NCBI RefSeq assembly: GCF_015207255.1
Contig: NZ_JADEXG010000004.1
Coordinates: 1-64,000, forward strand
Origin: Vasconcelosia minhoensis LEGE 07310
GTDB lineage: Bacteria > Cyanobacteriota > Cyanobacteriia > Phormidesmidales > Phormidesmidaceae
Direction of reading: 5' to 3'
DNA length: 64,000 bases
Of the stretch, positions 1 to 64,000 are shown one piece after another. The position numbers and the translations under genes are program-made. Position 1 is the first letter of the stretch, and the number at the start of each line of letters is the position of its first letter. Below the pieces are notes generated by a model. The model saw nothing but the letters and a program-made list of their open reading frames with translations, did no database searches and was not told where the DNA came from.

Positions 1-72
1 AGGGAAGAGTGATGGAGTGTTGGGGGGATGGGCAACTGATTGTGGAAGGCTTTTAGGGATTGTAACCGATGC

Positions 73-561
73 TTAGGTTACCCGAGCTGAGATTTTGGCT
101 TTTAGCTTTGCCAGGTCTGCTGTTGCCGTGTGGATTTCGATAGCGGGCTGCCCTGCTAGGGGATGGCGCCAGATTAAGACCGAGATCGCGCCGACCTGAG
201 CCGGAACCGCACGGTGAAGCGGCAGTCCCTGAAGCCGGTGGGGCGGTCTGACTGAGGCGAGAGCTAATAGTAGAGGAAAGTCATCGTCGGGAATCGCGAT
301 CGCGCCCATCCAGTTCAGCTGCTTCAGCCAGGTTCGGGAATTGGGTAGATCAATATGCTGGGATAGGTCACCGTTGTAGGCTAGGCGAAAGTTGCGATCG
401 CACAGCCGCAGTACCGAGCATTGTCCATCCAGGGAAGTCTCCAGAGATTGAAAGGGCGATAGCTGAGCTACGGTAGGTCCCAGGAGCTGCTGTAGTGCCT
501 GTAAGCTCTCAACGCCGGCCAGATCCCAAATCTGGGCGGGGCGCAGCCGAGTTTCGCTCAT
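73..561 (-). CDS. Small conserved-type hypothetical protein coupled to the DUF1989-GcvT gene
   Basis: This 162-residue soluble protein has no motif I recognise. It has no signal peptide and no membrane segment. Its ATG overlaps the stop of the upstream DUF1989-GcvT gene by 4 bases (ATGA type), so the two are almost certainly cotranscribed and translationally coupled. The partner context suggests a role with that enzyme, for example as an accessory subunit, but this is inference only. Base composition matches the host chromosome, and a HIP1-like site lies inside. Confidence is high that it is a gene and low for any function. Confidence 0.75.
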   Translation of the reverse strand: MSETRLRPAQIWDLAGVESLQALQQLLGPTVAQLSPFQSLETSLDGQCSVLRLCDRNFRLAYNGDLSQHIDLPNSRTWLKQLNWMGAIAIPDDDFPLLLALASVRPPHRLQGLPLHRAVPAQVGAISVLIWRHPLAGQPAIEIHTATADLAKLKAKISARVT

Positions 562-2408
562 GCTCGCACCCGACTCTTAGTTGGGTCGAAGGCGGCTAGA
601 TGGCCGACCGTGGCGCTGACTCGTCGCTTCAGGCCGTCGAGCAGCCCCACCTCAACGGCGGTTCCCGGCGCGGCAGATTCGGGCACGACCTGAGCCATGG
701 CGATACTGCGATTTAGAATCGGTGAAAAGGTGGCGCTGGTGACCTGTCCGATTCGCCAGCGTTCGCCTTGGGGATAGATGGCCTGCTCGTGGGCGGCAAC
801 CTCATTGCCCTCCAGGACTAGGCCTACAGCCACTTTGGGCGGGTGGGGCTGAATCGCAGCCAGGGCCGCTTTACCGATAAAGTCTCCCTTTTGCATGGCT
901 ACTGTCCAGCCAATACCGGCCTGAAAGGGTGAAATCAGATCGTCAAATTCGTAGCCTGCCGCCAACAGTCCCGCCTCGATTCGGGCGCGATCCAGCGCCT
1001 GCAATCCCAGCGGCTTCAGGCCCTCAGGCTGTCCCGCCTGCATTATTGTCTGCCACAGGGCCGCGCCGTTTTCAGGATGAACGAAGAGTTCGTAGCCCAG
1101 CTCGCCGGTGTAGCCTGTCCGGGAAAGCAGGATAGGGATTCCGGCGACTTCAGCGGTGGCAAAGCGAAAGTAGCCCAGGTCTGCAAGGGTTTTAAGCTTT
1201 GCTGATGACTCGAAGCTGATGAGGGGGGCTAGGATTTGGCGCGATCGCGGTCCCTGTAGGGCTAGATTGTGATTGCGATCGCTCGACGGCTCGATCTCGA
1301 CTTTCCAACCCTGCTGCTGGGCCACCCGCCGCAGCCAGTCGGCGTCCGTATCGCAGTTGCCGACGTAGCGATAGTGGGTGGGGCTAAAGCAAAACACAAT
1401 TCCGTCGTCGATGATTCCCCCATGGGGACTGAGCAGGCAACCGTAGGCCGACCGTCCCGGCGTCACCTTGTCTAAATTGCGGGAAAAGCTGTACTGCAAG
1501 AGCGCCTGCGCATCGGGGCCGGTGACCTCAAACTTGCGCAGCGCGGATAGATCCATCAGCACTGCCGCCTGCCGCAGTGCCCAGTATTCGGCCGGGTCGC
1601 CCTGATGGGCAAAGCTGTTGGGCAGCCAAAAGCCGTTATAGTCCACTAGGTCATCAGTCAGCTCGCGAATACAGACGGTAAAGGCGCTGTCCTGGGTCAT
1701 CCGCACCGGGGTTTGGGGGCGAACCCGCCAGCCGTTAGCCGGGGCAAAGGTCTCGCTGGCGTCGTAGATCCGCACGTGGATCGGCGTGGGCTGCCAGCCG
1801 TTGGCGGGGTCGATATCGTCTGGGCAGGATGAGCTGGCGCAGATTAAAGGCTGATGCGCCTTGAGCAGGACAAAGTCTCCGGCTCGCGACCAGGATTCGT
1901 CGGAGCTGATGTTGCCGTGACAGTCGATCTCAGTGTTGTAAAAAAAGTTGATCGCGGCCCAGCCAGGTCGTGGCGCAAAGCCGTAGGGTGCTAGGGCTCG
2001 GTTGAAATTTTCGCTACAGCTGGGATGTCCGGGATAGCCTGCGTCTTCGTAGTAGCGCTGGGTACAGGCCAGCATAAAGCTATCGTGGCGACCGCAGGTA
2101 TCCTGCACCACCTCAACCAGCGGCTGCATGGTTTGCGAAAAATACTTGCTGTAGAGCCCCGCTGTCGGCGTTGCGGCTCCGATTAGGGTACGGGTAACGG
2201 TGCTGTCAATTTCAGCTCGGTGATCACCGCTGAAAGCCAGAAAGTCTGAGCACTGTGAGCCTTCGACGTCGATAATTTGGATATACTGTCCGGCTTGGAC
2301 GGAGTACGAGATCGCGGTCCCCGGCGCAATCCGATACTCTGCAACGACCTTCCCTAATGGAGCAGGTAGTTCAGCTTGAGCTTGGAATGGTCGGGACTGA
2401 GTCAGCAT
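558..2408 (-). CDS. DUF1989 (urea carboxylase-associated type) - GcvT/aminomethyltransferase fusion protein
   Basis: The protein has 616 residues in two parts. The N-terminal ~210 residues match DUF1989: a DTCGRHDSFMLAC block, a HPSCSENFNRAL block, a GDFVLLKAHQPL segment and SSSCPDDIDPANGWQPTPI. DUF1989 proteins of the urea carboxylase cluster form the carboxyguanidine deiminase CgdAB. Residues ~240-610 are a folate-binding aminomethyltransferase (GcvT/YgfZ-like) domain, with LSRTGYTGELGYELF and a C-terminal GcvT barrel. I chose the ATG at 2408 because the reading frame extends upstream only to a TTG (2438) abutting the previous stop. The reaction is unknown. A deiminase or amidohydrolase step coupled to folate-dependent one-carbon transfer is plausible inference. 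The gene is coupled to the small downstream gene. Confidence 0.85.
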   Translation of the reverse strand: MLTQSRPFQAQAELPAPLGKVVAEYRIAPGTAISYSVQAGQYIQIIDVEGSQCSDFLAFSGDHRAEIDSTVTRTLIGAATPTAGLYSKYFSQTMQPLVEVVQDTCGRHDSFMLACTQRYYEDAGYPGHPSCSENFNRALAPYGFAPRPGWAAINFFYNTEIDCHGNISSDESWSRAGDFVLLKAHQPLICASSSCPDDIDPANGWQPTPIHVRIYDASETFAPANGWRVRPQTPVRMTQDSAFTVCIRELTDDLVDYNGFWLPNSFAHQGDPAEYWALRQAAVLMDLSALRKFEVTGPDAQALLQYSFSRNLDKVTPGRSAYGCLLSPHGGIIDDGIVFCFSPTHYRYVGNCDTDADWLRRVAQQQGWKVEIEPSSDRNHNLALQGPRSRQILAPLISFESSAKLKTLADLGYFRFATAEVAGIPILLSRTGYTGELGYELFVHPENGAALWQTIMQAGQPEGLKPLGLQALDRARIEAGLLAAGYEFDDLISPFQAGIGWTVAMQKGDFIGKAALAAIQPHPPKVAVGLVLEGNEVAAHEQAIYPQGERWRIGQVTSATFSPILNRSIAMAQVVPESAAPGTAVEVGLLDGLKRRVSATVGHLAAFDPTKSRVRA

Positions 2409-2438
2409 GATGGGCTGGCGATAGCAATAAAGAGCCAA

Positions 2439-2714
2439 CTATATTCTATATTCATTAATGAGCGCCTTAAGTAGTTCAACACCGCCTAAGTCTGGAATGG
2501 GTACATGCTTCTCTTCATACTCATGGACAAGAGCTCCTAACACATTGATGTAGTCCTGCTCTTCTAACGTCATCTCATTAGAATTTAGCAAATTGTCAAT
2601 CACTTCTTGGGCAGCAAGTAGTTCTATATCTGATTTTATTGGACGAGGTGGAAATCTCTGTAGAAGCTTGATATAGCTATTGGATTCAGCTGTAACCATA
2701 TATCTTTTGCCCAT
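2439..2714 (-). pseudogene. HigA-like antitoxin lacking its C-terminal HTH domain
   Basis: The 91 residues match the N-terminal half of HigA-type antitoxins: SYIKLLQRFPPRPIKSD, then a run with LTLEEQ-type spacing, then VHEYEEKHVPIPDLGGVELLKALINE. In full-length relatives this is followed directly by an XRE-type helix-turn-helix. Here the frame ends after YRI with TAG, directly before the next gene, so the DNA-binding domain is absent. No HigB toxin frame is visible just upstream. A second ATG at 2699 (MVTAESNSY) is as likely a start as 2714. It may be a remnant or a short functional variant. The region is AT-rich compared with its neighbours. Confidence 0.6.
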
Positions 2715-2821
2715 TTGTTACAGTAGTTGTCAGCAGCTTATTCGTACCAAGCTTGTTGTCTACAAACCAAACGACAATCAGGCTGTCCATCTAGCTCGTA
2801 CAGCAGTCAGTAAAACCCGTA

Positions 2822-3310
2822 TCAATCATCAGCTGGAGCCGGTTTGCTACGCATCATCTCGAAGTGGTGGCTACGGCAAAAGACGCTGTGCTGAATTCGC
2901 CTGCGATCGCATCCTGGATATGAGCATTGCGCCAATTCAACTTCATCTCCTAAAGCTGACCAGAACTCGCGGTCGTGCCTCAACTCTGCTTCTACGCTCG
3001 ACTCATGGTGAACTGTTAACCAGTCAGACTCAGTTTTTACCCAGCTCAGGAAAATAGACAAAATTTCTCCCAAGCGGTCTGGGTCTCCGCAACCGAAAAA
3101 CTTCTTGTCCTCAACTCTGCATCTCAGCCATGACTGGTCGGTTTCGTCCTTTTCGATTTGAGTAAAGCTCTTGTTTTCAAGCAGCGTATCTTCTAGATCG
3201 ATTTTGACTGACCAGCCAGGGTTATCAAGCGTGTCAATATCAACGCCAAAAAGGATGCTCGAAGGCGGCTGTCCACCAGACAGTTGGGAAGACCTGCTGA
3301 AAGAAGCCAT
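2822..3310 (-). CDS. Imm53-family immunity protein with a C-terminal Cys/His motif
   Basis: The central part carries the Imm53 signature: FGVDIDTLDNPGWSVKIDLEDT, followed by LRCRVEDKKFFGCGDPDRLGEILSIFL. Imm53 proteins are immunity partners in polymorphic-toxin loci. No toxin is visible nearby, so this copy looks orphan. The tail contains CSYPGCDRRR then FCRSHHFEM, a C-x4-C...C-x2-H-H pattern that could bind zinc. The first ATG in frame is at 3310; a TTG lies at 3343. The usual W-x-x-SQCDG-x-WEH stretch at the N terminus is degenerate here, which could reflect drift or a past frameshift in a T-run near 3250. Function as an immunity protein is known for the family and inferred for this copy. 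Confidence 0.7.
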   Translation of the reverse strand: MASFSRSSQLSGGQPPSSILFGVDIDTLDNPGWSVKIDLEDTLLENKSFTQIEKDETDQSWLRCRVEDKKFFGCGDPDRLGEILSIFLSWVKTESDWLTVHHESSVEAELRHDREFWSALGDEVELAQCSYPGCDRRRIQHSVFCRSHHFEMMRSKPAPADD

Positions 3311-3537
3311 CGGTGAAACCAATCGCCTAGACAGAATAGCCAAAGATGAAATTTAAATTATTCGCAAACCCTTTAACAGTTGCCGTTAATTTGGACAAAA
3401 TTTAGGTAATTGAATCTCTCTGAACGGTTGGAGAGTGGCAGCTTTAGTTTGAGCTCCTACTTGCTAATACCATGAGCTTCATACTGAAAAACATAAGCCT
3501 AAACTCGTTAATTTAAAATCATTGAAATACATTAAAA

Positions 3538-3858
3538 TTAATCGGTTTTTGTTTTATGACTAACTTGAATATCATGATTAATCTTTTCAGCACATGCTGT
3601 ACTGATCCAATCTTGACGACTAATATTTTGCAGCTTACACTCTTCGTCAACACTTCGTAGCAATTCTAACGAAAGCGCAATATCGATTTGTTGCTTTGCT
3701 TGAAAATGGCCTGTGAAATGTTTAGAAACATCCGTTCCTGCATGAGCCTGTTGGGCAATTTCTTCAATGTCTTTAATCTCAGTGTCTTTAATCTCAGTGT
3801 CTTTAATCTCAGTGTCTTTAATCTCAGTGTCTCTAATTTCAGTAGATTTGCTGCTCAT
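3538..3858 (-). CDS. brnA: BrnA-like antitoxin with an N-terminal pentapeptide repeat
   Basis: This 106-residue protein lies directly downstream of, and overlaps by 20 bases, the BrnT-type toxin gene: the standard brnTA order. The C-terminal half (IDIALSLELLRSVDEECKLQNISRQDWISTACAEKI) looks like a ribbon-helix-helix DNA-binding fold, as in BrnA and CopG antitoxins. BrnA neutralises BrnT and represses the operon. The N terminus is unusual: one TEIRD and four TEIKD pentapeptides, encoded by a 15-bp tandem repeat. The repeat adds a highly charged linker before IEEIAQQ. Assignment rests mainly on gene order and the RHH-like tail. Confidence 0.75.
   Translation of the reverse strand: MSSKSTEIRDTEIKDTEIKDTEIKDTEIKDIEEIAQQAHAGTDVSKHFTGHFQAKQQIDIALSLELLRSVDEECKLQNISRQDWISTACAEKINHDIQVSHKTKTD
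3769..3843 (-). repeat. In-frame 15-bp tandem repeat (minisatellite) inside brnA
   Basis: Four perfect copies of the 15-bp unit GTCTTTAATCTCAGT (plus strand) occupy 3769-3828. A fifth copy with two changes follows at 3829-3843. The unit is five codons, so gain or loss of units preserves the antitoxin frame. It encodes repeated TEIKD on the minus strand. Confidence 0.95.
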
Positions 3859-4114
3859 AGCTTTTTCGTTCCTGTTTGGTCGATTTCCAAGCTGTAATGA
3901 CCCAAATGTACTCCCCTATTTCATCCATTCGATACTCGACGATGTATGTCGTTAATTGTTCATTTGTAAACCCGATGATTCGATACAGCTCTGGTATCTC
4001 AGAGCGCCGATCCTCCAGATAGGGGTTATAAAGCAAGTCGTCTAACTGATTAAAGTCAATGTTACGCTCTGCTAGAACTTTTTGGCGCTTTGCTTCATCC
4101 CATCGAATACGCAT
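3839..4114 (-). CDS. brnT: BrnT-family (DUF497) toxin
   Basis: The 91-residue product has the BrnT layout: an N-terminal IRWDEAKRQKVLAERNIDF (W-x-x-x-K...N-x-x-F), a central R-x-x-x-IGF strand, and a C-terminal VITAWKSTKQERKSYE. That end corresponds to the family's ISAR-x-A-x-x-x-E-x-x-x-Y end, with the Arg replaced by Trp-Lys. BrnT toxins are RelE-fold ribonucleases that block translation. It starts at ATG 4114, and the downstream antitoxin gene begins inside its 3' end. The gene is AT-rich relative to the suf genes beside it, consistent with horizontal acquisition. Confidence 0.8.
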   Translation of the reverse strand: MRIRWDEAKRQKVLAERNIDFNQLDDLLYNPYLEDRRSEIPELYRIIGFTNEQLTTYIVEYRMDEIGEYIWVITAWKSTKQERKSYEQQIY

Positions 4115-4222
4115 GAAATAGTCAAAATAACTCTAAAAAGCTATTCTTACCTATCATCCTATCTCCCTTTCTCCGAGATTATGAGCTATAGATAGTTTTC
4201 AGATTCAGTCGTAGCCATATTT

Positions 4223-5482
4223 CTAGCCAAAAATGTTGCCAAAAAAGTCTATGGTTTCTTGCAAAGCTTGGATGAAAGCGTCGATTTCGGCCTGGGTGTT
4301 GTAGAAGTAGAGGCTAGCCCGCGCTGTTGAGTTAACACCGAGCAGCGTATGCAGCGGCTGGGTGCAGTGATGACCCGAGCGAATGGCAATCCCAGACTGG
4401 TCTAAGAAGGTGGAGAGGTCTTGAGCGTGTAGCCCCTCGACGGTGAACGTGGCTAGACAGGCGCGACCCGTTCCATCTGCTTTAGGCTTAGGACCATAGA
4501 GCTTGACCGGCATTTGATTCAGCCGCTCATAGAGATATTTGGTCAGGCCGTGCTCATAGTCCGCAATTCGGTCTAGGCCAATGCCGCTGAGATAGTCAAC
4601 CGCTGCGCCTAGCGTAATTGCTTCGCAGATAGCCGGGGTGCCTGCTTCGAACTTGTGGGGCAGCTCGGCATAGGTGGAATGGTCTAGAAAAACGTCCTGA
4701 ATCATTTCGCCCCCGCCCATAAACGGTGGCATCGACTCAAGCAGATCGAGCTGGCCGTAGAGAAATCCGGCCCCGGTTGGCCCACACATCTTATGGCCCG
4801 ATGCCACTAGCCAATCGCAGCCCAGCGCCTGCACGTCAACGGTCATATGGGGAATGCTCTGGCAGGCGTCAATCAGTACCTTTGCGCCGTAGCGGTGGGC
4901 GGTTTCGATAATTTCTTTGACTGGGTTGATGCAGCCCAGCGTATTGGAAACATGGTTGACTGCCACCAGCTTGGTTTGGTCAGAAATCAGCTGATTGAAC
5001 GGGTTTAGGTCAAACTCCTGAGTCGGCGTCAGATGAACGAATTTCAGTTCCGCCCCGGTCCGCTGGGCTATGAGCTGCCAGGGCACCAGATTGCTGTGGT
5101 GCTCCATCACCGAGAGGATAATCTGATCGCCGGGCTGGAGCGTATTCAAACCCCAGGCGTAGGCCACTAGGTTGATTGCCTCGCTGGCGTTGCGGGTGAA
5201 GACAATTTCATCCCGGGAAGCGGCGTTGACAAAGGTAGCGACCTTATCACGGGCCTGCTCATAGGCGTCGGTGGCGCGGGCGCTGAGGGCATGGACGCCG
5301 CGATGCACGTTGGCATTGTCGTGCTCGTAATAGTGCAGCAGCGTATCGAGAACGACCTTAGGCTTCTGGGAGGTGGCCGCGTTGTCGAAGTAAATCAGCG
5401 GCTTGCCATTCACCTGCTGCTGCAGGATAGGAAAATCGGCGCGGACTTCTTCGGCGAGGGTTTTGGCGGTGGTCAGGGGCAT
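4223..5482 (-). CDS. sufS: Cysteine desulfurase SufS
   Basis: This PLP-dependent group II cysteine desulfurase mobilises sulfur from cysteine for Fe-S cluster assembly on SufBCD. The 419-residue length is normal for SufS. Visible motifs are [10 protein letters not shown] near the N terminus, [11 protein letters not shown], the PLP-lysine segment [10 protein letters not shown], and the catalytic-cysteine loop [11 protein letters not shown]. It is the last gene of the minus-strand suf operon and starts 18 bases after the sufD stop. It is presumably repressed with the rest of the operon by SufR. Confidence 0.96.
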
Positions 5483-5500
5483 AGGGATTAGGTCGCGTTT

Positions 5501-6811
5501 CTAGTGAATCCAGTCGGTCACGTGCTGGCTGAGGCTCTCGCGCAGGGAAGGCAGGGAAATTTTCTCGATAACCTCTGCGGCAAAGGCGTAAACGAGAAGC
5601 CGCTGGGCCTGGTCGGCGCGGATGCCCCGGCTCTCTAAGTAGAAGACTTCATCGGCCTCTAGCTGGCTGACGGTGGCCCCATGGGCACATTTGACATCGT
5701 TGGCAATAATCTCTAGCTCAGGCTTAGTATCGACTCGGGCCTGGTTAGACAGCAGCAGGTTGCGGTTGAGCTGGGCGGCGTTGGTCAGCTGGGCCTCGCG
5801 GGGGACAAAGACTTTTCCGTTGAAGACGGCATGGGCGCGATCGCTAATTACATTCTTCTGCACCTGGTCAGCTGTCCCATAGGGCTGGCTCAGGGCAATC
5901 AGGCTATGGGTGTCAGCTAGCTGCGCGGACTGCAATGCGCTCAGACCGTATAGCCGAGTGTCGGTCTGGGGGCCGGTCTGATAGACTTCTAAATGATGGC
6001 GGGAGAGTTTTGCGCCCAGGTCAATCGCCGTGCTGGTATAGCGGCTGTCTCGACCCTGGGAAACGGCAGTCTTAGCAATGTGAAAGGTCTCCGCCCCTTC
6101 CTGCTGAATCCGCGTATGCTCTACCTGAGCGTTGGCCTCTAGCCAAAACTCGGTGACGCTGTTGGTAAAGTAAGGCGTCTCAGCATTGCCCCAATAGGTT
6201 TCTACCAGGGATAGGCGGCTGTTCGCAGCGGCCAGCACCAGGCAGCGCGGTTGGGCTATGACTGGGGTTGAGCCCGGTAGGGAAAGATAAATGATCTGAA
6301 CCGGAGCAATCTCAGCCTGGCTGGAACCGGCCTGAATCACTGTCGCATCGGCAAAGCCTGCCGTATTCAGCGCCGTGAAGACTTCGTTGCTGCCCTGGAT
6401 GCGGGCTAGATGCTTGAGGATGCGATCGCGGTCCGTCTCAATCAGCTGGCTGAGGAGCGCGATCGCAATTTCTCCACCTGCATCTAGCTCAGACAGAGAA
6501 TCGGCATAGTGACCATTCACCAGCACAATCCGCTGCTTGGCTTCGGGCAGAGTCAGCTTCTCGACGGTCGGTCTGAGCCCTTCCAGATCGGTCGGCAGTA
6601 CCGCCGATTGAAAGGGGTTTGAGAGCATTTCTCTCAGGTCGGTAAAGCGCCACTCTTCTTCACGGCCAGAAGGGAAGGAGCGTTCGCTGACTAGGGCCTG
6701 GGCCGTACTGCGGAGATCGTCTAGGGCTAACCCCGACCGCTCAGCCGCAGCGGTCGCCTGCTCTAGCAGGGCGGATAGGTAGGTTGCTCGATTCGCGATC
6801 GCCTGACTCAT
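5501..6811 (-). CDS. sufD: Fe-S cluster assembly scaffold subunit SufD
   Basis: SufD pairs with SufB and SufC to form the SufBC2D scaffold. The protein has 436 residues, with the beta-helix core region typical of the SufB/SufD family and a conserved C-terminal stretch, [23 protein letters not shown]. Its start overlaps the sufC stop by 4 bases, so translation is probably coupled. The order sufB-sufC-sufD-sufS is the normal cyanobacterial operon order. Confidence 0.95.
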
Positions 6812-7590
6812 GATGCCACCGCCTGCTCTGCTGAAATCCAGTCGTAGCCTCGATTTTCCAGTTCCTCCGCCAGCGTTTGATCACCCGTCAGAACGATCTG
6901 TCCCCGGGCCATCACATGCACATAGTCCGGCACGATGTAGTTGAGCAGCCGCTGATAGTGGGTAATTAAGACCACCGCGTTTTCTGGGTTGGCGAGCTGA
7001 TTGACGCCGTTAGCGACGACCTTCAGCGCGTCGATGTCAAGACCCGAGTCGGTTTCGTCCAGGACTGACAGCTGAGGCTCTAGCAAAGCCATCTGGAGAA
7101 TTTCGTTACGCTTTTTCTCACCACCAGAGAATCCCTCATTGACGCTGCGGTCGAGAAAGCTTGCGTCCATTTTGACAATTTCGGCTTTCTCATCGATCAG
7201 GTCGTCGAAGTCAAAAACGTCCATCTCTTCTTCGTCCCGCGCCTTACGGTGGGCGTTATAGGCCACGCGCAAAAAGTCGCGATTGCTGACGCCGGGAATC
7301 TCTAGTGGATACTGGAATGCCAAGAAAACGCCTGAGGTTGCCCGCTCGTGGGGCTCCAGTTCTAGCAGATTTTGTCCTTGAAAAAATACCTCGCCGCTGG
7401 TCACCGCATAGTCAGGATGGCCAGCCAGTACCTTGGCAAAGGTACTTTTACCTGAACCGTTGAGCCCCATAATGGCGTGGATTTCTCCCGCCCGAACCTC
7501 AAGGTTCACCCCTTTGAGAATTTCGGTGTTCTCCACCTCAGCCCGCAGATCGCGAACCGACAGAATCACTTCAGCGTTTTCATTGATCAT
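6808..7590 (-). CDS. sufC: Fe-S assembly ATPase SufC
   Basis: This 260-residue cytosolic ABC-type ATPase drives conformational change in SufBC2D. It carries Walker [10 protein letters not shown], the signature [11 protein letters not shown] and the SufC-specific Walker B/D-loop [15 protein letters not shown] late H-loop ITHYQRLL is present. There is no membrane partner, as expected for SufC. It lies between sufB (24-base gap) and sufD (4-base overlap). Confidence 0.97.
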
Positions 7591-7614
7591 GGTATTGCTT
7601 TCGTTCGGGTCGTT

Positions 7615-9051
7615 CTAGCCCACTGAATTTTCAAGCTTCAGGCTCAGCAGCTTGTCGGCTTCGGCGGCGAACTCCATTGGCAGCTCGTTGAACACATCCC
7701 GGCAAAAGCCGCTGATAATCATCGAGACCGCATCTTCCGGAGAAATGCCGCGCTGAGCAAAGTAAAAGAGCTGGTCTTCGCCAATTTTCGAAGTCGAGGC
7801 TTCGTGCTCCACCCGAGCAGTGGGATTTTGCACTTGGATATAGGGATAGGTATTGGCGTTAGACGTATCGCCCAGCAGCATCGAGTCGCACTGGGAATAG
7901 TTGCGGGCTCCCTCGGCCTTGGGTGACATTTTCACCAAGCCGCGATAGCTATTCTTCGACCGGCCCGCCGAAATTCCCTTAGAAATAATCGTGCTGCGGG
8001 TGTTTTTGCCAATATGCACCATCTTGGTGCCAGTGTCGGCCTGCTGCATATTATTGGTCAGCGCCACGGAATAAAACTCGCCTACAGAGTTATCGCCCTT
8101 GAGCACGCAGCTGGGATATTTCCAGGTGATGGCGGAACCCGTCTCCACCTGAGTCCAAGAAATTTTAGAATTTATCCCGGCACAGAGCCCGCGCTTGGTG
8201 ACAAAGTTGAAAATGCCGCCCTTGCCGTTCTCATCCCCGGCAAACCAGTTCTGTACGGTGGAGTACTTAATCTCGGCATTGTCTAGCGCCACCAGCTCTA
8301 CGATCGCGGCATGGAGCTGATTGCTGTCATACATCGGCGCAGTGCAGCCCTCTAGGTAGGTCACCGAGCTGCCTTCTTCAGCCACGATTAGCGTCCGCTC
8401 AAACTGCCCCGAATCGCCGTTATTGATCCGGAAGTAGGTGGACAGATCCATTGGGCATTTCGTGTTTTTGGGAATATAGACGAAGGAACCGTCGCTGAAT
8501 ACCGCCGAGTTGAGCGCGGCAAAGTAGTTGTCCGCAGCCGGAACGACCGTGCCTAAGTACTTCTCTATCAGCTCAGGATACTCCTGAACCGCTTCAGAAA
8601 TGGAGCAGAAGATAATGCCTTCTTTTGCCAGATCTTTTTTGAAGGTGGTCGCGACTGAAACGCTGTCGAAGATGGCATCGACGGCCACATTCGCCAGCCG
8701 CTTTTGCTCTGACAGGGGAATCCCTAGCTTTTCAAAGGTATCCAGTAGGGTCGGGTCAACTTCGTCCAGACTGCCTTTCTTTTCCTGCTTTTTAGGAGCC
8801 GAGTAGTAGACAATCTTTTGATAGTCAATCGGCGGATAGGCAACGTTGGGCCAGCCGGGCTCGGTCATCGTGAGCCAGCGGCGGTAGGCCTTGAGGCGAA
8901 AATCTAGCATGAATTTCGGCTCTTTCTTCTTAGCCGAAATCAGGCGAATGACGTCTTCGCTGAGGCCACGGGGAATCGAGTCGGCTTCGATGTCCGTGAT
9001 GAAGCCGTACTTATAAGGCTGGCTGACGGCAGTTTGAACGCTCGATGTCAT
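7615..9051 (-). CDS. sufB: Fe-S cluster assembly protein SufB
   Basis: The 478-residue SufB is the main cluster scaffold of the SUF system. Recognisable segments include [61 protein letters not shown] and the C-terminal [19 protein letters not shown]. Length and sequence are those of cyanobacterial and plastid SufB. It lies 70 bases downstream of ftrC on the same strand. No separate strong promoter is obvious in that gap, so the SufR-controlled promoter upstream of ftrC probably serves both. Confidence 0.97.
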
Positions 9052-9121
9052 ACGGGTTACTCTTGCTTGGTGGCGCTAATAAGGGGAGAAAGTAGACGGG
9101 CGGAGTCTTTTTGCGTGGGTG

Positions 9122-9481
9122 CTAGTACTCGTTCGTCTCAGAGCGAATTTGCTCAAAGCTAATTTCCTGCTGGTCGCCTGCGAAAGGATTGTCTGGCTTC
9201 AGGAACAGCATACAGTGGCACTCCTGACGCTCCTGCATGGGGACGCAGGGGCAGTTCCAGTAGGTGGCCTTGACCTCAGCTTCCTTATCCTCATAGTGGC
9301 GGCAGGGGCAGAGGGGAGCGCCCAGATCGTCTTTATGCTTGGCTAAGCCTTCTATCACGACGGAGGTCACCCCCAAGTCCTGACAGAAATAAGTTCCCGT
9401 CCGCTTGGCATAGCTCTGGGAAAAATTCCGCATGATCTCCAGGCTTTTATCGGAACCTTGATTGGGCTGATTGATCGTCAT
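9122..9481 (-). CDS. ftrC: Ferredoxin-thioredoxin reductase, catalytic (beta) chain
   Basis: The catalytic subunit of ferredoxin:thioredoxin reductase passes electrons from photosynthetic ferredoxin to thioredoxins through a [4Fe-4S] cluster and a redox disulfide. The 119-residue product shows all signature cysteines: FCQDLG, CPCRHYEDK, NCPCVPMQERQECHCMLFL. I chose the ATG at 9481 over an upstream TTG at 9508. The gene is the first of the minus-strand suf operon, and a SufR-type operator lies 46 bases before its start. Its own Fe-S cluster gives a rationale for SufR control (inference). Confidence 0.96.
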   Translation of the reverse strand: MTINQPNQGSDKSLEIMRNFSQSYAKRTGTYFCQDLGVTSVVIEGLAKHKDDLGAPLCPCRHYEDKEAEVKATYWNCPCVPMQERQECHCMLFLKPDNPFAGDQQEISFEQIRSETNEY

Positions 9482-9526
9482 GGTGGGCCTAGCTGCTGAT
9501 ATCGTCAAATAATTCTATAATTTAAA

Positions 9527-9542
9527 GCAACACGCAGGTTGC
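9527..9542. promoter_or_regulatory. SufR operator, perfect inverted repeat
   Basis: The sequence is GCAAC-N6-GTTGC, containing the CAAC-N6-GTTG motif reported for SufR of Synechocystis. It sits in the divergent intergenic region between ftrC-sufBCDS (minus) and sufR (plus), where SufR is expected to repress the suf operon and itself. Confidence 0.88.
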
Positions 9543-9580
9543 TTAACTTCTTTAAGGTTACTTCACGCAGGCGACTTTAG

Positions 9581-9594
9581 CAACTAATATGTTC
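9581..9594. promoter_or_regulatory. Second, degenerate SufR operator
   Basis: The sequence is CAAC-N6-GTTC, one mismatch from the CAAC-N6-GTTG consensus. It lies 53 bases from the perfect site and closer to sufR. Two sites of unequal quality are consistent with graded repression of the two divergent promoters, which is inference. Confidence 0.6.
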
Positions 9595-9657
9595 CTAAAG
9601 TAGAAACCTGACGTAGGATAGTAGCAGCGCGTTTGCCAATGGATACCTGTGACCAGA

Positions 9658-10359
9658 ATGATGACCTCGGCGCAGCAGCCCTCGACTAATCCCTCAACCA
9701 AGGAAGTGATCTTACGCTTCTTGCTCAAGCAAGGAGAGGCCACTGTCCAGGAAATCGCGGTTCATTTAGAAGTTAGTCCGCAGGCAATTCGCCGTCACCT
9801 TAAGGATCTAGAGTCAGAAGCGCTGATCGAGCACCAGACCGTGCAGGAGGGGATTGGCCGTCCCAATCACCGCTATCAGCTCAGCCGTAAAGGGCGCGAC
9901 TCTTTTCCAGCCCAGTACGACCAATTTGCGCTCTCTCTGCTGAATACGCTGACAGAAACGGTTGGGCCTGAGCATGTCAGCACGATTTTGCATCAGCAGT
10001 GGCAGAGCAAAGCTCAGGCCTATCGCGCTCGGCTAGGGGATGCCCCGCTAGAGCAGCGCGTACAGTCACTGGTGAAGCTACGCCAGGAAGAAGGCTATAT
10101 GGCTGAATGGCACGTCGCCGATCATCCCTATCTCGATGCTCCAGCAGCCGCTCCAGAGGGCACCTCAGAAACTCGGGCGTCTGCGTTTGTAATTACTGAG
10201 TACAACTGTGCGATTTCTCACATCGCTGAATCTTACCCAGGTATCTGCGGTCACGAACTATCGATGTTTGCCGTGGCGCTGCCAGACTGCTCAGTTGAGC
10301 GGACGCACTGGCTTGTGGACGGCGAGCATCAGTGCGGATATTTGATTTACCAGAAGTAG
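9658..10359 (+). CDS. sufR: SUF operon iron-sulfur-sensing repressor SufR
   Basis: SufR is a DeoR/ArsR-like winged-helix repressor that senses Fe-S status through its own cluster. The N-terminal HTH is clear (TVQEIAVHLEVSPQAIRRHL). The C-terminal ligand cysteines follow the family spacing exactly: C-x12-C-x13-C-x14-C (EYNC, PGIC, PDC, HQC). It is divergent from ftrC-sufBCDS with two operator-like sites between. A GTG at 9649 and ATGs at 9658 and 9661 are possible starts. I prefer an ATG. Confidence 0.96.
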   Translation: MMTSAQQPSTNPSTKEVILRFLLKQGEATVQEIAVHLEVSPQAIRRHLKDLESEALIEHQTVQEGIGRPNHRYQLSRKGRDSFPAQYDQFALSLLNTLTETVGPEHVSTILHQQWQSKAQAYRARLGDAPLEQRVQSLVKLRQEEGYMAEWHVADHPYLDAPAAAPEGTSETRASAFVITEYNCAISHIAESYPGICGHELSMFAVALPDCSVERTHWLVDGEHQCGYLIYQK

Positions 10360-10374
10360 CCGATCTATTCTCCT

Positions 10375-10653
10375 ATGCTCGACCAGTCCCTTCAGTTTTT
10401 GACGCCAGAAGATTCCGCTGCCGTTGACGCGGCGCTGATGACCACACCGGAAAAGTTCCTCACCCGGCTGACGCTGTCCACGGCAAAGCTGCTGAAATAT
10501 ATTGCCCGCGACCTGAATACGTCGGTCGAGGCGCTGACCACGCAGCAAATTATCGCCTGGTTTGAAGCCGATGCCAAGCGCAAGCAGGAGCAGGGCATCA
10601 ATGCCTCAGTCCTGAAGTGGGATGCAGCCAACCTAGAGGATATGTCGGAATAG
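10375..10653 (+). CDS. Hypothetical protein downstream of sufR
   Basis: A 92-residue helical protein begins 15 bases after sufR on the same strand, so it is probably cotranscribed. It lacks cysteines, a signal peptide and membrane segments. Sequence features are limited to an amphipathic TRLTLSTAKLLKYIARDL helix and a TTQQIIAWFEADAKRK segment. I do not recognise the family. Position suggests a link to Fe-S regulation, but nothing in the sequence shows it. Confidence 0.65.
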   Translation: MLDQSLQFLTPEDSAAVDAALMTTPEKFLTRLTLSTAKLLKYIARDLNTSVEALTTQQIIAWFEADAKRKQEQGINASVLKWDAANLEDMSE

Positions 10654-10740
10654 TTTAAATTTTTTGTCAGTTCATCTGTCCCGGGGTAATATTGGGCAAA
10701 TCTAAGCTCTTTAGACCGTAAGCTGACGGAGGCCCAACCC

Positions 10741-11202
10741 ATGAAGACAAAGCAACTGATGATTCCGCTGCTGGTGCTAGGAGCGCTGAGTATCCCAGTT
10801 AAAGCCCTGGCTCATATGGTTGAAACCAATTACTTTCTAAACGATGAGCTAGAGTTTCAAACCACTTTCAGCAATGGCGAACCGCTCAAGGGTGCGGATG
10901 TGATGGTCTATTCTCCCGATAACCCGACCCAGCCCTGGGCTAAAGGCGTAACCGATAGCCAGGGCCGTTTCTCCTTCATGCCCGATGAGAATCGTAGCGG
11001 GGAGTGGGAAGTGACCATTCGCAAGCAGGGACATGGCGATCGCCTAACCATTCCCGTCGGCGAAAATGGAGTTGAGTTCAATCAGATCAGCCAGGGCGAG
11101 TCTGCCGATGTTCACTATGCGATCGCGCCTGGCTGGCTAGCGGGTATCGCGATCGCAGGCAGCGCCTTGCTCGTTGCCCGCCATCGTCGTCAGCAGGGAT
11201 AG
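10741..11202 (+). CDS. Secreted/membrane-anchored carboxypeptidase-regulatory-like (NikL/DUF4198-like) protein
   Basis: The 153-residue protein has a cleavable signal peptide (LMIPLLVLGALSIPVKALAH). An Ig-like beta-sandwich domain of the carboxypeptidase-regulatory type follows (GEPLKGADVMVYSPD, VTDSQGRFSFMPDE, GEWEVTIRKQGHG). It ends with one membrane helix near the C terminus (WLAGIAIAGSALLVARH) and a basic tail. This layout recalls NikL/DUF4198-type accessory proteins of metal transporters, and His25 would be the first mature residue. No transporter gene is adjacent, so the role is open. A good Shine-Dalgarno (GGAGG, 10728-10732) supports the start. Confidence 0.7.
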   Translation: MKTKQLMIPLLVLGALSIPVKALAHMVETNYFLNDELEFQTTFSNGEPLKGADVMVYSPDNPTQPWAKGVTDSQGRFSFMPDENRSGEWEVTIRKQGHGDRLTIPVGENGVEFNQISQGESADVHYAIAPGWLAGIAIAGSALLVARHRRQQG

Positions 11203-11206
11203 CGAT

Positions 11207-11893
11207 TTAGCTAGCCTTTACCGCATTGTCAGAAAGGCTATATTTACCCTGCCGGCCCCGGTACCAGGTGCCATTGCGAGCCCCAGCAGAGAGAATATTC
11301 GAGATCCGGTTGCGAGCTTTCAAGAAGTCGCTCTTGGGAATATTCTCAGTGAAGATAGCGTCCATTACCTCGGCAATTTCGAACACGCTATTGGGCTGAG
11401 ACTGGAGAACAGTAGCGACGACCTCAGGCAGCGGCTGGGTTTTGAACGTTTTGCGGATATATTTTTGCCAGTTGGATGCGCTGCTGCGCGACTTACCCGT
11501 TTTGCGAGATTTTGGTTGGGCTTTCTTAGCTGGGCGACCGCCTCGCTTCCGGCTAGTAGGACGCTTCGTTTTGGTGTCAGGTTCGGGTGCGGGCTCAGGA
11601 GCGACCGTTTCAAAAGTAATCGGGTCGGTCACCGCCTCAGGGGCCATCTCGGGTATCGACTCGGCGGCGTCTGGGCTGGGGGTCGCGCTCGCCTCCGGCG
11701 TGGCTAACGCTGGAGACGCTCCGCCAACGCTTACCGCGTCTTCTGATATTTCCCCAGCGTTGAACATTTCAATGACGGTTTGCAATCCCTTTCGCTGTTC
11801 TCGCACGGTAGTGAGCTGGGCCGTCAGCACCGCTTCTCGATTAGAAAGGTTGGCTTCGGCTTCAAGCAGTTTGGGCAAAGCTGGATTGTCCAT
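11207..11893 (-). CDS. Coiled-coil / basic linker / winged-helix protein, paralogue A
   Basis: The 228-residue protein has three parts: an N-terminal coiled coil (~1-48, ending in GLQTVIEMF), a low-complexity Ala/Pro/Glu then Lys/Arg linker with an AT-hook-like SRKRGGRPAKK, and a conserved C-terminal domain. The last (~138-228) includes WQKYIRKTF, FEIAEVMDAIF, KARNRISNILSAGAR and GTWYRGRQGKYSLS, and resembles a HARE-HTH-type winged helix. A close paralogue lies at 23560-24207. A DNA-binding, perhaps nucleoid-associated, role is inference. It converges with the 10741 gene, with only 4 bases between stops. Confidence 0.75.
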   Translation of the reverse strand: MDNPALPKLLEAEANLSNREAVLTAQLTTVREQRKGLQTVIEMFNAGEISEDAVSVGGASPALATPEASATPSPDAAESIPEMAPEAVTDPITFETVAPEPAPEPDTKTKRPTSRKRGGRPAKKAQPKSRKTGKSRSSASNWQKYIRKTFKTQPLPEVVATVLQSQPNSVFEIAEVMDAIFTENIPKSDFLKARNRISNILSAGARNGTWYRGRQGKYSLSDNAVKAS

Positions 11894-12019
11894 TGTTTAA
11901 CTGTTAAAAATACTGTGGTTTGAAATAATCAAAAGCAGAAAGAAGCAGGTATTCTCTCTGCTAATTTACTGGGTTATAGCATTAATTCACTATCTTGTTC
12001 CACTTTGTAGATTTTTTTG

Positions 12020-12781
12020 ATGAAACATCCCACTGAGCGCTTTTCCAACCGAGTTGAAGATTACGTCAGATATCGCCCAACCTATCCCCAAGCAATTCTT
12101 CCGTTTCTGGAGCAAACCTGTCAGCTCAGGGCTGATTGCGCGATCGCAGATATTGGCTCGGGCACGGGACTGCTTACCCAGCTTTTCCTCAACTATGGCA
12201 GTCCGGTCTATGCAGTAGAGCCCAATGCTGCTATGCGTGGAGCAGCCGAACAGCGGCTGAACTCTCATTCCGGCTTCACCAGCCTAGCGGGTCGAGCTGA
12301 GGAGATTCCTTTGGCGGCTGATTCGGTAGACTTTATCACCGCCGGTCAGGCGTTTCACTGGTTTGAGCCAGCCCTGGCCCGGCGCGAATTTGAGCGGATT
12401 CTCAAGCCTGGCGGCTGGGTTGTTTTGGTCTGGAATCAGCGATTGGAGACAACGCCTTTGCAGCGGGCCTATGGCAAAATGCTCTTGGCTCACGCGCCGG
12501 ACTATGCTGCCGTTAACCATCGCAACTTCAGCGGGATTGAGTCCCTGTCCAACTTTCTTAAACCCGGCGCGTTTGAGCTGGCTGAGTTTGAGAATGTTCA
12601 GCACTTCGATTTTGCCGGGCTGAAGGGACGCCTAATGTCTTCTTCCTATGCGCCGACCCCGGACCAGGCAGCCCATACGCCGCTGATGCAGGCACTGCAG
12701 CAGCTGTTTGACCAACATGCTGAGTCAGGGCGGGTGCAGTTTGACTACGTCACTCAGCTTTACTATGCGCAAATTTCCTAA
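12020..12781 (+). CDS. Class I SAM-dependent methyltransferase
   Basis: The 253-residue protein has a Rossmann-type methyltransferase fold. Motif I is IADIGSGTGLLTQLF, the acidic end of strand 2 is VYAVEPNAAMRG, and motif IV/post-I is DFITAGQAFHWF. The N terminus FSNRVEDYVRYRPTYP is typical of the UbiE-like/Methyltransf_11 group. ATG at 12020 follows a TTG one codon earlier. The substrate cannot be deduced from sequence or neighbours. Confidence 0.85.
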   Translation: MKHPTERFSNRVEDYVRYRPTYPQAILPFLEQTCQLRADCAIADIGSGTGLLTQLFLNYGSPVYAVEPNAAMRGAAEQRLNSHSGFTSLAGRAEEIPLAADSVDFITAGQAFHWFEPALARREFERILKPGGWVVLVWNQRLETTPLQRAYGKMLLAHAPDYAAVNHRNFSGIESLSNFLKPGAFELAEFENVQHFDFAGLKGRLMSSSYAPTPDQAAHTPLMQALQQLFDQHAESGRVQFDYVTQLYYAQIS

Positions 12782-12878
12782 ATTTCCGTCGCCCGACAGC
12801 GGCCACCCTAGCTCATAATACGGCTAAATGTAAACAGGTCGCATTTAAAAGCGGCTAATGCTCAGCCATGAGACCCCC

Positions 12879-14501
12879 ATGAGACGGTTTACCCAGCTTT
12901 TTCAGGAAGTCGATGCGACGACTTCAACCAATGAAAAGATTAAGGCCCTACAACGCTACTTTCACGATGAAACGGCTGAAAACGCAGTCTGGGCAATCTA
13001 TCTATTTTTAAGCAAGTCTCGCAAACGGCTAATTACCTCCCGGATCCTGCGGGAGATATTCCAGCAAATCTCAGATATTCCACCATGGCTGATTGAAGAC
13101 TGCTACGCCCACGTCGGCGATTCGGCTGAGACCATTGCCCTGCTGCTAAAAACGGTGCCGCTTGGGGAGAATTGGGCGGAGTCGCCGTCGACAGCCCTCT
13201 CGGCCAGCAGTGAAACGCCGCTGCATGTCTGGATGGAGCGGGTGATTCCCCAGGTCAAACAGGTCTCGGAGGAGGCTCGGCAGGCGCTGATTATCGACTG
13301 GTGGGCCAACCTGGATGATTTTGAAATTTTCGTGCTGAACAAAATTCTGACTGGGGCGTTTCGAGTTGGGGCCTCAAATAAGCTGGTGATTAAGGCTCTC
13401 GCGGCAGAGTACGACCTAACTGAGGCCGTCCTGACCCATCGGCTGATGGGAGAGATCCAGCCGACCGCGGAGTTTTATCAGCGCCTGATTCAGCAGGATG
13501 CCGCCGATACGCAGCCCAGCCAGCCCTATCCCTTTTTCCTCGCCGCTCAGATTGAAGCAGACCGGTTTCAGCAGGAGACGCTGACCCGGTGGCAGGCGGA
13601 ATGGAAGTGGGACGGCATTCGCGGCCAGATTATTCACCGGGCCGATCAGGTCTTCATCTGGTCGCGGGGCGAAGACCTGATTACCCATCAGTTTCCTGAA
13701 TTTGAAGACTACTTTCTCAGCCTGCCCAATGGGTTGGTGCTGGACGGGGAGATTCTCTGCTGGGATGGACAGCGTCCCCTGGACTTTAACTACCTGCAAA
13801 AGCGCTTGGGTCGGAAACGGGTGACGGCAAAGCTGATGGCTGAAAATCCGGTTCACTTTCTGGCCTACGATCTGCTAGAGCAGGGAGGAGAAGATCTGCG
13901 CAATCGCCCCTTCCAGGAGCGCCGCGCCCGCCTTACCCAGCTGCTGGATGAGCATCCGAGCGATCGCGTTAGCTACTCCCAGCCGCTGCCCTTTAAAACC
14001 TTTGAAGATCTCCAGGAACTGCGCCAGCAGGCCCGAGAGCAGGGAGCTGAGGGTCTGATGCTGAAGGCGCTGGACAGCCCTTATCTAGCAGGCCGCAAGC
14101 GCGGCTACTGGTGGAAGTATAAGGTCGATCCGATGACCCTGGATGCGGTGCTGATCTACGCCCAGGCGGGCAGTGGCAAGCGAGCCAATCTGTTTACCGA
14201 CTATACCTTTGCGCTGTGGCATCAGTCGGAGCTGGTGCCCTTCGCCAAGGCTTACTCTGGCCTGGATAATGCCGAAATTGAGGTGCTTGACCGCTGGATT
14301 CGCCGCCATACGAAGGAGCGATTTGGCCCGGTGCGCTCGGTTGAGCCGACCCAGGTGTTTGAGATTGGGTTTGAAGGCATCTCAGAGTCAAAGCGGCACA
14401 AGTCGGGGATTTCGGTGCGCTTTCCTCGGATTCTGCGCTGGCGGCAGGATAAGCCGATGGCAGAGGCGGATACGTTGGAGAGTGCGATCGCGCTGCTGTG
14501 A
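12879..14501 (+). CDS. ATP-dependent DNA ligase (cisplatin-damage-response type)
   Basis: The catalytic lysine motif is EWKWDGIRGQ (Lys codon at 13605). Other nucleotidyltransferase motifs follow: VFIWSRGEDL, LDGEILCWD, AEGLMLKALDSPY and WWKYKVDP. An N-terminal DNA-binding domain and a C-terminal OB domain give about 540 residues, the usual length. The start at 12879 (MRRFTQLFQEVDATTSTNEK) matches the family N terminus better than 12858. In many bacteria this ligase is clustered with an exonuclease and a helicase of a DNA-repair module. None is present here, so it stands alone. It converges with the next gene, with a 3-base gap. Confidence 0.9.
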   Translation: MRRFTQLFQEVDATTSTNEKIKALQRYFHDETAENAVWAIYLFLSKSRKRLITSRILREIFQQISDIPPWLIEDCYAHVGDSAETIALLLKTVPLGENWAESPSTALSASSETPLHVWMERVIPQVKQVSEEARQALIIDWWANLDDFEIFVLNKILTGAFRVGASNKLVIKALAAEYDLTEAVLTHRLMGEIQPTAEFYQRLIQQDAADTQPSQPYPFFLAAQIEADRFQQETLTRWQAEWKWDGIRGQIIHRADQVFIWSRGEDLITHQFPEFEDYFLSLPNGLVLDGEILCWDGQRPLDFNYLQKRLGRKRVTAKLMAENPVHFLAYDLLEQGGEDLRNRPFQERRARLTQLLDEHPSDRVSYSQPLPFKTFEDLQELRQQAREQGAEGLMLKALDSPYLAGRKRGYWWKYKVDPMTLDAVLIYAQAGSGKRANLFTDYTFALWHQSELVPFAKAYSGLDNAEIEVLDRWIRRHTKERFGPVRSVEPTQVFEIGFEGISESKRHKSGISVRFPRILRWRQDKPMAEADTLESAIALL

Positions 14502-14504
14502 TCC

Positions 14505-15299
14505 TCAATCAAAAATGGGGTTGTCGTCGGGCTGATAGATATAGTCGTAGTTGAACTGAATCGCATTGACGTGGCGAATCACCGAAAATCCCAGTTCGAC
14601 AATTGCGTTCACCCTGAAGGTAGCAAGAATCAGCGCGGTCAGGCGTTCCTCGCTGAGTTCGGGATTTTGTACATAGTAATCGCGGCGGGCAAAGAAGTGG
14701 TTTTCATCGCGGGGAACAATAATGCCGTTGAGCCGATGGGCCTGCTGCACTGGCTTGACGTAGCTGCGCACAAACGCTTCCTGATTGGGCTGCAAGCGAT
14801 AGAGCCGCTCCTGCTGCTCCCAGGTCATTTGAAATAGAATTTTGAGAATTTCAAACCCCAGCACATAGCTGAGTACGGTGTTGCGCTCTTCAGCGCTGTT
14901 CATCAGCTTGAGCGCCGTTTCCAAATACAGGTCGAGCTGATGAACAGCATCCTGGGCCGAGTGAATACAGAACTGACGGATGTAGCCCCGCAGCACTACT
15001 TCTGTCAGCTGGGTGGCGATCCGAAAGCGCTGGAGGTGATAGTTGACTCGCTGCTGGGTGTTCTGGTCGTGGATGATGCGCGAAATTAGCCCGTCAGCGG
15101 TATAGCTGTCGAGAAATTCGGCCTGCACCTCGGGCGGCACTGCACACATCACGTGGCACAGCGACAGCACATATCGCCGCTGCGCCCAGGGGAGTCCTTC
15201 TAACCATTCTTTTGCTTCATGGGGCAAAGCACCTAAAACATTCTCGCTATTTAAAAAATGATTCGTAATCACAGCGGCATTCCTATCTACCTGAGGCAT
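14505..15299 (-). CDS. Conserved-type cyanobacterial hypothetical protein
   Basis: The 264-residue, mostly helical soluble protein recalls a cyanobacterial family sometimes annotated as cobyrinic acid a,c-diamide synthase. It shows no P-loop or glutamine-amidotransferase motif, so that label is not supported. Landmark segments are LPHEAKEWLEGLPWAQRRYVLSL, YIRQFCIHSAQDA, FEILKILFQMTWEQQERLYRL and IIVPRDENHFFARRDYY. It has its own ATG and lies convergent to the DNA ligase gene. Function unknown. Confidence 0.75.
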   Translation of the reverse strand: MPQVDRNAAVITNHFLNSENVLGALPHEAKEWLEGLPWAQRRYVLSLCHVMCAVPPEVQAEFLDSYTADGLISRIIHDQNTQQRVNYHLQRFRIATQLTEVVLRGYIRQFCIHSAQDAVHQLDLYLETALKLMNSAEERNTVLSYVLGFEILKILFQMTWEQQERLYRLQPNQEAFVRSYVKPVQQAHRLNGIIVPRDENHFFARRDYYVQNPELSEERLTALILATFRVNAIVELGFSVIRHVNAIQFNYDYIYQPDDNPIFD

Positions 15300-15421
15300 A
15301 GTGGCCCAGGCATGGCAGCCAGAGCGCAGTGTTAGGCAGAGCAGTTCCCAGCCATTAACATGCCCAATCTGATCGCCAATCTAGCCGCCTTCGACTGAAG
15401 CGAAATTGCCGCTGGAAGCCA

Positions 15422-16012
15422 TCAGCCCATACTGTACCGCTCTTCGGCCCAGGGTTCGCCCCGCTGGTGATAGCCGTTGCGCTCCCAAAACCCCAGCTCC
15501 ATCTCGGCTAAGAATTCTAGGCCGCTAATCCATTTGGCGCTCTTCCAGGCGTAGAGATGGGGGACGACCAGCCGCAGTGGTCCGCCGTGCTCTGGCGGCA
15601 GCGGCTCGCCAAACAGCGTATGGGCAAAGAAGTTTTCTGGCCGGGCAAAGTCCGACAGGGCTAAATTTGTGGTGTAGTCGCCGTAGCATTGCAGCAGCAC
15701 ATGGGCCGCCTGCGGCTCAATTTCAATTTGGTCTAGAAAATCAGTCACCCGGACGCCGCGCCACTGTACGTCAAGCTTGCTCCAAGTGGTAACGCAGTGG
15801 AAATCTGCCGTGAATTTGCTCTGGGGCATTGCCATCAGGTCGTCCCAGGTGAAGGTTTTGGCCGTCGTCAGACCAGAGACAGTGAGCTGCCAGTCCGTGG
15901 TTGCGATCGCGGGGGTCGAGCCATAGGTGAGCACTGGGAATCCCTTTGCCAGGTGCTGTCCCGGCGGTACGCGATCGGCGAGCTCGGGACCGGGTTTTTC
16001 AAAAAATTTCAT
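15422..16012 (-). CDS. Molybdopterin-dependent oxidoreductase, sulfite-oxidase-like domain protein
   Basis: The 196-residue protein consists of a single oxidoreductase molybdopterin-binding domain (sulfite oxidase/MsrP fold). The presumed Mo-ligating cysteine is in FHCVTTWSKLDVQWRGV. The segments HGGPLRLVVPHLYAWKSAKWI and FAHTLFGEPLPPEHG are typical of this short family. No Tat signal, heme or dimerisation domain is present. ATG at 16012 is preferred to a TTG two codons earlier. The substrate is unknown. Confidence 0.85.
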   Translation of the reverse strand: MKFFEKPGPELADRVPPGQHLAKGFPVLTYGSTPAIATTDWQLTVSGLTTAKTFTWDDLMAMPQSKFTADFHCVTTWSKLDVQWRGVRVTDFLDQIEIEPQAAHVLLQCYGDYTTNLALSDFARPENFFAHTLFGEPLPPEHGGPLRLVVPHLYAWKSAKWISGLEFLAEMELGFWERNGYHQRGEPWAEERYSMG

Positions 16013-16201
16013 TGACAAAATCTCAGCAGAATCTCAGCAAATTGGCAGCAAACAGTGATTTCTATTGTCCGCTATGTTGCTGACATATTGCTGTAATTGA
16101 CCCCCAGCTTTCCAATTTCGGATCAGGTCAGGAAATTGACCTGTTGAAGCCGTATCAAAAAGTTAGGCAGAACTAGCGGTTTTCACTACAGTAAAAGGAC
16201 T

Positions 16202-16678
16202 ATGTTTAATTCTCAAACTTTACCCAGATACCTCAGGTATGGGCTAGGTACCATTAGTCTGGCGTTAATCTGGGCGGCTGTGCCTGCCCGTGTTGAGGCC
16301 TCCAGCACCGTCCGGGTGATTACTTCGACGCCTCACAGGTATCCCGGCGGGCGCCATCGTCTGGTGATTATCCGAGATCGCATTCCCGACGAAGAAGAAA
16401 TCGTTGTCGAATTTGTTGCACCGGGTCAGGAATGGGCCGAAGTCCTGCTCGACGGTCGCCGCGTGTTCAGCCCGAGAAACTTTAACCGGCGGCAGCGACT
16501 GCGACTGGAGCCGGGGGCCTATCGGTTAGAAATCACCGGTCACAACCGGTTTGAAATCTGGGCGACGGGCTATCTCGATATTGGCCGAGACGACAGTAAC
16601 GTGGTCGTTGTCACCTTTTCCCGGGCCGGGGTACAGACCTCGGGCAGCCCCTACGTTTGGATTCCCGATGGTCCCTAG
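16202..16678 (+). CDS. Secreted hypothetical protein
   Basis: A 158-residue protein with a signal peptide (YGLGTISLALIWAAVPARVEA) is followed by an all-beta, Arg-rich region: LVIIRDRIPDEEEIVVEF, VLLDGRRVFSPRNFNRRQRLRLEPGAYRLEITGHNRFEIW-like strands. It looks like a small periplasmic or outer-membrane-associated beta-sandwich. I do not recognise the family. It overlaps the bioF start by 11 bases, so the two are probably cotranscribed, although no biotin link is evident. Confidence 0.65.
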   Translation: MFNSQTLPRYLRYGLGTISLALIWAAVPARVEASSTVRVITSTPHRYPGGRHRLVIIRDRIPDEEEIVVEFVAPGQEWAEVLLDGRRVFSPRNFNRRQRLRLEPGAYRLEITGHNRFEIWATGYLDIGRDDSNVVVVTFSRAGVQTSGSPYVWIPDGP

Positions 16679-17882
16679 GGAAGCCGCCAGCCTGCCCTAT
16701 GACTGGCTCCGTCGCTCTCTGCAAACGCTCCATCAGGCCCATTGGCATCGGCAGGTGCAGGCCGTGGAGGGCACCGGCCCGGTGATCCAGCGGCAGGGTC
16801 AACCGCTGCTCAACTTTGCCAGCAATGACTATTTGGGTCTGGCCGGAGATTCCCGCCTGGCTGAAGCCGCGATCGCGGCTATCCAGCAGTTTGGCACCGG
16901 GGCAACCGGTTCTCGCCTGCTCAGCGGCCATCGCAGCCTGCATCGGGAATTAGAATGCGCGATCGCCGCCTTCAAGCAGACTGAAGATGCGCTGGTGTTT
17001 AGCTCGGGCTATCTGGCCAACATCGGTACCCTGACCGCTCTGGTCGGCAGCCGCGACCTGATTCTGGCTGACCGGTACAACCATTCCAGCTTAAAAAATG
17101 GCGCTGTGCTCAGCGGGGCTACCGTCCTGGAATATGCCCACGGCGATCTAGCCGATTTAGAAACCCAGCTAACCGATCGGCGGCAGACCTATCGCCGCTG
17201 TCTGATCGTCACCGACGGCGTCTTTGGCATGGATGGCGACCTCTGCCCGCTACCGGGCATTCTGGCCCTGGCCAATCGGTTTGGGGCCATGGTGATGATC
17301 GACGAAGCCCACAGCACTGGCGTTCTGGGTAAAACGGGGGCGGGCTGCGCCGAGCATTTTGGCTGCCAGGGCCAGCCGCTAATCCAGATGGGCACTCTGA
17401 GCAAGGCGCTGGCCAGCCTAGGCGGCTACGTCGCTGGGTCGGCGGACCTGATCGATTTCCTACGCAACCGCGCCCCCAGCTGGATTTATACCACCGGACT
17501 TTCGCCCGCTGATACGGCAGCCGCGATCGCGGCCCTCAGCGTCCTCCAGCAAGAGCCCCAGCGGCTCACCCAGCTCCACGACCGAGCCCAGTTTCTCCGG
17601 CAGCAGCTCGACCAGCTCTTGAGTAGCCTGCCAGGCGATACTCTGACTCGCCTACCCTCTGACTCAGCAATCGTTTGCCTCCAGGTTCCAGACGCCGAGA
17701 CGGTCGTTCAGCTCGGCCAACAGCTCCAGGCGCTGGGCTGCTTTGTCTCCGCCGTTCGCCCGCCTACCGTGCCGGTAAGCCGCCTGCGGATGAGCGCGAT
17801 CGCCACTCACCAGGAGAGTCACATGACCCAACTTGTCCAGGCGCTAGGGCAGGCCCTGGCGCAGACCCTAAGCAGGCGCTAG
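16668..17882 (+). CDS. bioF: 8-amino-7-oxononanoate synthase (BioF)
   Basis: This alpha-oxoamine synthase condenses pimeloyl-ACP/CoA with alanine in biotin synthesis. The protein has 404 residues. The PLP fold is intact: FASNDYLGLAGD, the stacking His in NHSSLKNG, the Asp/His of DEAHSTGVLG, and the PLP lysine in MGTLSKALASLGGYVAG. The start at 16668 (MVPREAASLPYDW) is chosen because the frame upstream is read through by the secreted-protein gene. A second family member sits at 29373, with a different sequence class. Confidence 0.9.
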   Translation: MVPREAASLPYDWLRRSLQTLHQAHWHRQVQAVEGTGPVIQRQGQPLLNFASNDYLGLAGDSRLAEAAIAAIQQFGTGATGSRLLSGHRSLHRELECAIAAFKQTEDALVFSSGYLANIGTLTALVGSRDLILADRYNHSSLKNGAVLSGATVLEYAHGDLADLETQLTDRRQTYRRCLIVTDGVFGMDGDLCPLPGILALANRFGAMVMIDEAHSTGVLGKTGAGCAEHFGCQGQPLIQMGTLSKALASLGGYVAGSADLIDFLRNRAPSWIYTTGLSPADTAAAIAALSVLQQEPQRLTQLHDRAQFLRQQLDQLLSSLPGDTLTRLPSDSAIVCLQVPDAETVVQLGQQLQALGCFVSAVRPPTVPVSRLRMSAIATHQESHMTQLVQALGQALAQTLSRR

Positions 17883-17941
17883 AACGAAGCTAATAAATCC
17901 TTTAAAATTAGGTATACCGAGTTACCAATTTTTTATAGATC

Positions 17942-18163
17942 ATGACAGACATTAACTGTGCGGTTGCCTGCGTCAACGGCTGCGTGCTAGGAGACGACTG
18001 CCCAAATCTGGAACATAAGGAGCAAACTACAAAATTTATCGAAGAAACGCCCCTGGACAAAATGCTGGAAATGGCTGAAGAGGCCGTACAGCGAAAGCGG
18101 GCGCAGCGGGCCAGCGAGGGGCCGAAATGGGTGTTTCCAGAAGGCGGGATTGAGCAGAAATAG
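17942..18163 (+). CDS. Small Cys-rich N-terminal protein
   Basis: The 73-residue protein has four cysteines clustered at the N terminus with spacing C-x3-C-x3-C-x5-C (NCAVACVNGCVLGDDC). A helical segment follows (TPLDKMLEMAEEAVQRKR), then WVFPEGGIEQK. The arrangement could ligate a metal or Fe-S cluster, which is inference. I believe similar short proteins occur in other cyanobacteria. Its final codons form half of the perfect palindrome at 18147-18190. Confidence 0.7.
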   Translation: MTDINCAVACVNGCVLGDDCPNLEHKEQTTKFIEETPLDKMLEMAEEAVQRKRAQRASEGPKWVFPEGGIEQK

Positions 18164-18190
18164 CGATTAATCGCTATTTCTGCTCAATCC
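18147..18190. terminator. 44-bp perfect palindrome shared by two convergent gene ends
   Basis: Two 22-base arms (18147-18168 and 18169-18190) are exact reverse complements with no spacer. The palindrome contains the last codons and stop of the plus-strand 73-aa gene and the stop plus last codons of the minus-strand MscS gene. It would form a long hairpin in either transcript, so I read it as a bidirectional terminator or 3'-end stabiliser. There is no following U-tract, so it is not a classical intrinsic terminator. Confidence 0.7.
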
Positions 18191-19902
18191 TCAAACTGCT
18201 TCGTCACGCGCTTCAGCTCCTCCCGATTCGACAGCTGCACCTGGAGCATCTCCTGCGGAATGCCGATCGGAATGCCGGAATCGTCGAAGGCTTGCTTCAG
18301 GCGTTTACGCAGCTCTCGACCGACCTTCCACTGCTGCAGCGGCTGAGTTTTGATCCACAGCCTGAGGGTAATGCCGAGGTGATTCAGGTTATCGACCCCG
18401 AGCATGATCGGCGGTTCCAGGATCAGCGACTGCCAGTCGGGGTCCTGGCTCATATCGTGGGCGACCTGGTTGAAGATTGCGATCGCGTGATTGATATTCG
18501 CACTGGGCGCAATAGTGACCTGGAGGTCAACTTGAGACCACTCTTTGGAGAGGTTTTGCACCATGTTGATCTGGCCGTTGGGGACAGTGATCAGGCGGCC
18601 TTCGGTATCGCGAATTTGGGTAATTCGCAGATTTAGGTTTTCGACCAGGCCGGTGACCTGATTAACGGTAATCACATCGCCTAGGCCAAACTGATCCTCT
18701 AGCAGGATTAAAAAGCCGTTAATGAAGTCCTTGATCAGGCTTTGGGAGGCGAGGGAAATGGCAATGCCGATGATGCCTGCCCCGGCCAGCAGCGGGGCAA
18801 TTTCTATGCCCAGAACGGCCAGAGCGGTGGCCGTAGCAATGGTCAGAATAATCGTCAGGGCGATGCTTTTGGCCACCTGGGAAAAGGTGGAGAAGCGCAG
18901 GGTTAGGCGCTGAGATCGCTCTGGTGCCCAGCGGGCACTTTCTTCCAGCGTCAGAAAAATTCGGTCAATCAGCACGTCGCTCAGGCGGCTGGCGGCGTAG
19001 GCCAGCCCGGCTACAAGCAGCATCTGGGCAGGAATATGTAGGCTGCCGAGAATAGCGGTTTGCAGCCAGCGGCTGTAGGGAAACAAGCCCAAAATCCAAA
19101 CGGCACTGGTGCTCCATAGAATAGCCTGGGCCAAATTCAAAAGGCTTCGCTGGATTTCGTTAAAGCGACGCTGCTGCTGATTCACCACTCGCTCTCGCAG
19201 CGCCGTCGTCGGCGGTGACGGCGGGTCTGAGGCGGCTGGCGTAGTGAGCTGCTGCCGAGTCTCGACCAGCTGTTTTCGCCGCCGCTTAAGGGGTCGCTTA
19301 AAGCTAGCCAAGGCAATACTCAGCATCAGGGTACCGGCAAAAATCGCCCCGGCAAATTTGACCTGCCGCCAGAGGAAACTCGGCTGCCGTTCCTGCTGGT
19401 AGCGGTCCAGCGCGTTGCGGATAATCGACGTCAGCGCCCCTGCTCGCACCTCTGGGGTGGTCATGCCGCTGAGCTGGGCATCCAGTGGCGTAACGGTCAT
19501 CAGAAACTGGTCACCGGCTTGAATGACGGCTTGGCTGCCGCTAGCGTCGGGTGTCTCGACCGACAGCGGCACCGCTGGCTGGGTTCTCGCCAGGGTATAG
19601 AGCTGCGTTTGGATTATCTGTGCCCGCTGTTGAGCGGACCGGGCTGGGGCCGTATCGCTGTCTGGCGCTGGGGGGGCGCTCACCCAAAATAGGGTGTTGC
19701 CGTCTAAGCGTACTGGAGCAGTCGAGGCATAGGCGTTGGCGACGAGGGACTGGATCTCCGCAGGCAGCCAGTCGCGCAGCATCAACATATCGGCGGGTGA
19801 GTCGGCAGGCGATTGGGCCAGCAGCGGCCCGGGCAGACCGAGCAGCAAGACCGAGATCGCGCCTATCGCCAAAAATCCTGCCCGCCGCAAAAGCTGCCTC
19901 AC
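18184..19902 (-). CDS. MscS-family mechanosensitive ion channel protein
   Basis: The 572-residue protein has a signal peptide (FLAIGAISVLLLGLPGPLLAQ), an N-terminal extracytoplasmic region to ~180, several membrane helices, the pore/TM3-type helix (LAGAGIIGIAISLASQSLI) and the MscS beta domain (GDVITVNQVTGLVENLNLRITQIRD, TVPNGQINMVQNLS). A cytoplasmic alpha/beta domain follows. Such channels release solutes during hypo-osmotic shock. It is longer than E. coli MscS because of the periplasmic N-domain, as in many cyanobacterial members. Confidence 0.92.
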   Translation of the reverse strand: MRQLLRRAGFLAIGAISVLLLGLPGPLLAQSPADSPADMLMLRDWLPAEIQSLVANAYASTAPVRLDGNTLFWVSAPPAPDSDTAPARSAQQRAQIIQTQLYTLARTQPAVPLSVETPDASGSQAVIQAGDQFLMTVTPLDAQLSGMTTPEVRAGALTSIIRNALDRYQQERQPSFLWRQVKFAGAIFAGTLMLSIALASFKRPLKRRRKQLVETRQQLTTPAASDPPSPPTTALRERVVNQQQRRFNEIQRSLLNLAQAILWSTSAVWILGLFPYSRWLQTAILGSLHIPAQMLLVAGLAYAASRLSDVLIDRIFLTLEESARWAPERSQRLTLRFSTFSQVAKSIALTIILTIATATALAVLGIEIAPLLAGAGIIGIAISLASQSLIKDFINGFLILLEDQFGLGDVITVNQVTGLVENLNLRITQIRDTEGRLITVPNGQINMVQNLSKEWSQVDLQVTIAPSANINHAIAIFNQVAHDMSQDPDWQSLILEPPIMLGVDNLNHLGITLRLWIKTQPLQQWKVGRELRKRLKQAFDDSGIPIGIPQEMLQVQLSNREELKRVTKQFED

Positions 19903-19978
19903 CCTGCCTCCTGAAGTCGCTACTACTGCCGCCGTTATACCTTAGAAAGGGCAGCGCTTATTCCTTACTTTTGTCACG

Positions 19979-21133
19979 ATGGCTTCATTCGATCCGCTTT
20001 CAACCCATACGCCGTTTATGCAGCGCTGCTGCCAGCTGGCCCAGCGGGCGGCGGGCTATACGGCTCCTAATCCGCTGGTGGGCTCGGTGATTGTACAGCA
20101 GGGACAGATTGTCGGTGAGGGCTTCCACTCCCGGGCCGGGGAGTCCCATGCCGAAGTATTCGCGCTGCGCGCCGCGGGCGACCAGGCTCAGGGCGCAACC
20201 CTCTATGTCAATCTTGAACCCTGCAATCACCACGGTCGTACGCCACCCTGCACCGAGGCGATTATCCAAGCGCAGGTCAGCCGGGTAGTAATTGGCATGG
20301 CCGACCCTAATCCTGAAGCCAGCGGCGGCATTGAGCGCCTGCGGGCGGCTGGGATTGAAGTCATGGTCGGCATCGAGGAAGCCGCCTGTCGGCAGCTGAA
20401 TGAAGCCTTTATCCACCGGATTCAGCATCACTGGCCCTTTGGCATTCTCAAATACGCGATGACGCTCGACGGTAAGATTGCTACAGCCACCGGCCATAGC
20501 GCCTGGGTGACCGGTCAGGCCGCTCGGCAGCGGGTGCATCAGCTCCGGGGCGTCTGTGATGCGGTGATTGTCGGCGGCAATACGGTACGGCAGGACAATC
20601 CCCAGCTGACCAGCCATGGAGAATGCGATCGCAACCCCCTGCGCGTCGTTATGAGCCGTCGCCTAGAGCTCCCTAAAGCTGCTCACCTCTGGCAGGTAGA
20701 TACCGCCCCAACCCTGGTATTCACCCAGCCCAACAGCAGCCGCGATTTTCAAAAAGTCCTGCGGCAGCGAGGGGTTGAAGTTGTCACGCTAACGGAATTG
20801 ACGCCAGCCACAGTGATGGCTCACCTCTACGAACGAGGCCTACTATCGGTGCTGTGGGAATGCGGCGGTACGCTGGCGGCAGAAGCGATCCGCCAGGGCG
20901 CGGTCCAGAAGGTCTGGGCCTTCATCGCACCCAAGCTGATCGGCGGCACTACGGCCCCCGGACCGGTGGGCGAGCTGGGCCTGACGCAAATGACAGCAGC
21001 GCTGCCGCTATCCCAGGTCAGCTTTAGCTCGGTGGGCAGCGATATCTGTGTGGAAGGCTACCTCGTCCCTACTCCAGCGGCAACCCAGTCGAAAGCCCAG
21101 CCGAAACTTCCTCTAGAGGAGCTTGGCGCATGA
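19979..21133 (+). CDS. ribD: Riboflavin biosynthesis bifunctional deaminase/reductase RibD
   Basis: RibD deaminates and then reduces the pyrimidine intermediate of riboflavin synthesis. The N-terminal zinc deaminase has ESHAEVFAL and LEPCNHHGRTPPCTEA. The C-terminal reductase domain begins near WPFGILKYAMTLDGKIAT and includes VIVGGNTVRQDNP and VLWECGGTLAAEAI. The 384-residue length is typical. The last 65 bases overlap, antisense, the 3' end of the thioredoxin gene on the other strand, so the two transcripts converge and overlap. Confidence 0.95.
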   Translation: MASFDPLSTHTPFMQRCCQLAQRAAGYTAPNPLVGSVIVQQGQIVGEGFHSRAGESHAEVFALRAAGDQAQGATLYVNLEPCNHHGRTPPCTEAIIQAQVSRVVIGMADPNPEASGGIERLRAAGIEVMVGIEEAACRQLNEAFIHRIQHHWPFGILKYAMTLDGKIATATGHSAWVTGQAARQRVHQLRGVCDAVIVGGNTVRQDNPQLTSHGECDRNPLRVVMSRRLELPKAAHLWQVDTAPTLVFTQPNSSRDFQKVLRQRGVEVVTLTELTPATVMAHLYERGLLSVLWECGGTLAAEAIRQGAVQKVWAFIAPKLIGGTTAPGPVGELGLTQMTAALPLSQVSFSSVGSDICVEGYLVPTPAATQSKAQPKLPLEELGA

Positions 21134-21443
21134 CCCAATCAAGCGCCTGGCGAATGTCGTCTCGGCCAGAGAAGCCGTCAATTCGCTTCAGCACCTCGCC
21201 ATTGCGGAAGAAGATCAGCGTCGGTAGCGTCGTTAGCTGGTAGTAGCTAGCCAAACGCAGGCTTTCGTCCGCGTTGACATCGACTATCCGCAGCTGTCCC
21301 TGATATTCCTCCTGAAAGCGGTTCAGCAAAGGCGTAATCATCCGACAAATGCCGCACCAGGGCGCCCAAAAATGGACTAAAACCGGCACAGATGAAGATA
21401 AGACTTCTTGACTAAAGTTAATTTCGCGAATCGTAGGGTTCAT
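21069..21443 (-). CDS. Thioredoxin-like protein with WCGIC active site
   Basis: The 124-residue thioredoxin fold has the active-site segment FWAPWCGICRMITPLL and the cis-Pro segment TTLPTLIFFRNGEVL. The usual Pro between the cysteines is Ile. A cyanobacterial thioredoxin group (TrxC-type) is described with a non-Pro residue at this place, and this gene may belong there (from memory). ATG at 21443 is preferred to a TTG at 21449. Its 3' end overlaps ribD on the opposite strand by 65 bases. Confidence 0.88.
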   Translation of the reverse strand: MNPTIREINFSQEVLSSSVPVLVHFWAPWCGICRMITPLLNRFQEEYQGQLRIVDVNADESLRLASYYQLTTLPTLIFFRNGEVLKRIDGFSGRDDIRQALDWVMRQAPLEEVSAGLSTGLPLE

Positions 21444-21449
21444 ATTCAA

Positions 21450-21931
21450 GGGTTTTTATAAACGATATTCAGTCGGTATCTTATGAGAAACATTGTACGG
21501 GAAGTCAGGTCAGCACCCAAACCAAGGCCCGCAATTGTGGGCTTCTCGTAACAAGTCGCGCATCGCATCCCTATCAGAACAGGTATTTGTACCTAGCAAA
21601 AGCAAAACTGAGACTGAAAAATAGCTGCTTAATATTGTAATAGCTTTCTTTAAAAAAATTAAGAAGGCAATTGCAATTCCGATCGCCCTGGTCCTATAGA
21701 CCAGATCTGGAGAAAACTACGCCAGACCTAGCGTATGCTGAGCCCTGAGGAAAAATATTCGGTTTTCTTAGCCTAGCCATTGACAGCCTTTGCTAATGGC
21801 CCTGTGAGTCGTCGGTCTTGATAGCCATCAATAGTTCAGGTGAGAAATCCTTTCAGCCGCTGCCAAATCAGGGGCCAGAATGCTTCAGCCCAACCTAGCT
21901 AGTAATCCGGCTCACTTGCCTTAGGGCGAGC
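21450..21931. other. 482-bp intergenic region without a recognised gene
   Basis: No convincing coding frame, tRNA or known small RNA was found. Two short hairpins are visible: GCCCGC-AATT-GTGGGC at 21527-21542 (one G-U pair) and CTGGTC-CTATA-GACCAG at 21688-21704. Neither is followed by a T-run. The region should hold the thioredoxin promoter and the 3' end of the NnrU-like gene transcript. Confidence 0.5.
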
Positions 21932-22645
21932 CTACCAACCAAGCTGCTGCGCTCCGACAATCATCGCTGGATGTGCCCACCAGATCAACAGTACAAATAC
22001 GGTCACCCCTAGGTAGGCAGGTCGCAAAAATTCTTGCAGCTTCAGCTGCTGCTTCCCTTGCCAGACAGCCTGAAAGGGAACCACCGAAGTACGGTCTCGC
22101 ACGGCTTCAAAGGCAGCGCCGTAGCGTTCTCCCCAGCGGCGATCGCCGTGCCAGACGGCAAACAGGTGATGGGCAATCAGCCCGGCAGAGGTAACCAGCA
22201 TGAAGGAGGTACCCAGCCACAGCGTATGAGCAACACACCAGATCACCTGCCCCACCATCTGGGGATGTCGGGTAATGCGAATAATGCCGGTCTCATACAG
22301 GTGGACTTCAGGTTTCTGAATGGCGGCAATCTCAAGCAGATTAAAGGTCGCCGGATAGAGAAAAACGAAGGAAATGGCTGACAGCAGCCAGACAACGGCG
22401 GGCAGGCCAGACACGCCCTGCCAGTTCCAAAGCCGCACCCCGTCGTAGCGGTGGGCAATAAAATAGGCGACCAAAACAACCGCTAGCGGTAAACTAACTA
22501 AGGCAAATAGCACCCGATAGGCACGAGGACCGATCAGCTTTTCACCCCGCGATCGCAGTGCCGCCAAACCGCTGTGGGCAATGGCAAATACAATCAGCAG
22601 CGCCAGCATCACCCAGTGGCTGTTGGATAAGCTTAATAGAGCCAT
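21932..22645 (-). CDS. NnrU / zeta-carotene isomerase (Z-ISO)-like membrane protein
   Basis: The 237-residue polytopic membrane protein has about six helices. It contains the family segment GIIRITRHPQMVGQVIWCVAHTLWLG and FAIAHSGLAALRSRGEKLIGPRAYRVLF. NnrU-family proteins include plant 15-cis-zeta-carotene isomerase, a heme-dependent enzyme of carotenoid synthesis whose ligand histidines lie in such segments. Whether this gene acts on carotenoids is inference. It starts inside the 3' end of the VTE6-like gene (13-base overlap), suggesting an isoprenoid-linked pair. Confidence 0.8.
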   Translation of the reverse strand: MALLSLSNSHWVMLALLIVFAIAHSGLAALRSRGEKLIGPRAYRVLFALVSLPLAVVLVAYFIAHRYDGVRLWNWQGVSGLPAVVWLLSAISFVFLYPATFNLLEIAAIQKPEVHLYETGIIRITRHPQMVGQVIWCVAHTLWLGTSFMLVTSAGLIAHHLFAVWHGDRRWGERYGAAFEAVRDRTSVVPFQAVWQGKQQLKLQEFLRPAYLGVTVFVLLIWWAHPAMIVGAQQLGW

Positions 22646-23409
22646 AAAAATCCTAATCCGATGGCGATCGCAGCGCCGATTAGCGTATTGACCATATTGA
22701 CGAGGTCGTGAGTCAGCCAGTCAAACTGGTCTTCAATCGTTGCGCCGATCAGGCTTTCGGCCGTTGTCGCGACAACGGCCGAAACAATGCAGATGGCAAT
22801 GCCGCTCGGCGAGCTCAGGCCAATCGCCCAGGCTAGGGTAGCCAGGATGGCCGAGCCGATGCCGCCCGCTAATGTACCCTCCAGGCTGACTGCGCCCTCT
22901 GTTCCCGGTGGCACAGGCGTCAGCGTAGTGATCAGAAACGTACGTTTGCCGTAGGCTTTGCCAATCTCAGTAGCGCAGGTATCCGACAGCTTGGTGCTGA
23001 AGCTGGCGACAAAGCCCAGGGTGAGTAGGGGGATCCACAGACTAGAAGCGGGGCTGTCGGATAGCCGTAGTAGCCCCACGGCGATCGCGCAGATACTGCC
23101 GGCCAGGGCTGACCCCCAAACGTTGCCCGGGCCGCGGACGCCAGCGCGCGCTTCGGCAATGCCCGCCGCCTCCTTCTCTGCCAGCTTCACCTTGGTCACC
23201 GCTGAGCCAATCGCAAAGTAGGCCAGAGTCACCAGATAGGCCTGCCAGCCCAGCGTCCCCCACAGCAGTACCCCGAGCCCCCAGGCGTGGAGATAGCCCG
23301 CCGGGGTGAGCAGCTTTTTAGGCAGGAGGAACGCGATCGCGATTAAACCGGTGTTCAATCCAATCGCGTTTAGCCAGGGGTTCCCCCCCATCGGCAGCGC
23401 TTCTAACAT
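22633..23409 (-). CDS. DUF92/VTE6-like membrane protein, probable phytyl-phosphate kinase
   Basis: The 258-residue integral membrane protein belongs to the DUF92/TMEM19 family. Diagnostic segments are GPGNVWGSALAGSICAIAV, FSTKLSDTCATEIGKAYGKRTFLITT, PVPPGTEGAVSLEGTLAGG and a C-terminal THDLVNMVNTLIGA. Plant VTE6 phosphorylates phytyl phosphate for tocopherol and phylloquinone synthesis from chlorophyll-derived phytol. The 13-base overlap with the NnrU/Z-ISO-like gene implies coupled expression. Confidence 0.85.
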   Translation of the reverse strand: MLEALPMGGNPWLNAIGLNTGLIAIAFLLPKKLLTPAGYLHAWGLGVLLWGTLGWQAYLVTLAYFAIGSAVTKVKLAEKEAAGIAEARAGVRGPGNVWGSALAGSICAIAVGLLRLSDSPASSLWIPLLTLGFVASFSTKLSDTCATEIGKAYGKRTFLITTLTPVPPGTEGAVSLEGTLAGGIGSAILATLAWAIGLSSPSGIAICIVSAVVATTAESLIGATIEDQFDWLTHDLVNMVNTLIGAAIAIGLGFLWLY

Positions 23410-23500
23410 AGGCCAGTTTCAACCCGTCTGTACTCATAGCATAGCTGACTCAGAGAAAATATCTGACGCTTGCAGCCAGGCAACAACAAAGTATACCGCT

Positions 23501-23532
23501 AAAAATAGCGCTGTCTGCGAACAGACAGCGCT
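23501..23532 (-). terminator. Intrinsic terminator with UUCG loop
   Basis: An 11-base perfect stem (23507-23517 with 23522-23532) encloses 4 bases that read TTCG on the minus strand. It is followed on that strand by ATTTTT. It lies 28 bases after the stop of the minus-strand gene at 23560-24207 and fits a Rho-independent terminator. Confidence 0.85.
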
Positions 23533-23559
23533 GGTAGGGCAGGCGCCAGTGGGGGGAGA

Positions 23560-24207
23560 CTAGCTGGCCTTGACGACGTTCTCCGACATGCTGTAGCGAC
23601 CATTGCGGCCCCGATACCAGGACCCATCGCGAGCACCGCCCGAGAGGATATTGGAAACGCGGTTGCGTGCTTTGAGGAAAGAAGACTTGGGCATATCTTC
23701 TTCAAATACGGCATTCATCACCTCGGCAATCAGGAAGACGTGGTTCGGCTGATTGCGCAGAACGCCGCTGATGACTTCGGGCAGAGGCTCTTTCTGAAAA
23801 CTGTCCTTGATATAGCGCTGCCAGCTGGCGGCCCTGCCATCGCGCTTTTTGGTCTTGGTTTTCTTAGTCACGGAACGGGTACCGCGTTTGGCCTTTCTCG
23901 GCTTCTTGGTGGCTCGAGATGGTGCAGATTCAGGCTCGCTGATGGTTTTGGCTGCTTCGGCTTCATCTGCCGAACTAACCTCAACAGGTTCAGTCAGATT
24001 GGTTTGGCCATTGGTCTCGACAGCGGCACCGTTGGTTTCAACGCCGCCGGTAGACGGCTCTTCCGAGGGGGATTGAAACATCACAATCACAGTTTGCAAC
24101 CCCTCTCGCTTCTCCTGAATGGCGGCGAGCTGAGCTTCGAGCGTAGCGGCCTGGCTGGCCAGTCCAGAATCGGCCTCTAGAAGCTGGTCAAGTACTAGAT
24201 CGTTCAT
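23560..24207 (-). CDS. Coiled-coil / basic linker / winged-helix protein, paralogue B
   Basis: The 215-residue paralogue of the 11207-11893 gene has the same three-part layout. The N-terminal coiled coil ends in GLQTVIVMF. The acidic-to-basic linker is Lys/Arg-rich like a histone H1 tail (SRATKKPRKAKRGTRSVTKK). The C-terminal winged-helix-like domain has WQRYIKDSF, FLIAEVMNAVF, KARNRVSNILSGGAR and GSWYRGRNGRYSMSENVVKAS. The ends are strongly conserved between paralogues, while the linkers have diverged. A DNA-binding or chromosome-organising role is inference. A clear terminator follows, and an unusual repeat array precedes it. Confidence 0.75.
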   Translation of the reverse strand: MNDLVLDQLLEADSGLASQAATLEAQLAAIQEKREGLQTVIVMFQSPSEEPSTGGVETNGAAVETNGQTNLTEPVEVSSADEAEAAKTISEPESAPSRATKKPRKAKRGTRSVTKKTKTKKRDGRAASWQRYIKDSFQKEPLPEVISGVLRNQPNHVFLIAEVMNAVFEEDMPKSSFLKARNRVSNILSGGARDGSWYRGRNGRYSMSENVVKAS

Positions 24208-24544
24208 TGAAAATCCTCGTAAATGTGAATTGGGTTTTGGAAAATTTGCCAGAGATTTTTCAGAGATTTGCCAGAGATTTATGAAAACGTTAGCAAAAAT
24301 CTGTTGAATGTTTTCTCTAACTGCTGAGTGTACAGCGTTTTAACGCAAGATTTGTATATTGTAGGAAAAATATCACTATTTTGTGACTTTAGAAGACTTT
24401 TTTGAGGCTAATTTATGGATGCAGAGCGATTCGATTGAGAATATTGGGGGAAAACCCGAGGCCATACTTTTGCTGCATGACTTGCTAGGATGGCAGTTGC
24501 CATTGCCAATTCCATAACTAAAATCGGCTACTGGAGCCTTACTA
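24208..24544. promoter_or_regulatory. 337-bp AT-rich divergent promoter region with short repeats
   Basis: The region separates paralogue B (minus) from the Asp/Asn hydroxylase-type gene (plus). Near the paralogue start it holds two copies of TTTGCCAGAGATTT (24245-24258, 24267-24280) with a related TTTCAGAGATTT between them. These may be operator iterons, for example for autoregulation (inference). No gene was seen. Confidence 0.5.
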
Positions 24545-25318
24545 ATGCAGACATTTATCCAACCTCAAAGCGCAGCAACGCCCCTACATCCCGTCTTTGA
24601 CAGTAACGCCTACAGAAAGCTGGAAGCCTGGCTAGGAAAGTCTTCGGCGGTCGGTAACCGCCCCTTCTTTGAGCTGGAGCAGTTTCCCTGGGCAAAAGAT
24701 CTAGAAGCTAACTGGACCGTCATCCGTCAGGAGCTAGAACAGGTATTGCAGCAGGTCAACGCCTTACCCAGCTTTCAAGACATTATGCCGCGCCAGCAGC
24801 GCATCAGCCCCGACAGTGGTTGGAAGACCTATTACTTTTGCGCCTTTGGCTTTATTGCCGAGCGCAACTGTGAAGCCTGCCCCAAAACCTGGGAGCTGAT
24901 CCGGCATATCCCTGGCTTAAAGGTCGCTTTCTTCTCCATTCTGGCGCCGGGGAAGCATATCCCCGAGCATCGCGGCAAGCACAAAGGTCTAATTCGGTAT
25001 CACTTAGGACTCAAGGTGCCCGAACCGAATACGGCCTGTCGCTTGCGGGTGGGCGAAGAAACCGTCCATTGGCAGGAAGGGAAGAGCATTATTTTTGATG
25101 ACACCTATTATCACGAAGCCTGGAATGACACGGATGGCTATCGGGTCGTTTTATTCCTAGACATTGCTCGACCATTTAACTTTCCCCTATCGCTGATCAA
25201 CGCTTTGGTCTCTCGCCTGCTCATTCTCTCCCCGCTGGCCAACCAGACCAAGGCCAACCATCGGCATTGGGAAGAGCAGTTCACCCGTCAGCCTAGCGCC
25301 GAGAGCGGGCTATCTTAG
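24545..25318 (+). CDS. Aspartyl/asparaginyl beta-hydroxylase family dioxygenase
   Basis: The 257-residue protein has the Asp/Asn beta-hydroxylase (AspH/LpxO) fold, a 2-oxoglutarate/Fe(II) oxygenase. The region FFSILAPGKHIPEHRGKHKGLIRYHLGL includes one iron-ligand His, and FDDTYYHEAWNDTDGYRVVLFLDIARP includes the second His and the 2OG-binding Arg. Related bacterial enzymes hydroxylate lipid A acyl chains or proteins. The substrate here is unknown, but a large lipid-type gene block starts 2.9 kb downstream. Its stop overlaps the converging membrane-protein gene by 4 bases. Confidence 0.88.
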   Translation: MQTFIQPQSAATPLHPVFDSNAYRKLEAWLGKSSAVGNRPFFELEQFPWAKDLEANWTVIRQELEQVLQQVNALPSFQDIMPRQQRISPDSGWKTYYFCAFGFIAERNCEACPKTWELIRHIPGLKVAFFSILAPGKHIPEHRGKHKGLIRYHLGLKVPEPNTACRLRVGEETVHWQEGKSIIFDDTYYHEAWNDTDGYRVVLFLDIARPFNFPLSLINALVSRLLILSPLANQTKANHRHWEEQFTRQPSAESGLS

Positions 25319-26211
25319 CCGACCAGCAATCTCAGCAGGTAAAACAGAGCCTGGGGAAGCACCATCCAAATGGGAATGAGTAGCCAGGCTTGTAGATAGA
25401 GGCGCTCTCGCTGAGGGTACTCGCACTGAGCCAGGCCCAGCACGAGTAGAACAGCCGCAAAGCTGAAAACTGGAATGATTGTATAGGTGGTGAAGGTGAA
25501 GAGGAGCAGTCCCCAATCTCGACGCTGATACAGCCAGCGAGGTCGGGGACATAAAAAGGACAGCGCTACTAGGCCCTCAATCAGAAGCGTCCAGTAGGAG
25601 AGGAGCAGACTAATGGAAGAGATCAGCGGGTTTGTGCGGAGTTCGCTAAACCCGCTAGTTTGCAGCCTGCTGAAGAGATCGGCGTTGGCTTGGAGGGTCT
25701 CGGCGGAGACGCCGCTGAGGAGGGCGATAGAACTCAGCCGCGGGTCGAGCAGAACGGTCAGATGTAAGAACGACCCGTCCAAATATTCTCCTGACAGCAG
25801 CTTCCAGAGGGTTGCAAAGGAAAAGCACAGACCGATGAGTAGCCTAGCATTCCAGGCCATTACAGCAGTGGGGACGAAAGCGTAGAGGGCTAGCGTACAG
25901 GCTAATACCCAGTAGGTGATTAGATACTCATGGTTGACTAAGAATGGCCAGTTGCCCATGTTATTCCATACAGCTAGGATACTCAGGCTCACCCATGTTA
26001 GGCGTCGGGTCAGCAGCCCAGGCCAAAATAGCATCGCCGCAGCTAGCGCTTTTTCTGGCAGCATGGCCCAGCGCAGATCTTCAATTCCGTGCAGCAGAAG
26101 GATCACAGCAGTGAGCTTCAGTATGAGCTGATGTCGCGGCTGTTTGATTAGGGCTGAAACGAATCCAGACCAGCGTCTAAAAAAATCTCTAGGCTCACGC
26201 AGCGCTGGCAT
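25315..26211 (-). CDS. Polytopic membrane protein, HTTM/DoxX-like
   Basis: A 298-residue integral membrane protein with roughly seven hydrophobic helices, for example LILKLTAVILLLHGI, VLACTLALYAFVPTAVMA and LLLFTFTTYTIIPVFSFAAVLLVL. Its general layout recalls HTTM-domain (vitamin K-dependent carboxylase-like) or DoxX-like proteins, but I see no decisive motif. Its ATG is embedded in the stop of the upstream 164-aa gene (TAATG), so the pair must be translated together. Confidence 0.7.
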   Translation of the reverse strand: MPALREPRDFFRRWSGFVSALIKQPRHQLILKLTAVILLLHGIEDLRWAMLPEKALAAAMLFWPGLLTRRLTWVSLSILAVWNNMGNWPFLVNHEYLITYWVLACTLALYAFVPTAVMAWNARLLIGLCFSFATLWKLLSGEYLDGSFLHLTVLLDPRLSSIALLSGVSAETLQANADLFSRLQTSGFSELRTNPLISSISLLLSYWTLLIEGLVALSFLCPRPRWLYQRRDWGLLLFTFTTYTIIPVFSFAAVLLVLGLAQCEYPQRERLYLQAWLLIPIWMVLPQALFYLLRLLVG

Positions 26212-26705
26212 TACGGTCGAGCCTCAACCAGAGGAGAAATGGGTTCGTACCAGATCAGGCTGGGCTGCCGCTGGTGGCGCAGTCGCCAAACCTGTAGTCT
26301 CACCTGCTGAAGACAGGTCGAGTTAGAGGTCGAAGCCATATGAGCAGAGTAGACTGCCGGCTGCTCGGTGGGTCGCAGCTCCGCCTGAAGCAACGCCTGG
26401 GCGACAGTCGCGAGCAAGGGCAGCTCGGGCACCGTTCTCAAATAGATCAGCGATCGCGAACTGAACAAATCGCTAGGAGATTCGAGCGTAATCGTGATGG
26501 TTTTACCCTCGCAGTCGGTGGCCACAGCCTCGACCTGCCGCCACTCGTCTCGGTCGATCGACGCAAACATCCCAAAGCCGCCGCCGTGCCAGGGACTCAG
26601 GCCCACCGTTTGAGTTAGCACCAGCTGGCGTCCGGCGACGATCGCTAGCAGCAGTGGGATAGCCCCCTTTTGCACAAGCTGAATCGTCGCGTTGCGAATG
26701 GACAT
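26211..26705 (-). CDS. Membrane-anchored partner of the polytopic membrane protein
   Basis: A 164-residue protein has one N-terminal hydrophobic segment (GAIPLLLAIVAGRQLVL) followed by the motif LSPWHGGGFGMFASIDRDEW and a soluble region. Proteins with a WHGGGxGMFAS-type motif accompany HTTM-like membrane proteins in other bacteria (from memory). It overlaps the downstream membrane-protein gene by one base. The function of the pair is unknown. Confidence 0.65.
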   Translation of the reverse strand: MSIRNATIQLVQKGAIPLLLAIVAGRQLVLTQTVGLSPWHGGGFGMFASIDRDEWRQVEAVATDCEGKTITITLESPSDLFSSRSLIYLRTVPELPLLATVAQALLQAELRPTEQPAVYSAHMASTSNSTCLQQVRLQVWRLRHQRQPSLIWYEPISPLVEARP

Positions 26706-26726
26706 AGTAGACCCACAAGACTCACC

Positions 26727-27968
26727 CTACCGGCGCTGCTTCAGCCAGTTTAGAATCCCCACCAGGATAGCTAACCCAGCCGCACCGTAAAAGACTCCCC
26801 CGCCCGCCGCTTTCCAAACTGGCCCGAATAAAAGGGGTGAGAGGAACTGGCCCAGGGAAGCTGCCCCGGTGCCGATGGCGACGATACCGGCGCGCTGGGC
26901 TTCGGGTGAGCGGTCAGCTAGGGCGCTGTAGAAGTTGGGCATGACCAGTCCAAAACCGATACCGAAGAGCAGCGCCGACAGCAAAATCAGCGGCTCATGC
27001 ACCAGGTTGGGAATGGCTACGAGCGATAGAGCCATGCATAAAAAGCCAATCGCGATCGCGCCATTCACCCCTACTGTCTTGGCTAGACGGCTAGCCCCAA
27101 GGGCAGAAATCAAAGCCGCTCCCAGCGATCGCGCCGCTAGCACGATGCCATTAAACAGAGAGCTCGCCCCGATTGCCGCCTTTAGATAGAGTGGTGCATA
27201 GACCACGACCACGTAGAAAATCGCGGAGACGGCAGCCAGCGCCAGAAACAGCGGATAGATATCGGGCTGGCGGACCCGCTTTGCCAGGCCCTGAGTCTGG
27301 GGCAGATCGGCTGACTTTTGGCCCCGGCGCGGCAGGGTCCACAGCGCCGCTAGCGCCACCGGCAGGCTCAGCCCATAGAGGCCAAAGGTGTAGCGCCAGT
27401 CGTAGAGCCCGATCCAGCCGCCCAGCAGGGAAAAAATGATCGTCGCTGTGGCCAGGGCGCTGGTGGCGTAGCCCATGATTCGCGATCGCGCTTCTCCGGT
27501 ATAGAGCTGGCTCAGCAGACCGATACTCCCCGCCGCAATACCGCCGCTGGCTACTCCCACCAATGCCCGTGTCAGCAGCATTGAGATAAATCCTTGGGAC
27601 AGCGCCCCAGCCGCTCCCACCAAGGCATAGGCCACCAGCGAGGGCACTAAAATTCGCAGGCTGCCGACTCGATTTGCCCAGATTCCCAGCAGAGGGCTAG
27701 CCAGCGCCATGGTCAGGGTATGCGTGCTGACTAATAGGCCAGCCCAGCGCGGATCGACGTTGAACTGTTCGATCACATCGGGAAAAACTGGGGCGACGAC
27801 CGAACCGACTGCACTCGACAAGCCGCCTGCCAAGAGCAGCACTAGCAGAACGCGCAACTGCGGCCAGGAAGCGACTAGTGGGCCTGGTCTGGGGTCATAT
27901 TCGGGGTCATGTTCGGGGGACGTCTGAGAAACTGGCACAATTTTAGGGAAACGACCTTGGGCAGACAA
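26727..27968 (-). CDS. Major facilitator superfamily transporter
   Basis: The 413-residue MFS permease has 12 predicted helices. It has an MFS loop-2/3 signature region GIWANRVGSLRILVPSLV and the motif SRIMGYATSALATATIIFSLLGGWIG, resembling drug/proton antiporters. The frame begins at TTG 27968 with an alternative GTG at 27938. No ATG precedes the first helix. The substrate is unknown. It lies just upstream of, and divergent from, the lipid-type gene block, so a role in it cannot be excluded. Confidence 0.85.
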   Translation of the reverse strand: MSAQGRFPKIVPVSQTSPEHDPEYDPRPGPLVASWPQLRVLLVLLLAGGLSSAVGSVVAPVFPDVIEQFNVDPRWAGLLVSTHTLTMALASPLLGIWANRVGSLRILVPSLVAYALVGAAGALSQGFISMLLTRALVGVASGGIAAGSIGLLSQLYTGEARSRIMGYATSALATATIIFSLLGGWIGLYDWRYTFGLYGLSLPVALAALWTLPRRGQKSADLPQTQGLAKRVRQPDIYPLFLALAAVSAIFYVVVVYAPLYLKAAIGASSLFNGIVLAARSLGAALISALGASRLAKTVGVNGAIAIGFLCMALSLVAIPNLVHEPLILLSALLFGIGFGLVMPNFYSALADRSPEAQRAGIVAIGTGAASLGQFLSPLLFGPVWKAAGGGVFYGAAGLAILVGILNWLKQRR

Positions 27969-28169
27969 AACAATAGAGCTAGCGTTTTTGCACTATAATC
28001 CCAAGCGGTAAATAAATGTTAATATTCCTCTGTAAGATCTCGACCAGGGTAGGATTTTTCAGACTAGGCAATGTCTGGACGCTCTTTTCATAGAAGGGAT
28101 TCAGTTAAAACTCAGGATTGTCTTCTAGGCTTACTGCAAGTTTTTTGTTAGGCGTATTTGAGCTATTTC

Positions 28170-29249
28170 ATGCAATCAGCCATAGCCCTTAAGGGTCAGC
28201 CTATCTATAGGCAGGTTCGAGCCGTTGGCATTAACCCAAACTGCTGGTATCCCATCTACTGGGCAGCCCAGCTCAAGCCGGGCCAGGTCGTCCCCGCAGA
28301 AGTCTGGGAGCAGCGCATTGCGCTTTACCGAGATCAGGAGGGACAAGCTCACGCTTTAGAAAATGGCTGTCCGCATAAGGGAATTGAGCTCCACAAGGGC
28401 GAGGTGAAGGGACAGCATCTCACCTGTCCTTATCACGGCTGGGAGTTTGAGCCGGGCGGAACCTGCGTCCACATCCCCTATTTCCCAGCTGGGCAAAAGC
28501 TGCCCTGCGTTAAGGCCCGCAGCTATCCAATTCAGGAACGCTATGGTATTCTTTGGATTTTTCCGGGGGAAGTCGATCTGGCCCATGAGATACCGCTTCC
28601 AGCGGTGCCAGAATATGATGCAGACGAATGGTTTTTGGTCAAGATTCCGGGAGAGTTTCAGGCGCATTTTTCAATCTGCAACGAAAATGCAATGGATGTC
28701 TTCCATGGCTATTTACACAGAGATTTGCAGGGCTGGTTTAACCCAGTGCTGCTCAATCTCAAACAAACCGAGGCCGATGTCTATGCTGACTATCAGGTGT
28801 CCTATCGGGGTAAGCTGACCAAGCTGCTAGGGCTCAGCCAGCAGGAGCAGACGACGACGCGAACCGTCTCTATTCACTACCAATATCCCCACTATCACTC
28901 GGCGCTAGGGGACGTTTCCTCGCTCTACCTGATGCGGCTCCCGGTGGGACCCGCCTGTACCCGCTCGTTTTCACTCCTTTTCTTGCGGCTACCGCTGCCC
29001 CGGCCGCTGCGCCGCCTACTGCGCGGTCGTTTCAAAAGCACTTTAGAACGGCTGATCCTGCATCGAATTTTCCTAAAATTTTTACACCAAGATGTAGAAA
29101 TGATGGAGAGCGAACAGCAAAACTATCAGGCTAACCCCCAGCGCAGTTATGTTGAGGTCAACCCAGCAATTATTGCGCTTCAGCGGGTAATGGTAGGGCA
29201 GTATGAAAAGTTTGTGCAACAATCAGAACGTTCTTTGAACCAATCGTGA
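28170..29249 (+). CDS. Rieske [2Fe-2S] non-heme iron oxygenase
   Basis: The 359-residue protein has an N-terminal Rieske domain with C-x-H-x16-C-x2-H (NGCPHKG...LTCPYHGWEF; residues ~67-89). The mononuclear iron site is in NENAMDVFHGYLHRDLQGW (D-x2-H-x3-H). Such enzymes hydroxylate or desaturate aromatic, sterol or long-chain substrates using an external reductase. ATG at 28170 is preferred to a TTG at 28158. It opens a run of same-strand lipid-type genes (alpha-oxoamine synthase, GNAT, SDR). The C-terminal half contains a basic LRLPLPRPLRRLLRGR stretch. Substrate unknown. Confidence 0.88.
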   Translation: MQSAIALKGQPIYRQVRAVGINPNCWYPIYWAAQLKPGQVVPAEVWEQRIALYRDQEGQAHALENGCPHKGIELHKGEVKGQHLTCPYHGWEFEPGGTCVHIPYFPAGQKLPCVKARSYPIQERYGILWIFPGEVDLAHEIPLPAVPEYDADEWFLVKIPGEFQAHFSICNENAMDVFHGYLHRDLQGWFNPVLLNLKQTEADVYADYQVSYRGKLTKLLGLSQQEQTTTRTVSIHYQYPHYHSALGDVSSLYLMRLPVGPACTRSFSLLFLRLPLPRPLRRLLRGRFKSTLERLILHRIFLKFLHQDVEMMESEQQNYQANPQRSYVEVNPAIIALQRVMVGQYEKFVQQSERSLNQS

Positions 29250-29280
29250 TTGGGGATAGCCGTATTTTTATTTGGCCAAA

Positions 29281-29359
29281 GCCAATTGCCCAGGCCAGTT
29301 GCTCAGGCCAGTTGCCCAGATTAGGTTTTCAGTATCAGGTGATTTTCAGTATTAGGTGA
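29281..29359 (+). repeat. Two tandem repeat arrays in the leader of the oxoamine synthase gene
   Basis: Three copies of a 13-bp unit close to GCCAGTTGCCCAG (29281-29319) are followed by two copies of a 17-bp unit TTTTCAGTATYAGGTGA (29326-29342, 29343-29359). They end just before the Shine-Dalgarno AAGGAG at 29361-29366. There are no spacers, so this is not CRISPR-like. Confidence 0.9.
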
Positions 29360-29372
29360 TAAGGAGTCGATT

Positions 29373-30659
29373 GTGGACGTCGTTAATGACTATGTGCAGC
29401 AGCTTCACGCCAGCGGGCTGTATCCTGACAAGTTTGTCTGTCACTATAAGCAGGGCAATCTAGTCGAACTAGAAGAAGCCTCTACCGGCAAGCGTCACAA
29501 GGTTTTGACCTTCTGTACGAATGATGTCTTGGGGCTAGCTCAGTCTGAGGCGGTGAAGCAATCTGCGATTGAGGCCATCCTTCAGTACGGCACCTCGAAT
29601 AGCTCCTGCTCGGTCCTGAGCGGTCGGATTGACCTGCATCGCCAGCTCGAGCAGGAAATCTCAGCGTTTAAGCATCTGCCTCACACCCATTTATTTCTCA
29701 ATGCCTGGATGGCCCTGCAGGCATTCGTCGATGGGTTTTGCCACTTGGCTATCAACCTACCCAATTTTGAGAATACCCGTGAGACGCTAATTTTTACTGA
29801 TATTCTCAACCATGGCTGCATCGTGTCGGCGATCGCCAATGCCAATAATCGCTCGGGCAAGATGTTCAGCCATAGCCCTAAGGTTCGAGTGAAGGCTTAC
29901 CGCCACTGCGATATGGACGATCTGTCCCGGAAGCTGCGTCGCTATGCTCGCCCAGACGATCGGATTATTGTAGTTTCTGACGCAGTATTTTCGATGGATG
30001 GCGATATCGTGCCGCTGCCGCAGATGCTCGACGCGATGGAACCCTATCCGGGCAGCGTCGTACTGATGGATGAAGCCCACGCTAGCGGAGCCATCGGCGC
30101 TAAAGGTGAGGGCATCTACGATCACTTTGGGATTACGCCCCAGTCGGTGATCGATCGGGGCATGGTGCCGCTGATTATGACCACCTTCTCTAAATTTGCC
30201 GGGTCGGCTGGTGCGGCCATCAGCGCGCCTAATCGTGAGCTGATTGACCTTTTAGATATTTCACCGACTTCTATTGGCACAATTTCTCTGCCGCCGTCAG
30301 TGACCGCCGCGGCCTTGGAGAGCATTCGTCAGGTGCGACAGCAGCCCGAGCTGGTGGAGACGCTGCAGGCGAATACGCGCTATCTGCGATCGCGCCTGGT
30401 CGCCGACGGCTTTGACCCCATCGGGGAAACCAATGTGGTGCCGGTAATTTTGCCCCCTGAGATTGACCCTAAGGCCTTCGCCCGCTGCCTGATGGAAGAA
30501 TTTGGCATCTGGATTTCGCCGATCTGGTTCATCGCCAAGCCGCGCCTGCGGATCACCGCCAACGCCCTCCATACCCAGGCTGAGATTGACCAGCTGGTAG
30601 ACGCGATGTCAGCCGTTCGGCTGAAGCTCTGCGGCTCGGCCGTGCAGTACACGGCTTAG
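29373..30659 (+). CDS. Alpha-oxoamine synthase (serine palmitoyltransferase/CqsA-like)
   Basis: The 428-residue PLP enzyme belongs to the family that condenses an acyl thioester with an amino acid. It shows TFCTNDVLGLAQSEAV, the stacking His in DILNHGCIV, DAVFSMDGDIVPLPQML, DEAHASGAIG and the PLP lysine in TTFSKFAGSAGAAIS. It is clearly different from the BioF at 16668, since the family loop between NAWMALQAF and LIFTDILNHG is longer. The GTG start has a good AAGGAG at 29361. Being followed by GNAT and SDR genes, as in Caulobacter spt-bcerS-cerR, I infer a long-chain 3-keto amino-lipid base product. A CAI-1-like signal is an alternative. Confidence 0.85.
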   Translation: MDVVNDYVQQLHASGLYPDKFVCHYKQGNLVELEEASTGKRHKVLTFCTNDVLGLAQSEAVKQSAIEAILQYGTSNSSCSVLSGRIDLHRQLEQEISAFKHLPHTHLFLNAWMALQAFVDGFCHLAINLPNFENTRETLIFTDILNHGCIVSAIANANNRSGKMFSHSPKVRVKAYRHCDMDDLSRKLRRYARPDDRIIVVSDAVFSMDGDIVPLPQMLDAMEPYPGSVVLMDEAHASGAIGAKGEGIYDHFGITPQSVIDRGMVPLIMTTFSKFAGSAGAAISAPNRELIDLLDISPTSIGTISLPPSVTAAALESIRQVRQQPELVETLQANTRYLRSRLVADGFDPIGETNVVPVILPPEIDPKAFARCLMEEFGIWISPIWFIAKPRLRITANALHTQAEIDQLVDAMSAVRLKLCGSAVQYTA

Positions 30660-30662
30660 GCG

Positions 30663-31790
30663 ATGGTGCATCCGTTTGTCGTCAGGCCGGTGGCGACTGC
30701 CGCTGACCAGCAGGCTTTTCTAGCACTGCCCAAGCGCGTGTATCAGGACGACCCCTACTGGGTGCCGCCGCTGACTGAGAGCGTTGCCAAGCAGTTTTTA
30801 CCCACCAATCCGTTTTTCGAATACGGCGAGCTCCAGCAGTTTATTGCTGTATCCGCGGGCGAGCCGGTTGGCCGAATTGTCGCCGCCGTGAATCGGCGGC
30901 TGATCGATCGAGAGCAGCAGGCGGTAGGGCTGGTGGGTTTTTTTGAATGTATGCCGCAGTTCGAGGTCGCAGAGGCGCTGTTTGAGACCGCTCTGGGATG
31001 GCTGCGCGATCGCGGCATGACGCTGGCCCGCGGCCCGATTGACCTCTCGACCCACAATAGCTGCTTTTTCCTGATTGACGGCTTCGACTCACCGCCGATG
31101 GTGATGATGCCCTACAATCCGCCCTACTATCCAGAATTTATCGAAAAGGCGGGCTGGCACAAGGCCAAAGATGCCTATGCCTATAGCTTTCCGCTAGACC
31201 GACCGCTGCCGTCCAAGTTTGAACGGGCCTATCAGGTGGCTCGCAAGGCCGGAATTACCTTTCGACCCATTCACACCCAGGGGGAAGGCTTCGAGCAGGA
31301 CTGCCGTACGTTTTACCAGCTCTTCACCCAGACCTTTGCCCACAACTGGAGTTCTTCGGAGCGAACTGAAGCCGAGTTTATGGCCGAGGCAAAGGAGCTA
31401 CAGTCGCTGATCGATCCGGATGTGTTTATCATTGCCGAAGACCAGCAGCAGATGGTGGGCTTTTTTATGGGCCTGCCGGACTACAACATTCCGCTGAAGC
31501 GGGTGAACGGGCGGCTGAACGGGCTGGGGCTGCTGAAGTTCCTTTGGTTCCGTCGGCAGATTGACCAGGGTCGGGTAATTGCAATTGCTTCGCTGCCAGA
31601 GTATCGGCGTAAGATGGTGCCCCTAGCCTTGATCTATCTGGGCATGGAAGGCGGTCGGCAAAAGCATAAGCCCTACCGGCGGGCAGAGCTGTCCTGGGTT
31701 TGGGAAGACAATATGCCCTCCCGCCGAATCATCGAGGCGGCGGCGGCTACAATCGATAAGACCTACCGAATCTACGAAAAAGCTTTTTAA
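30663..31790 (+). CDS. GNAT-fold acyltransferase, candidate bacterial ceramide synthase
   Basis: The 375-residue protein starts 3 bases after the oxoamine synthase stop, so it is tightly coupled. It has a GNAT-like N-terminal region: DDPYWVPPLTESVAKQF, AGEPVGRIVAAVNRR, VGFFECMPQFEVAEALFETALGWLRDRG. The second half has HNWSSSERTEAEF and PLALIYLGMEGGR. The Caulobacter ceramide synthase bCerS, as I recall it, is a GNAT-type protein of this kind that N-acylates the 3-keto sphingoid base. That function here is inferred from family type plus gene order, not proved. No membrane helix is obvious. Confidence 0.75.
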   Translation: MVHPFVVRPVATAADQQAFLALPKRVYQDDPYWVPPLTESVAKQFLPTNPFFEYGELQQFIAVSAGEPVGRIVAAVNRRLIDREQQAVGLVGFFECMPQFEVAEALFETALGWLRDRGMTLARGPIDLSTHNSCFFLIDGFDSPPMVMMPYNPPYYPEFIEKAGWHKAKDAYAYSFPLDRPLPSKFERAYQVARKAGITFRPIHTQGEGFEQDCRTFYQLFTQTFAHNWSSSERTEAEFMAEAKELQSLIDPDVFIIAEDQQQMVGFFMGLPDYNIPLKRVNGRLNGLGLLKFLWFRRQIDQGRVIAIASLPEYRRKMVPLALIYLGMEGGRQKHKPYRRAELSWVWEDNMPSRRIIEAAAATIDKTYRIYEKAF

Positions 31791-31807
31791 AAGCTCGATT
31801 AAGCCCC

Positions 31808-32791
31808 ATGAAAGTTTTTGTGACGGGAGCCAGCGGCTTTACCGGCTCTCACCTGGTCAAAGCCTTGGAAAGTCGAGGAGACCAGGTCGTCGCGCTGGTC
31901 CGCAAGTCGAGCCAGCTTGCTCGCTTGGAGCAGACTTCAGCTCGCCTAGTCTACGGCGATATTACTAACCGGCAGGTGCTCGCCGAAGCGATGGCGGGGG
32001 TCGATGTCATTTTCCACGTGGCGGCCTATGTCGATCTTGGGCTCGTGAATGAAGCCGAGATGGAGCGGGTAAATGTTGGGGGGACGCAGGCGGTGCTGGC
32101 CGCCGCCCAGGCCGAAGCTGCCCAGCGCGATACCCCGCTGCGGCTGGTCTATTGCAGCACCATCGGCGTTTTTGGCGATACGGCAGGGCAAGTTGTCGAT
32201 GAGAGCTATCGGCGATCGCAGACTACCTTTTCCTCTGCCTACGACCGCACCAAGCTCCAGGCCCAGCAGCAGGTAGACCAGGCGAATGGCGACGGCTTAG
32301 AGACGGTCAGCCTGCTGCCCGCCGGAATTTTGGGGGCCGACGACCCGCACTTTGGCCCTGTACTGCGGCTGTTTTTACAGCGGCGGCTGAAGCTGTGGCC
32401 CGGAGGCGACCGGATCACAGGCGTCGTCCATGTCGATGACCTGGTTGAGGCCATGCTGCTGGCGGCGTCGCAGGGAACCGCCGGGGAACACTACATTGTT
32501 TCAGCTGGGGAACTTTCGACCCGCCGCATGTTTGAGATTCTCAGTCGGGAGACGGGGATTCCCGTGCCTGGCGAACCGCCCCGGCTGCTGGTGCGGCTGC
32601 TGGGCAACCTGCTCGACCCGATTGGCCGCGTCTTGGGCTGGAATCCACCCCTGAGCCGCGAACGGGTGCACTACATCTACGACCGCTGCGTGCGGGTCAA
32701 GGCCGATAAGCTGAAGCAGCTAGGTTGGCAGCCGCAGCCGGTCGAGGAGATGCTGCGAGATATTGTAGAAGCCATGGAGCAGCAGGCTTGA
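31808..32791 (+). CDS. Extended SDR NAD(P)-dependent epimerase/reductase, candidate ceramide reductase
   Basis: The 327-residue extended short-chain dehydrogenase has a Rossmann motif VTGASGFTGSHLV, the strand VIFHVAAYVDLG, catalytic Ser in YCSTIGVFGD and YDRTKLQAQ (YxxxK). The C-terminal part resembles 3-beta-HSD/dihydroflavonol reductase-like enzymes. It follows the GNAT gene by 17 bases. In bacterial ceramide synthesis a comparable SDR (CerR) reduces the 3-keto group after N-acylation. The same step is proposed here. Sugar-nucleotide epimerase activity is unlikely given the neighbours but not excluded. Confidence 0.85.
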   Translation: MKVFVTGASGFTGSHLVKALESRGDQVVALVRKSSQLARLEQTSARLVYGDITNRQVLAEAMAGVDVIFHVAAYVDLGLVNEAEMERVNVGGTQAVLAAAQAEAAQRDTPLRLVYCSTIGVFGDTAGQVVDESYRRSQTTFSSAYDRTKLQAQQQVDQANGDGLETVSLLPAGILGADDPHFGPVLRLFLQRRLKLWPGGDRITGVVHVDDLVEAMLLAASQGTAGEHYIVSAGELSTRRMFEILSRETGIPVPGEPPRLLVRLLGNLLDPIGRVLGWNPPLSRERVHYIYDRCVRVKADKLKQLGWQPQPVEEMLRDIVEAMEQQA

Positions 32792-32837
32792 GTCGAGGCT
32801 TTGGTATGCTGGAAGCATTCTTCTCGTAGCCAAATCT

Positions 32838-33011
32838 ATGGCTCAATTGGAATCCAGCCAGTCGGATCGGATTGAATCGCTCTTAGAGCGTCTATCTACT
32901 GATGTCGAGCGTCTGTCCACTGAATTCGTCAAAATCAAGCAGGAAATGTCTCGGACAAACGACCGGGTAGAAGTCTATCAAAAAGCATCGCAGCAGGTCG
33001 TCAATCGGTAA
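32838..33011 (+). CDS. 57-residue coiled-coil small protein
   Basis: An ATG at 32838 opens a frame ending at TAA 33009-33011. The predicted product is a single amphipathic heptad helix: ESLLERLSTDVERLSTEF then KIKQEMSRTNDRVEVY. It lies 46 bases after the SDR gene on the same strand and points toward the minus-strand ABC gene. Codon use looks host-like. It could be a small regulatory or scaffold peptide; no function can be assigned. Confidence 0.5.
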   Translation: MAQLESSQSDRIESLLERLSTDVERLSTEFVKIKQEMSRTNDRVEVYQKASQQVVNR

Positions 33012-33018
33012 AATGCCA

Positions 33019-33810
33019 TCACCCGATCACCCCATTACCTCCTACCTCTCGCGTCTGCCAGCTCGATGAATGACTGATCAGCCCATCTTCTAAGTGAGTA
33101 ATCCGATCGGCGGCGTCGGTAATGCGCGGATCGTGGGTCACCATCAGAACGGTACAGCCCTTTTCTTTAGCTAAATTCTGGATTAGCGCCACGACGGTCT
33201 GTCCGGTTTTTGAATCCAGTGCCGCAGTCGGTTCATCAGCCATCAGAATTTTAGGGCTGCCGGCCAGGGCGCGGGCGATTGCGACTCGCTGCTTTTGGCC
33301 ACCGGACAGATCCTTAGGCAAATGCCGGGCGCGATCGGCGAGGCCGACCTGTTCCAGGTACTCAGCCGCTAGGCGTTTCGCTTCGGCAGTCGAGCGCTGC
33401 TTAATTTTCAACGCTAGCTCGATATTTTCGGCGGCGGTTAGGGCTGGGAATAGGTTGAAGTCTTGGAAGATAAAGCCAATGTGGCGTCGCCGAAAGCGAG
33501 CCAGCTGACGGCGCGAGAGGCCCGTAATTTCTTGTCCTAGCAGGTTTACCCGCCCCCCCGTCGGCGTCAGGATGCCCGCTAGAATTGACAGCAGCGTAGT
33601 TTTTCCCGAGCCCGACGGCCCCATCAGTAGCCGAATTTCACCCGCTGATACGGTCAGATCGATGCCCTTAAGCACGCGGGTTTCGACCGAACCGGTGCGG
33701 AAAACCATCTCCACCGCTTTGGCCGCGATCGCGGCCTCTGCCACTGGCTTCCCTGCTAAATCTGGACTCAACAATGGCACTTCTGCCTTGTAAGCACTCG
33801 GTTTTGTCAC
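33019..33810 (-). CDS. ABC transporter ATP-binding protein (LolD/DevA/MacB type)
   Basis: The 263-residue ATPase has Walker A MGPSGSGKTTLLSILAG, the Q-loop region HIGFIFQDFNLFPALTA, signature LSGGQKQRVAIARAL, Walker B ILMADEPTAALD and H-loop MVTHDPRI. It belongs to the family that works with FtsX/MacB-like permeases in lipid and peptide export. The start is GTG at 33810. The matching permease lies 112 bases upstream on the same strand. DevA-type exporters move glycolipids across the cyanobacterial envelope, so a role in exporting the product of the adjacent lipid genes is plausible inference. Confidence 0.92.
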   Translation of the reverse strand: MTKPSAYKAEVPLLSPDLAGKPVAEAAIAAKAVEMVFRTGSVETRVLKGIDLTVSAGEIRLLMGPSGSGKTTLLSILAGILTPTGGRVNLLGQEITGLSRRQLARFRRRHIGFIFQDFNLFPALTAAENIELALKIKQRSTAEAKRLAAEYLEQVGLADRARHLPKDLSGGQKQRVAIARALAGSPKILMADEPTAALDSKTGQTVVALIQNLAKEKGCTVLMVTHDPRITDAADRITHLEDGLISHSSSWQTREVGGNGVIG

Positions 33811-33922
33811 TATAGCCCCAATCTAGCTGACTACCTGCCGGATAACTTTCTAGACTATACCGCCTCAGTCTGGGTTCACCCCTACTGAGAATGCTGATTT
33901 CTGAACTGGCTGCGCGGTGCGG

Positions 33923-35167
33923 TCATGCTTTGAATACAATCCCCGGATCGACCCGGGTCACCTTTTGAATGGCAAAAAAGGCCGAACCCAGGCACATCGC
34001 CACGGTGATGCCGAAGACACCGGCGGCTGAGACAGGCGTAATCAGAATAATGATGCCCTGGCTCGCCAGCGTCCAGGTGGACAGCCCCCAGCAGAGCGAA
34101 ATTCCAGGAATATAACCTATTACAGCCATCCACAGCGCCTGTTCGACAATCACGCCGTAGATCATCCGATCGGGTGCGCCCATCGCTTTGAGCGTACCGA
34201 ACTCTTTGAGGTGCTCAGAGACTGAGGTGTAGAGAATTTGGGCGACGATTACAATTCCCACTAATATGCCGACGACCGCCCCCAGTCCTAGAATAAACCC
34301 AATTCCTGTTCGCTCCTGCCAGTAGGCTCGGGTCTCCTCAACCAGCTCTGCCTGAGTTAGGGCCCGGGTTCCGGTAATAGTATCTTCCAAGCGCTGCTTC
34401 AGAGCTGGAATATCAGTCCCAGGCTCGGCTCGAATTAGGATATAGGTAATCGGGACATCGGCCTCTAGCGGCCCCGGCGCAGGAAGGGCTTCGGCCCCGG
34501 TCTCTGGTGCTCGCTCGTAGGCGTTCTGGCAGTTCAGGCCATTGTCCCCCAACTGGCAGGTGAGCTCGGCTGAGAATCCCGCATTCACATAGGCATTGGC
34601 ATTCTTTAAAGAAGCAAAGACGAACTTACTCGATACCAGTGACTGGGTTTCTTCCGTAATGCTGACTACTTCTACCGGCAGCGAGCGTATTCTCGCTGTA
34701 TCGCCAACCTGGTCAATGCCGAAGGCCCGCTGGTTGGACTGGTCGATAATGGCAGTATAAGGCTGGTTGAGAGCTTCCAAGCTGGCTGCTGAAACCTCTC
34801 CCGGTCGAAAGAGTTGCCCTTCCGGGTCGAAGCCAAAAATCCGCAGGGTCGTCAGTTTTCCCTCGTCCGAATACCACCGCCCCGAGCCAATCAGCAGCGC
34901 TTCTGCTCGCCGCACGCCCTCGACCTGCCGCGCCTGGGCTAGCTCCAGATAGGGAATGGGCTCCGTCAGCTCAAAGTTGACAAAGTTTTCTGAGGTCACC
35001 CAGATATCGGTGGCGGAGTCTTCGATCAGCAGGGTGGTCGATTCGGTAAAGCCTCTTAGAATGCCGGTTTGAATGGTTACCAGACTGACCGCAAACATGA
35101 TTCCGGCCTGGGCGACCAGGAAGCGGGGGAGATCCTTGAGGAGGTTTTTGCGGGCGAGGGAGACCAT
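33923..35167 (-). CDS. FtsX/MacB/DevC-type ABC transporter permease
   Basis: The 414-residue permease has one N-terminal helix (FLVAQAGIMFAVSLVTIQTGIL), a large extracytoplasmic domain (~45-280) and three C-terminal helices, around FILGLGAVVGILVGIVIVAQ, LWMAVIGYIPGISLCW and IIILITPVSAAGVFGIT. The EHLKEFGTLKAMGAP motif is typical of DevC/MacB/LolCE. The periplasmic domain holds a possible disulfide (LTCQLGDNGLNCQN). No HlyD/DevB-type adaptor gene lies nearby, unlike devBCA operons. Confidence 0.9.
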   Translation of the reverse strand: MVSLARKNLLKDLPRFLVAQAGIMFAVSLVTIQTGILRGFTESTTLLIEDSATDIWVTSENFVNFELTEPIPYLELAQARQVEGVRRAEALLIGSGRWYSDEGKLTTLRIFGFDPEGQLFRPGEVSAASLEALNQPYTAIIDQSNQRAFGIDQVGDTARIRSLPVEVVSITEETQSLVSSKFVFASLKNANAYVNAGFSAELTCQLGDNGLNCQNAYERAPETGAEALPAPGPLEADVPITYILIRAEPGTDIPALKQRLEDTITGTRALTQAELVEETRAYWQERTGIGFILGLGAVVGILVGIVIVAQILYTSVSEHLKEFGTLKAMGAPDRMIYGVIVEQALWMAVIGYIPGISLCWGLSTWTLASQGIIILITPVSAAGVFGITVAMCLGSAFFAIQKVTRVDPGIVFKA

Positions 35168-35200
35168 GGGAGGGGATGGGTAGAGGGTGGAGGGTGGAAG

Positions 35201-35246
35201 AGTGATGGGGTCAAGAGTGATGGAGTGATGGGGTCAAGAGTGATGG
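35201..35246. repeat. Perfect 23-bp tandem duplication, STRR-like
   Basis: Two adjacent identical 23-base units (35201-35223, 35224-35246) are built from the words AGTGATGG and GGTCAAGAG. They lie between the GH3-type gene and the permease gene. The same word family (GTGATGGGG / CCCCATCAC) recurs in other intergenic stretches of the window. Confidence 0.9.
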
Positions 35247-35248
35247 GG

Positions 35249-36928
35249 TTATAATCTCAGCTGCCAGATTATCTGGGTTTCTGAGAGCAGAGCGCGATCG
35301 CGGCTGATGTGGGGCAGCTTAACCTGGGTATCATCGCCTTGCCCGGCGGCGAGCTGATTTTGGCGGAGCTGGTAAAAGCTGCCCGGCTTTAAGACATTCA
35401 GCTGGGGCGCTGCAATATCGTGGTTCTCTCGCTTCAGCCGGTAGGACGAGTTGACTACACCAAGTTGCTGGTCGAATGCTTGCAGCACTGCTGCTGCCTC
35501 GGCTGCTTCAAGGTCACCGGCTAGCTCAATATTCAAAATGTAGTAAGGCAAAAGCATCTCCTGAGAGAGGGTGATGCAAAAATCTTCGACCGGGAGTGAG
35601 AATTTTGCCTGTAGCGCTGTCATCACCTGCACCGCGTGATACTCGGTAGTTTTTTCACTGATGGCCGAAAGGGTGCCGCCTCGACGATAGCGGAAGGCAA
35701 TCAGCGGCACGTTGCCCCGAAAGCCAGTGACCTCTACCACGTCGCCCACATCGTATCGATAAAATCCCGAATAGTTGGTAATCAAAATTCGATAGAGTTC
35801 TCCGACCGTCACCTCGTGAGGCAGTAGCGTTTTAGGCTGGGAGATGTCCCACTGGTCTGCTGGGACAAATTCATAGAAGTTACTCTCAATTGCGAGCAGA
35901 GTGCCGTCGGTATTAAAGTTCCAATGCGATCCGAATACGGCTTCAGAAGCGGCATAGGTCCCCCCGAAGATAGGCACCTCTCCAAAGTATTCGGCAAATT
36001 GCTCAAAGTAAAAATTGGATGGGCCGCCTTTAGCCGTCACCAAAAAGGCTAGGTGGGGCCAGGCAAATCGCGGCAGCAGCCTGCCCTGAGATCGCAGAAT
36101 CTGCCGCAGCTGCTTGGCCCGGTGGGGCGTAGGCTTAAATCTGCGCCCCAGCGAACGCCGCATTTCGGGTTCGAGCTTAATCCAGTCGGCAATCTCACCG
36201 ATTTCCAAATCCTCAATCAGCGACTCCGCATGTTTTTCTAAAATCTGACAGAGCTGGAGGGCAATCAGCGGAAAATTTGCCGCAATCACGGCCAGATCAG
36301 GATTTTGCAAGGCAAAGAGCAGACAGAGATAGTTGCGAGCCAGGCTGTTGGCAATCAGCAGCGCTTCGAAGGGCTGAGCAAAGATCCGGTTGAATAGGAG
36401 AGAACGGCTGGCCCGCAGCTGATTGCCGCTGACGTGGCCATAGGGAATGCCGCCGCTGGTCTGGCCCAGCGGCTGGGCGGCGGTAGTCGCCAACACCGGA
36501 CCGAGGGGCAGCCGTCGCTGGCGCACCTGCTCAAAGGCAAACCCCATGGCGACTTGGTTCGCATAGGCCCGCTGGCGCTGGGCTCGCTGGGTAATCGGGA
36601 TGAGCTTTTGCTGTCCGGTGGAGCCGCTGCTGAGGTTGAGATGGATCAGCGGCTCGGGCGATACGACATTTTGCGCGCCGGTGGCAGCTCGCTCGAAGTA
36701 GGGCTGATAGCTGCTATAGGACCCAATTGGTACGTCCTGACGGAACTGATCAATGCTGGAAATATGCGCCAGCTGTAGCGCCTGGCCCAGCTCAGTGGAC
36801 TGATGATGGCTGAGCAGCGAACGCAAAAACTGCTCCTGTCGCTGGATCGACTGGGGCAGCTTACGCAGAAACGCCCGCTGCTGCCAGCGAGCCCCGATCG
36901 CGACTAGGGAAAGCAGAGGGTGGGACAT
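35249..36928 (-). CDS. GH3-family adenylating/acyl-amido synthetase-like protein
   Basis: The 559-residue GH3 auxin-responsive-promoter family protein belongs to the ANL adenylate-forming type. The phosphate-binding loop is LNLSSGSTGQQKLIP. Further motifs are FGGTYAASEAVFGSHWN, YEFVPADQW, VTVGELYRILITNYSGFYRYDVGDVVEV and FRYRRGGTLSAISEKTTE. Plant GH3 enzymes conjugate acids with amino acids; bacterial ones are poorly characterised. ATG at 36928 is chosen over a TTG at 36946. Position suggests acyl activation or amide formation for the lipid-type cluster, which is inference. Confidence 0.88.
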   Translation of the reverse strand: MSHPLLSLVAIGARWQQRAFLRKLPQSIQRQEQFLRSLLSHHQSTELGQALQLAHISSIDQFRQDVPIGSYSSYQPYFERAATGAQNVVSPEPLIHLNLSSGSTGQQKLIPITQRAQRQRAYANQVAMGFAFEQVRQRRLPLGPVLATTAAQPLGQTSGGIPYGHVSGNQLRASRSLLFNRIFAQPFEALLIANSLARNYLCLLFALQNPDLAVIAANFPLIALQLCQILEKHAESLIEDLEIGEIADWIKLEPEMRRSLGRRFKPTPHRAKQLRQILRSQGRLLPRFAWPHLAFLVTAKGGPSNFYFEQFAEYFGEVPIFGGTYAASEAVFGSHWNFNTDGTLLAIESNFYEFVPADQWDISQPKTLLPHEVTVGELYRILITNYSGFYRYDVGDVVEVTGFRGNVPLIAFRYRRGGTLSAISEKTTEYHAVQVMTALQAKFSLPVEDFCITLSQEMLLPYYILNIELAGDLEAAEAAAVLQAFDQQLGVVNSSYRLKRENHDIAAPQLNVLKPGSFYQLRQNQLAAGQGDDTQVKLPHISRDRALLSETQIIWQLRL

Positions 36929-37040
36929 GAGCTCAACTCTAGCCAAACGGGAAACACTATATGGTGAGCTATTTTAGACAAAATTATTTACGATGCTAGA
37001 GTTTACTAGAGCAATCTAGGAATTGGTTTGAGGAGGAAAC

Positions 37041-37523
37041 ATGCTCGCGGGAGTCTGCTTTATCGCTGCATTTGTCTTGGCTAGCCTGGTGGAATACTGG
37101 CTGCATCGGCTGATGCATGCCTCTGCGCGGATTGGCCAGAAGCACCGCGATCATCATCGCCGTAATGAGGGCCAGGGCGTCCTGTGGGAGTTTAGAGACT
37201 ACATTCAGGGTAGCCTGGTGATTATGGCAATTCCGTTCTTCTTTTCGCTCGAAGCCGGGCTAGGCTGGGCGCTGGGCGCGGTAGTCTATGCCGCCTTTTC
37301 GGCCTACGCTCACCAGCTCCAGCACGAAAACCCCCGCCGCTGCTTTTGGATGAAGATGCCCGTCCACTACATTCACCACAAATACGGCCAGTGGCACTAC
37401 AACTTTGGCCTAGCCGTAGACTGGTGGGACCACGTGTTTGGCACCTACAAGCCGATGGAATGGCCCGCCGCCGATGACCCGATCGAGCCGACGCGATCGC
37501 GTTGGGCGCTGCGCTGGTGGTAG
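37041..37523 (+). CDS. Fatty acid hydroxylase / sterol desaturase family protein
   Basis: The 160-residue membrane-bound di-iron oxygenase has the histidine motifs HRLMH, HRDHHRR, HQLQH and HYIHHKYGQWHYNFG, and hydrophobic stretches at the N terminus and middle (LVIMAIPFFFSLEAGLGWALGAVVYAAF). It is short compared with many members but carries all eight or so ligating histidines. The family includes sphingolipid C4-hydroxylases, fatty-acid 2-hydroxylases and carotene hydroxylases. A strong GAGGAGG ribosome site precedes the ATG. It diverges from the GH3-type gene across a 112-bp promoter region. Confidence 0.88.
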   Translation: MLAGVCFIAAFVLASLVEYWLHRLMHASARIGQKHRDHHRRNEGQGVLWEFRDYIQGSLVIMAIPFFFSLEAGLGWALGAVVYAAFSAYAHQLQHENPRRCFWMKMPVHYIHHKYGQWHYNFGLAVDWWDHVFGTYKPMEWPAADDPIEPTRSRWALRWW

Positions 37524-37556
37524 AGAACTGATATCCGGGATTGATACCCGGGGCCG

Positions 37557-38399
37557 CTAGCCGATTGCGGTTTGGTGAGACTGAATGTGGCTAATCCACT
37601 GCCTGACCGCTTCATAGGCCATCATCTGACCCTGGCGCTGGAAGGTCTGGGCGGCCTGCCGCAGGTCTTGCATTGCGCCCCTGGGGTCTCCCAGCTGCTG
37701 GCGCAGACGGCCCCGGCTGAAGTGAGCTTGCGGATCGCTAGGCACTAGAGCCAGCACCCGGTCAAAGTCGGCCAGGGCGGCCCAGCTATCTCCCCGCTGG
37801 TGATAGGCACAGGCTCGATTGTAATAGGCCCGCTCCAGCGTTTGATCCGTTTGAATGGCCTGGGTAAAATCGGCGATCGCGCTTTCCACCCGCTCCAGCA
37901 TCAGGTAGGCCAGCCCCCGCTCCATCAGCACCTCAGCCTCCGCTGGGGTAGGCAAATCGGACTGGAGGGCCTGATTGAAATCTGCCAGTGAAACCTGATA
38001 GCGCTCCAGAGCCAGCTCTGCTAGGCCGCGATTGTAGTAGGCCCGGAAGTCATCGGGCTGAATCGCAAGCAGGCGATTGTAATCCGCGATCGCGGCCCGA
38101 AAATGCGCCTGCCGGTAATAGGCAAGGCCCCGATTGAGGCGAGCTTCAGCGGCCTGTGGGTCTAGCTGAAGGGCCTGGGTGCAAGCTGCGATCGCGGCCT
38201 GATAATCTTCGACATGCAATAGGGCCAGGCAGCGGTTACTGTTCGCTGCGACCGTTTCATGTTTCAGCTCAGCAGCCTGAGGCATAGGCTGCGCCGTCTG
38301 CACTGACGCAGCCTGATTTGCCGCCTGCGCGGGTAGAGCGATAGAAAGCATAGCCAGCATCATCGCGAAGCTAAAGCAAAATTTGAGAATAAATTGCAT
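37557..38399 (-). CDS. Secreted TPR-repeat protein
   Basis: The 280-residue protein has a signal peptide (FCFSFAMMLAMLSIALPAQAA) and about six tetratricopeptide repeats from ~55 to 265. These are marked by repeated A-x-x-D-x-x-x-A-L-x-x-P and A-x-Y-N-R-G elements (RLNRGLAYYRQAHF, AYYNRGLAELAL, AYYNRACAYHQRGD). TPRs mediate protein-protein contacts, and this one should act in the periplasm or lumen. It lies 44 bases downstream of the cytochrome c6 gene on the same strand, so cotranscription is possible. Specific partner unknown. Confidence 0.85.
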   Translation of the reverse strand: MQFILKFCFSFAMMLAMLSIALPAQAANQAASVQTAQPMPQAAELKHETVAANSNRCLALLHVEDYQAAIAACTQALQLDPQAAEARLNRGLAYYRQAHFRAAIADYNRLLAIQPDDFRAYYNRGLAELALERYQVSLADFNQALQSDLPTPAEAEVLMERGLAYLMLERVESAIADFTQAIQTDQTLERAYYNRACAYHQRGDSWAALADFDRVLALVPSDPQAHFSRGRLRQQLGDPRGAMQDLRQAAQTFQRQGQMMAYEAVRQWISHIQSHQTAIG

Positions 38400-38443
38400 G
38401 AGATTAGCTCAAGTGTTTACAGCAGTCCTGGCATCAGTTACCG

Positions 38444-38767
38444 CTACCAGCCGCTACCAGCCTGGTCTAGAACGTAGGCAGCTACCGCCTCAATCTGGTC
38501 CTGGCTGAGGCGACCTAGAAAAGAAGGCATCGCATTTTTGCCGTGAATCACCTGGTAGGTAATCGCTTCTAACGAGGCCATATCGTACTGCTCTAGCGTT
38601 TCTTGCTTGAGAGTTTTAGATCGATTGACCACGTTGCCACCTCCCATATGGCAGGAAGCACAGTTACTGCTGAAAACCTGCGCCCCGTCAGCCCCGTCAG
38701 CCAGCGCCGCAGCAGGAAGCAGAAACAAGGCCCCAATCAGCGCCAGAACAGATAAAATTAGCTTCAC
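38444..38767 (-). CDS. petJ: Cytochrome c6 (cytochrome c553)
   Basis: The 107-residue precursor has a signal peptide (LILSVLALIGALFLLPAAALA). The mature lumenal protein has heme motif CASCH, the c6 hallmark GGGNVV and the axial Met in NAMPSFLGRL. It carries electrons from cytochrome b6f to photosystem I or oxidase. The tail ...AAYVLDQAGSGW is typical. In many cyanobacteria petJ is repressed by copper. I could not assign an operator in the upstream region. Confidence 0.95.
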   Translation of the reverse strand: MKLILSVLALIGALFLLPAAALADGADGAQVFSSNCASCHMGGGNVVNRSKTLKQETLEQYDMASLEAITYQVIHGKNAMPSFLGRLSQDQIEAVAAYVLDQAGSGW

Positions 38768-39356
38768 CGTCGTTCTCCAGTCTTGTTAAAGGATTCGACT
38801 TTCAGCTTGCAGGGTTTTTTCGTCCCTGTCAAAAGACAGCACGTCAAACATTTCGACTTGAAGTACTATTAGGACAACATAAACCTTATAGCCGTGAAAC
38901 TTAACAGCGGACCCCTCAACTGCATATAGCTTTGTAGTAGCATAGTAAGCAGAGTCTAAACTGTATAAGGCGTTTTAGCTTTGCCAGCCAAAAATGAGAT
39001 ATGCACATCCGAAAGCTCTTCCCAGAAACGATTAAGCATTTCTGCCTACTTGACAAGATCGGAATTCACGAAACTAAAGATCGGAATTCGCGAAACTTTT
39101 GAATTATCAAGGTTTACATTATTTTTTGAGTTACCAACGGTTCTTAATAATGGAAATTATAAATTGACTTATATTTAGCATTTCTACTCATTATTTATCT
39201 TTTGAAGAGCAACCAAAATTAACCAACTCTTCTAGGTTTTCGACTGAAACTGTGATTAAAATTATAAAAAACATAGAGCAATTGTGAGCCCGAAGTCTTA
39301 ATAAAAGCTGACATGAGATTTGCCTACAAACTAATACATAAAAGAGCTTACTAATT
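38768..39356. other. 589-bp AT-rich junction region with a 20-bp direct repeat
   Basis: This region joins the petJ promoter side to the AT-rich defence-like island. Base composition falls sharply after about 38860. A 20-base direct repeat AGATCGGAATTCRCGAAACT with one mismatch occurs at 39056-39075 and 39078-39097. No convincing gene is present, although a short plus-strand frame at 38981-39178 exists. The ATPase promoter must lie here. Confidence 0.6.
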
Positions 39357-40649
39357 ATGGAAAAAATTGAAATAAGAGACTTTGTTGGAATCAAATATAT
39401 TACTTTAGAAGTAAAACAAATTAATATCCTGATTGGGCCTCAAGCAAGTGGAAAAAGCATCGTAGCGAAGCTTCTATTTTACTTTAAAAGCTTTATATCA
39501 GAACTCATAAATTCAGCAGATAAATCAAAAAGCAAGAGGGATTTAGATAAAAGTTTTAAAGGAAAATTCGAAGAATACTTTCCTTCATCTTCGTGGGGAA
39601 ATAAGAATTTTAGAATTCGTTACTCTGTCAACCAAGATTTCATCGAAATTCATAGAAAGCAAAGGGCGAAAAAAAGTTCGTCAGAAATAGTTTTAAGTTA
39701 TTCTGATTTCTACAAGAACGAATTTGCCGAGTTAAAAAGTCTCATTCAAAAGCAAAGCGAAAAATTTGCTGAGCAAGATCTGCAAGCCAGTATGCTATCT
39801 CGATTTGACGTTGTTTATGATATACAACGCTCTTTTTTATATAAGGCAGCTGAAAGTTTGAATAAAGTTGCAACTTTTTCGCAACTGTATATTCCTGCTG
39901 GCAGGTCTTTTTTTGCAAATCTTAAAAGCAGCATATTTACTTTTTTGTCTGAGAAAAATGCCGTTGATCCGTTTTTAGTTGAATTTGGAACTTATTACGA
40001 AAGAATGAAGAATCCCGTCAGGTTGAGCAGGCTACGAAGAAGTATAAATGATAAGCAGTTGAATGATGAAATAGCTCTTTTAAACAAAAAAATCCTGTGC
40101 GGGAAATATTTGAAGGAAGATGGGGAAGATTACCTTGAAATGGATGAAGGTAGGAAGATAAATATTGCTAACTCTTCGTCTGGACAGCAGGAGACATTGC
40201 CACTAGCTATCATCTTGGGAACAATTGCATTTATGAAGCCAAAGGTAGGTGGAAATTCAATATATATCGAAGAGCCAGAGGCGCATATATTTCCAGCAGC
40301 TCAGAGAGATATGGTAGAACTAATCTCTACAGTTTATAATTCTCGAAAGGATAGCCTTCAATTCTTAATTACAACGCACAGTCCTTATATTCTCACTGCA
40401 TTTAATAACCTATTGCAAGCAGGATTTTTAGCTAATGATTCAAACGAGGAGGAATTAAAAAAAATATCTCAACTTGTTCCTTCATCAAGATTTATCCTTT
40501 CGAATGAACTTACTGTATATTCGCTTTCTGATGGCTATTCTCATTCTATTCTTGATATCAATACAGGGTTGATAGATGCCAATATTATTGATCAGGTATC
40601 TAATGAATTAGCCATTCAGTTTGATCAACTTCTTGACCTCGATATATGA
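39357..40649 (+). CDS. OLD-type ABC/AAA ATPase of a two-gene candidate defence module
   Basis: The 430-residue SMC/OLD-like ATPase has Walker A GPQASGKS (residues 27-34), the signature-like SSSGQQETLPLAII, Walker B SIYIEEPEAHIFP and H-loop LITTHSPYIL. A variable central insert (~50-250) is helical and Lys-rich. There is no C-terminal TOPRIM nuclease as in class 1 OLD proteins. The stop overlaps the ATG of a small nuclease-like gene (ATGA), which may supply the effector in trans. AT-rich codon use contrasts strongly with both flanks, a sign of transfer. Comparable ATPases occur in Septu, PARIS and Gabija-like anti-phage systems, but the exact type is not one I recognise. Confidence 0.85.
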   Translation: MEKIEIRDFVGIKYITLEVKQINILIGPQASGKSIVAKLLFYFKSFISELINSADKSKSKRDLDKSFKGKFEEYFPSSSWGNKNFRIRYSVNQDFIEIHRKQRAKKSSSEIVLSYSDFYKNEFAELKSLIQKQSEKFAEQDLQASMLSRFDVVYDIQRSFLYKAAESLNKVATFSQLYIPAGRSFFANLKSSIFTFLSEKNAVDPFLVEFGTYYERMKNPVRLSRLRRSINDKQLNDEIALLNKKILCGKYLKEDGEDYLEMDEGRKINIANSSSGQQETLPLAIILGTIAFMKPKVGGNSIYIEEPEAHIFPAAQRDMVELISTVYNSRKDSLQFLITTHSPYILTAFNNLLQAGFLANDSNEEELKKISQLVPSSRFILSNELTVYSLSDGYSHSILDINTGLIDANIIDQVSNELAIQFDQLLDLDI

Positions 40650-41083
40650 AGGAATTTCAGGGATGTGAGACAGTTACTAGTGACCCAGATATTGTTGTCT
40701 CCGATCCGGGTAGTAAAAATAAGCGTAGCAAATTTCGTCTACGTAATTCAAAGCGGAATTCAATTAAAGTTATTCAGGTTGATAGTTGCGCTATAAAGAA
40801 TGGAATAAGATGCGACTATTTACTTATTTTGCCAAATAAGAAAGAGCTCTATGTGGAATTGAAAGGATCTGATGTTAAGCATGCAGTTAAGCAAATTGCT
40901 AGGTCTATTGATTTACTTTCTTGTAACTGCCAATCTGTTGTCAAACTTTGCTTTATCGCAAGCACGAGATGTCCAATTAACTCGACCGATATACAAATTC
41001 TGAAGAAGAAATTTAGAAAGGAGTATAACGCTAAGCTAATCATAAAAAACGGAGAAATTATTTACAATTTTGATTCAGAATGA
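40646..41083 (+). CDS. Small PD-(D/E)XK nuclease-like partner of the OLD-type ATPase
   Basis: The 145-residue basic protein is translationally coupled to the ATPase. The segment CDYLLILPNKKELYVELKGSDVKHAVKQI gives Asp57 followed by Glu71-Leu-Lys73, the D...E-x-K core of PD-(D/E)XK nucleases, with a following helix rich in Lys and His. N- and C-terminal parts (KRSKFRLRNSKRNS, ILKKKFRKEYNAKLII) are highly basic and fit nucleic-acid binding. It lacks an HNH motif (unlike PtuB) and a TOPRIM domain (unlike AriB). Nuclease activity is inferred. Confidence 0.7.
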   Translation: MKEFQGCETVTSDPDIVVSDPGSKNKRSKFRLRNSKRNSIKVIQVDSCAIKNGIRCDYLLILPNKKELYVELKGSDVKHAVKQIARSIDLLSCNCQSVVKLCFIASTRCPINSTDIQILKKKFRKEYNAKLIIKNGEIIYNFDSE

Positions 41084-41292
41084 CTAATTTTTCAGCGGTT
41101 CGAAACTTATAAAAATATTGCTGCATTTATTCTAACTACATAGCCAATTTGTTTCCTGAACGGTTATTTTCTTGTGTAAGTCCTTTTTCGTGTTTCACAA
41201 TCATTATGATTCTGGGAGAGTGCTGAAATGATTTCTGAAGTATGCTCTGCATGACTTTGTGCTTCTGTTCTATTTTGGCTGGATGATAAAGC

Positions 41293-42387
41293 CTAGTTAT
41301 TTCTTAATTCGTTATTTGCAGTGTCATCAGCGCCACCTTTCTTAGGCGGCTGCCAGTGGCCTCGCATTTCGTCTATTTCTAGCAAACTCACTATGATTCC
41401 CGCAATGGGGATAGACAGAAAAACGCCCAGCACGCCTGCGACCCTTGCGCCGACGATCAGCGCAAAGAACATCACTACCGGGTTAATGTTGAGCGAATCT
41501 TGCATAATTCGCGGCATCAGCAAATTTTCCTCAACCTGCTGGAGCGCAATACAAATGACCAGCGACTGAATCGCAACGACCACGCTTTGGGACAGCAGCA
41601 GCAGCGCAATCAGACTGATGCCGATGGTTGCACCAATGCCTGGAATCAGATCAAACAGTCCAGCAATGACTGATAGGGTCAGGGCATAGGGCACCTGGAG
41701 CAGGCTGAAAACAATAAAGGTTGAAATGGCAAAGAAAATCGACAGCAGCAGCCGTCCCCAAAAAAAGCCCAGCAGGTTTTTCTGAATGGTGACTGTTACC
41801 CGCCGCCGCCGGTGGACGGGTACCGCTTTGAGCACCCACTGCCAGATCCGGGCTCCGTCCAACAGCATAAAAAAAGCGACGACTGCAATTAAAATTGCGT
41901 TGAGAAAGTTGGCTAGCAGCGCCTGGAGCAGCCCAAATCCTGCGCCCAGCAGCCCCATGGCCTGTGTTCGCAGCTCTTCGCCGAGAGATTGTAGGTCGGC
42001 TTGGATACCCCACTGCTGGAGGACCGATTCGAGCCGTTCAATCCGGGGCGACAGGGAGCTCAGAAAGTCGGCGATACTGTCGGTCAGCGGCTGGGCCTGG
42101 GAGAGGACAGCAATTCCAACGGTAATACAGAGTCCCCCAATTAGCGCTAGCGCGATAAAAAACACGATTAGCACCGCGGGTCCTTGAGGCATAAACCGCC
42201 GCAGCCAGCGCACCGGATAGCTCAGCAAAAAGGCCAGAACCGTCGCAGAGGCAAACACCACGACGACGATCTCGAAATAGTCCAACAGCTGTAGACCCGC
42301 CCAGCCGCAGGCAAACAGGAGGAGAAACCTCAGCAGAGCAAAATTGTTGAGTCGTTCCCAAAATGCCTGTGCTGGAGGCTGGGGCAT
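41293..42387 (-). CDS. AI-2E family transporter (PerM-like permease)
   Basis: The 364-residue polytopic protein has about eight helices and the family segments FFMLLDGARIWQW, LTLSVIAGLFDLIPGIGATIG and NPVVMFFALIVGARVAGVLGVFLSIPIAGII. Members include the AI-2 exporter TqsA and many transporters of unknown substrate, so quorum signalling is not implied. The gene returns to host-like composition right after the AT-rich island. It has a short charged C-terminal tail. Confidence 0.9.
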   Translation of the reverse strand: MPQPPAQAFWERLNNFALLRFLLLFACGWAGLQLLDYFEIVVVVFASATVLAFLLSYPVRWLRRFMPQGPAVLIVFFIALALIGGLCITVGIAVLSQAQPLTDSIADFLSSLSPRIERLESVLQQWGIQADLQSLGEELRTQAMGLLGAGFGLLQALLANFLNAILIAVVAFFMLLDGARIWQWVLKAVPVHRRRRVTVTIQKNLLGFFWGRLLLSIFFAISTFIVFSLLQVPYALTLSVIAGLFDLIPGIGATIGISLIALLLLSQSVVVAIQSLVICIALQQVEENLLMPRIMQDSLNINPVVMFFALIVGARVAGVLGVFLSIPIAGIIVSLLEIDEMRGHWQPPKKGGADDTANNELRNN

Positions 42388-42409
42388 AGCGCTGGAGCCT
42401 TACGAACGA

Positions 42410-42712
42410 TTAAGCGGCCATTGAACTATCTTGCACCAGCACGTAAGGCTGCACAATCAGCGAGCTAAAGCGCTTATCGCTATGGCCGCCCCAGTAGGCC
42501 AGCTGCTCTGCCGTTGGTTTAATAATCAGCTGCTCGCCAATCCAGCGCTGTACGGACTGAACATCGTCGGTCGCGATCGCAACTCCCACCTCGACTAAAT
42601 CCAGCCGCTGATCCACGACCACCACTGCATCTCGCTGGACGTGGGGCTTGAGCCATTCCCATTTGGCGGGACCGACCATATCGGCCAGCTCTGAGCGTAA
42701 ATCCTCTGTCAT
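42410..42712 (-). CDS. DUF2288 domain protein
   Basis: The 100-residue soluble protein of the DUF2288 family shows ELADMVGPAKWEWLKPHVQRDAV, VDQRLDLVEVGVAIATDDV, and WIGEQLIIKPTAEQLAYW. Function unknown. It is 22 bases upstream of the AI-2E-family gene on the same strand, so they may be cotranscribed. Confidence 0.85.
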   Translation of the reverse strand: MTEDLRSELADMVGPAKWEWLKPHVQRDAVVVVDQRLDLVEVGVAIATDDVQSVQRWIGEQLIIKPTAEQLAYWGGHSDKRFSSLIVQPYVLVQDSSMAA

Positions 42713-42817
42713 TCGTCCGTTCTATCAGGGGGCTACACAAACGGATGACGAATTCACCCGCTGTAAGGGCATCTTATCGTGCCGTCTGACGGGTCAGGCT
42801 AAAGTTTCGCGAACGGG

Positions 42818-43456
42818 TCAGCGGCCCTGGTCATGCAGGGCATGAATTGCGTCGGTGCATTGCTGAGTGCATGATTTCAGTTCGTCCTTCCCAGAAGACC
42901 GGGGCGGCGGCAGCGGCTCACCGATGCGCACCGTCACCGGCAGCGGTCGGGGCAGCGTCGCGCCCTTGGGCAAGATCCGCTCGGTGCCCCACAGGCTGAC
43001 CGGCAGCAGCGGTACCTGAGCCTTCGCCGCCAGCAGCGCCGCCCCGAGCTTGGGCGAAGGAATCCGACCGTCGATCGTGCGGGTGCCCTGAAGAAATACG
43101 CCCACGGCCCAGCCTGCTTCCATTTGCTGTAGGGCAGCCCGAATGGCGCTGCGGTCAGCCGAGCCCCGTTTCACCGGGTAAGCGCCATAGGCGCGAATAG
43201 CTGGACCCAGAACGGGCACCTGAAACAGCTCTTCTTTCGCCATATAGGACACCGGTCGCCGCACGCAGCTCGCTAAAATCGGCGGGTCAAAGTCACTGGC
43301 GTGGTTAGAAACCACTAGCAGTGGCCCCTCGCGGGGGACATTTCCTGCGCCGTAAATCCGTCCGCGAAAGTAGGTATGTAGCATCGGGCTCACCACCGAC
43401 CATTTGAACAGGTGGTAGAGGGCAAGACTGAGCGGTGGTTCACGCAGTTGCGCCAT
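42818..43456 (-). CDS. 1-acyl-sn-glycerol-3-phosphate acyltransferase (PlsC family)
   Basis: The 212-residue protein has the acyltransferase catalytic motif NHASDFDPP (H-x4-D), the glycerol-phosphate-binding GVFLQGTRTIDGR (in place of the usual FPEGTRS) and a later VPLLPVSLWGTERILPKG. It forms phosphatidic acid in membrane lipid synthesis. The altered second block may affect substrate choice. It is probably membrane-associated through its N terminus. Confidence 0.88.
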   Translation of the reverse strand: MAQLREPPLSLALYHLFKWSVVSPMLHTYFRGRIYGAGNVPREGPLLVVSNHASDFDPPILASCVRRPVSYMAKEELFQVPVLGPAIRAYGAYPVKRGSADRSAIRAALQQMEAGWAVGVFLQGTRTIDGRIPSPKLGAALLAAKAQVPLLPVSLWGTERILPKGATLPRPLPVTVRIGEPLPPPRSSGKDELKSCTQQCTDAIHALHDQGR

Positions 43457-43477
43457 AGGAAAAAATCTTGCTCGGGG

Positions 43478-43861
43478 TTAAGAAGCGAGGCGAACCTGTT
43501 CGCCGGTTTCATCGGTTCGATAGGTCCAAACGTCTTGGCCGTCGGTGACGGTGACTTCCCAACCAGGCGTGATCATCTGAGCGCAGACCTGATCGGCGTT
43601 GTCGAGCCCTAAACAGGCATCGGGCCAGGATTTGGGACGGGCATCCTGTATGGTTAATGACGCTGGGGAGAGAGATTGGTCAGCCGCGATCGCGCCCAGT
43701 ACAGTTTCTCGCACCTCCTCTGGCAGCTCTGTCTGAGCCGGCTCGGACTGAACTTCAGCTGTTGAACCCGGGGACTGCTCGACGGAGGCAGCACAGCTAC
43801 TCAGTCCCAAAGCGAGTAATAAAAAGACACACAAAAAGCCATAAACCCATCGCTTATTCAT
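43478..43861 (-). CDS. Putative lipoprotein
   Basis: From ATG 43861 the 127-residue product has a hydrophobic signal (WVYGFLCVFLLLALGLSSC) ending in the lipobox LSSC. A Ser/Glu/Pro-rich linker and a compact C-terminal domain follow, with two cysteines (WPDACLGL, DQVCAQM) and WEVTVTDGQDVWTYRTD. In-frame ATGs at 43891 and 43894 would add a charged extension before the signal and are less likely. The C-terminal part resembles small inhibitor-like or PepSY-like secreted domains, but this is not certain. Confidence 0.7.
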   Translation of the reverse strand: MNKRWVYGFLCVFLLLALGLSSCAASVEQSPGSTAEVQSEPAQTELPEEVRETVLGAIAADQSLSPASLTIQDARPKSWPDACLGLDNADQVCAQMITPGWEVTVTDGQDVWTYRTDETGEQVRLAS

Positions 43862-44026
43862 CAGGTCTACCAAAGAATCCTGTACCTGCATCATAGCCTG
43901 GGCTGGCCCGAAGTTAGACCGACCGATTTGTCCGTGAATCTTCCACCTGACACAGACCGATTCAAATCAGTATCCTATAAGGAAATAGCATCACCCATTC
44001 GAGAGATCATACTCATTGAGAAACCT

Positions 44027-45826
44027 ATGAAGCGGCTCTTTCTGATCTTCTTTCTAATTGGCCTTTTCGCTGTAGCCGCTGCTCACGAAGGGTTTCAGAC
44101 GGGTTACAGCAGCAATCTTGCGAACAGCGACCAGGCCGAATTTGAATCCATTATTTTAGATTTTCGCGAGGCCCCTGGCCTGACCAGGCAGATTGACGAT
44201 CGGCTAGCGAATTTAGCTCAGCAGTTTAACCTCAGCCCGGCGCTGAATAGCGAATTCTCAGAAGCAGATCACGTCTATGTAGTTCAGGGCGATCGCGATA
44301 TCCTCCAGGCCCTGCGGAACTCTGACCTAGCCCGCTTCACTGAATTTATCGAGCCTAACTACATCTATCAGAGCCTGTTCGTGCCCGATGACCCCGACTA
44401 TGCCAAGCAGTGGAATCTGCAAAGCATTAACGTAGAAGGGGCCTGGGCGCAGAATCGGGGTAGCGGTGCCACCGTGGCCGTGATCGACACCGGCATCAGC
44501 CGCACCCCCGACTTACAGAAAACCAACTTTGTCCCCGGCTACGACTTTGTCAACGACCGCGACCAGGCCGACGATGACAACGGTCACGGCACCCACGTCG
44601 CTGGCACCATTGCCCAATCGACCAATAACGGCTACGGCGTCGCCGGGATTGCCTACGAGGCCAATCTGATGCCGCTGAAGGTGCTTAGCGCCCAAGGCTT
44701 CGGCAATGTCGCCGACATCACCGAGGCGATCCGCTTTGCCGCCGATAATGGGGCCGATGTAATCAATATGAGCTTAGGTGGCGGCGGCGCTTCTGAGCTT
44801 ATGCAGGAAGCGGTCGAGTATGCCCACAGCAAAGGCGTCGTGATTGTGGCCGCAGCGGGCAATGAGTCCAGTCAGTCAGCATCCTATCCGGCCAAATATC
44901 GCCATGTGATTGGCGTTTCTGCCTTTGACGCTGACGGCAAAAAAGCGCCCTATTCCAACTACGGCCTCGGGGTGGATATCGCTGCCCCCGGCGGCTCTAC
45001 CCTAGCAGGCGAATCGGGCGGCATTTTGCAAGAGACCATTGACCGGCTGAGCGGTAAGGCCCAGTTCAAATACTTCCAGGGTACCAGCATGGCGGCCCCC
45101 CACGTGGCCGGTGTGGCAGCGGTGCTCAAGTCTATCGGGATTGAAGCACCTGAGACCGTGGAAACGGTGCTGGAATACTCTGCTCAGAAAGTCGGCCGCG
45201 ACAGCAGTAATGCCTTTGGCGCCGGTAAGCTCGATGCGGCGGCAGCGGCCCAGATGGCGACGGTCCGGCTGCCCTGGTGGGGCCAGCTGTGGCAGTTTTT
45301 GCGCAGTCTGTTCTGGTTTGATGCGAAGTCAATTCCCTGGAAAGATCTGCTCCTGCGGGGCGCGATCGCGGCGGCCTTTACCTGGCTGTTCACCCGGATG
45401 GCGCGCTTCCCCTGGCAGGGCAACGCCTACCTAATCGGCATTTTCCTCGGAGCGATTGGCCTGTTTATTTTCAAGGGCTTGCATGTGATGTATCTGCCCG
45501 ACTGGCCCCTGCGGCTGGTCGGCAGCGCGATTCCCGAGCTGGGCAGCGCCCTGTGGCGCGATCCGCGACTCAATCCGGTTTTTGCCAGCTGCCTGATTCC
45601 GCTGGCGGGAATGCTGCTGCTGCTTAGCCATCGCACCCTCAGGTGGTTTTCCATGGGTCTGGCAGTCGGCGTCGCCGCGTTTTTATCAGTTAGCCTGCTG
45701 GAGTCAACCTATGTGCTGTGGATTGGGGCAAACGCGATCGCGCAGGCTTTCATCGGCGTCAATGTTGTGCTGTGCTTAGCGATCGCAGCTATCACCCTAA
45801 GGGTGGCGACCAGCGACGGTCTATAG
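44027..45826 (+). CDS. S8 subtilisin-like protease with C-terminal membrane domain
   Basis: The ~599-residue protein has an N-terminal signal/anchor (FLIFFLIGLFAVAAA) and an inhibitor-like propeptide. The catalytic domain has AVIDTGI (Asp), HGTHVAG (His), AAAGNESS (oxyanion Asn) and GTSMAAPHVAG (Ser). After ~residue 420 come about four membrane helices (LLLRGAIAAAFTWLF, LIGIFLGAIGLFIF, CLIPLAGMLLLL, AFIGVNVVLCLAIAAI). ATG 44027 is chosen because the frame upstream begins only at a TTG (43928) and lacks a signal. The attached membrane domain is less common for subtilases and implies a tethered or regulated-proteolysis enzyme. Confidence 0.88.
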   Translation: MKRLFLIFFLIGLFAVAAAHEGFQTGYSSNLANSDQAEFESIILDFREAPGLTRQIDDRLANLAQQFNLSPALNSEFSEADHVYVVQGDRDILQALRNSDLARFTEFIEPNYIYQSLFVPDDPDYAKQWNLQSINVEGAWAQNRGSGATVAVIDTGISRTPDLQKTNFVPGYDFVNDRDQADDDNGHGTHVAGTIAQSTNNGYGVAGIAYEANLMPLKVLSAQGFGNVADITEAIRFAADNGADVINMSLGGGGASELMQEAVEYAHSKGVVIVAAAGNESSQSASYPAKYRHVIGVSAFDADGKKAPYSNYGLGVDIAAPGGSTLAGESGGILQETIDRLSGKAQFKYFQGTSMAAPHVAGVAAVLKSIGIEAPETVETVLEYSAQKVGRDSSNAFGAGKLDAAAAAQMATVRLPWWGQLWQFLRSLFWFDAKSIPWKDLLLRGAIAAAFTWLFTRMARFPWQGNAYLIGIFLGAIGLFIFKGLHVMYLPDWPLRLVGSAIPELGSALWRDPRLNPVFASCLIPLAGMLLLLSHRTLRWFSMGLAVGVAAFLSVSLLESTYVLWIGANAIAQAFIGVNVVLCLAIAAITLRVATSDGL

Positions 45827-45865
45827 CTGTAGGCTTGTCAAAGCAAGCCTCTCACGGAGACCCGC

Positions 45866-46099
45866 ATGGATACTACAACTGTCAAAGGCACCATTCAATG
45901 GATGGAGATGGGCTCAGGCACCTGGGCCGTCGTCACCGATGAAGGCCAAACCTATGAGCTCCACGGCGATACCGCTAGCCTAGAAAAAAAGGGGCTCAAG
46001 GTGCAGATTGAAGGCGCGGTACGAAAAGATGTGATGTCGATGTCGATGATCGGCCCTATCTTGGAAGTTAAAAGCTATGAGATTTTATCGGAATCCTGA
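45866..46099 (+). CDS. Small DUF5818-like beta-rich protein
   Basis: A 77-residue protein, MDTTTVKGTIQWMEMG..., has alternating strands (TWAVVTDEGQTYELHGD, LKVQIEGAVRKD, GPILEVKSYEIL). This recalls DUF5818/OB-like small domains found alone or secreted. There is no signal peptide. It follows the protease gene by 39 bases on the same strand. Function unknown. Confidence 0.7.
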   Translation: MDTTTVKGTIQWMEMGSGTWAVVTDEGQTYELHGDTASLEKKGLKVQIEGAVRKDVMSMSMIGPILEVKSYEILSES

Positions 46100-46177
46100 T
46101 TGTGCTTGGGTTTCAGTGGGTTGACAACCCTATTCCTGAGCTAATCAGGTGCGGTTGGGTTCAACCCACCCTACGAA

Positions 46178-47062
46178 TTACGAATAAGCTGCCTCTAGCT
46201 GTGCTAGCGACTCGATTTGCTTCAGCTCTAAATCTTTTACCGTGCGCTTGATCAGTCCGGTTAAGACTGCGCCTGGCCCCACTTCAATCACGGTGTCAAT
46301 CCCTTGCTTAGGCAGGCTGAGGGAAATTTCGCGCCAGCGTACTGAGCCGGTCATTTGCTGAGTCAGTCGCTGCTTCAGCTCAGCTGCATCGGTGCTGGGG
46401 GTTGGGTCTACGTTGGAAAGGACCGGCGCGATCGCATCTTTAAACTCAACCGCATTTAAAATATCGGCAAATTCCTGAGCCGCACCGGCCATCAGCGGAG
46501 AGTGAAAGGCTCCGCTGACGTTCAGCCGGGTGGCTCGCCTGGCCTTTACCTGCTGAATCGCTGCCTCGACTGCTTCTGCTGTGCCAGAAATAACCACCTG
46601 CCCAGCGTTATTGTCATTCGCCAAAACGACATCGGCAGTATTAGCCAGAGCCGCCTCCAGCGCCTCCCGCTTGAATCCCATCAGCGCTGCCATCGATCCT
46701 TCAGCAGCCTGTGCCATCAGTTCAGCCCGTCGCTTTACCAGCCGCAGCCCCGCCGCAAAGCTAAATACTTCCGCCGTGTAGAGGGCCGAATATTCTCCCA
46801 GGCTGTGACCAGCGACAACCGCCGGGCGCTCACCCTTGGCTTTCAGTGCGTCGGCCAAAATGCTTTCGATTACGTAAAGGCAAGGTTGGGTATAGAGCGT
46901 ATTAGAAACTTTATCGTCCTCACTGCCGCAGATTTCTAAAACCGACCAGCCTAAAATGTCTTCGGCCTGGCTAAACCGAGCTGTGCCAATATCGGCTAAG
47001 TCAGTACCCATACCAATAGACTGAGAGCCTTGTCCAGGAAATACCCAAGCCGTTTTAGCCAT
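46178..47062 (-). CDS. fabD: Malonyl-CoA:ACP transacylase (FabD)
   Basis: FabD loads malonyl groups onto ACP for fatty acid synthesis. The 294-residue protein has FPGQGSQSIGMG, the Ser motif VVAGHSLGEYSALY, the His-containing NVSGAFHSPLM and GPGAVLTGLIKRT. It closes the minus-strand plsX-fabH-...-fabD group. An Uma2-type gene separates it from fabH. Confidence 0.96.
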   Translation of the reverse strand: MAKTAWVFPGQGSQSIGMGTDLADIGTARFSQAEDILGWSVLEICGSEDDKVSNTLYTQPCLYVIESILADALKAKGERPAVVAGHSLGEYSALYTAEVFSFAAGLRLVKRRAELMAQAAEGSMAALMGFKREALEAALANTADVVLANDNNAGQVVISGTAEAVEAAIQQVKARRATRLNVSGAFHSPLMAGAAQEFADILNAVEFKDAIAPVLSNVDPTPSTDAAELKQRLTQQMTGSVRWREISLSLPKQGIDTVIEVGPGAVLTGLIKRTVKDLELKQIESLAQLEAAYS

Positions 47063-47181
47063 CGTTGCGCGGTTGTATTAGAGATCACATTATACTGTCT
47101 CAGCAAATGAGCCCGAGGGGAAGCGGAAAGTTGGATGGAGCAGCAATGTTTTGGCCAGCTTAAAAATGCAGCAATCCAAGC

Positions 47182-47859
47182 TCAAGCGCGGAGTTGCTCA
47201 GCAAAATCAGCATATTCTGCGGAGGCTAGGCCCTGCTGTAATACGGCCAGAACATCGGCCATCTCCCCTGCAATCAGAGCGTCTACGGCCAGCCAAAGCC
47301 CTGGAAATTTCTGGCTTTTGATAATTCTCCCTTCCACAGGCAGGGACTCGTAACGTCCTTCCTTCAGTGCGAACCAGGAAATCTGCCGTTCAAAAATTTG
47401 CCAGACTAGGTATTCCTGGACGCCGTTGCGAAGATAGGCGCGTTTTTTGTCATGTAGGTCAATAGCGCTGCTGCTAGCAGCCACCTCAACGACGAGCTCG
47501 GGAGCTCCCTCAATGTAATCATCCGGGCTAATCTGAGCCTGCCCTCCAGCTTTCGGATCAATGAGTAAAACAGCGTCTGGCTGAGGGGCATTATCCAGGT
47601 CTAACCGAACGGTGGGGTTGTCGCCAAGCTCAACCTGCGGCGTCACAATTTTGTAAGTCCACAGCCATCCCATCAGATTGCCGTGGGGCTGCGCATGGCT
47701 TTGAAACCTCAAGGCGGCGGGCACGTAGACGACTCCTTCAATCAGCTCGGCTTTTTTAAGTTGAGGCATCGCCTGATATCGTCGCTCAAACTCAGGTCGG
47801 CTAAGCCGATCGCCGCTCTCTAGCCTGGGAATCTTTTGCTCCGTCAGAGCGTCTAGCAT
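47182..47859 (-). CDS. Uma2-family (DUF820) endonuclease-like protein
   Basis: This PD-(D/E)XK-fold protein of the Uma2 family is very abundant in cyanobacteria. The core is QPDAVLLIDPKAG, then PELVVEVAASSSAIDLHDKKRAYLRNGVQEYLVW, with the conserved Asp, Glu, Asp and Lys/Tyr positions. The 225-residue product starts at ATG 47859; an upstream ATG at 47886 would overlap fabH. The role of Uma2 proteins is unclear; a transposon link or DNA defence has been suggested. It interrupts the otherwise standard fabH-fabD adjacency. Confidence 0.9.
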   Translation of the reverse strand: MLDALTEQKIPRLESGDRLSRPEFERRYQAMPQLKKAELIEGVVYVPAALRFQSHAQPHGNLMGWLWTYKIVTPQVELGDNPTVRLDLDNAPQPDAVLLIDPKAGGQAQISPDDYIEGAPELVVEVAASSSAIDLHDKKRAYLRNGVQEYLVWQIFERQISWFALKEGRYESLPVEGRIIKSQKFPGLWLAVDALIAGEMADVLAVLQQGLASAEYADFAEQLRA

Positions 47860-47872
47860 ACTCCCCTCCCTG

Positions 47873-48871
47873 TCAACCCCATTCAAAAATGGCCGCGCCC
47901 CAGGTCAGTCCAGCTCCAAACCCTGAGGTAGCGATTTTGTCGCCTGATTTAATTTTGCCAGCCCGCACCCATTCATCCAGGGCCAGGGGAATCGAGGCTG
48001 CTGAAGTGTTACCATGCTTGGCCATATTGCTGACGACTCGCTCGGGCGGCAGCTTCAGGCGCTTGGCCACGGCGTCGAGAATGCGCTGATTGGCCTGATG
48101 CAGGATCAGCCAGTCAATCTCTTCAGTCGCTAAACCGGCATGAAAGAGCGACTTTTCTAATACCTCAGGGACGCGGTTGACGGCAAAGCGATAGACCTCA
48201 CGACCGTTCATCGTAATCGGCTGAAAGCCACCCTTTTGCACCGTTAGCTCTCCCGCTAATGGCTGCGATTCGCCCTGATAGCTCAGGGTTAGGCAGTCGT
48301 TCATGCTGCCATCGCTGCACAGCTCAAAGCCCAGCAGGCGATCGCGTTCAGCCGCCTGGAGCACAACTGCCCCGGCCCCGTCGCCAAACAGCACGCAGGT
48401 GCGGCGATCGGCCCAGTCTACCCAGCGGGTCAGCAGGTCGGCCCCAATCACGACCGCGTTGCGATAGACGCCATTGCGCAAAAATTGGGCTGCTGTCACC
48501 GTGGCAAACACAAAGCCCGAGCAGGCCGCCGTTAGGTCAAAGGCCACCGCTCGCTGAGCCCCCAGCGCCGCTTGAATCTGGCAGGCCGAGCCGAAGAGGT
48601 CGTCAGGTGTGGAGGTGGCTAAGACAATTAGGTCGATGTCAGCAGGCTGGAGCTGAGCCATCGCGATCGCGCCCCGCGCTGCCGCCGTCGCTAAAGACTG
48701 GAGCGACTCAGCCGGGCCAGCGATATGCCGCTGGCGAATCCCTGTGCGGGTCGCAATCCACTCGTCTGAAGTCTCTACAATTTGGCTGAGGTCGTCATTA
48801 CTCAGCGCCGTCGTCAGCCGAGCTGAACCGCTGCCGATAAAGGCAACGCCGTTTCCTGTAGGGTGCAACAT
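47873..48871 (-). CDS. fabH: 3-oxoacyl-ACP synthase III (FabH)
   Basis: KAS III starts fatty acid chains from acetyl-CoA and malonyl-ACP. The catalytic Cys is in DLTAACSGFVFA, the His in LILHQANQRI, and the Asn in KHGNTSAASIP. The 332-residue length is normal. Its ATG abuts the plsX stop with no gap, so it is in one operon with plsX. Confidence 0.96.
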   Translation of the reverse strand: MLHPTGNGVAFIGSGSARLTTALSNDDLSQIVETSDEWIATRTGIRQRHIAGPAESLQSLATAAARGAIAMAQLQPADIDLIVLATSTPDDLFGSACQIQAALGAQRAVAFDLTAACSGFVFATVTAAQFLRNGVYRNAVVIGADLLTRWVDWADRRTCVLFGDGAGAVVLQAAERDRLLGFELCSDGSMNDCLTLSYQGESQPLAGELTVQKGGFQPITMNGREVYRFAVNRVPEVLEKSLFHAGLATEEIDWLILHQANQRILDAVAKRLKLPPERVVSNMAKHGNTSAASIPLALDEWVRAGKIKSGDKIATSGFGAGLTWGAAIFEWG

Positions 48872-49903
48872 CTATTCTCCCTCTAAGGCAGCGGCAGCAA
48901 TTTTTTGATACTGGGCCTGAATTTGGTCTAACACGCGATGATCGACCGCCTCCTTGGCCAAACGGATAGCGCTAAAGAAAGAAGGCGCTTGAGAGCTGCC
49001 GTGGCTGATCACCGCAATCCCGGCGACGCCGAGCAGCAGTCCGCCGCCGTGTTCAGCGTGGTCCACCCGCTGCTTAATCCGGCGCAGGTTGCCGCGCAGC
49101 AGCGATACGCCCAGCTTACCCATAATCCCCTGAGGCAGCTCCTCCCGCAGAATTTGCAGCACCGACTCGCCTACCGCCTCAGCAAACTTGAGCAGCACAT
49201 TGCCGACAAAGCCATCGCAGACAATCACGTCAAACTGGCCAGACAGAATGTCTCGCCCCTCCGCATTGCCGACAAAGGTAAAGGCGGACTGGTTGGCTAG
49301 CGCCTCGTGGGTCCGTACGGCGGCGTCATTGCCCTTGCTAGGCTCTTCGCCAATATTCAGCAGACCGACTTTGGGATCGTCTTGACCAAGGACATAGCGG
49401 GAATAGATGCTGCCCATCAGGGCAAACTGCTCCAGAAAGCGAGGCCGACAGTCTACGTTGGCCCCCACGTCAAGAATCAGCACCGGCTTACCGGCAATGA
49501 CGCTGGGGAAAACCGCGCCAATCGCAGGCCGGTCAATGCCTTTGAGTCGCCCCAACCGCAGCAGCGCGGCGGCCATCGCCGCCCCTGAATGCCCCGCTGA
49601 AACCACCGCATCGGCTCGGCCCTGCTTGACCAAATTCATCGATACGTTGATTGAGGCCTGAGGCTTACGGCGCAGCGCACTCAGCGGCTCTTCGTGCATT
49701 TCAATCGTGCCCTCAGCGGGCACAATTTCTAACTGCCGCAGGCTATCTGACTGAGCCGAGTCGCGAATCTGCTGCGGATCGCCGACTAGCAAAATTTCGA
49801 CCCCCAGCTCCTCCTTGGCCCTGATGGCTCCAGCCACAATTTCAGCAGGCGCATAATCGCCGCCCATCGCATCCACTGCGATCCGTGCTTGCGTCGATTC
49901 CAT
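48872..49903 (-). CDS. plsX: Phosphate acyltransferase PlsX
   Basis: PlsX converts acyl-ACP to acyl-phosphate in phospholipid synthesis. The 343-residue protein carries IAVDAMGGDYAPAEIVAGA at the N terminus, RKPQASINVSMNLVKQGRADAVVSAGHSGA, LDVGANVDCRP and CDGFVGNVLLKFAE. It is the first gene of the plsX-fabH run, 105 bases downstream of the rpaB stop. Confidence 0.96.
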   Translation of the reverse strand: MESTQARIAVDAMGGDYAPAEIVAGAIRAKEELGVEILLVGDPQQIRDSAQSDSLRQLEIVPAEGTIEMHEEPLSALRRKPQASINVSMNLVKQGRADAVVSAGHSGAAMAAALLRLGRLKGIDRPAIGAVFPSVIAGKPVLILDVGANVDCRPRFLEQFALMGSIYSRYVLGQDDPKVGLLNIGEEPSKGNDAAVRTHEALANQSAFTFVGNAEGRDILSGQFDVIVCDGFVGNVLLKFAEAVGESVLQILREELPQGIMGKLGVSLLRGNLRRIKQRVDHAEHGGGLLLGVAGIAVISHGSSQAPSFFSAIRLAKEAVDHRVLDQIQAQYQKIAAAALEGE

Positions 49904-50008
49904 CGAATTGAATCTTTAGAAACTTTAACGAAATTCTATCAAAGACCGACCCCGACTCCAACCATGGCCCGTTCATCGCTCAGCTATCCTGGCCTTGAGA
50001 GCGCAGGC

Positions 50009-50737
50009 TTACTCTTCGCCAGGCTCTACGATTCGCTGGAACAAGTAGCCCGTCCCGCGCGCCGTTAGGATCAGCTCGGGGTTGCTGGGATCGTCCTCTA
50101 GCTTGGCTCGCAGCCGCGAAATGTGAACATCCACTACCCGCGTATCGACATGGCGCTCCGGCGTATAGCCCCAGACCTCCTGAAGGATTTCAGACCGAGA
50201 GAAGGGCTCCCCCGAGCGGCTGACCAGCAGCTCGAGCAGGCTAAACTCCATGCCGGTGAGCCGAATCCGCTCATCTCCTTTATAAACCTGGCGCTTATTG
50301 GTGTCGATTCGAATACTGTTAATCGTGATCACGCCGGAACTGGGGATACCGGAACTACCGGTTTTTTCTACCCGGCGCAGAACCGAGCGGATTCGCGCCT
50401 CTAGCTCCTTCGGAGAAAAGGGCTTGACCACGTAATCGTCAGCGCCTAGCTCCAGGCCGGTAATCCGGTCGGCAACGTCGCCCAGGGCCGTTAGCATAAT
50501 GATGGGAATATCGGACTCCTTGCGTAGCTCCTGACAGACGCCATAGCCGTCAAGTTTGGGCATCATCACGTCCAGCACCACGAGATCGGGAGTGGCATGG
50601 CGGAAAGTATCCAGGGCCTCTTCACCATCAGCCGCGGTGACCACGTCGTAGCCGATCATGGACAGACGGGTTTCCAAAATTCGGCGGATGCTGGCTTCAT
50701 CATCGACAACCAGAATTTTTTCTTTGATGCTTTCCAA
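50009..50737 (-). CDS. rpaB: OmpR-family response regulator RpaB
   Basis: The 242-residue regulator has a receiver domain (ILVVDDEASIRRIL, phosphoacceptor Asp in LVVLDVMMPKLDGYG, Lys in DDYVVKPFSPKELEARI) and an OmpR-type winged helix (LLELLVSRSGEPFSRSEILQEVWGY, DTRVVDVHISRLRAKLE). It closely resembles RpaB/Ycf27, the essential light and redox regulator that binds HLR1 sites in photosystem and high-light genes with the kinase NblS (Hik33). Neighbouring radA (divergent) and plsX are in keeping with its usual context. Confidence 0.92.
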   Translation of the reverse strand: MESIKEKILVVDDEASIRRILETRLSMIGYDVVTAADGEEALDTFRHATPDLVVLDVMMPKLDGYGVCQELRKESDIPIIMLTALGDVADRITGLELGADDYVVKPFSPKELEARIRSVLRRVEKTGSSGIPSSGVITINSIRIDTNKRQVYKGDERIRLTGMEFSLLELLVSRSGEPFSRSEILQEVWGYTPERHVDTRVVDVHISRLRAKLEDDPSNPELILTARGTGYLFQRIVEPGEE

Positions 50738-51011
50738 ATCTTTTGGACTCCTATAAACGCAATGCTAAACAATTAACCCTTCAAAGTCTGTAACGCCAAT
50801 TTTTAACAGATGACCAGCCGATAGCTCCCATTGTATGCGCTTGAGTCCTCAGCAAGCCTTTAGACAAGGGGTTTTCAACGTTTCTTAAGGTTTGTAGCAG
50901 AATACTACAAACTGATAACCGCTATCCTAACAAAAAGAACATTTATACTAATATCTTAGCTTTGTGTTGGTGCTACGTCACGCCTCCGCTTTCTGGTTTA
51001 TCTAATCAAGT
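50738..51011. promoter_or_regulatory. rpaB-radA divergent promoter region with an inverted repeat
   Basis: The 274-bp AT-rich spacer contains the inverted repeat GTTTGTAG-N7-CTACAAAC (50890-50912). It could be an operator or a hairpin in a leader. No clear HLR1 pair (two GTTACA-like repeats) was found. Confidence 0.5.
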
Positions 51012-52436
51012 ATGCCCAAAACTCGTTCTATCTACGTTTGCAATCAGTGCGGGGCAGAGTCGCCCCAGCACTTTGGCAAGTGTCCCGTCTGCGGCAGCTG
51101 GAATTCGCTGGTCGAGCAGACGATCGCGCCTATAGAACCCACGACCCGGCCCAGTGCGAGATCGCGCTCCTCCCGCCAACATAAATCAGCCACAGCGACC
51201 CAGCCCCGCCTAGCCCTGACCTTCGAGCAGATTCAGGAACATCCCCAAGCTCGCATTCCTTCAGGCTTTGACGAGCTCGACCGGGTGCTGGGCGGCGGCA
51301 TCGTGCCGGGGTCGCTGGTGCTGGTGGGCGGAGACCCCGGGATCGGTAAATCGACGCTGCTTTTGCAGGCGGCTAACCAGCTAGCCCAGGCCGCACCGGT
51401 ACTCTACGTTTGCGCCGAGGAGTCGGGTCAGCAGGTGAAGCTGCGATCGCAGCGCTTAGAAATGGGTCAGGAAACAAAACCCGGCAGCATTGCCAAAAAT
51501 CTCTACCTGCTGCCTGAAACTGATTTGGAAACCATCCTGATGGAGATTGAGTCGCTGCGGCCTCAGGTGGCGGTAATCGACAGCATCCAGGCCCTGTTTT
51601 ACGGCGCGCTAACCTCAGCCCCGGGATCGGTGGCCCAGGTGCGCGAATGCACCTCAGCGCTGATGCAGGTGGCAAAGCGAGAAAATATTTCCCTATTTAT
51701 CGTTGGCCATGTGACCAAGGAAGGCGCGATCGCGGGTCCCAAAGTATTGGAGCACCTGGTCGATACCGTGCTCTATTTCGAAGGCGATCGCTTTGCCAGC
51801 CACCGACTGCTGCGCTCGGTGAAAAATCGGTTTGGGGCGACCCACGAGCTAGGCGTATTTGAAATGGTAGACCGAGGGCTGGAGGAGGTGCGCAACCCGT
51901 CCGAGCTGTTTTTGGGCAATCGAGAAGAAAAAGTTCCCGGCGTTGCCACGATTGTTGCCTGTGAGGGCACCCGACCGCTGGTCGTTGAACTCCAGTCCCT
52001 AGTCAGCCCCACCAGCTACAGCTCACCCCGTCGCTCGACGACGGGGATTGAGTACAACCGACTGCTGCAAATTCTGGCCGTTTTAGAAAAGCGGGTCGGC
52101 ATTCCCCTATCCAAGCTCGACGCCTACGTCGCCTCGTCAGGCGGCCTGAACGTCGCCGAACCGGCGGCAGACTTAGGCATCGCCATTGCCGTCGCGGCCA
52201 GCTTCCGCGATCGCATTGTCGATCCCGAGCTGGTTCTGATTGGCGAAGTTGGCCTGGGCGGTCAGGTGCGCCCGGTCTCTCAGCTAGAGCTGAGGCTAAA
52301 AGAAGCCGCCAAGCTAGGCTTCAAGCGAGCCCTCATTCCCAAAGGGCAAAAGCTCCCCAACGTCGGGCTGGAGGTAACCGAAGTGGGCCGAGTCGTAGAC
52401 GCGATCGCCACCGCCCTCACCAGCGGCCCCGCCTAA
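51012..52436 (+). CDS. radA: DNA repair protein RadA (Sms)
   Basis: The 474-residue RecA-like branch-migration factor has an N-terminal C4 zinc motif (CNQCGAESPQHFGKCPVCGSW), Walker A GGDPGIGKST, the RadA-specific KNRFGATHELGVFEM and a C-terminal Lon-protease-like domain (VASSGGLNVAEPAADLGIAIAVA, LIGEVGLGGQVRPVSQLE). It processes recombination intermediates. Length is typical. Confidence 0.96.
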   Translation: MPKTRSIYVCNQCGAESPQHFGKCPVCGSWNSLVEQTIAPIEPTTRPSARSRSSRQHKSATATQPRLALTFEQIQEHPQARIPSGFDELDRVLGGGIVPGSLVLVGGDPGIGKSTLLLQAANQLAQAAPVLYVCAEESGQQVKLRSQRLEMGQETKPGSIAKNLYLLPETDLETILMEIESLRPQVAVIDSIQALFYGALTSAPGSVAQVRECTSALMQVAKRENISLFIVGHVTKEGAIAGPKVLEHLVDTVLYFEGDRFASHRLLRSVKNRFGATHELGVFEMVDRGLEEVRNPSELFLGNREEKVPGVATIVACEGTRPLVVELQSLVSPTSYSSPRRSTTGIEYNRLLQILAVLEKRVGIPLSKLDAYVASSGGLNVAEPAADLGIAIAVAASFRDRIVDPELVLIGEVGLGGQVRPVSQLELRLKEAAKLGFKRALIPKGQKLPNVGLEVTEVGRVVDAIATALTSGPA

Positions 52437-52441
52437 CCCAT

Positions 52442-52495
52442 CACCCCATTACTCCTAACGCCTACGGCGACGCTGCGCGAACACCCCATTACTCC
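52442..52495. repeat. 14-bp direct repeat flanking a 26-bp GC-rich element
   Basis: CACCCCATTACTCC occurs at 52442-52455 and again at 52482-52495. The intervening 26 bases include GCCTACGGCGACGCTGCGC, which resembles dispersed palindromic repeats of cyanobacterial genomes. It lies between convergent radA and rsmI. Confidence 0.75.
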
Positions 52496-52511
52496 ATCAC
52501 CCCACCATTCC

Positions 52512-53378
52512 CTATCCATCCGACAGCCTCAACGACAGCTGATAAACCTCCCGCCGAGAAAACCGCGTTCCCTGAGCCAGCTGGCGACTCGCTTCAGAGC
52601 GGGAAAGTCCCTGCTGCATTAAAGCCTTTAGCTCGTCCAGGATGGCAGCTTCGGAGAGTACCGGGTTGGAAACTGGGGCACCCGCGATCGCGATTGTGAA
52701 TTCTCCCCTCGGTGGCACTGTCGTACAGTGCGCGATCGCGTCCGCCAGCGTACCCCGCCAAAATTCCTCATAGCGCTTGGTTAGCTCGCGGGCCAGCGTC
52801 ACCGGACGCTCTGGCGAAAGGGTGGTAGCAAGGTCGGTCAGCGTCTGGAGCAGCCGGTGGGGGCTTTCATAGAGCAGGATAGTTCGGGATTCAGTTTGGA
52901 GGGCAGTAATGCGATCGCGCCGGGCTTTGCCCTTGGCTGGAAGAAAACCCTCAAATACAAAGCGATCGGTCGGCAGGGCTGCCACCGCGAGAGCGGTGAC
53001 GACGGCTGAAGGGCCGGGAATGGGGATCACCGTCAGCCCCTGCTGAACACAGGCACAGACCAGCTCATAGCCCGGATCGGAAATGCCCGGCATCCCGGCA
53101 TCGGTGACTAGAGCCAAGGTTTTTCCTTCGGTTAGATGGGCTATCAGTTCAGGGATGCGCTGCTGGGTATTGTGATCGTGATAGCTAACCTGGGACGTCT
53201 GGATCTGAAAATGCTGGAGCAGCTTGCCCGTATGGCGCGTGTCTTCAGCTGCAATTAGGTCTACCGTGTTAAGCACTCTCACCGCTCGGAAGGTGATGTC
53301 TTCAAGATTGCCAATGGGGGTTCCCACCAGGTAGAGCGCACCGGCCTGAAGCTCAGGTTGAAGCGAGGAGTCGGGCAT
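52512..53378 (-). CDS. rsmI: 16S rRNA 2'-O-methyltransferase RsmI
   Basis: RsmI methylates the ribose of C1402 in 16S rRNA. The 288-residue tetrapyrrole-methylase-fold protein has LYLVGTPIGNLEDITFRA, AEDTRHTGKLL, LVTDAGMPGISDPGYELV, PGPSAVVTALAVA and the C-terminal small helical domain (ALMQQGLSRSEASRQLA). ATG at 53378 is preferred to a GTG at 53405. Confidence 0.95.
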   Translation of the reverse strand: MPDSSLQPELQAGALYLVGTPIGNLEDITFRAVRVLNTVDLIAAEDTRHTGKLLQHFQIQTSQVSYHDHNTQQRIPELIAHLTEGKTLALVTDAGMPGISDPGYELVCACVQQGLTVIPIPGPSAVVTALAVAALPTDRFVFEGFLPAKGKARRDRITALQTESRTILLYESPHRLLQTLTDLATTLSPERPVTLARELTKRYEEFWRGTLADAIAHCTTVPPRGEFTIAIAGAPVSNPVLSEAAILDELKALMQQGLSRSEASRQLAQGTRFSRREVYQLSLRLSDG

Positions 53379-53462
53379 GGGCGCGATCGCGGCTGAATAG
53401 GGCACAAGAGTAGGAAACCTTATTCTAATATTTTGGATGATCCGAATCTTGCAGGCACAGCC

Positions 53463-54344
53463 ATGGAAAATCAGCGGGGACTATTTGTTGGGCTGATCAC
53501 GCTGGACTATCTCTACCAGGCCGATCATCCGCCAGCGGCGAATGAAAAAGTCGTGGCGGTCCAATCGCTGATAGCTGCGGGTGGGCCGGTGACCAACGCG
53601 GCAGTGGCCTTTTCCCAGCTGGGAAATACGGTAGAGGTAATGGGCGTCCTGGGGCAGCATCCGCTAGCCAAGCTGGTTTGGCAAGACTTGCAAGCGCAAG
53701 GCGTCGGCATTATCGACCTGCAAGCTCACCGCCGTGATGCACCGCCGGTTTCATCGATTGTTGTGACTGCGGCAACCGGCGAACGAGCGGTAATTTCCAG
53801 CAATGCGACAGATCGGCAGGCCCAGTCCGAGGCAATTCCCAGCCCTAGTTTAGACGCAGCCGATATCGTCCTGATTGACGGTCATCAGATGTCGGTGAGT
53901 CGAGCGATTGCGGCTCAGGCAAAAGCTCAAAATATCCCTGTAATTATTGACGCGGGCAGCTGGAAGCCTGGGTTTGAAGCGGTGCTGCCTTTTGCCGAAG
54001 TGGTGATTGCTTCCGCAAACTTTCAGCCGCCGGGCTGTCACAGCGCTGACGACACCTTCAGCTACCTGCGGCAAATGGATATTTCCCTGATCGCGATGAC
54101 CTTTGGTTCTGAGCCAATTCAATACCAGACGACGACCGAAGCGGGTCAGCTTGAGGTACCTGCAATCTATCCAGTCGATACGCTAGGCGCAGGCGACATT
54201 TTCCACGGTGCCTTTTGCCATTTTCACCCTCATCTGCCGTTCCCAGCAGCCCTGGCTGAGGCTAGCAAGATTGCCGCATTTTCCTGTCAGTATTGGGGAA
54301 CTCGGGCCTGGATAGAATCCTATCGGCAACGGCGAGGGGGATGA
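53463..54344 (+). CDS. PfkB-family sugar kinase
   Basis: The 293-residue ribokinase-like protein has an N-terminal GLITLDYLYQ and GGPVTNAAVAFSQLG substrate loop. The C-terminal catalytic motif is YPVDTLGAGDIFHGAFC (D-T-x-G-A-G-D, base Asp). Ribokinase-fold kinases phosphorylate sugars or nucleosides. The exact substrate cannot be told. ATG 53463 is chosen over a TTG at 53433. It diverges from rsmI. Confidence 0.9.
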   Translation: MENQRGLFVGLITLDYLYQADHPPAANEKVVAVQSLIAAGGPVTNAAVAFSQLGNTVEVMGVLGQHPLAKLVWQDLQAQGVGIIDLQAHRRDAPPVSSIVVTAATGERAVISSNATDRQAQSEAIPSPSLDAADIVLIDGHQMSVSRAIAAQAKAQNIPVIIDAGSWKPGFEAVLPFAEVVIASANFQPPGCHSADDTFSYLRQMDISLIAMTFGSEPIQYQTTTEAGQLEVPAIYPVDTLGAGDIFHGAFCHFHPHLPFPAALAEASKIAAFSCQYWGTRAWIESYRQRRGG

Positions 54345-54365
54345 AGCGCAATCCCTTAGATTTCC

Positions 54366-55268
54366 TTAAAGTGCCTCAATATCATCCGGGCTCAATCCTG
54401 TAAACTGAGCAATCTCCTGCAACGATGTACCAGCCGCTTTCATCCGTCTGGCAACTAGCTCAAATCCTTCTTGCCTACCTTCTTGCCTGCCTTCTTGCCT
54501 GCCCTGCTGAATGACTTCTGCTCTGCCCTTTGCCCTGCTCTCCTGACGCAGCGTCTCGGCAATGTTGTTCGTGTCACGGTAGGCTTTCAGACTGGCCTGA
54601 TAGCTGTTCTGCTCGTCTGACGAAAAGTTAGCAATCCTGGCCACCTCAAACAGTTCGTTAAACACCCCTTCCTGTAGCCGCTCTGGCGGCGGTTCCTCGA
54701 ACTGGGCTAGATGCTTGAATAGGTATAGCCATTTGTCAAAATGCGTCTCTAGCTCATCCAGGCTCTTGGTGAACTTCGGCAGCTCGATGTAGATGAACTT
54801 CAGCTTTTCGTAGAAGACTTCGCAGTGCTGGTTCTTCAGCTCTACCGTATGCAGCAGCTCCGGGTCGTCTCGGTGCTCAGAAAAGACAAAGTCGAGAATG
54901 CCCACACCATACACCGCCGTCAGCTCATAGTTCCACTCGCCCTTCTGTGCCTGCTCCTGAATCGGGAAGGTGGCGTAGAAGACGCTGCGGTCTTTGAAAA
55001 AGTTCTGCTTCGCCTTTTGCACTTCGACGATGAAGCGCTCGCCGGTCTCGGCCTGGCAGTAAATATCGAAGATGGCCCTGCGGTCGATGGCGCTGCGGCC
55101 CAGATTCTCACTGTTTTTGAAGGTCAGGTCCTGGATGCGGTGGTAGTCGGGCAGCAGCGTATTTAAGAAGTCGATCAGCAGGCGCTTATTGGGCTCGGTG
55201 CCGAAGACGCGCTTGAAGCCAAAGTCCGTCAGCAGATCAATATACTTATCTGGCAGCTGGAAAACCAT
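54366..55268 (-). CDS. Rpn-family PD-(D/E)XK nuclease/putative transposase
   Basis: The 300-residue recombination-promoting nuclease-like protein has TDFGFKRVFGTEPNKRLL, then the core DRRAIFDIYCQAETGERFIVEVQKAKQNFF (D...E-x-Q type) and DRSVFYATFPIQEQAQKG. The tail has a basic Gln/Gly/Arg repeat (QQGRQEGRQEGRQEG) and a helical MKAAGTSLQEIAQFTGLSPDDIEAL end, typical of the family. Rpn proteins cut DNA and promote RecA-independent recombination, and related proteins are part of toxin-like or anti-phage systems. Many copies occur in cyanobacteria. Confidence 0.9.
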   Translation of the reverse strand: MVFQLPDKYIDLLTDFGFKRVFGTEPNKRLLIDFLNTLLPDYHRIQDLTFKNSENLGRSAIDRRAIFDIYCQAETGERFIVEVQKAKQNFFKDRSVFYATFPIQEQAQKGEWNYELTAVYGVGILDFVFSEHRDDPELLHTVELKNQHCEVFYEKLKFIYIELPKFTKSLDELETHFDKWLYLFKHLAQFEEPPPERLQEGVFNELFEVARIANFSSDEQNSYQASLKAYRDTNNIAETLRQESRAKGRAEVIQQGRQEGRQEGRQEGFELVARRMKAAGTSLQEIAQFTGLSPDDIEAL

Positions 55269-55409
55269 TTCAGGCGGCGATCGCGACTGGAAAAACCTTC
55301 TCTCAGCCTATCGTAATTCATCGGCATCCAGCGCCACAGTCCGCAGCTTTCATCTAGACTAAACGGGTTATCTCTGGTACCCCTTTACCATTTGCAAGCG
55401 GAGCAACCG

Positions 55410-56366
55410 ATGGCCTACGAAAAAGAAAAAGAAATCGCGATCGCAGCCGTCACCGGCGCGGCTCTACTCTGTCAAGAGGTCCGCCGTCAGATGGTACCCG
55501 AGGCGATGGCCAAGCAGGATCGTAGCCCAGTGACGGTGGCCGACTTTGGGGCTCAGGCAGTGGTTTGCAAAACCCTGCGTGAGCTATTTCCAAATGATCC
55601 GATTGTGGCCGAAGAAGACGCCGCCGAACTCAAGACCGCAGCGATGGCAAAACCGCTGCAGCAGGTCAGCCAATATGTACAGGCGATCATTCCAGAGGCC
55701 ACGCCAGAGACAGTTACCCGCTGGATTGACTATGGTAACGGCAGCGTCGGCCCGCGCTACTGGACCCTCGATCCGATTGATGGAACTAAGGGCTTCCTGC
55801 GCAACGATCAGTACGCGGTGGCCCTAGCCCTGGTGGAGGCAGGCGAGATTAAAGTCGGCGTCCTAGCCTGCCCGGCGCTGACGATCGGCGATACGACGGG
55901 CATTCTTTTCATCGCTGTGCGGGGGGCAGGCGCAGTCATGCAGCCGCTGAGTGGCGGGTCGGCCCAGTCGATTCAAGTGGCAGCTTCAATCGACTGGGCC
56001 CATTTTCGGTTTGTGGAAAGTGTGGAATCGGGGCATGGGAACCAGGAGCAGCAAAGCGCGATCGCGCAGGCCGCAGGCATCACCGCCGATTCTTTACGAA
56101 TGGATTCGCAGGCCAAATATGGCGCAGTTGCGGCGGGAGAAGCCGTGCTATACCTACGGCTGCCGTCGCCTAAGTCGCCCGACTACCGTGAAAAGATCTG
56201 GGATCATGCCGCTGGCGTGATCGTGGTTGAGGAGGCGGGGGGCAGAGTCACCGATATGACCGGTCGGCCGCTGGACTTCTCCCAGTCAGCCAAGCTGGTG
56301 AATAATCGAGGTGTGGTCGTGAGTAATGGCGAAATTCACGACAAGGTGCTTGCGGCTTTGCAGTAG
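55410..56366 (+). CDS. 3'(2'),5'-bisphosphate nucleotidase / inositol monophosphatase family
   Basis: The 318-residue HAL2/CysQ-type phosphatase has IVAEEDA, the metal site LDPIDGTKGFLRNDQYAVAL and WDHAAGVIVVEEAGGRVTDMTG. The HAL2 type removes the 3' phosphate from PAP formed in sulfate assimilation, and is salt-sensitive in yeast. ATG 55410 is chosen over a TTG at 55392. Inositol phosphatase activity is possible but less likely given the HAL2-like GPRYWTLDPIDGTKGF. Confidence 0.9.
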   Translation: MAYEKEKEIAIAAVTGAALLCQEVRRQMVPEAMAKQDRSPVTVADFGAQAVVCKTLRELFPNDPIVAEEDAAELKTAAMAKPLQQVSQYVQAIIPEATPETVTRWIDYGNGSVGPRYWTLDPIDGTKGFLRNDQYAVALALVEAGEIKVGVLACPALTIGDTTGILFIAVRGAGAVMQPLSGGSAQSIQVAASIDWAHFRFVESVESGHGNQEQQSAIAQAAGITADSLRMDSQAKYGAVAAGEAVLYLRLPSPKSPDYREKIWDHAAGVIVVEEAGGRVTDMTGRPLDFSQSAKLVNNRGVVVSNGEIHDKVLAALQ

Positions 56367-56391
56367 TGGGGACAGACCCAGGGGACTGCCT

Positions 56392-57351
56392 CTACACTTG
56401 CGCCAGCTCTTCAGACTTGAGCGCTGACTGGCCTAGCCCAGGGAGGAATTTCTGAGCCATTGCTGGGCTTTCGTTAATCAGATACTGCAAGAAGGTATCC
56501 GCCACTACAGAGGGCTGCTTGCCAGAGAGGTGGGCCGCATACCAGTGGCGCTCGATTGGGAAGCCTTCGACGTCGAGGATGGCGAATTCGCCGCCGGTAC
56601 CCTCGGAAATGATCGTGTGCTGAGAAAGGATAGAGATGCCTAAGCCCCCCGCGATCGCTTGTTTAATCGCTTCGTTACTGCCCAATTCAAGCTGCACCTT
56701 GACTTCAATGTTGTGCTGTTCAAACAGGTTCTGAACCGCCTGTCGGGTGCCAGAGCCCGGCTCTCGCATGATAAAGGGGGCGTCGTTGAGCTTTTCAATC
56801 GGTACATTGTGCTTTCCAGCCAGCGGATGGCCAGTTGGGGCTAATACCACCAGCGGATTTTCGAGAAAGGGATACACCTTCAGGTCAGGCTGTGAGGGGG
56901 GTTGGCTAATAATATAGAGATCGTCCTTATTTTCAGCCATGCGCTCTTGAATGTGCTGGTGGTTAGTTACCTTAAGGGAAATATCAATGCCGGGATAGCG
57001 GTGGCAAAACGGCCCGAGCAGCCTTGGCACAAAATATTTAGCCGTGGTAATCACCGCCAGCCGCAGCTGTCCTTGCTTCATTCCCTTCAAGTCGGCAACG
57101 GACATTTCAAACTGGTCGAGCCCCTCAAAAATATTCTGGCAGGTTTCCAGTAGCTTTTGCCCAGCCTGGGTTAGAAAAAGACGCTTGCCAATTTGCTCGA
57201 ACAGGGGCAAGCCAACTGCCTTAGTCAGCTGCTTAACCTGAATAGAAACGGTGGGCTGAGTCAGATAAAGCTCCTCCGCCGCTCGGGTAAAACTACCGTG
57301 ACGGGCAGTTGCTTCGAAAACTTTGAGCTGATGCAAGGTAGCGTGAATCAA
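56392..57351 (-). CDS. LysR-type transcriptional regulator, CmpR/NdhR(CcmR)-like
   Basis: The 319-residue regulator has an N-terminal wHTH (LHQLKVFEATARHGSFTRAAEELYLTQPTVSIQVKQL) and an effector-binding domain. This sequence class includes CmpR and NdhR/CcmR, which control inorganic carbon uptake genes, and the effectors are photorespiratory or Calvin-cycle metabolites. I cannot separate CmpR from NdhR by eye. It diverges from the MBL-fold gene over 211 AT-rich bases. Confidence 0.85.
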   Translation of the reverse strand: MIHATLHQLKVFEATARHGSFTRAAEELYLTQPTVSIQVKQLTKAVGLPLFEQIGKRLFLTQAGQKLLETCQNIFEGLDQFEMSVADLKGMKQGQLRLAVITTAKYFVPRLLGPFCHRYPGIDISLKVTNHQHIQERMAENKDDLYIISQPPSQPDLKVYPFLENPLVVLAPTGHPLAGKHNVPIEKLNDAPFIMREPGSGTRQAVQNLFEQHNIEVKVQLELGSNEAIKQAIAGGLGISILSQHTIISEGTGGEFAILDVEGFPIERHWYAAHLSGKQPSVVADTFLQYLINESPAMAQKFLPGLGQSALKSEELAQV

Positions 57352-57562
57352 CGGTCGGCCTCTTTATCGCTTTTGTATCGCTTGCAGTTAAATTATAGAT
57401 TAAATTCAATCTTTGTACGCACCTTTCATTGTATTTATTCTATGCAATTAGTCAATTGCTTCACCCACTGCTGGAGCTATATCGCTGGGATGCACCTACC
57501 TCATTGTAAAAATTTACAATAGAAACCATGGAAGCTATCTAACTGTGCAAAAGAACGAACTT

Positions 57563-58333
57563 ATGAGACTGACCTGGTTTGACGCAAATGCCTGGCTGCT
57601 GGAGGCCGGGGAACGGCGAATCCTGATTGACCCCTGGCTGGTAGGCGATTTGGTGTTCAATCAGATGCCCTGGCTGATTCGGGGCGTCCGCCCCCAGCCG
57701 GTGCCCATTCCTGCCTCAATAGACCTGATTTTGCTCTCCCAGGGGCTGGAGGACCATGCCCATCCCGAGACGCTGAAGCAGCTCGACCGGTCGATTCCCG
57801 TCGTGGCTTCACCGAAGGGGGCTGAGGTAGTGCAGGGGATGGGCTATGAGTCTGTGACGACGCTCTCCCATGGCGAAACCTATTCGTTTCAGGACATGCT
57901 TCAAATTCGAGCCCTGCCCGGCGCGCCGATTGGCCCCTTTCTCAAAGAGAATGCCTATGTCCTCACGGCTGAAGGGCTCAAGATTTACTATGAGCCCCAC
58001 GGCTATCCGGCGGCTGAGAAAGTGCAGGATTTAACCGGCGTGAACGTAGCGATTACGCCCATGCTCGATATTTCAATCCTGGGCGTCGGCAGCATTATTC
58101 GCGGACGAGAGGGAGCCCGTGAGCTGGCCAAATGGCTGAAGCCGCAGATCATGCTGCCGACCGCAGAGGGGGGGCATGTTACTTACAAAGGTATGCTTGC
58201 TCCCACGCTGAGGAAAGCAGGAGGAGCGGATGAGCTGCGATCGCACCTGCAATCTCTGGGCCTTAAGACCGAGGTGAGACCGCCTCGTCCGCAGGAGCCG
58301 GTGGAGCTGTCGTCGAGAGGGGTGATCGGGTGA
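57563..58333 (+). CDS. MBL-fold metallo-hydrolase-like protein with a degenerate metal motif
   Basis: The 256-residue UlaG-like metallo-beta-lactamase fold has LTWFDANAWLLEAGERRILIDPWL at the N terminus. The usual HxHxDH motif is replaced by LLSQGLEDHAH: the two leading histidines are Gln and Leu, and only the DH remains. The downstream YYEPHGYP offers a further His. It may bind one metal or be non-catalytic. ATG 57563 is preferred to a GTG at 57545. The 3' end runs through the GGTGATCG repeat and overlaps the convergent gene by 71 bases. Confidence 0.82.
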   Translation: MRLTWFDANAWLLEAGERRILIDPWLVGDLVFNQMPWLIRGVRPQPVPIPASIDLILLSQGLEDHAHPETLKQLDRSIPVVASPKGAEVVQGMGYESVTTLSHGETYSFQDMLQIRALPGAPIGPFLKENAYVLTAEGLKIYYEPHGYPAAEKVQDLTGVNVAITPMLDISILGVGSIIRGREGARELAKWLKPQIMLPTAEGGHVTYKGMLAPTLRKAGGADELRSHLQSLGLKTEVRPPRPQEPVELSSRGVIG

Positions 58334-58790
58334 TCGGGTGATCGGGTGATCGGGTGATCGGGTCGGTTTTGGGGAGGTCGAGTAGCGTTCTGAGCTCGTT
58401 TAAGAGGGCGTCTTGCTCCTGCCTGAGGCTATCGAGTCGCTGTAGGACCTGAGCTAGGCGGGCTTCGGTGGATTCTGGAGCGGGCGTGATGGCCTTTTGC
58501 CAAAGCCATTGGAGCAGTAGGAGGGGCGATTTGAGGATGATCGCGATCGCTGTTTTAAGCAGCCGCTTGACGCTGTCGGCGAGTAGCTGGAGCAGACCTA
58601 GGGAGAACAGCGCGATCGCAAGGGACAGGTAGGGATGGGCCATCACCCAGGCCAGGCCGTTCTGAACAGTGGCGAGCGAATCCACGACCGTATCGAGCGA
58701 GTCAGAGAAGGGGTCGAAAGCGGGAAAGGTCAGGTCAGGTAAAGTCAGGTCAGGCATGGTCAGGGGGCTAGCGGTCATAAAGTCTGGCAT
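58263..58790 (-). CDS. Membrane protein with a coiled-coil C-terminal region
   Basis: The 175-residue protein has two close hydrophobic segments (YLSLAIALFSLGLLQLLA and LLKTAIAIILKSPLLLLQWLW), then a coiled coil (EARLAQVLQRLDSLRQEQDALLNELRTLL) and a Pro/Ser/Thr-rich end. The tail repeats DPITRSP and HPITRSP, encoded by an 8-bp tandem repeat. It starts within the 3' end of the alpha/beta hydrolase gene (23-base overlap) on the same strand. Function unknown. Confidence 0.7.
   Translation of the reverse strand: MPDFMTASPLTMPDLTLPDLTFPAFDPFSDSLDTVVDSLATVQNGLAWVMAHPYLSLAIALFSLGLLQLLADSVKRLLKTAIAIILKSPLLLLQWLWQKAITPAPESTEARLAQVLQRLDSLRQEQDALLNELRTLLDLPKTDPITRSPDHPITRSPLSTTAPPAPADEAVSPRS
58321..58360. 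repeat. Five tandem copies of GGTGATCG
   Basis: Five exact 8-bp copies form a microsatellite-like array that both convergent genes read through at their 3' ends. It encodes part of the ITRSP repeats on the minus strand and the stop region of the MBL-fold gene on the plus strand. Confidence 0.95.
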
Positions 58791-59802
58791 GGCGGCTGCG
58801 TTCTCGGTTTCGAGTCTGCCGCTTTTCGACGATGGCTCGCTTATCTACCAGGGTCATCATGGCAGGCATATTGGCAGAGGAGCGATCCTGCCAGCCTAGC
58901 TCAGCCACCACGGCATTAAAGGTTCGGCCCCGGGTCATGCGATAGCCAATCTCTTCAATTTCGGCCCAGGTCAGGTCGCTTTCCAGGTAGGCGCGGGTCA
59001 TGATAATCAGCAGATGGGCATAGCGGTTACCTTCGGCCTCCGTCATCATCGTATGGGGAATATCCAGCACTCGGCCAAAGCGATGATACCAGCAGCGGGG
59101 CTGATACTTGAGCCCGGCCTCAAAAAAGCGCTGATGGTCGCGGTTATTGACGGCGCGATCGCTCTCACTCGAAATGGTAAAGACCGGGGCCATCGGCGAT
59201 TGCTTTACCCGCTTGAGCACATAGTCGCCAATTTGAAAGATGGCTCGGAGTGCGGCCACGTCGAAACCGGGATAGCTCGGTCCAGCCTGGTTTTGCCATT
59301 CAAAATAGGTGTCAAACACCTCGACAAACAGATCGATGACCGGGTTACTGCCGCTGAAGTAGGGGGCAAAGAGGACGGCCCGGTGGATGTGCTCAACCTG
59401 CTCTATTGCCAGCCAGGCCGAGATCGTGCCGCCGCCAGAAATGCCGCCGATGGAAACCTGCGGGCCAAGCTTTTGGGCTAGCCTTAGCCATTTCACAGCA
59501 AATTTGAGGTAGTCACGTGGATTTTCCGGCAGCGGCGGCGGGTTATCGGCCTGCCAGTCGTCGATCTGACCGTGGCCGGGTAGGCAGGGCACCACTACGT
59601 TGTAGCCCGCCTGAAAAAGCGACTGGCCCATCGGCTCAAACTGGTAAGTGCCGGCGGTAAAGCCGTGAAAAAATAGGCAGACAGGGGCTTCCTGTGCTTG
59701 TAGCAGCAGCCGAGTCCGGCAGGGCGCTGCGATCTGTCGCTCCTCTTCCTCGGCGCGGACATCGCGCTCAATTACTAATCGGGCGGTGTGGTAAGAAATC
59801 AT
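58768..59802 (-). CDS. Alpha/beta hydrolase
   Basis: The 344-residue serine-hydrolase-fold protein has an N-terminal FFHGFTAGTYQFEPMGQ (HG oxyanion region) and the nucleophile elbow IGGISGGGTISAWLAIE (G-x-S-x-G). A likely acid is in SSESDRAVNN and a His in LDIPHTMM. It has no signal peptide. ATG 59802 is preferred to a TTG at 59832. Lipase or esterase activity is possible; substrate unknown. The membrane/coiled-coil gene starts inside its 3' end. Confidence 0.85.
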   Translation of the reverse strand: MISYHTARLVIERDVRAEEEERQIAAPCRTRLLLQAQEAPVCLFFHGFTAGTYQFEPMGQSLFQAGYNVVVPCLPGHGQIDDWQADNPPPLPENPRDYLKFAVKWLRLAQKLGPQVSIGGISGGGTISAWLAIEQVEHIHRAVLFAPYFSGSNPVIDLFVEVFDTYFEWQNQAGPSYPGFDVAALRAIFQIGDYVLKRVKQSPMAPVFTISSESDRAVNNRDHQRFFEAGLKYQPRCWYHRFGRVLDIPHTMMTEAEGNRYAHLLIIMTRAYLESDLTWAEIEEIGYRMTRGRTFNAVVAELGWQDRSSANMPAMMTLVDKRAIVEKRQTRNRERSRHARLYDR

Positions 59803-60017
59803 ATCGCTGCCGCTGCGGTTGAAAGTCCCCAAGTATTCCCATGATATTAGGCGGCATTGGCCGAGCCTGAAACTGGAAACGACCCACTAGACTGGAATAA
59901 TCCCGAGCTGAACGGTACTGGTCAGAATATCAATTTCCGCTGGGTATATTCATAATTCTCCTTTACGCGGGCAACCTGTCAGTAGTTCCCCTGATACCCC
60001 TTTGCCGACTGCCTACG

Positions 60018-62249
60018 ATGCAATTCAAAAGCCCGTTTAGCCGGATGCTTCAGGCTAAGACCAAGTCTGCTCTGAGCGAGACCAGGCCTTCCCGGTCATC
60101 CCCGCTGGGACGGCAGCTACCCCTACGTTCAATTTTAGTCGTTCCCTTCCTGCTGCAAATTTCAGCGGCGGTGGGGCTGACCGGCTATTTTTCCCTGCGA
60201 AATGGTCGAACTGCTGTCAATGATTTGGCGGCTCAGCTGATCGCTAGAACCGACCAGCTGGTGGATCAGCAGCTCGTCAGCTATCTCTCCCTGCCCCCAA
60301 AAGTCAATCAGCTCAATGCCGACTTGCTCCAGAGGAGGATCGTCGAACCCGATGATGCAGATACCCTGAGTAGCCTTTTCTGGAAAGAGGCCAAAACCTA
60401 TGGACAGCTGGATTATATTGCGCTGACCCTGCCCAACGGCAAATATATCGGTGCTGGAGATTGGCTGAGTGAACCCGGAATAGAGATTGATATCGTCGCT
60501 GCCGACGGTGTGGGTCGTACCTATTCGGTCGATAGCCAGGGCCAGCGGCAGGCAATCATCGATCAGTACGAATACTTTCCTAAAGCAGAACCCTTTTACT
60601 ATCAAACTGTCGAAGCTCAGAAACCGATGTGGACGCTGGTTCTAGAACAATTTGATACATTGGCTCAAAACGATCCCGTCTATATTGCGGCCAATGCCAA
60701 CTTGCCGGTCTATAATTCGGCGAATCAGCTGCTGGGCGTACTGTCAGTTGACCTGAGACTCTCTAACATCAGCGACTTTCTAGCCAATTTAGAGCTTAGC
60801 CAAAACAGCCAGGTTTTTATTATGCAGCGCAATGGCGATTTGGTGGCTAGCTCCAATGGACAACCGCTTTACCAGTCAGTCAATGGCGAACCGCAGCGGC
60901 TCAATGCGCTAGACAGTACAGACAGCTTGACCCAGGCGACTACCCGCGCTTTGCAAGAGCGGTTTGACCTACAGAATATCGAGCAAGAGCAGTCTTTGAT
61001 ACTGCCGCTGCAGGGCCAGCGCCGATATCTTCATATTCGCCCTTGGCGTGATGCAGACGGTCTCGACTGGCTCGTGGTGACAGTAGTGCCAGAGTCTGAC
61101 TTTATGGCTCAAATTCAGGCCAATACGCGGACGACTATTTTGCTGTGCTTAGGGGCTTTAGCCATCGCCAGCGTTTTAGGCCTCTATACTTCTCACTGGA
61201 TTGTTCAGTCTGTTTGGCAGCTAGACCGGGCAGCGCGGGCGATCTCCAGGGGAGACCTGAACCAACAGGTTCAAAAGTCCAGCATTCAAGAATTTTCTAG
61301 CCTGGGCCAAACCTTCAACCAGATGGCCAAACAGCTTCAGGAATCTTTTGAAACTTTGGAAGAGCGGGTCGAAGAGCGGACGCAGACGCTTTCCAATACG
61401 CTCGTAGAGCTTCAGCAAGCTCAGACACAGCTGATCCAAACTGAGAAAATGTCGAGCCTGGGTCAGCTGGTTGCTGGCGTTGCCCATGAAATTAACAATC
61501 CGATTAGCTTTATCTATGGCAACTTGGAACCCGCAAAAGAATACGCCCAGGACCTGATTCTTTTATTGCAGCATTACCAAAGCGAATGTCCCCAGCCGAG
61601 CCCGGTCATTCAAGCCTTTATTCAGGAAATTGACCTTGTCTATCTGCAATCAGATTTTCTCAAGGTGCTGAACTCAATGGAACTGGGTGCTGAGCGGATT
61701 ACCGAGATTGTCCGCTCGCTCAAGATTTTTTCAAGACAAGACGAATCTGATGTCAAAACGGTTGATATTCACGAAGGAATCGACAGCACATTGCTGATTC
61801 TGAGCAGTCAGCTCAAAGCCCAAAATTGGCGTCCTGCTATTGAAGTTATTCAAGACTATGGCGATCTACCCCCAGTGAGCTGCTATCCAGGGCAGCTGAA
61901 TCAGGTATTTATGAATATTCTTGCTAACGCCATCGATGCCATCGACGAAAGCCTTGAGCGGGCTGGCCCGATAGCCGTCCCTCAAATTACCATCCGCACT
62001 CAGGCTACGTTAAACCAGGCAATCATTCGTATTGCTGACAACGGCCTTGGCATACCGGAAAACGTTCGGGTCAAGCTATTTGACCCGTTCTTTACGACTA
62101 AGCCGGTGGGCAAAGGGACGGGTCTGGGCCTTTCAATTAGCTACCAAATTATCACTGAGCGGCACGGCGGGCAGCTCACCTGCTGGTCTAAACCAGGACA
62201 GGGGACGGAATTCGCGATCGCAATTCCCCTCACCCTTCCAACTCGCTGA
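60018..62249 (+). CDS. Membrane sensor histidine kinase (dCache-HAMP-HisKA-HATPase)
   Basis: The 743-residue two-component sensor has a first TM ([23 protein letters not shown]) and an extracytoplasmic dCache-like sensing domain (~75-360). A second TM ([19 protein letters not shown]), a HAMP domain, a coiled coil ([20 protein letters not shown]), the H-box [22 protein letters not shown]-box [13 protein letters not shown] and G-boxes [22 protein letters not shown] follow. It has no receiver domain and no adjacent response regulator, so the partner is unknown. It probably detects a small external ligand. Confidence 0.93.
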
Positions 62250-62397
62250 GCCCTCAAATACCCTATCGCCAAAGGCTAGCCGCCCCCAATATTCTCGGCA
62301 GGCAATCCTAAACTGACAATCATGACGATGGGTAATAGACGTTATCCCTAGACCGCTACCATACTTAGGGAAGATGACTATGGCCAATTAAACCCAT

Positions 62398-64000
62398 ATG
62401 ATCAGGCTGCTGGCGGGTCACTATCAGGTTCAAAAGCCGCTGGGCAAAGGGGGGTTCGGCGAAACCTTTCTAGCCCAGGATTTGCACCTGCCGACGCAGC
62501 CGCTCTGTGTGGTCAAGCAGCTGAAGCCGCAGTTTCGCGAAGCTGCGGCTCTGGTCACCGCGCGGCGGCTGTTTGACCTGGAAGCCCAAACGCTATACCA
62601 GCTGGGACGCCACAACCAGATCCCGCAGTTGCTGGCCCATTTTGAAGAAAATGGTGAGTTTTATCTGGTTCAAGAATTTATCGAAGGTCCGTCGCTGCAC
62701 CAGGTCCTCCAGCAGCGTCGCTATCTCGGTCAGCCCGAAGCGCAACTCCTGCTGCGCGACCTGCTGCCTGTCCTGACGTTCATCCAGCAGCAGCAGGTGA
62801 TTCACCGCGACATCAAACCGGCCAACATTATTCTGCGACAGGGCGATGGTAAGCCGGTACTGATTGACTTTGGCGCGGTCAAGCAAATGAGTACCCGGCT
62901 CGCCGACTCGGGGTTCACGATCAGCATCGGCTCATCGGGCTATATGCCCGCTGAGCAGCAGGCTGGGCAGCCGCGCCCCAGCAGCGACCTCTACGCCCTG
63001 GGGATGACCTGTTTGCAGGCACTGACCGGACTCACCCCGCAGAAGCTGCCGCGCGATCGCGACACTGAAGAAGTAGATCTCAGCCAGCTGCCCAACGGGC
63101 TGAGACTAGAGGAGAATCTGGCCGCAGTGCTGGCCAGAATGGTGCGCTATGACTACCGCGATCGCTACCCCGATGCAGCAGCAACGCTTCAGGCGTTGGA
63201 AATCTCGCAGGCTTCACCAATGCCAGGCCCGGACCGTCTGTCCGTCATTACCGAGAGCCAGCGGCCCGGGTCGTCTGTAACAGTAGCGCAAACGGCGCTG
63301 GGTAACTCGGCAGATCCGACGGTTCATATGACCACGGCAGCTCCAGACAGTCTCAGCAGTCGGGAGTATCGCAACCGTCAGGCCCTGCTCAACAAGGTTA
63401 GAAACTATTGGATCAGGGGCGTTTTAGAAAATTCGTTGCTTGACCAGATCCAGCTGGTGCTAGGACTAGAAGAACATCCCCAGGCGGTGAGTACGCCCTG
63501 GAATATTGAAGTTAAAATCCAGGACCAGCCTCGGACCGAGCTGCCTACTCACGCCTCGGTGCTCTCCATTTTTGACCAGATGGGAACCGGGCGGACGCTG
63601 CTGATTTTAGGCGAGCCTGGAGCGGGCAAGACGACTACGCTGTTGCAGCTGGCCCGAGAGCTGGTCAGCCGGGCCGAGCAAAACAGTTATCAGCTGCTGC
63701 CAGTGGTCTTAAATCTGTCTTCTTGGGGCAGCCACCAGCCCTACTTTGGGCAGTGGATCGTCGAGGAGCTTAATGCCAAGTATCAGGTGCCCAAGCCGGT
63801 CGGTCGCTCCTGGGTCGAGCAGCAACATCTGCTGCTCTTACTCGACGGGCTAGATGAGGTTTCGCTTGAAAACCGAGAGGCCTGTGTACTTGCGCTCAAC
63901 CAGTTTCAGCAGCAGTTTGCTACCGAGCTGGTCGTCTGCTGCCGCCGCCGCGATTACGATGGGCTGAGCCAGCGACTCCAGCTGCAAACTGCCCTGTATC
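62398..64000 (+). CDS. Serine/threonine protein kinase-NACHT fusion (3' end beyond window)
   Basis: From ATG 62398 the frame stays open to the window end (534 codons visible). The N-terminal ~270 residues form a Hanks-type kinase: GKGGFGETFLAQ, VVKQLKP, HRDIKPANIIL, IDFGAVKQ, SSGYMPAEQ. A variable linker follows, then a STAND/NACHT NTPase with Walker A ILGEPGAGKTTTL and Walker B LLLLDGLDEVS. In other cyanobacterial proteins of this type the C terminus carries sensor repeats. That part is not in the window. NACHT proteins with effector domains act in anti-phage or cell-death pathways; a signalling role is equally possible. Confidence 0.9.
   Translation, partial: MIRLLAGHYQVQKPLGKGGFGETFLAQDLHLPTQPLCVVKQLKPQFREAAALVTARRLFDLEAQTLYQLGRHNQIPQLLAHFEENGEFYLVQEFIEGPSLHQVLQQRRYLGQPEAQLLLRDLLPVLTFIQQQQVIHRDIKPANIILRQGDGKPVLIDFGAVKQMSTRLADSGFTISIGSSGYMPAEQQAGQPRPSSDLYALGMTCLQALTGLTPQKLPRDRDTEEVDLSQLPNGLRLEENLAAVLARMVRYDYRDRYPDAAATLQALEISQASPMPGPDRLSVITESQRPGSSVTVAQTALGNSADPTVHMTTAAPDSLSSREYRNRQALLNKVRNYWIRGVLENSLLDQIQLVLGLEEHPQAVSTPWNIEVKIQDQPRTELPTHASVLSIFDQMGTGRTLLILGEPGAGKTTTLLQLARELVSRAEQNSYQLLPVVLNLSSWGSHQPYFGQWIVEELNAKYQVPKPVGRSWVEQQHLLLLLDGLDEVSLENREACVLALNQFQQQFATELVVCCRRRDYDGLSQRLQLQTALY

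Follow-up and report, generated by a model that had tools for sequence, protein, structure and literature searches.

Why does an antitoxin gene of Vasconcelosia minhoensis LEGE 07310 begin with five consecutive copies of a 15-bp unit, and does the number of copies matter for the toxin-antitoxin pair to which the gene belongs? The locus was analysed within a stretch of 64,000 nucleotides of contig NZ_JADEXG010000004.1 (hereafter the window), and its features are collected in Table 1. The original prediction had described five 15-bp units, four of them perfect, in frame within the antitoxin gene, and the sequence places them at the same coordinates, 3769-3843, each unit encoding five residues and the whole array residues 6-30. 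It had also described the repeats as TEIKD, which holds for units 2-5, while unit 1 reads TEIRD. The protein thus starts with MSSKS, TEIRD and four times TEIKD, followed by a conserved box, IEEIAQQAHAGTDVSKHFTGHF (approximately residues 30-57), and an RHH-like C-terminal part. The term “linker” used for the repeat fits less well, as the array is indeed N-terminal but forms a tail ahead of the conserved box and joins no two domains.

Table 1. Features of the toxin-antitoxin locus (window coordinates).
Feature	Position	Strand	Evidence
In-frame tandem array, five 15-bp units (TEIRD + 4x TEIKD)	3769..3843	-	Sequence, TRF, one-unit state of relatives
Unit 1, ACTGAAATTAGAGAC, two mismatches vs units 2-5; holds toxin stop TGA (3841-3839)	3829..3843	-	Sequence
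Units 2-5, four identical copies of ACTGAGATTAAAGAC	3769..3828	-	
Antitoxin gene, 106 aa, diverged BrnA/CopG-like	3538..3858	-	ORF, alignments, weak family matches, model
BrnT-like toxin gene, 91 aa, upstream of antitoxin gene	3839..4114	-	ORF, PF04365 profile, fold match

TRF reported the array at 3764-3843 with a period of 15, 5.3 copies, 95% matches and a score of 139, the highest within the 64-kb window. The best score in 100 simulated 64-kb windows (order-3 Markov) was 69, and 139 was reached in none of them. In a sample of 414,632 bases that combined the window with 20 other stretches of this genome, it was outscored by a single array, with a 54-bp period and 78% matches. The exact 15-bp unit is found four times in the 5.26 Mb genome, all in this array, and with up to one mismatch the rest of the genome contains one lone copy, on contig 34. 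Units 2-5 are free of differences across 60 bp, synonymous positions included, a pattern that fits a recent duplication at the DNA level. Two other perfect tandem arrays were reported by TRF in the window, GGGTGATC in 5.5 copies (58320-58363) and a 23-bp unit in two copies (35200-35246).

The two genes overlap by 20 bp (3839-3858) and form a diverged BrnTA-type pair, diverged because the layout and the toxin fold fit this type but the family cut-offs are not reached. The toxin covers the whole BrnT profile (PF04365, positions 1-77; E 4.1e-7), although its 30.7 bits remain below the gathering score of 34.5; the same profile is matched by 7/7 members of the toxin alignment, at E values up to 1. 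The toxin model (mean pLDDT 70.7) is predicted to have a BrnT/RelE-like fold, its best structural match being 7vd7_A (Z 9.9, rmsd 3.3, 89 residues), from a toxin-antitoxin complex of Salmonella Typhimurium; the profile match to 7vd7 had an E value of 0.00039, although the two toxins, compared alone, differ considerably in sequence (18-20% identity). Brucella BrnT (3u97) was matched with Z 6.8 over 74 residues, and RelE and HigB toxins ranked below, with Z about 5. In the Brucella BrnTA system the toxin gene also precedes the antitoxin gene, and the review PMC5086665 names D6, E7, K9, R41 and E78 as activity residues of BrnT; of these, D6, E7 and K9 occupy the same positions in the window toxin, and R41 and E78 found no reliable placement by the alignments made. 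Fold match and gene order bear out the earlier assignment as a BrnT-type toxin with its antitoxin.

For the antitoxin itself the assignment as BrnA-like stands in part. In its favour are the conserved core, weak matches to NCBIfam BrnA (NF047399) in 7/7 members of the antitoxin alignment (best E 2.2e-7) and modelled helices (64-77 and 81-105) at the positions expected for an RHH protein. On the other hand, the window protein scored 19.3 bits (E 0.00096) against the NF047399 cut-off of 60, and its model, built on a shallow alignment of 5 sequences, contained no strand and had a low pTM of 0.31, too poor for a fold comparison, which was run with the toxin alone. Weak CopG/RHH matches were found in relatives of the antitoxin and none for the window protein.

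A single-protein search with the antitoxin returned matches in 6 of 192 relatives, and an alignment search in 8 of 388 class genomes and in 4 of 42, 3 of 217 and 1 of 13 genomes (overlapping sets). Antitoxins were counted if their N terminus was readable, with the window's own excluded and duplicates of one locus counted once, which gave eleven distinct proteins (L016, L022, L023, L024, L025, L042, L046, L050, L051, L052 and L083). L048, whose N terminus lies beyond a contig edge and which is probably the same gene as L051, and the C-terminal fragment L021 (= L053) were left out. All eleven carry exactly one unit at this place, as in MSSESTEIKD-IEEIAQQA, compared to five in the window. The single unit is mostly TEIKD, otherwise TEMTD, EEIRD, AKVQD, NEIKD, KNIQD, IEIKD or GKVQD, and the EEIRD relative carries one extra codon at the unit site. 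Repeat number is thus not fixed among relatives, as the original prediction had supposed, although the comparison is one between species, as the 63 family genomes searched include no second genome of the genus. The one-unit state of 11/11 relatives points to the five units of the window as a derived, lineage-specific expansion. Among 19 more distant loci, ten of BrnT type encode an antitoxin in which a comparable box (ISxEELEQKIEAGEEVID-type) follows the start closely, within a few residues, and is not preceded by an array; at the other nine the antitoxin is of a different type or could not be read.

At five of the eleven loci (L016, L046, L050, L051 and L052) two toxin motifs had no match in the fetched DNA, and these antitoxins may be orphans or may have diverged toxins or other partners. 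The antitoxin relative represented by L048 and L051 (G327) has an in-frame TAG in its core and is split over two contig ends; it is probably a broken copy. Another 15-bp array, of 2.7 copies, is present in L016 (1416-1455), in an open frame upstream of the antitoxin relative.

Selective constraint appears to act on both genes of the window. Compared to relatives, they showed pN values of 0.10-0.19 and pS values of 0.57-0.78, and dN/dS was 0.06-0.17 in 8/11 window pairs, dS being saturated in the other three; replacement changes this few suggest that the pair is being maintained. Conservation of the tail is low, with a mean pairwise identity of 0.505 (9 positions) compared to 0.844 for the next 27 residues (11 rows, the window being represented by a composite row and L023, whose tail is one residue longer, being omitted). 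In the antitoxin model the repeat residues had pLDDT values of about 45-49 and were devoid of secondary structure, so the tail is probably disordered; model confidence this low, from 5 sequences, is weak evidence for disorder, and binding of the toxin may order the tail.

The stop codon of the toxin lies in unit 1, and in the frame of the toxin every later unit contains TGA and TAA once more. Gain or loss of whole units after unit 1 therefore cannot lengthen the toxin, and in the antitoxin frame each added unit contributes five residues. The claim that whole-unit changes break no frame holds for both proteins.

In our reading, which we regard as likely, a recent slippage or duplication event has taken the tolerant tail of a diverged brnTA-type pair from one unit to five with near-neutral effect. 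The starting state would be the single 15-bp (five-codon) stretch at the antitoxin N terminus, multiplied in the lineage of the window by replication slippage or unequal recombination. Judging from the present sequence, TGAA would have occurred twice in this stretch before the expansion, 15 bases apart (ACTGAA...ATTGAA), and this short repeat may have seeded the first duplication. The outcome would be 20 additional residues in front of the conserved box, within a tail that shows low conservation and is probably disordered. Three features would make such an expansion tolerable: a unit length divisible by three, the toxin stop in the first unit with its repetition in each later one, and a position that spares the conserved parts of the antitoxin. 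Near-neutrality is the most likely outcome, although a repeat devoid of synonymous changes could also be recent and favoured, and the mutability of the array is itself read from its sequence.

The original prediction had raised a functional role, in which repeat length could tune antitoxin stability or BrnT binding. Spelled out, a longer disordered tail would alter how readily a protease engages the antitoxin or how the antitoxin binds the toxin, and slippage would generate subpopulations with different toxin thresholds. The location of the array in an antitoxin, its steps of whole units that preserve both frames and a tail lengthened to about 30 residues from about 10 are in line with such a role, and according to PMC3834315 a cyanobacterial antitoxin of a different family is degraded by ClpXP2s. 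However, all eleven relatives have one unit, with no intermediate copy number, and the residues of the tail are poorly conserved, so we consider tuning by copy number unlikely. Still less probable is its more specific form, a slippage dial in which 15-bp steps resize the disordered tail, and with it antitoxin turnover and the trigger point of the toxin, while the overlap keeps both frames.

Two genomes of the same family contain similar-looking 15-bp arrays at unrelated positions, which raises the possibility that these cyanobacteria share a dispersed 15-bp repeat family whose copies land in different genes and to which the window array would belong. One of the two arrays encodes EVRDT x5 in a 364-aa ORF (L018, 1531-1603), the other TQVKD-like repeats x6 (L019, 1498-1591). 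However, a degenerate two-unit pattern was matched in 3/63 family genomes, one array per genome and all of them already known, compared to 4/63 in a backwards control. Because this search yielded no others and no excess over the control, the L018 and L019 arrays are treated as independent of that in the window. The single ancestral unit, moreover, is already in place in 11/11 relatives, and we give a dispersed family hardly any credence. An assembly artefact or a degenerate gene pair is equally improbable: tandem arrays can be misassembled, but the whole array measures 80 bp, usual sequencing reads are longer than this, and neither frame is interrupted, both being under constraint. Our preferred reading remains slippage or duplication within a tail that tolerates it, and the array is an ordinary in-frame expansion in a pair of an ordinary kind.

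In-frame tandem repeats that change in length by whole units are known from other bacteria, for example from the pe/ppe genes of Mycobacterium tuberculosis, for which PMC12817950 reports copy-number differences between strains; for the window array the difference is one between species only. Among the papers listed by a limited literature search, none was seen, judging by title and opening lines of the abstract, to describe an antitoxin gene with a tandem repeat in frame. The locus offers a small and clean example of a coding tandem repeat growing at a gene overlap with no obvious harm, the stop codon of the upstream gene lying in the first unit and being repeated by each new one. If copy number changed the turnover of the antitoxin, this would be a simple case, open to direct testing, of a toxin-antitoxin pair that is tuned reversibly.

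With regard to the origin of the pair, the closest matches of the toxin are found in other families, beside different genes, with orthologues of 71-77% identity in Nostoc sp. MG11, Stenomitos rutilans, Lyngbya sp. HA4199-MV5 and Microcystis novacekii, whereas same-family matches among the 192 relatives were distant (35 and 40% identity). This distribution suggests that the pair was acquired horizontally. No relative of either protein was found in viral_contigs, where the exact two-unit sequence was also absent, nor among plasmids (for the antitoxin, searched with the 76 residues after the repeat). The PADLOC defence-system library gave weak matches, none of toxin-antitoxin kind, and a promoter and terminator scan around the pair returned signals no more than in shuffles.

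The pair presumably lies directly downstream of sufS, the last gene of what we take to be a suf cluster for iron-sulphur assembly, with sufB, sufC, sufD and sufS in this order (4223-9051, minus strand), opposite which a presumed sufR-like regulator is located (9649-10359, plus strand). On the other side, a 91-aa ORF (2439-2714, minus strand) had no family match at cut-off; we take it to resemble the N-terminal part of HigA-type antitoxins. A 173-aa ORF near the pair (2822-3343, minus strand) strongly matches Immunity protein 53 (PF15580, E 1.1e-22).
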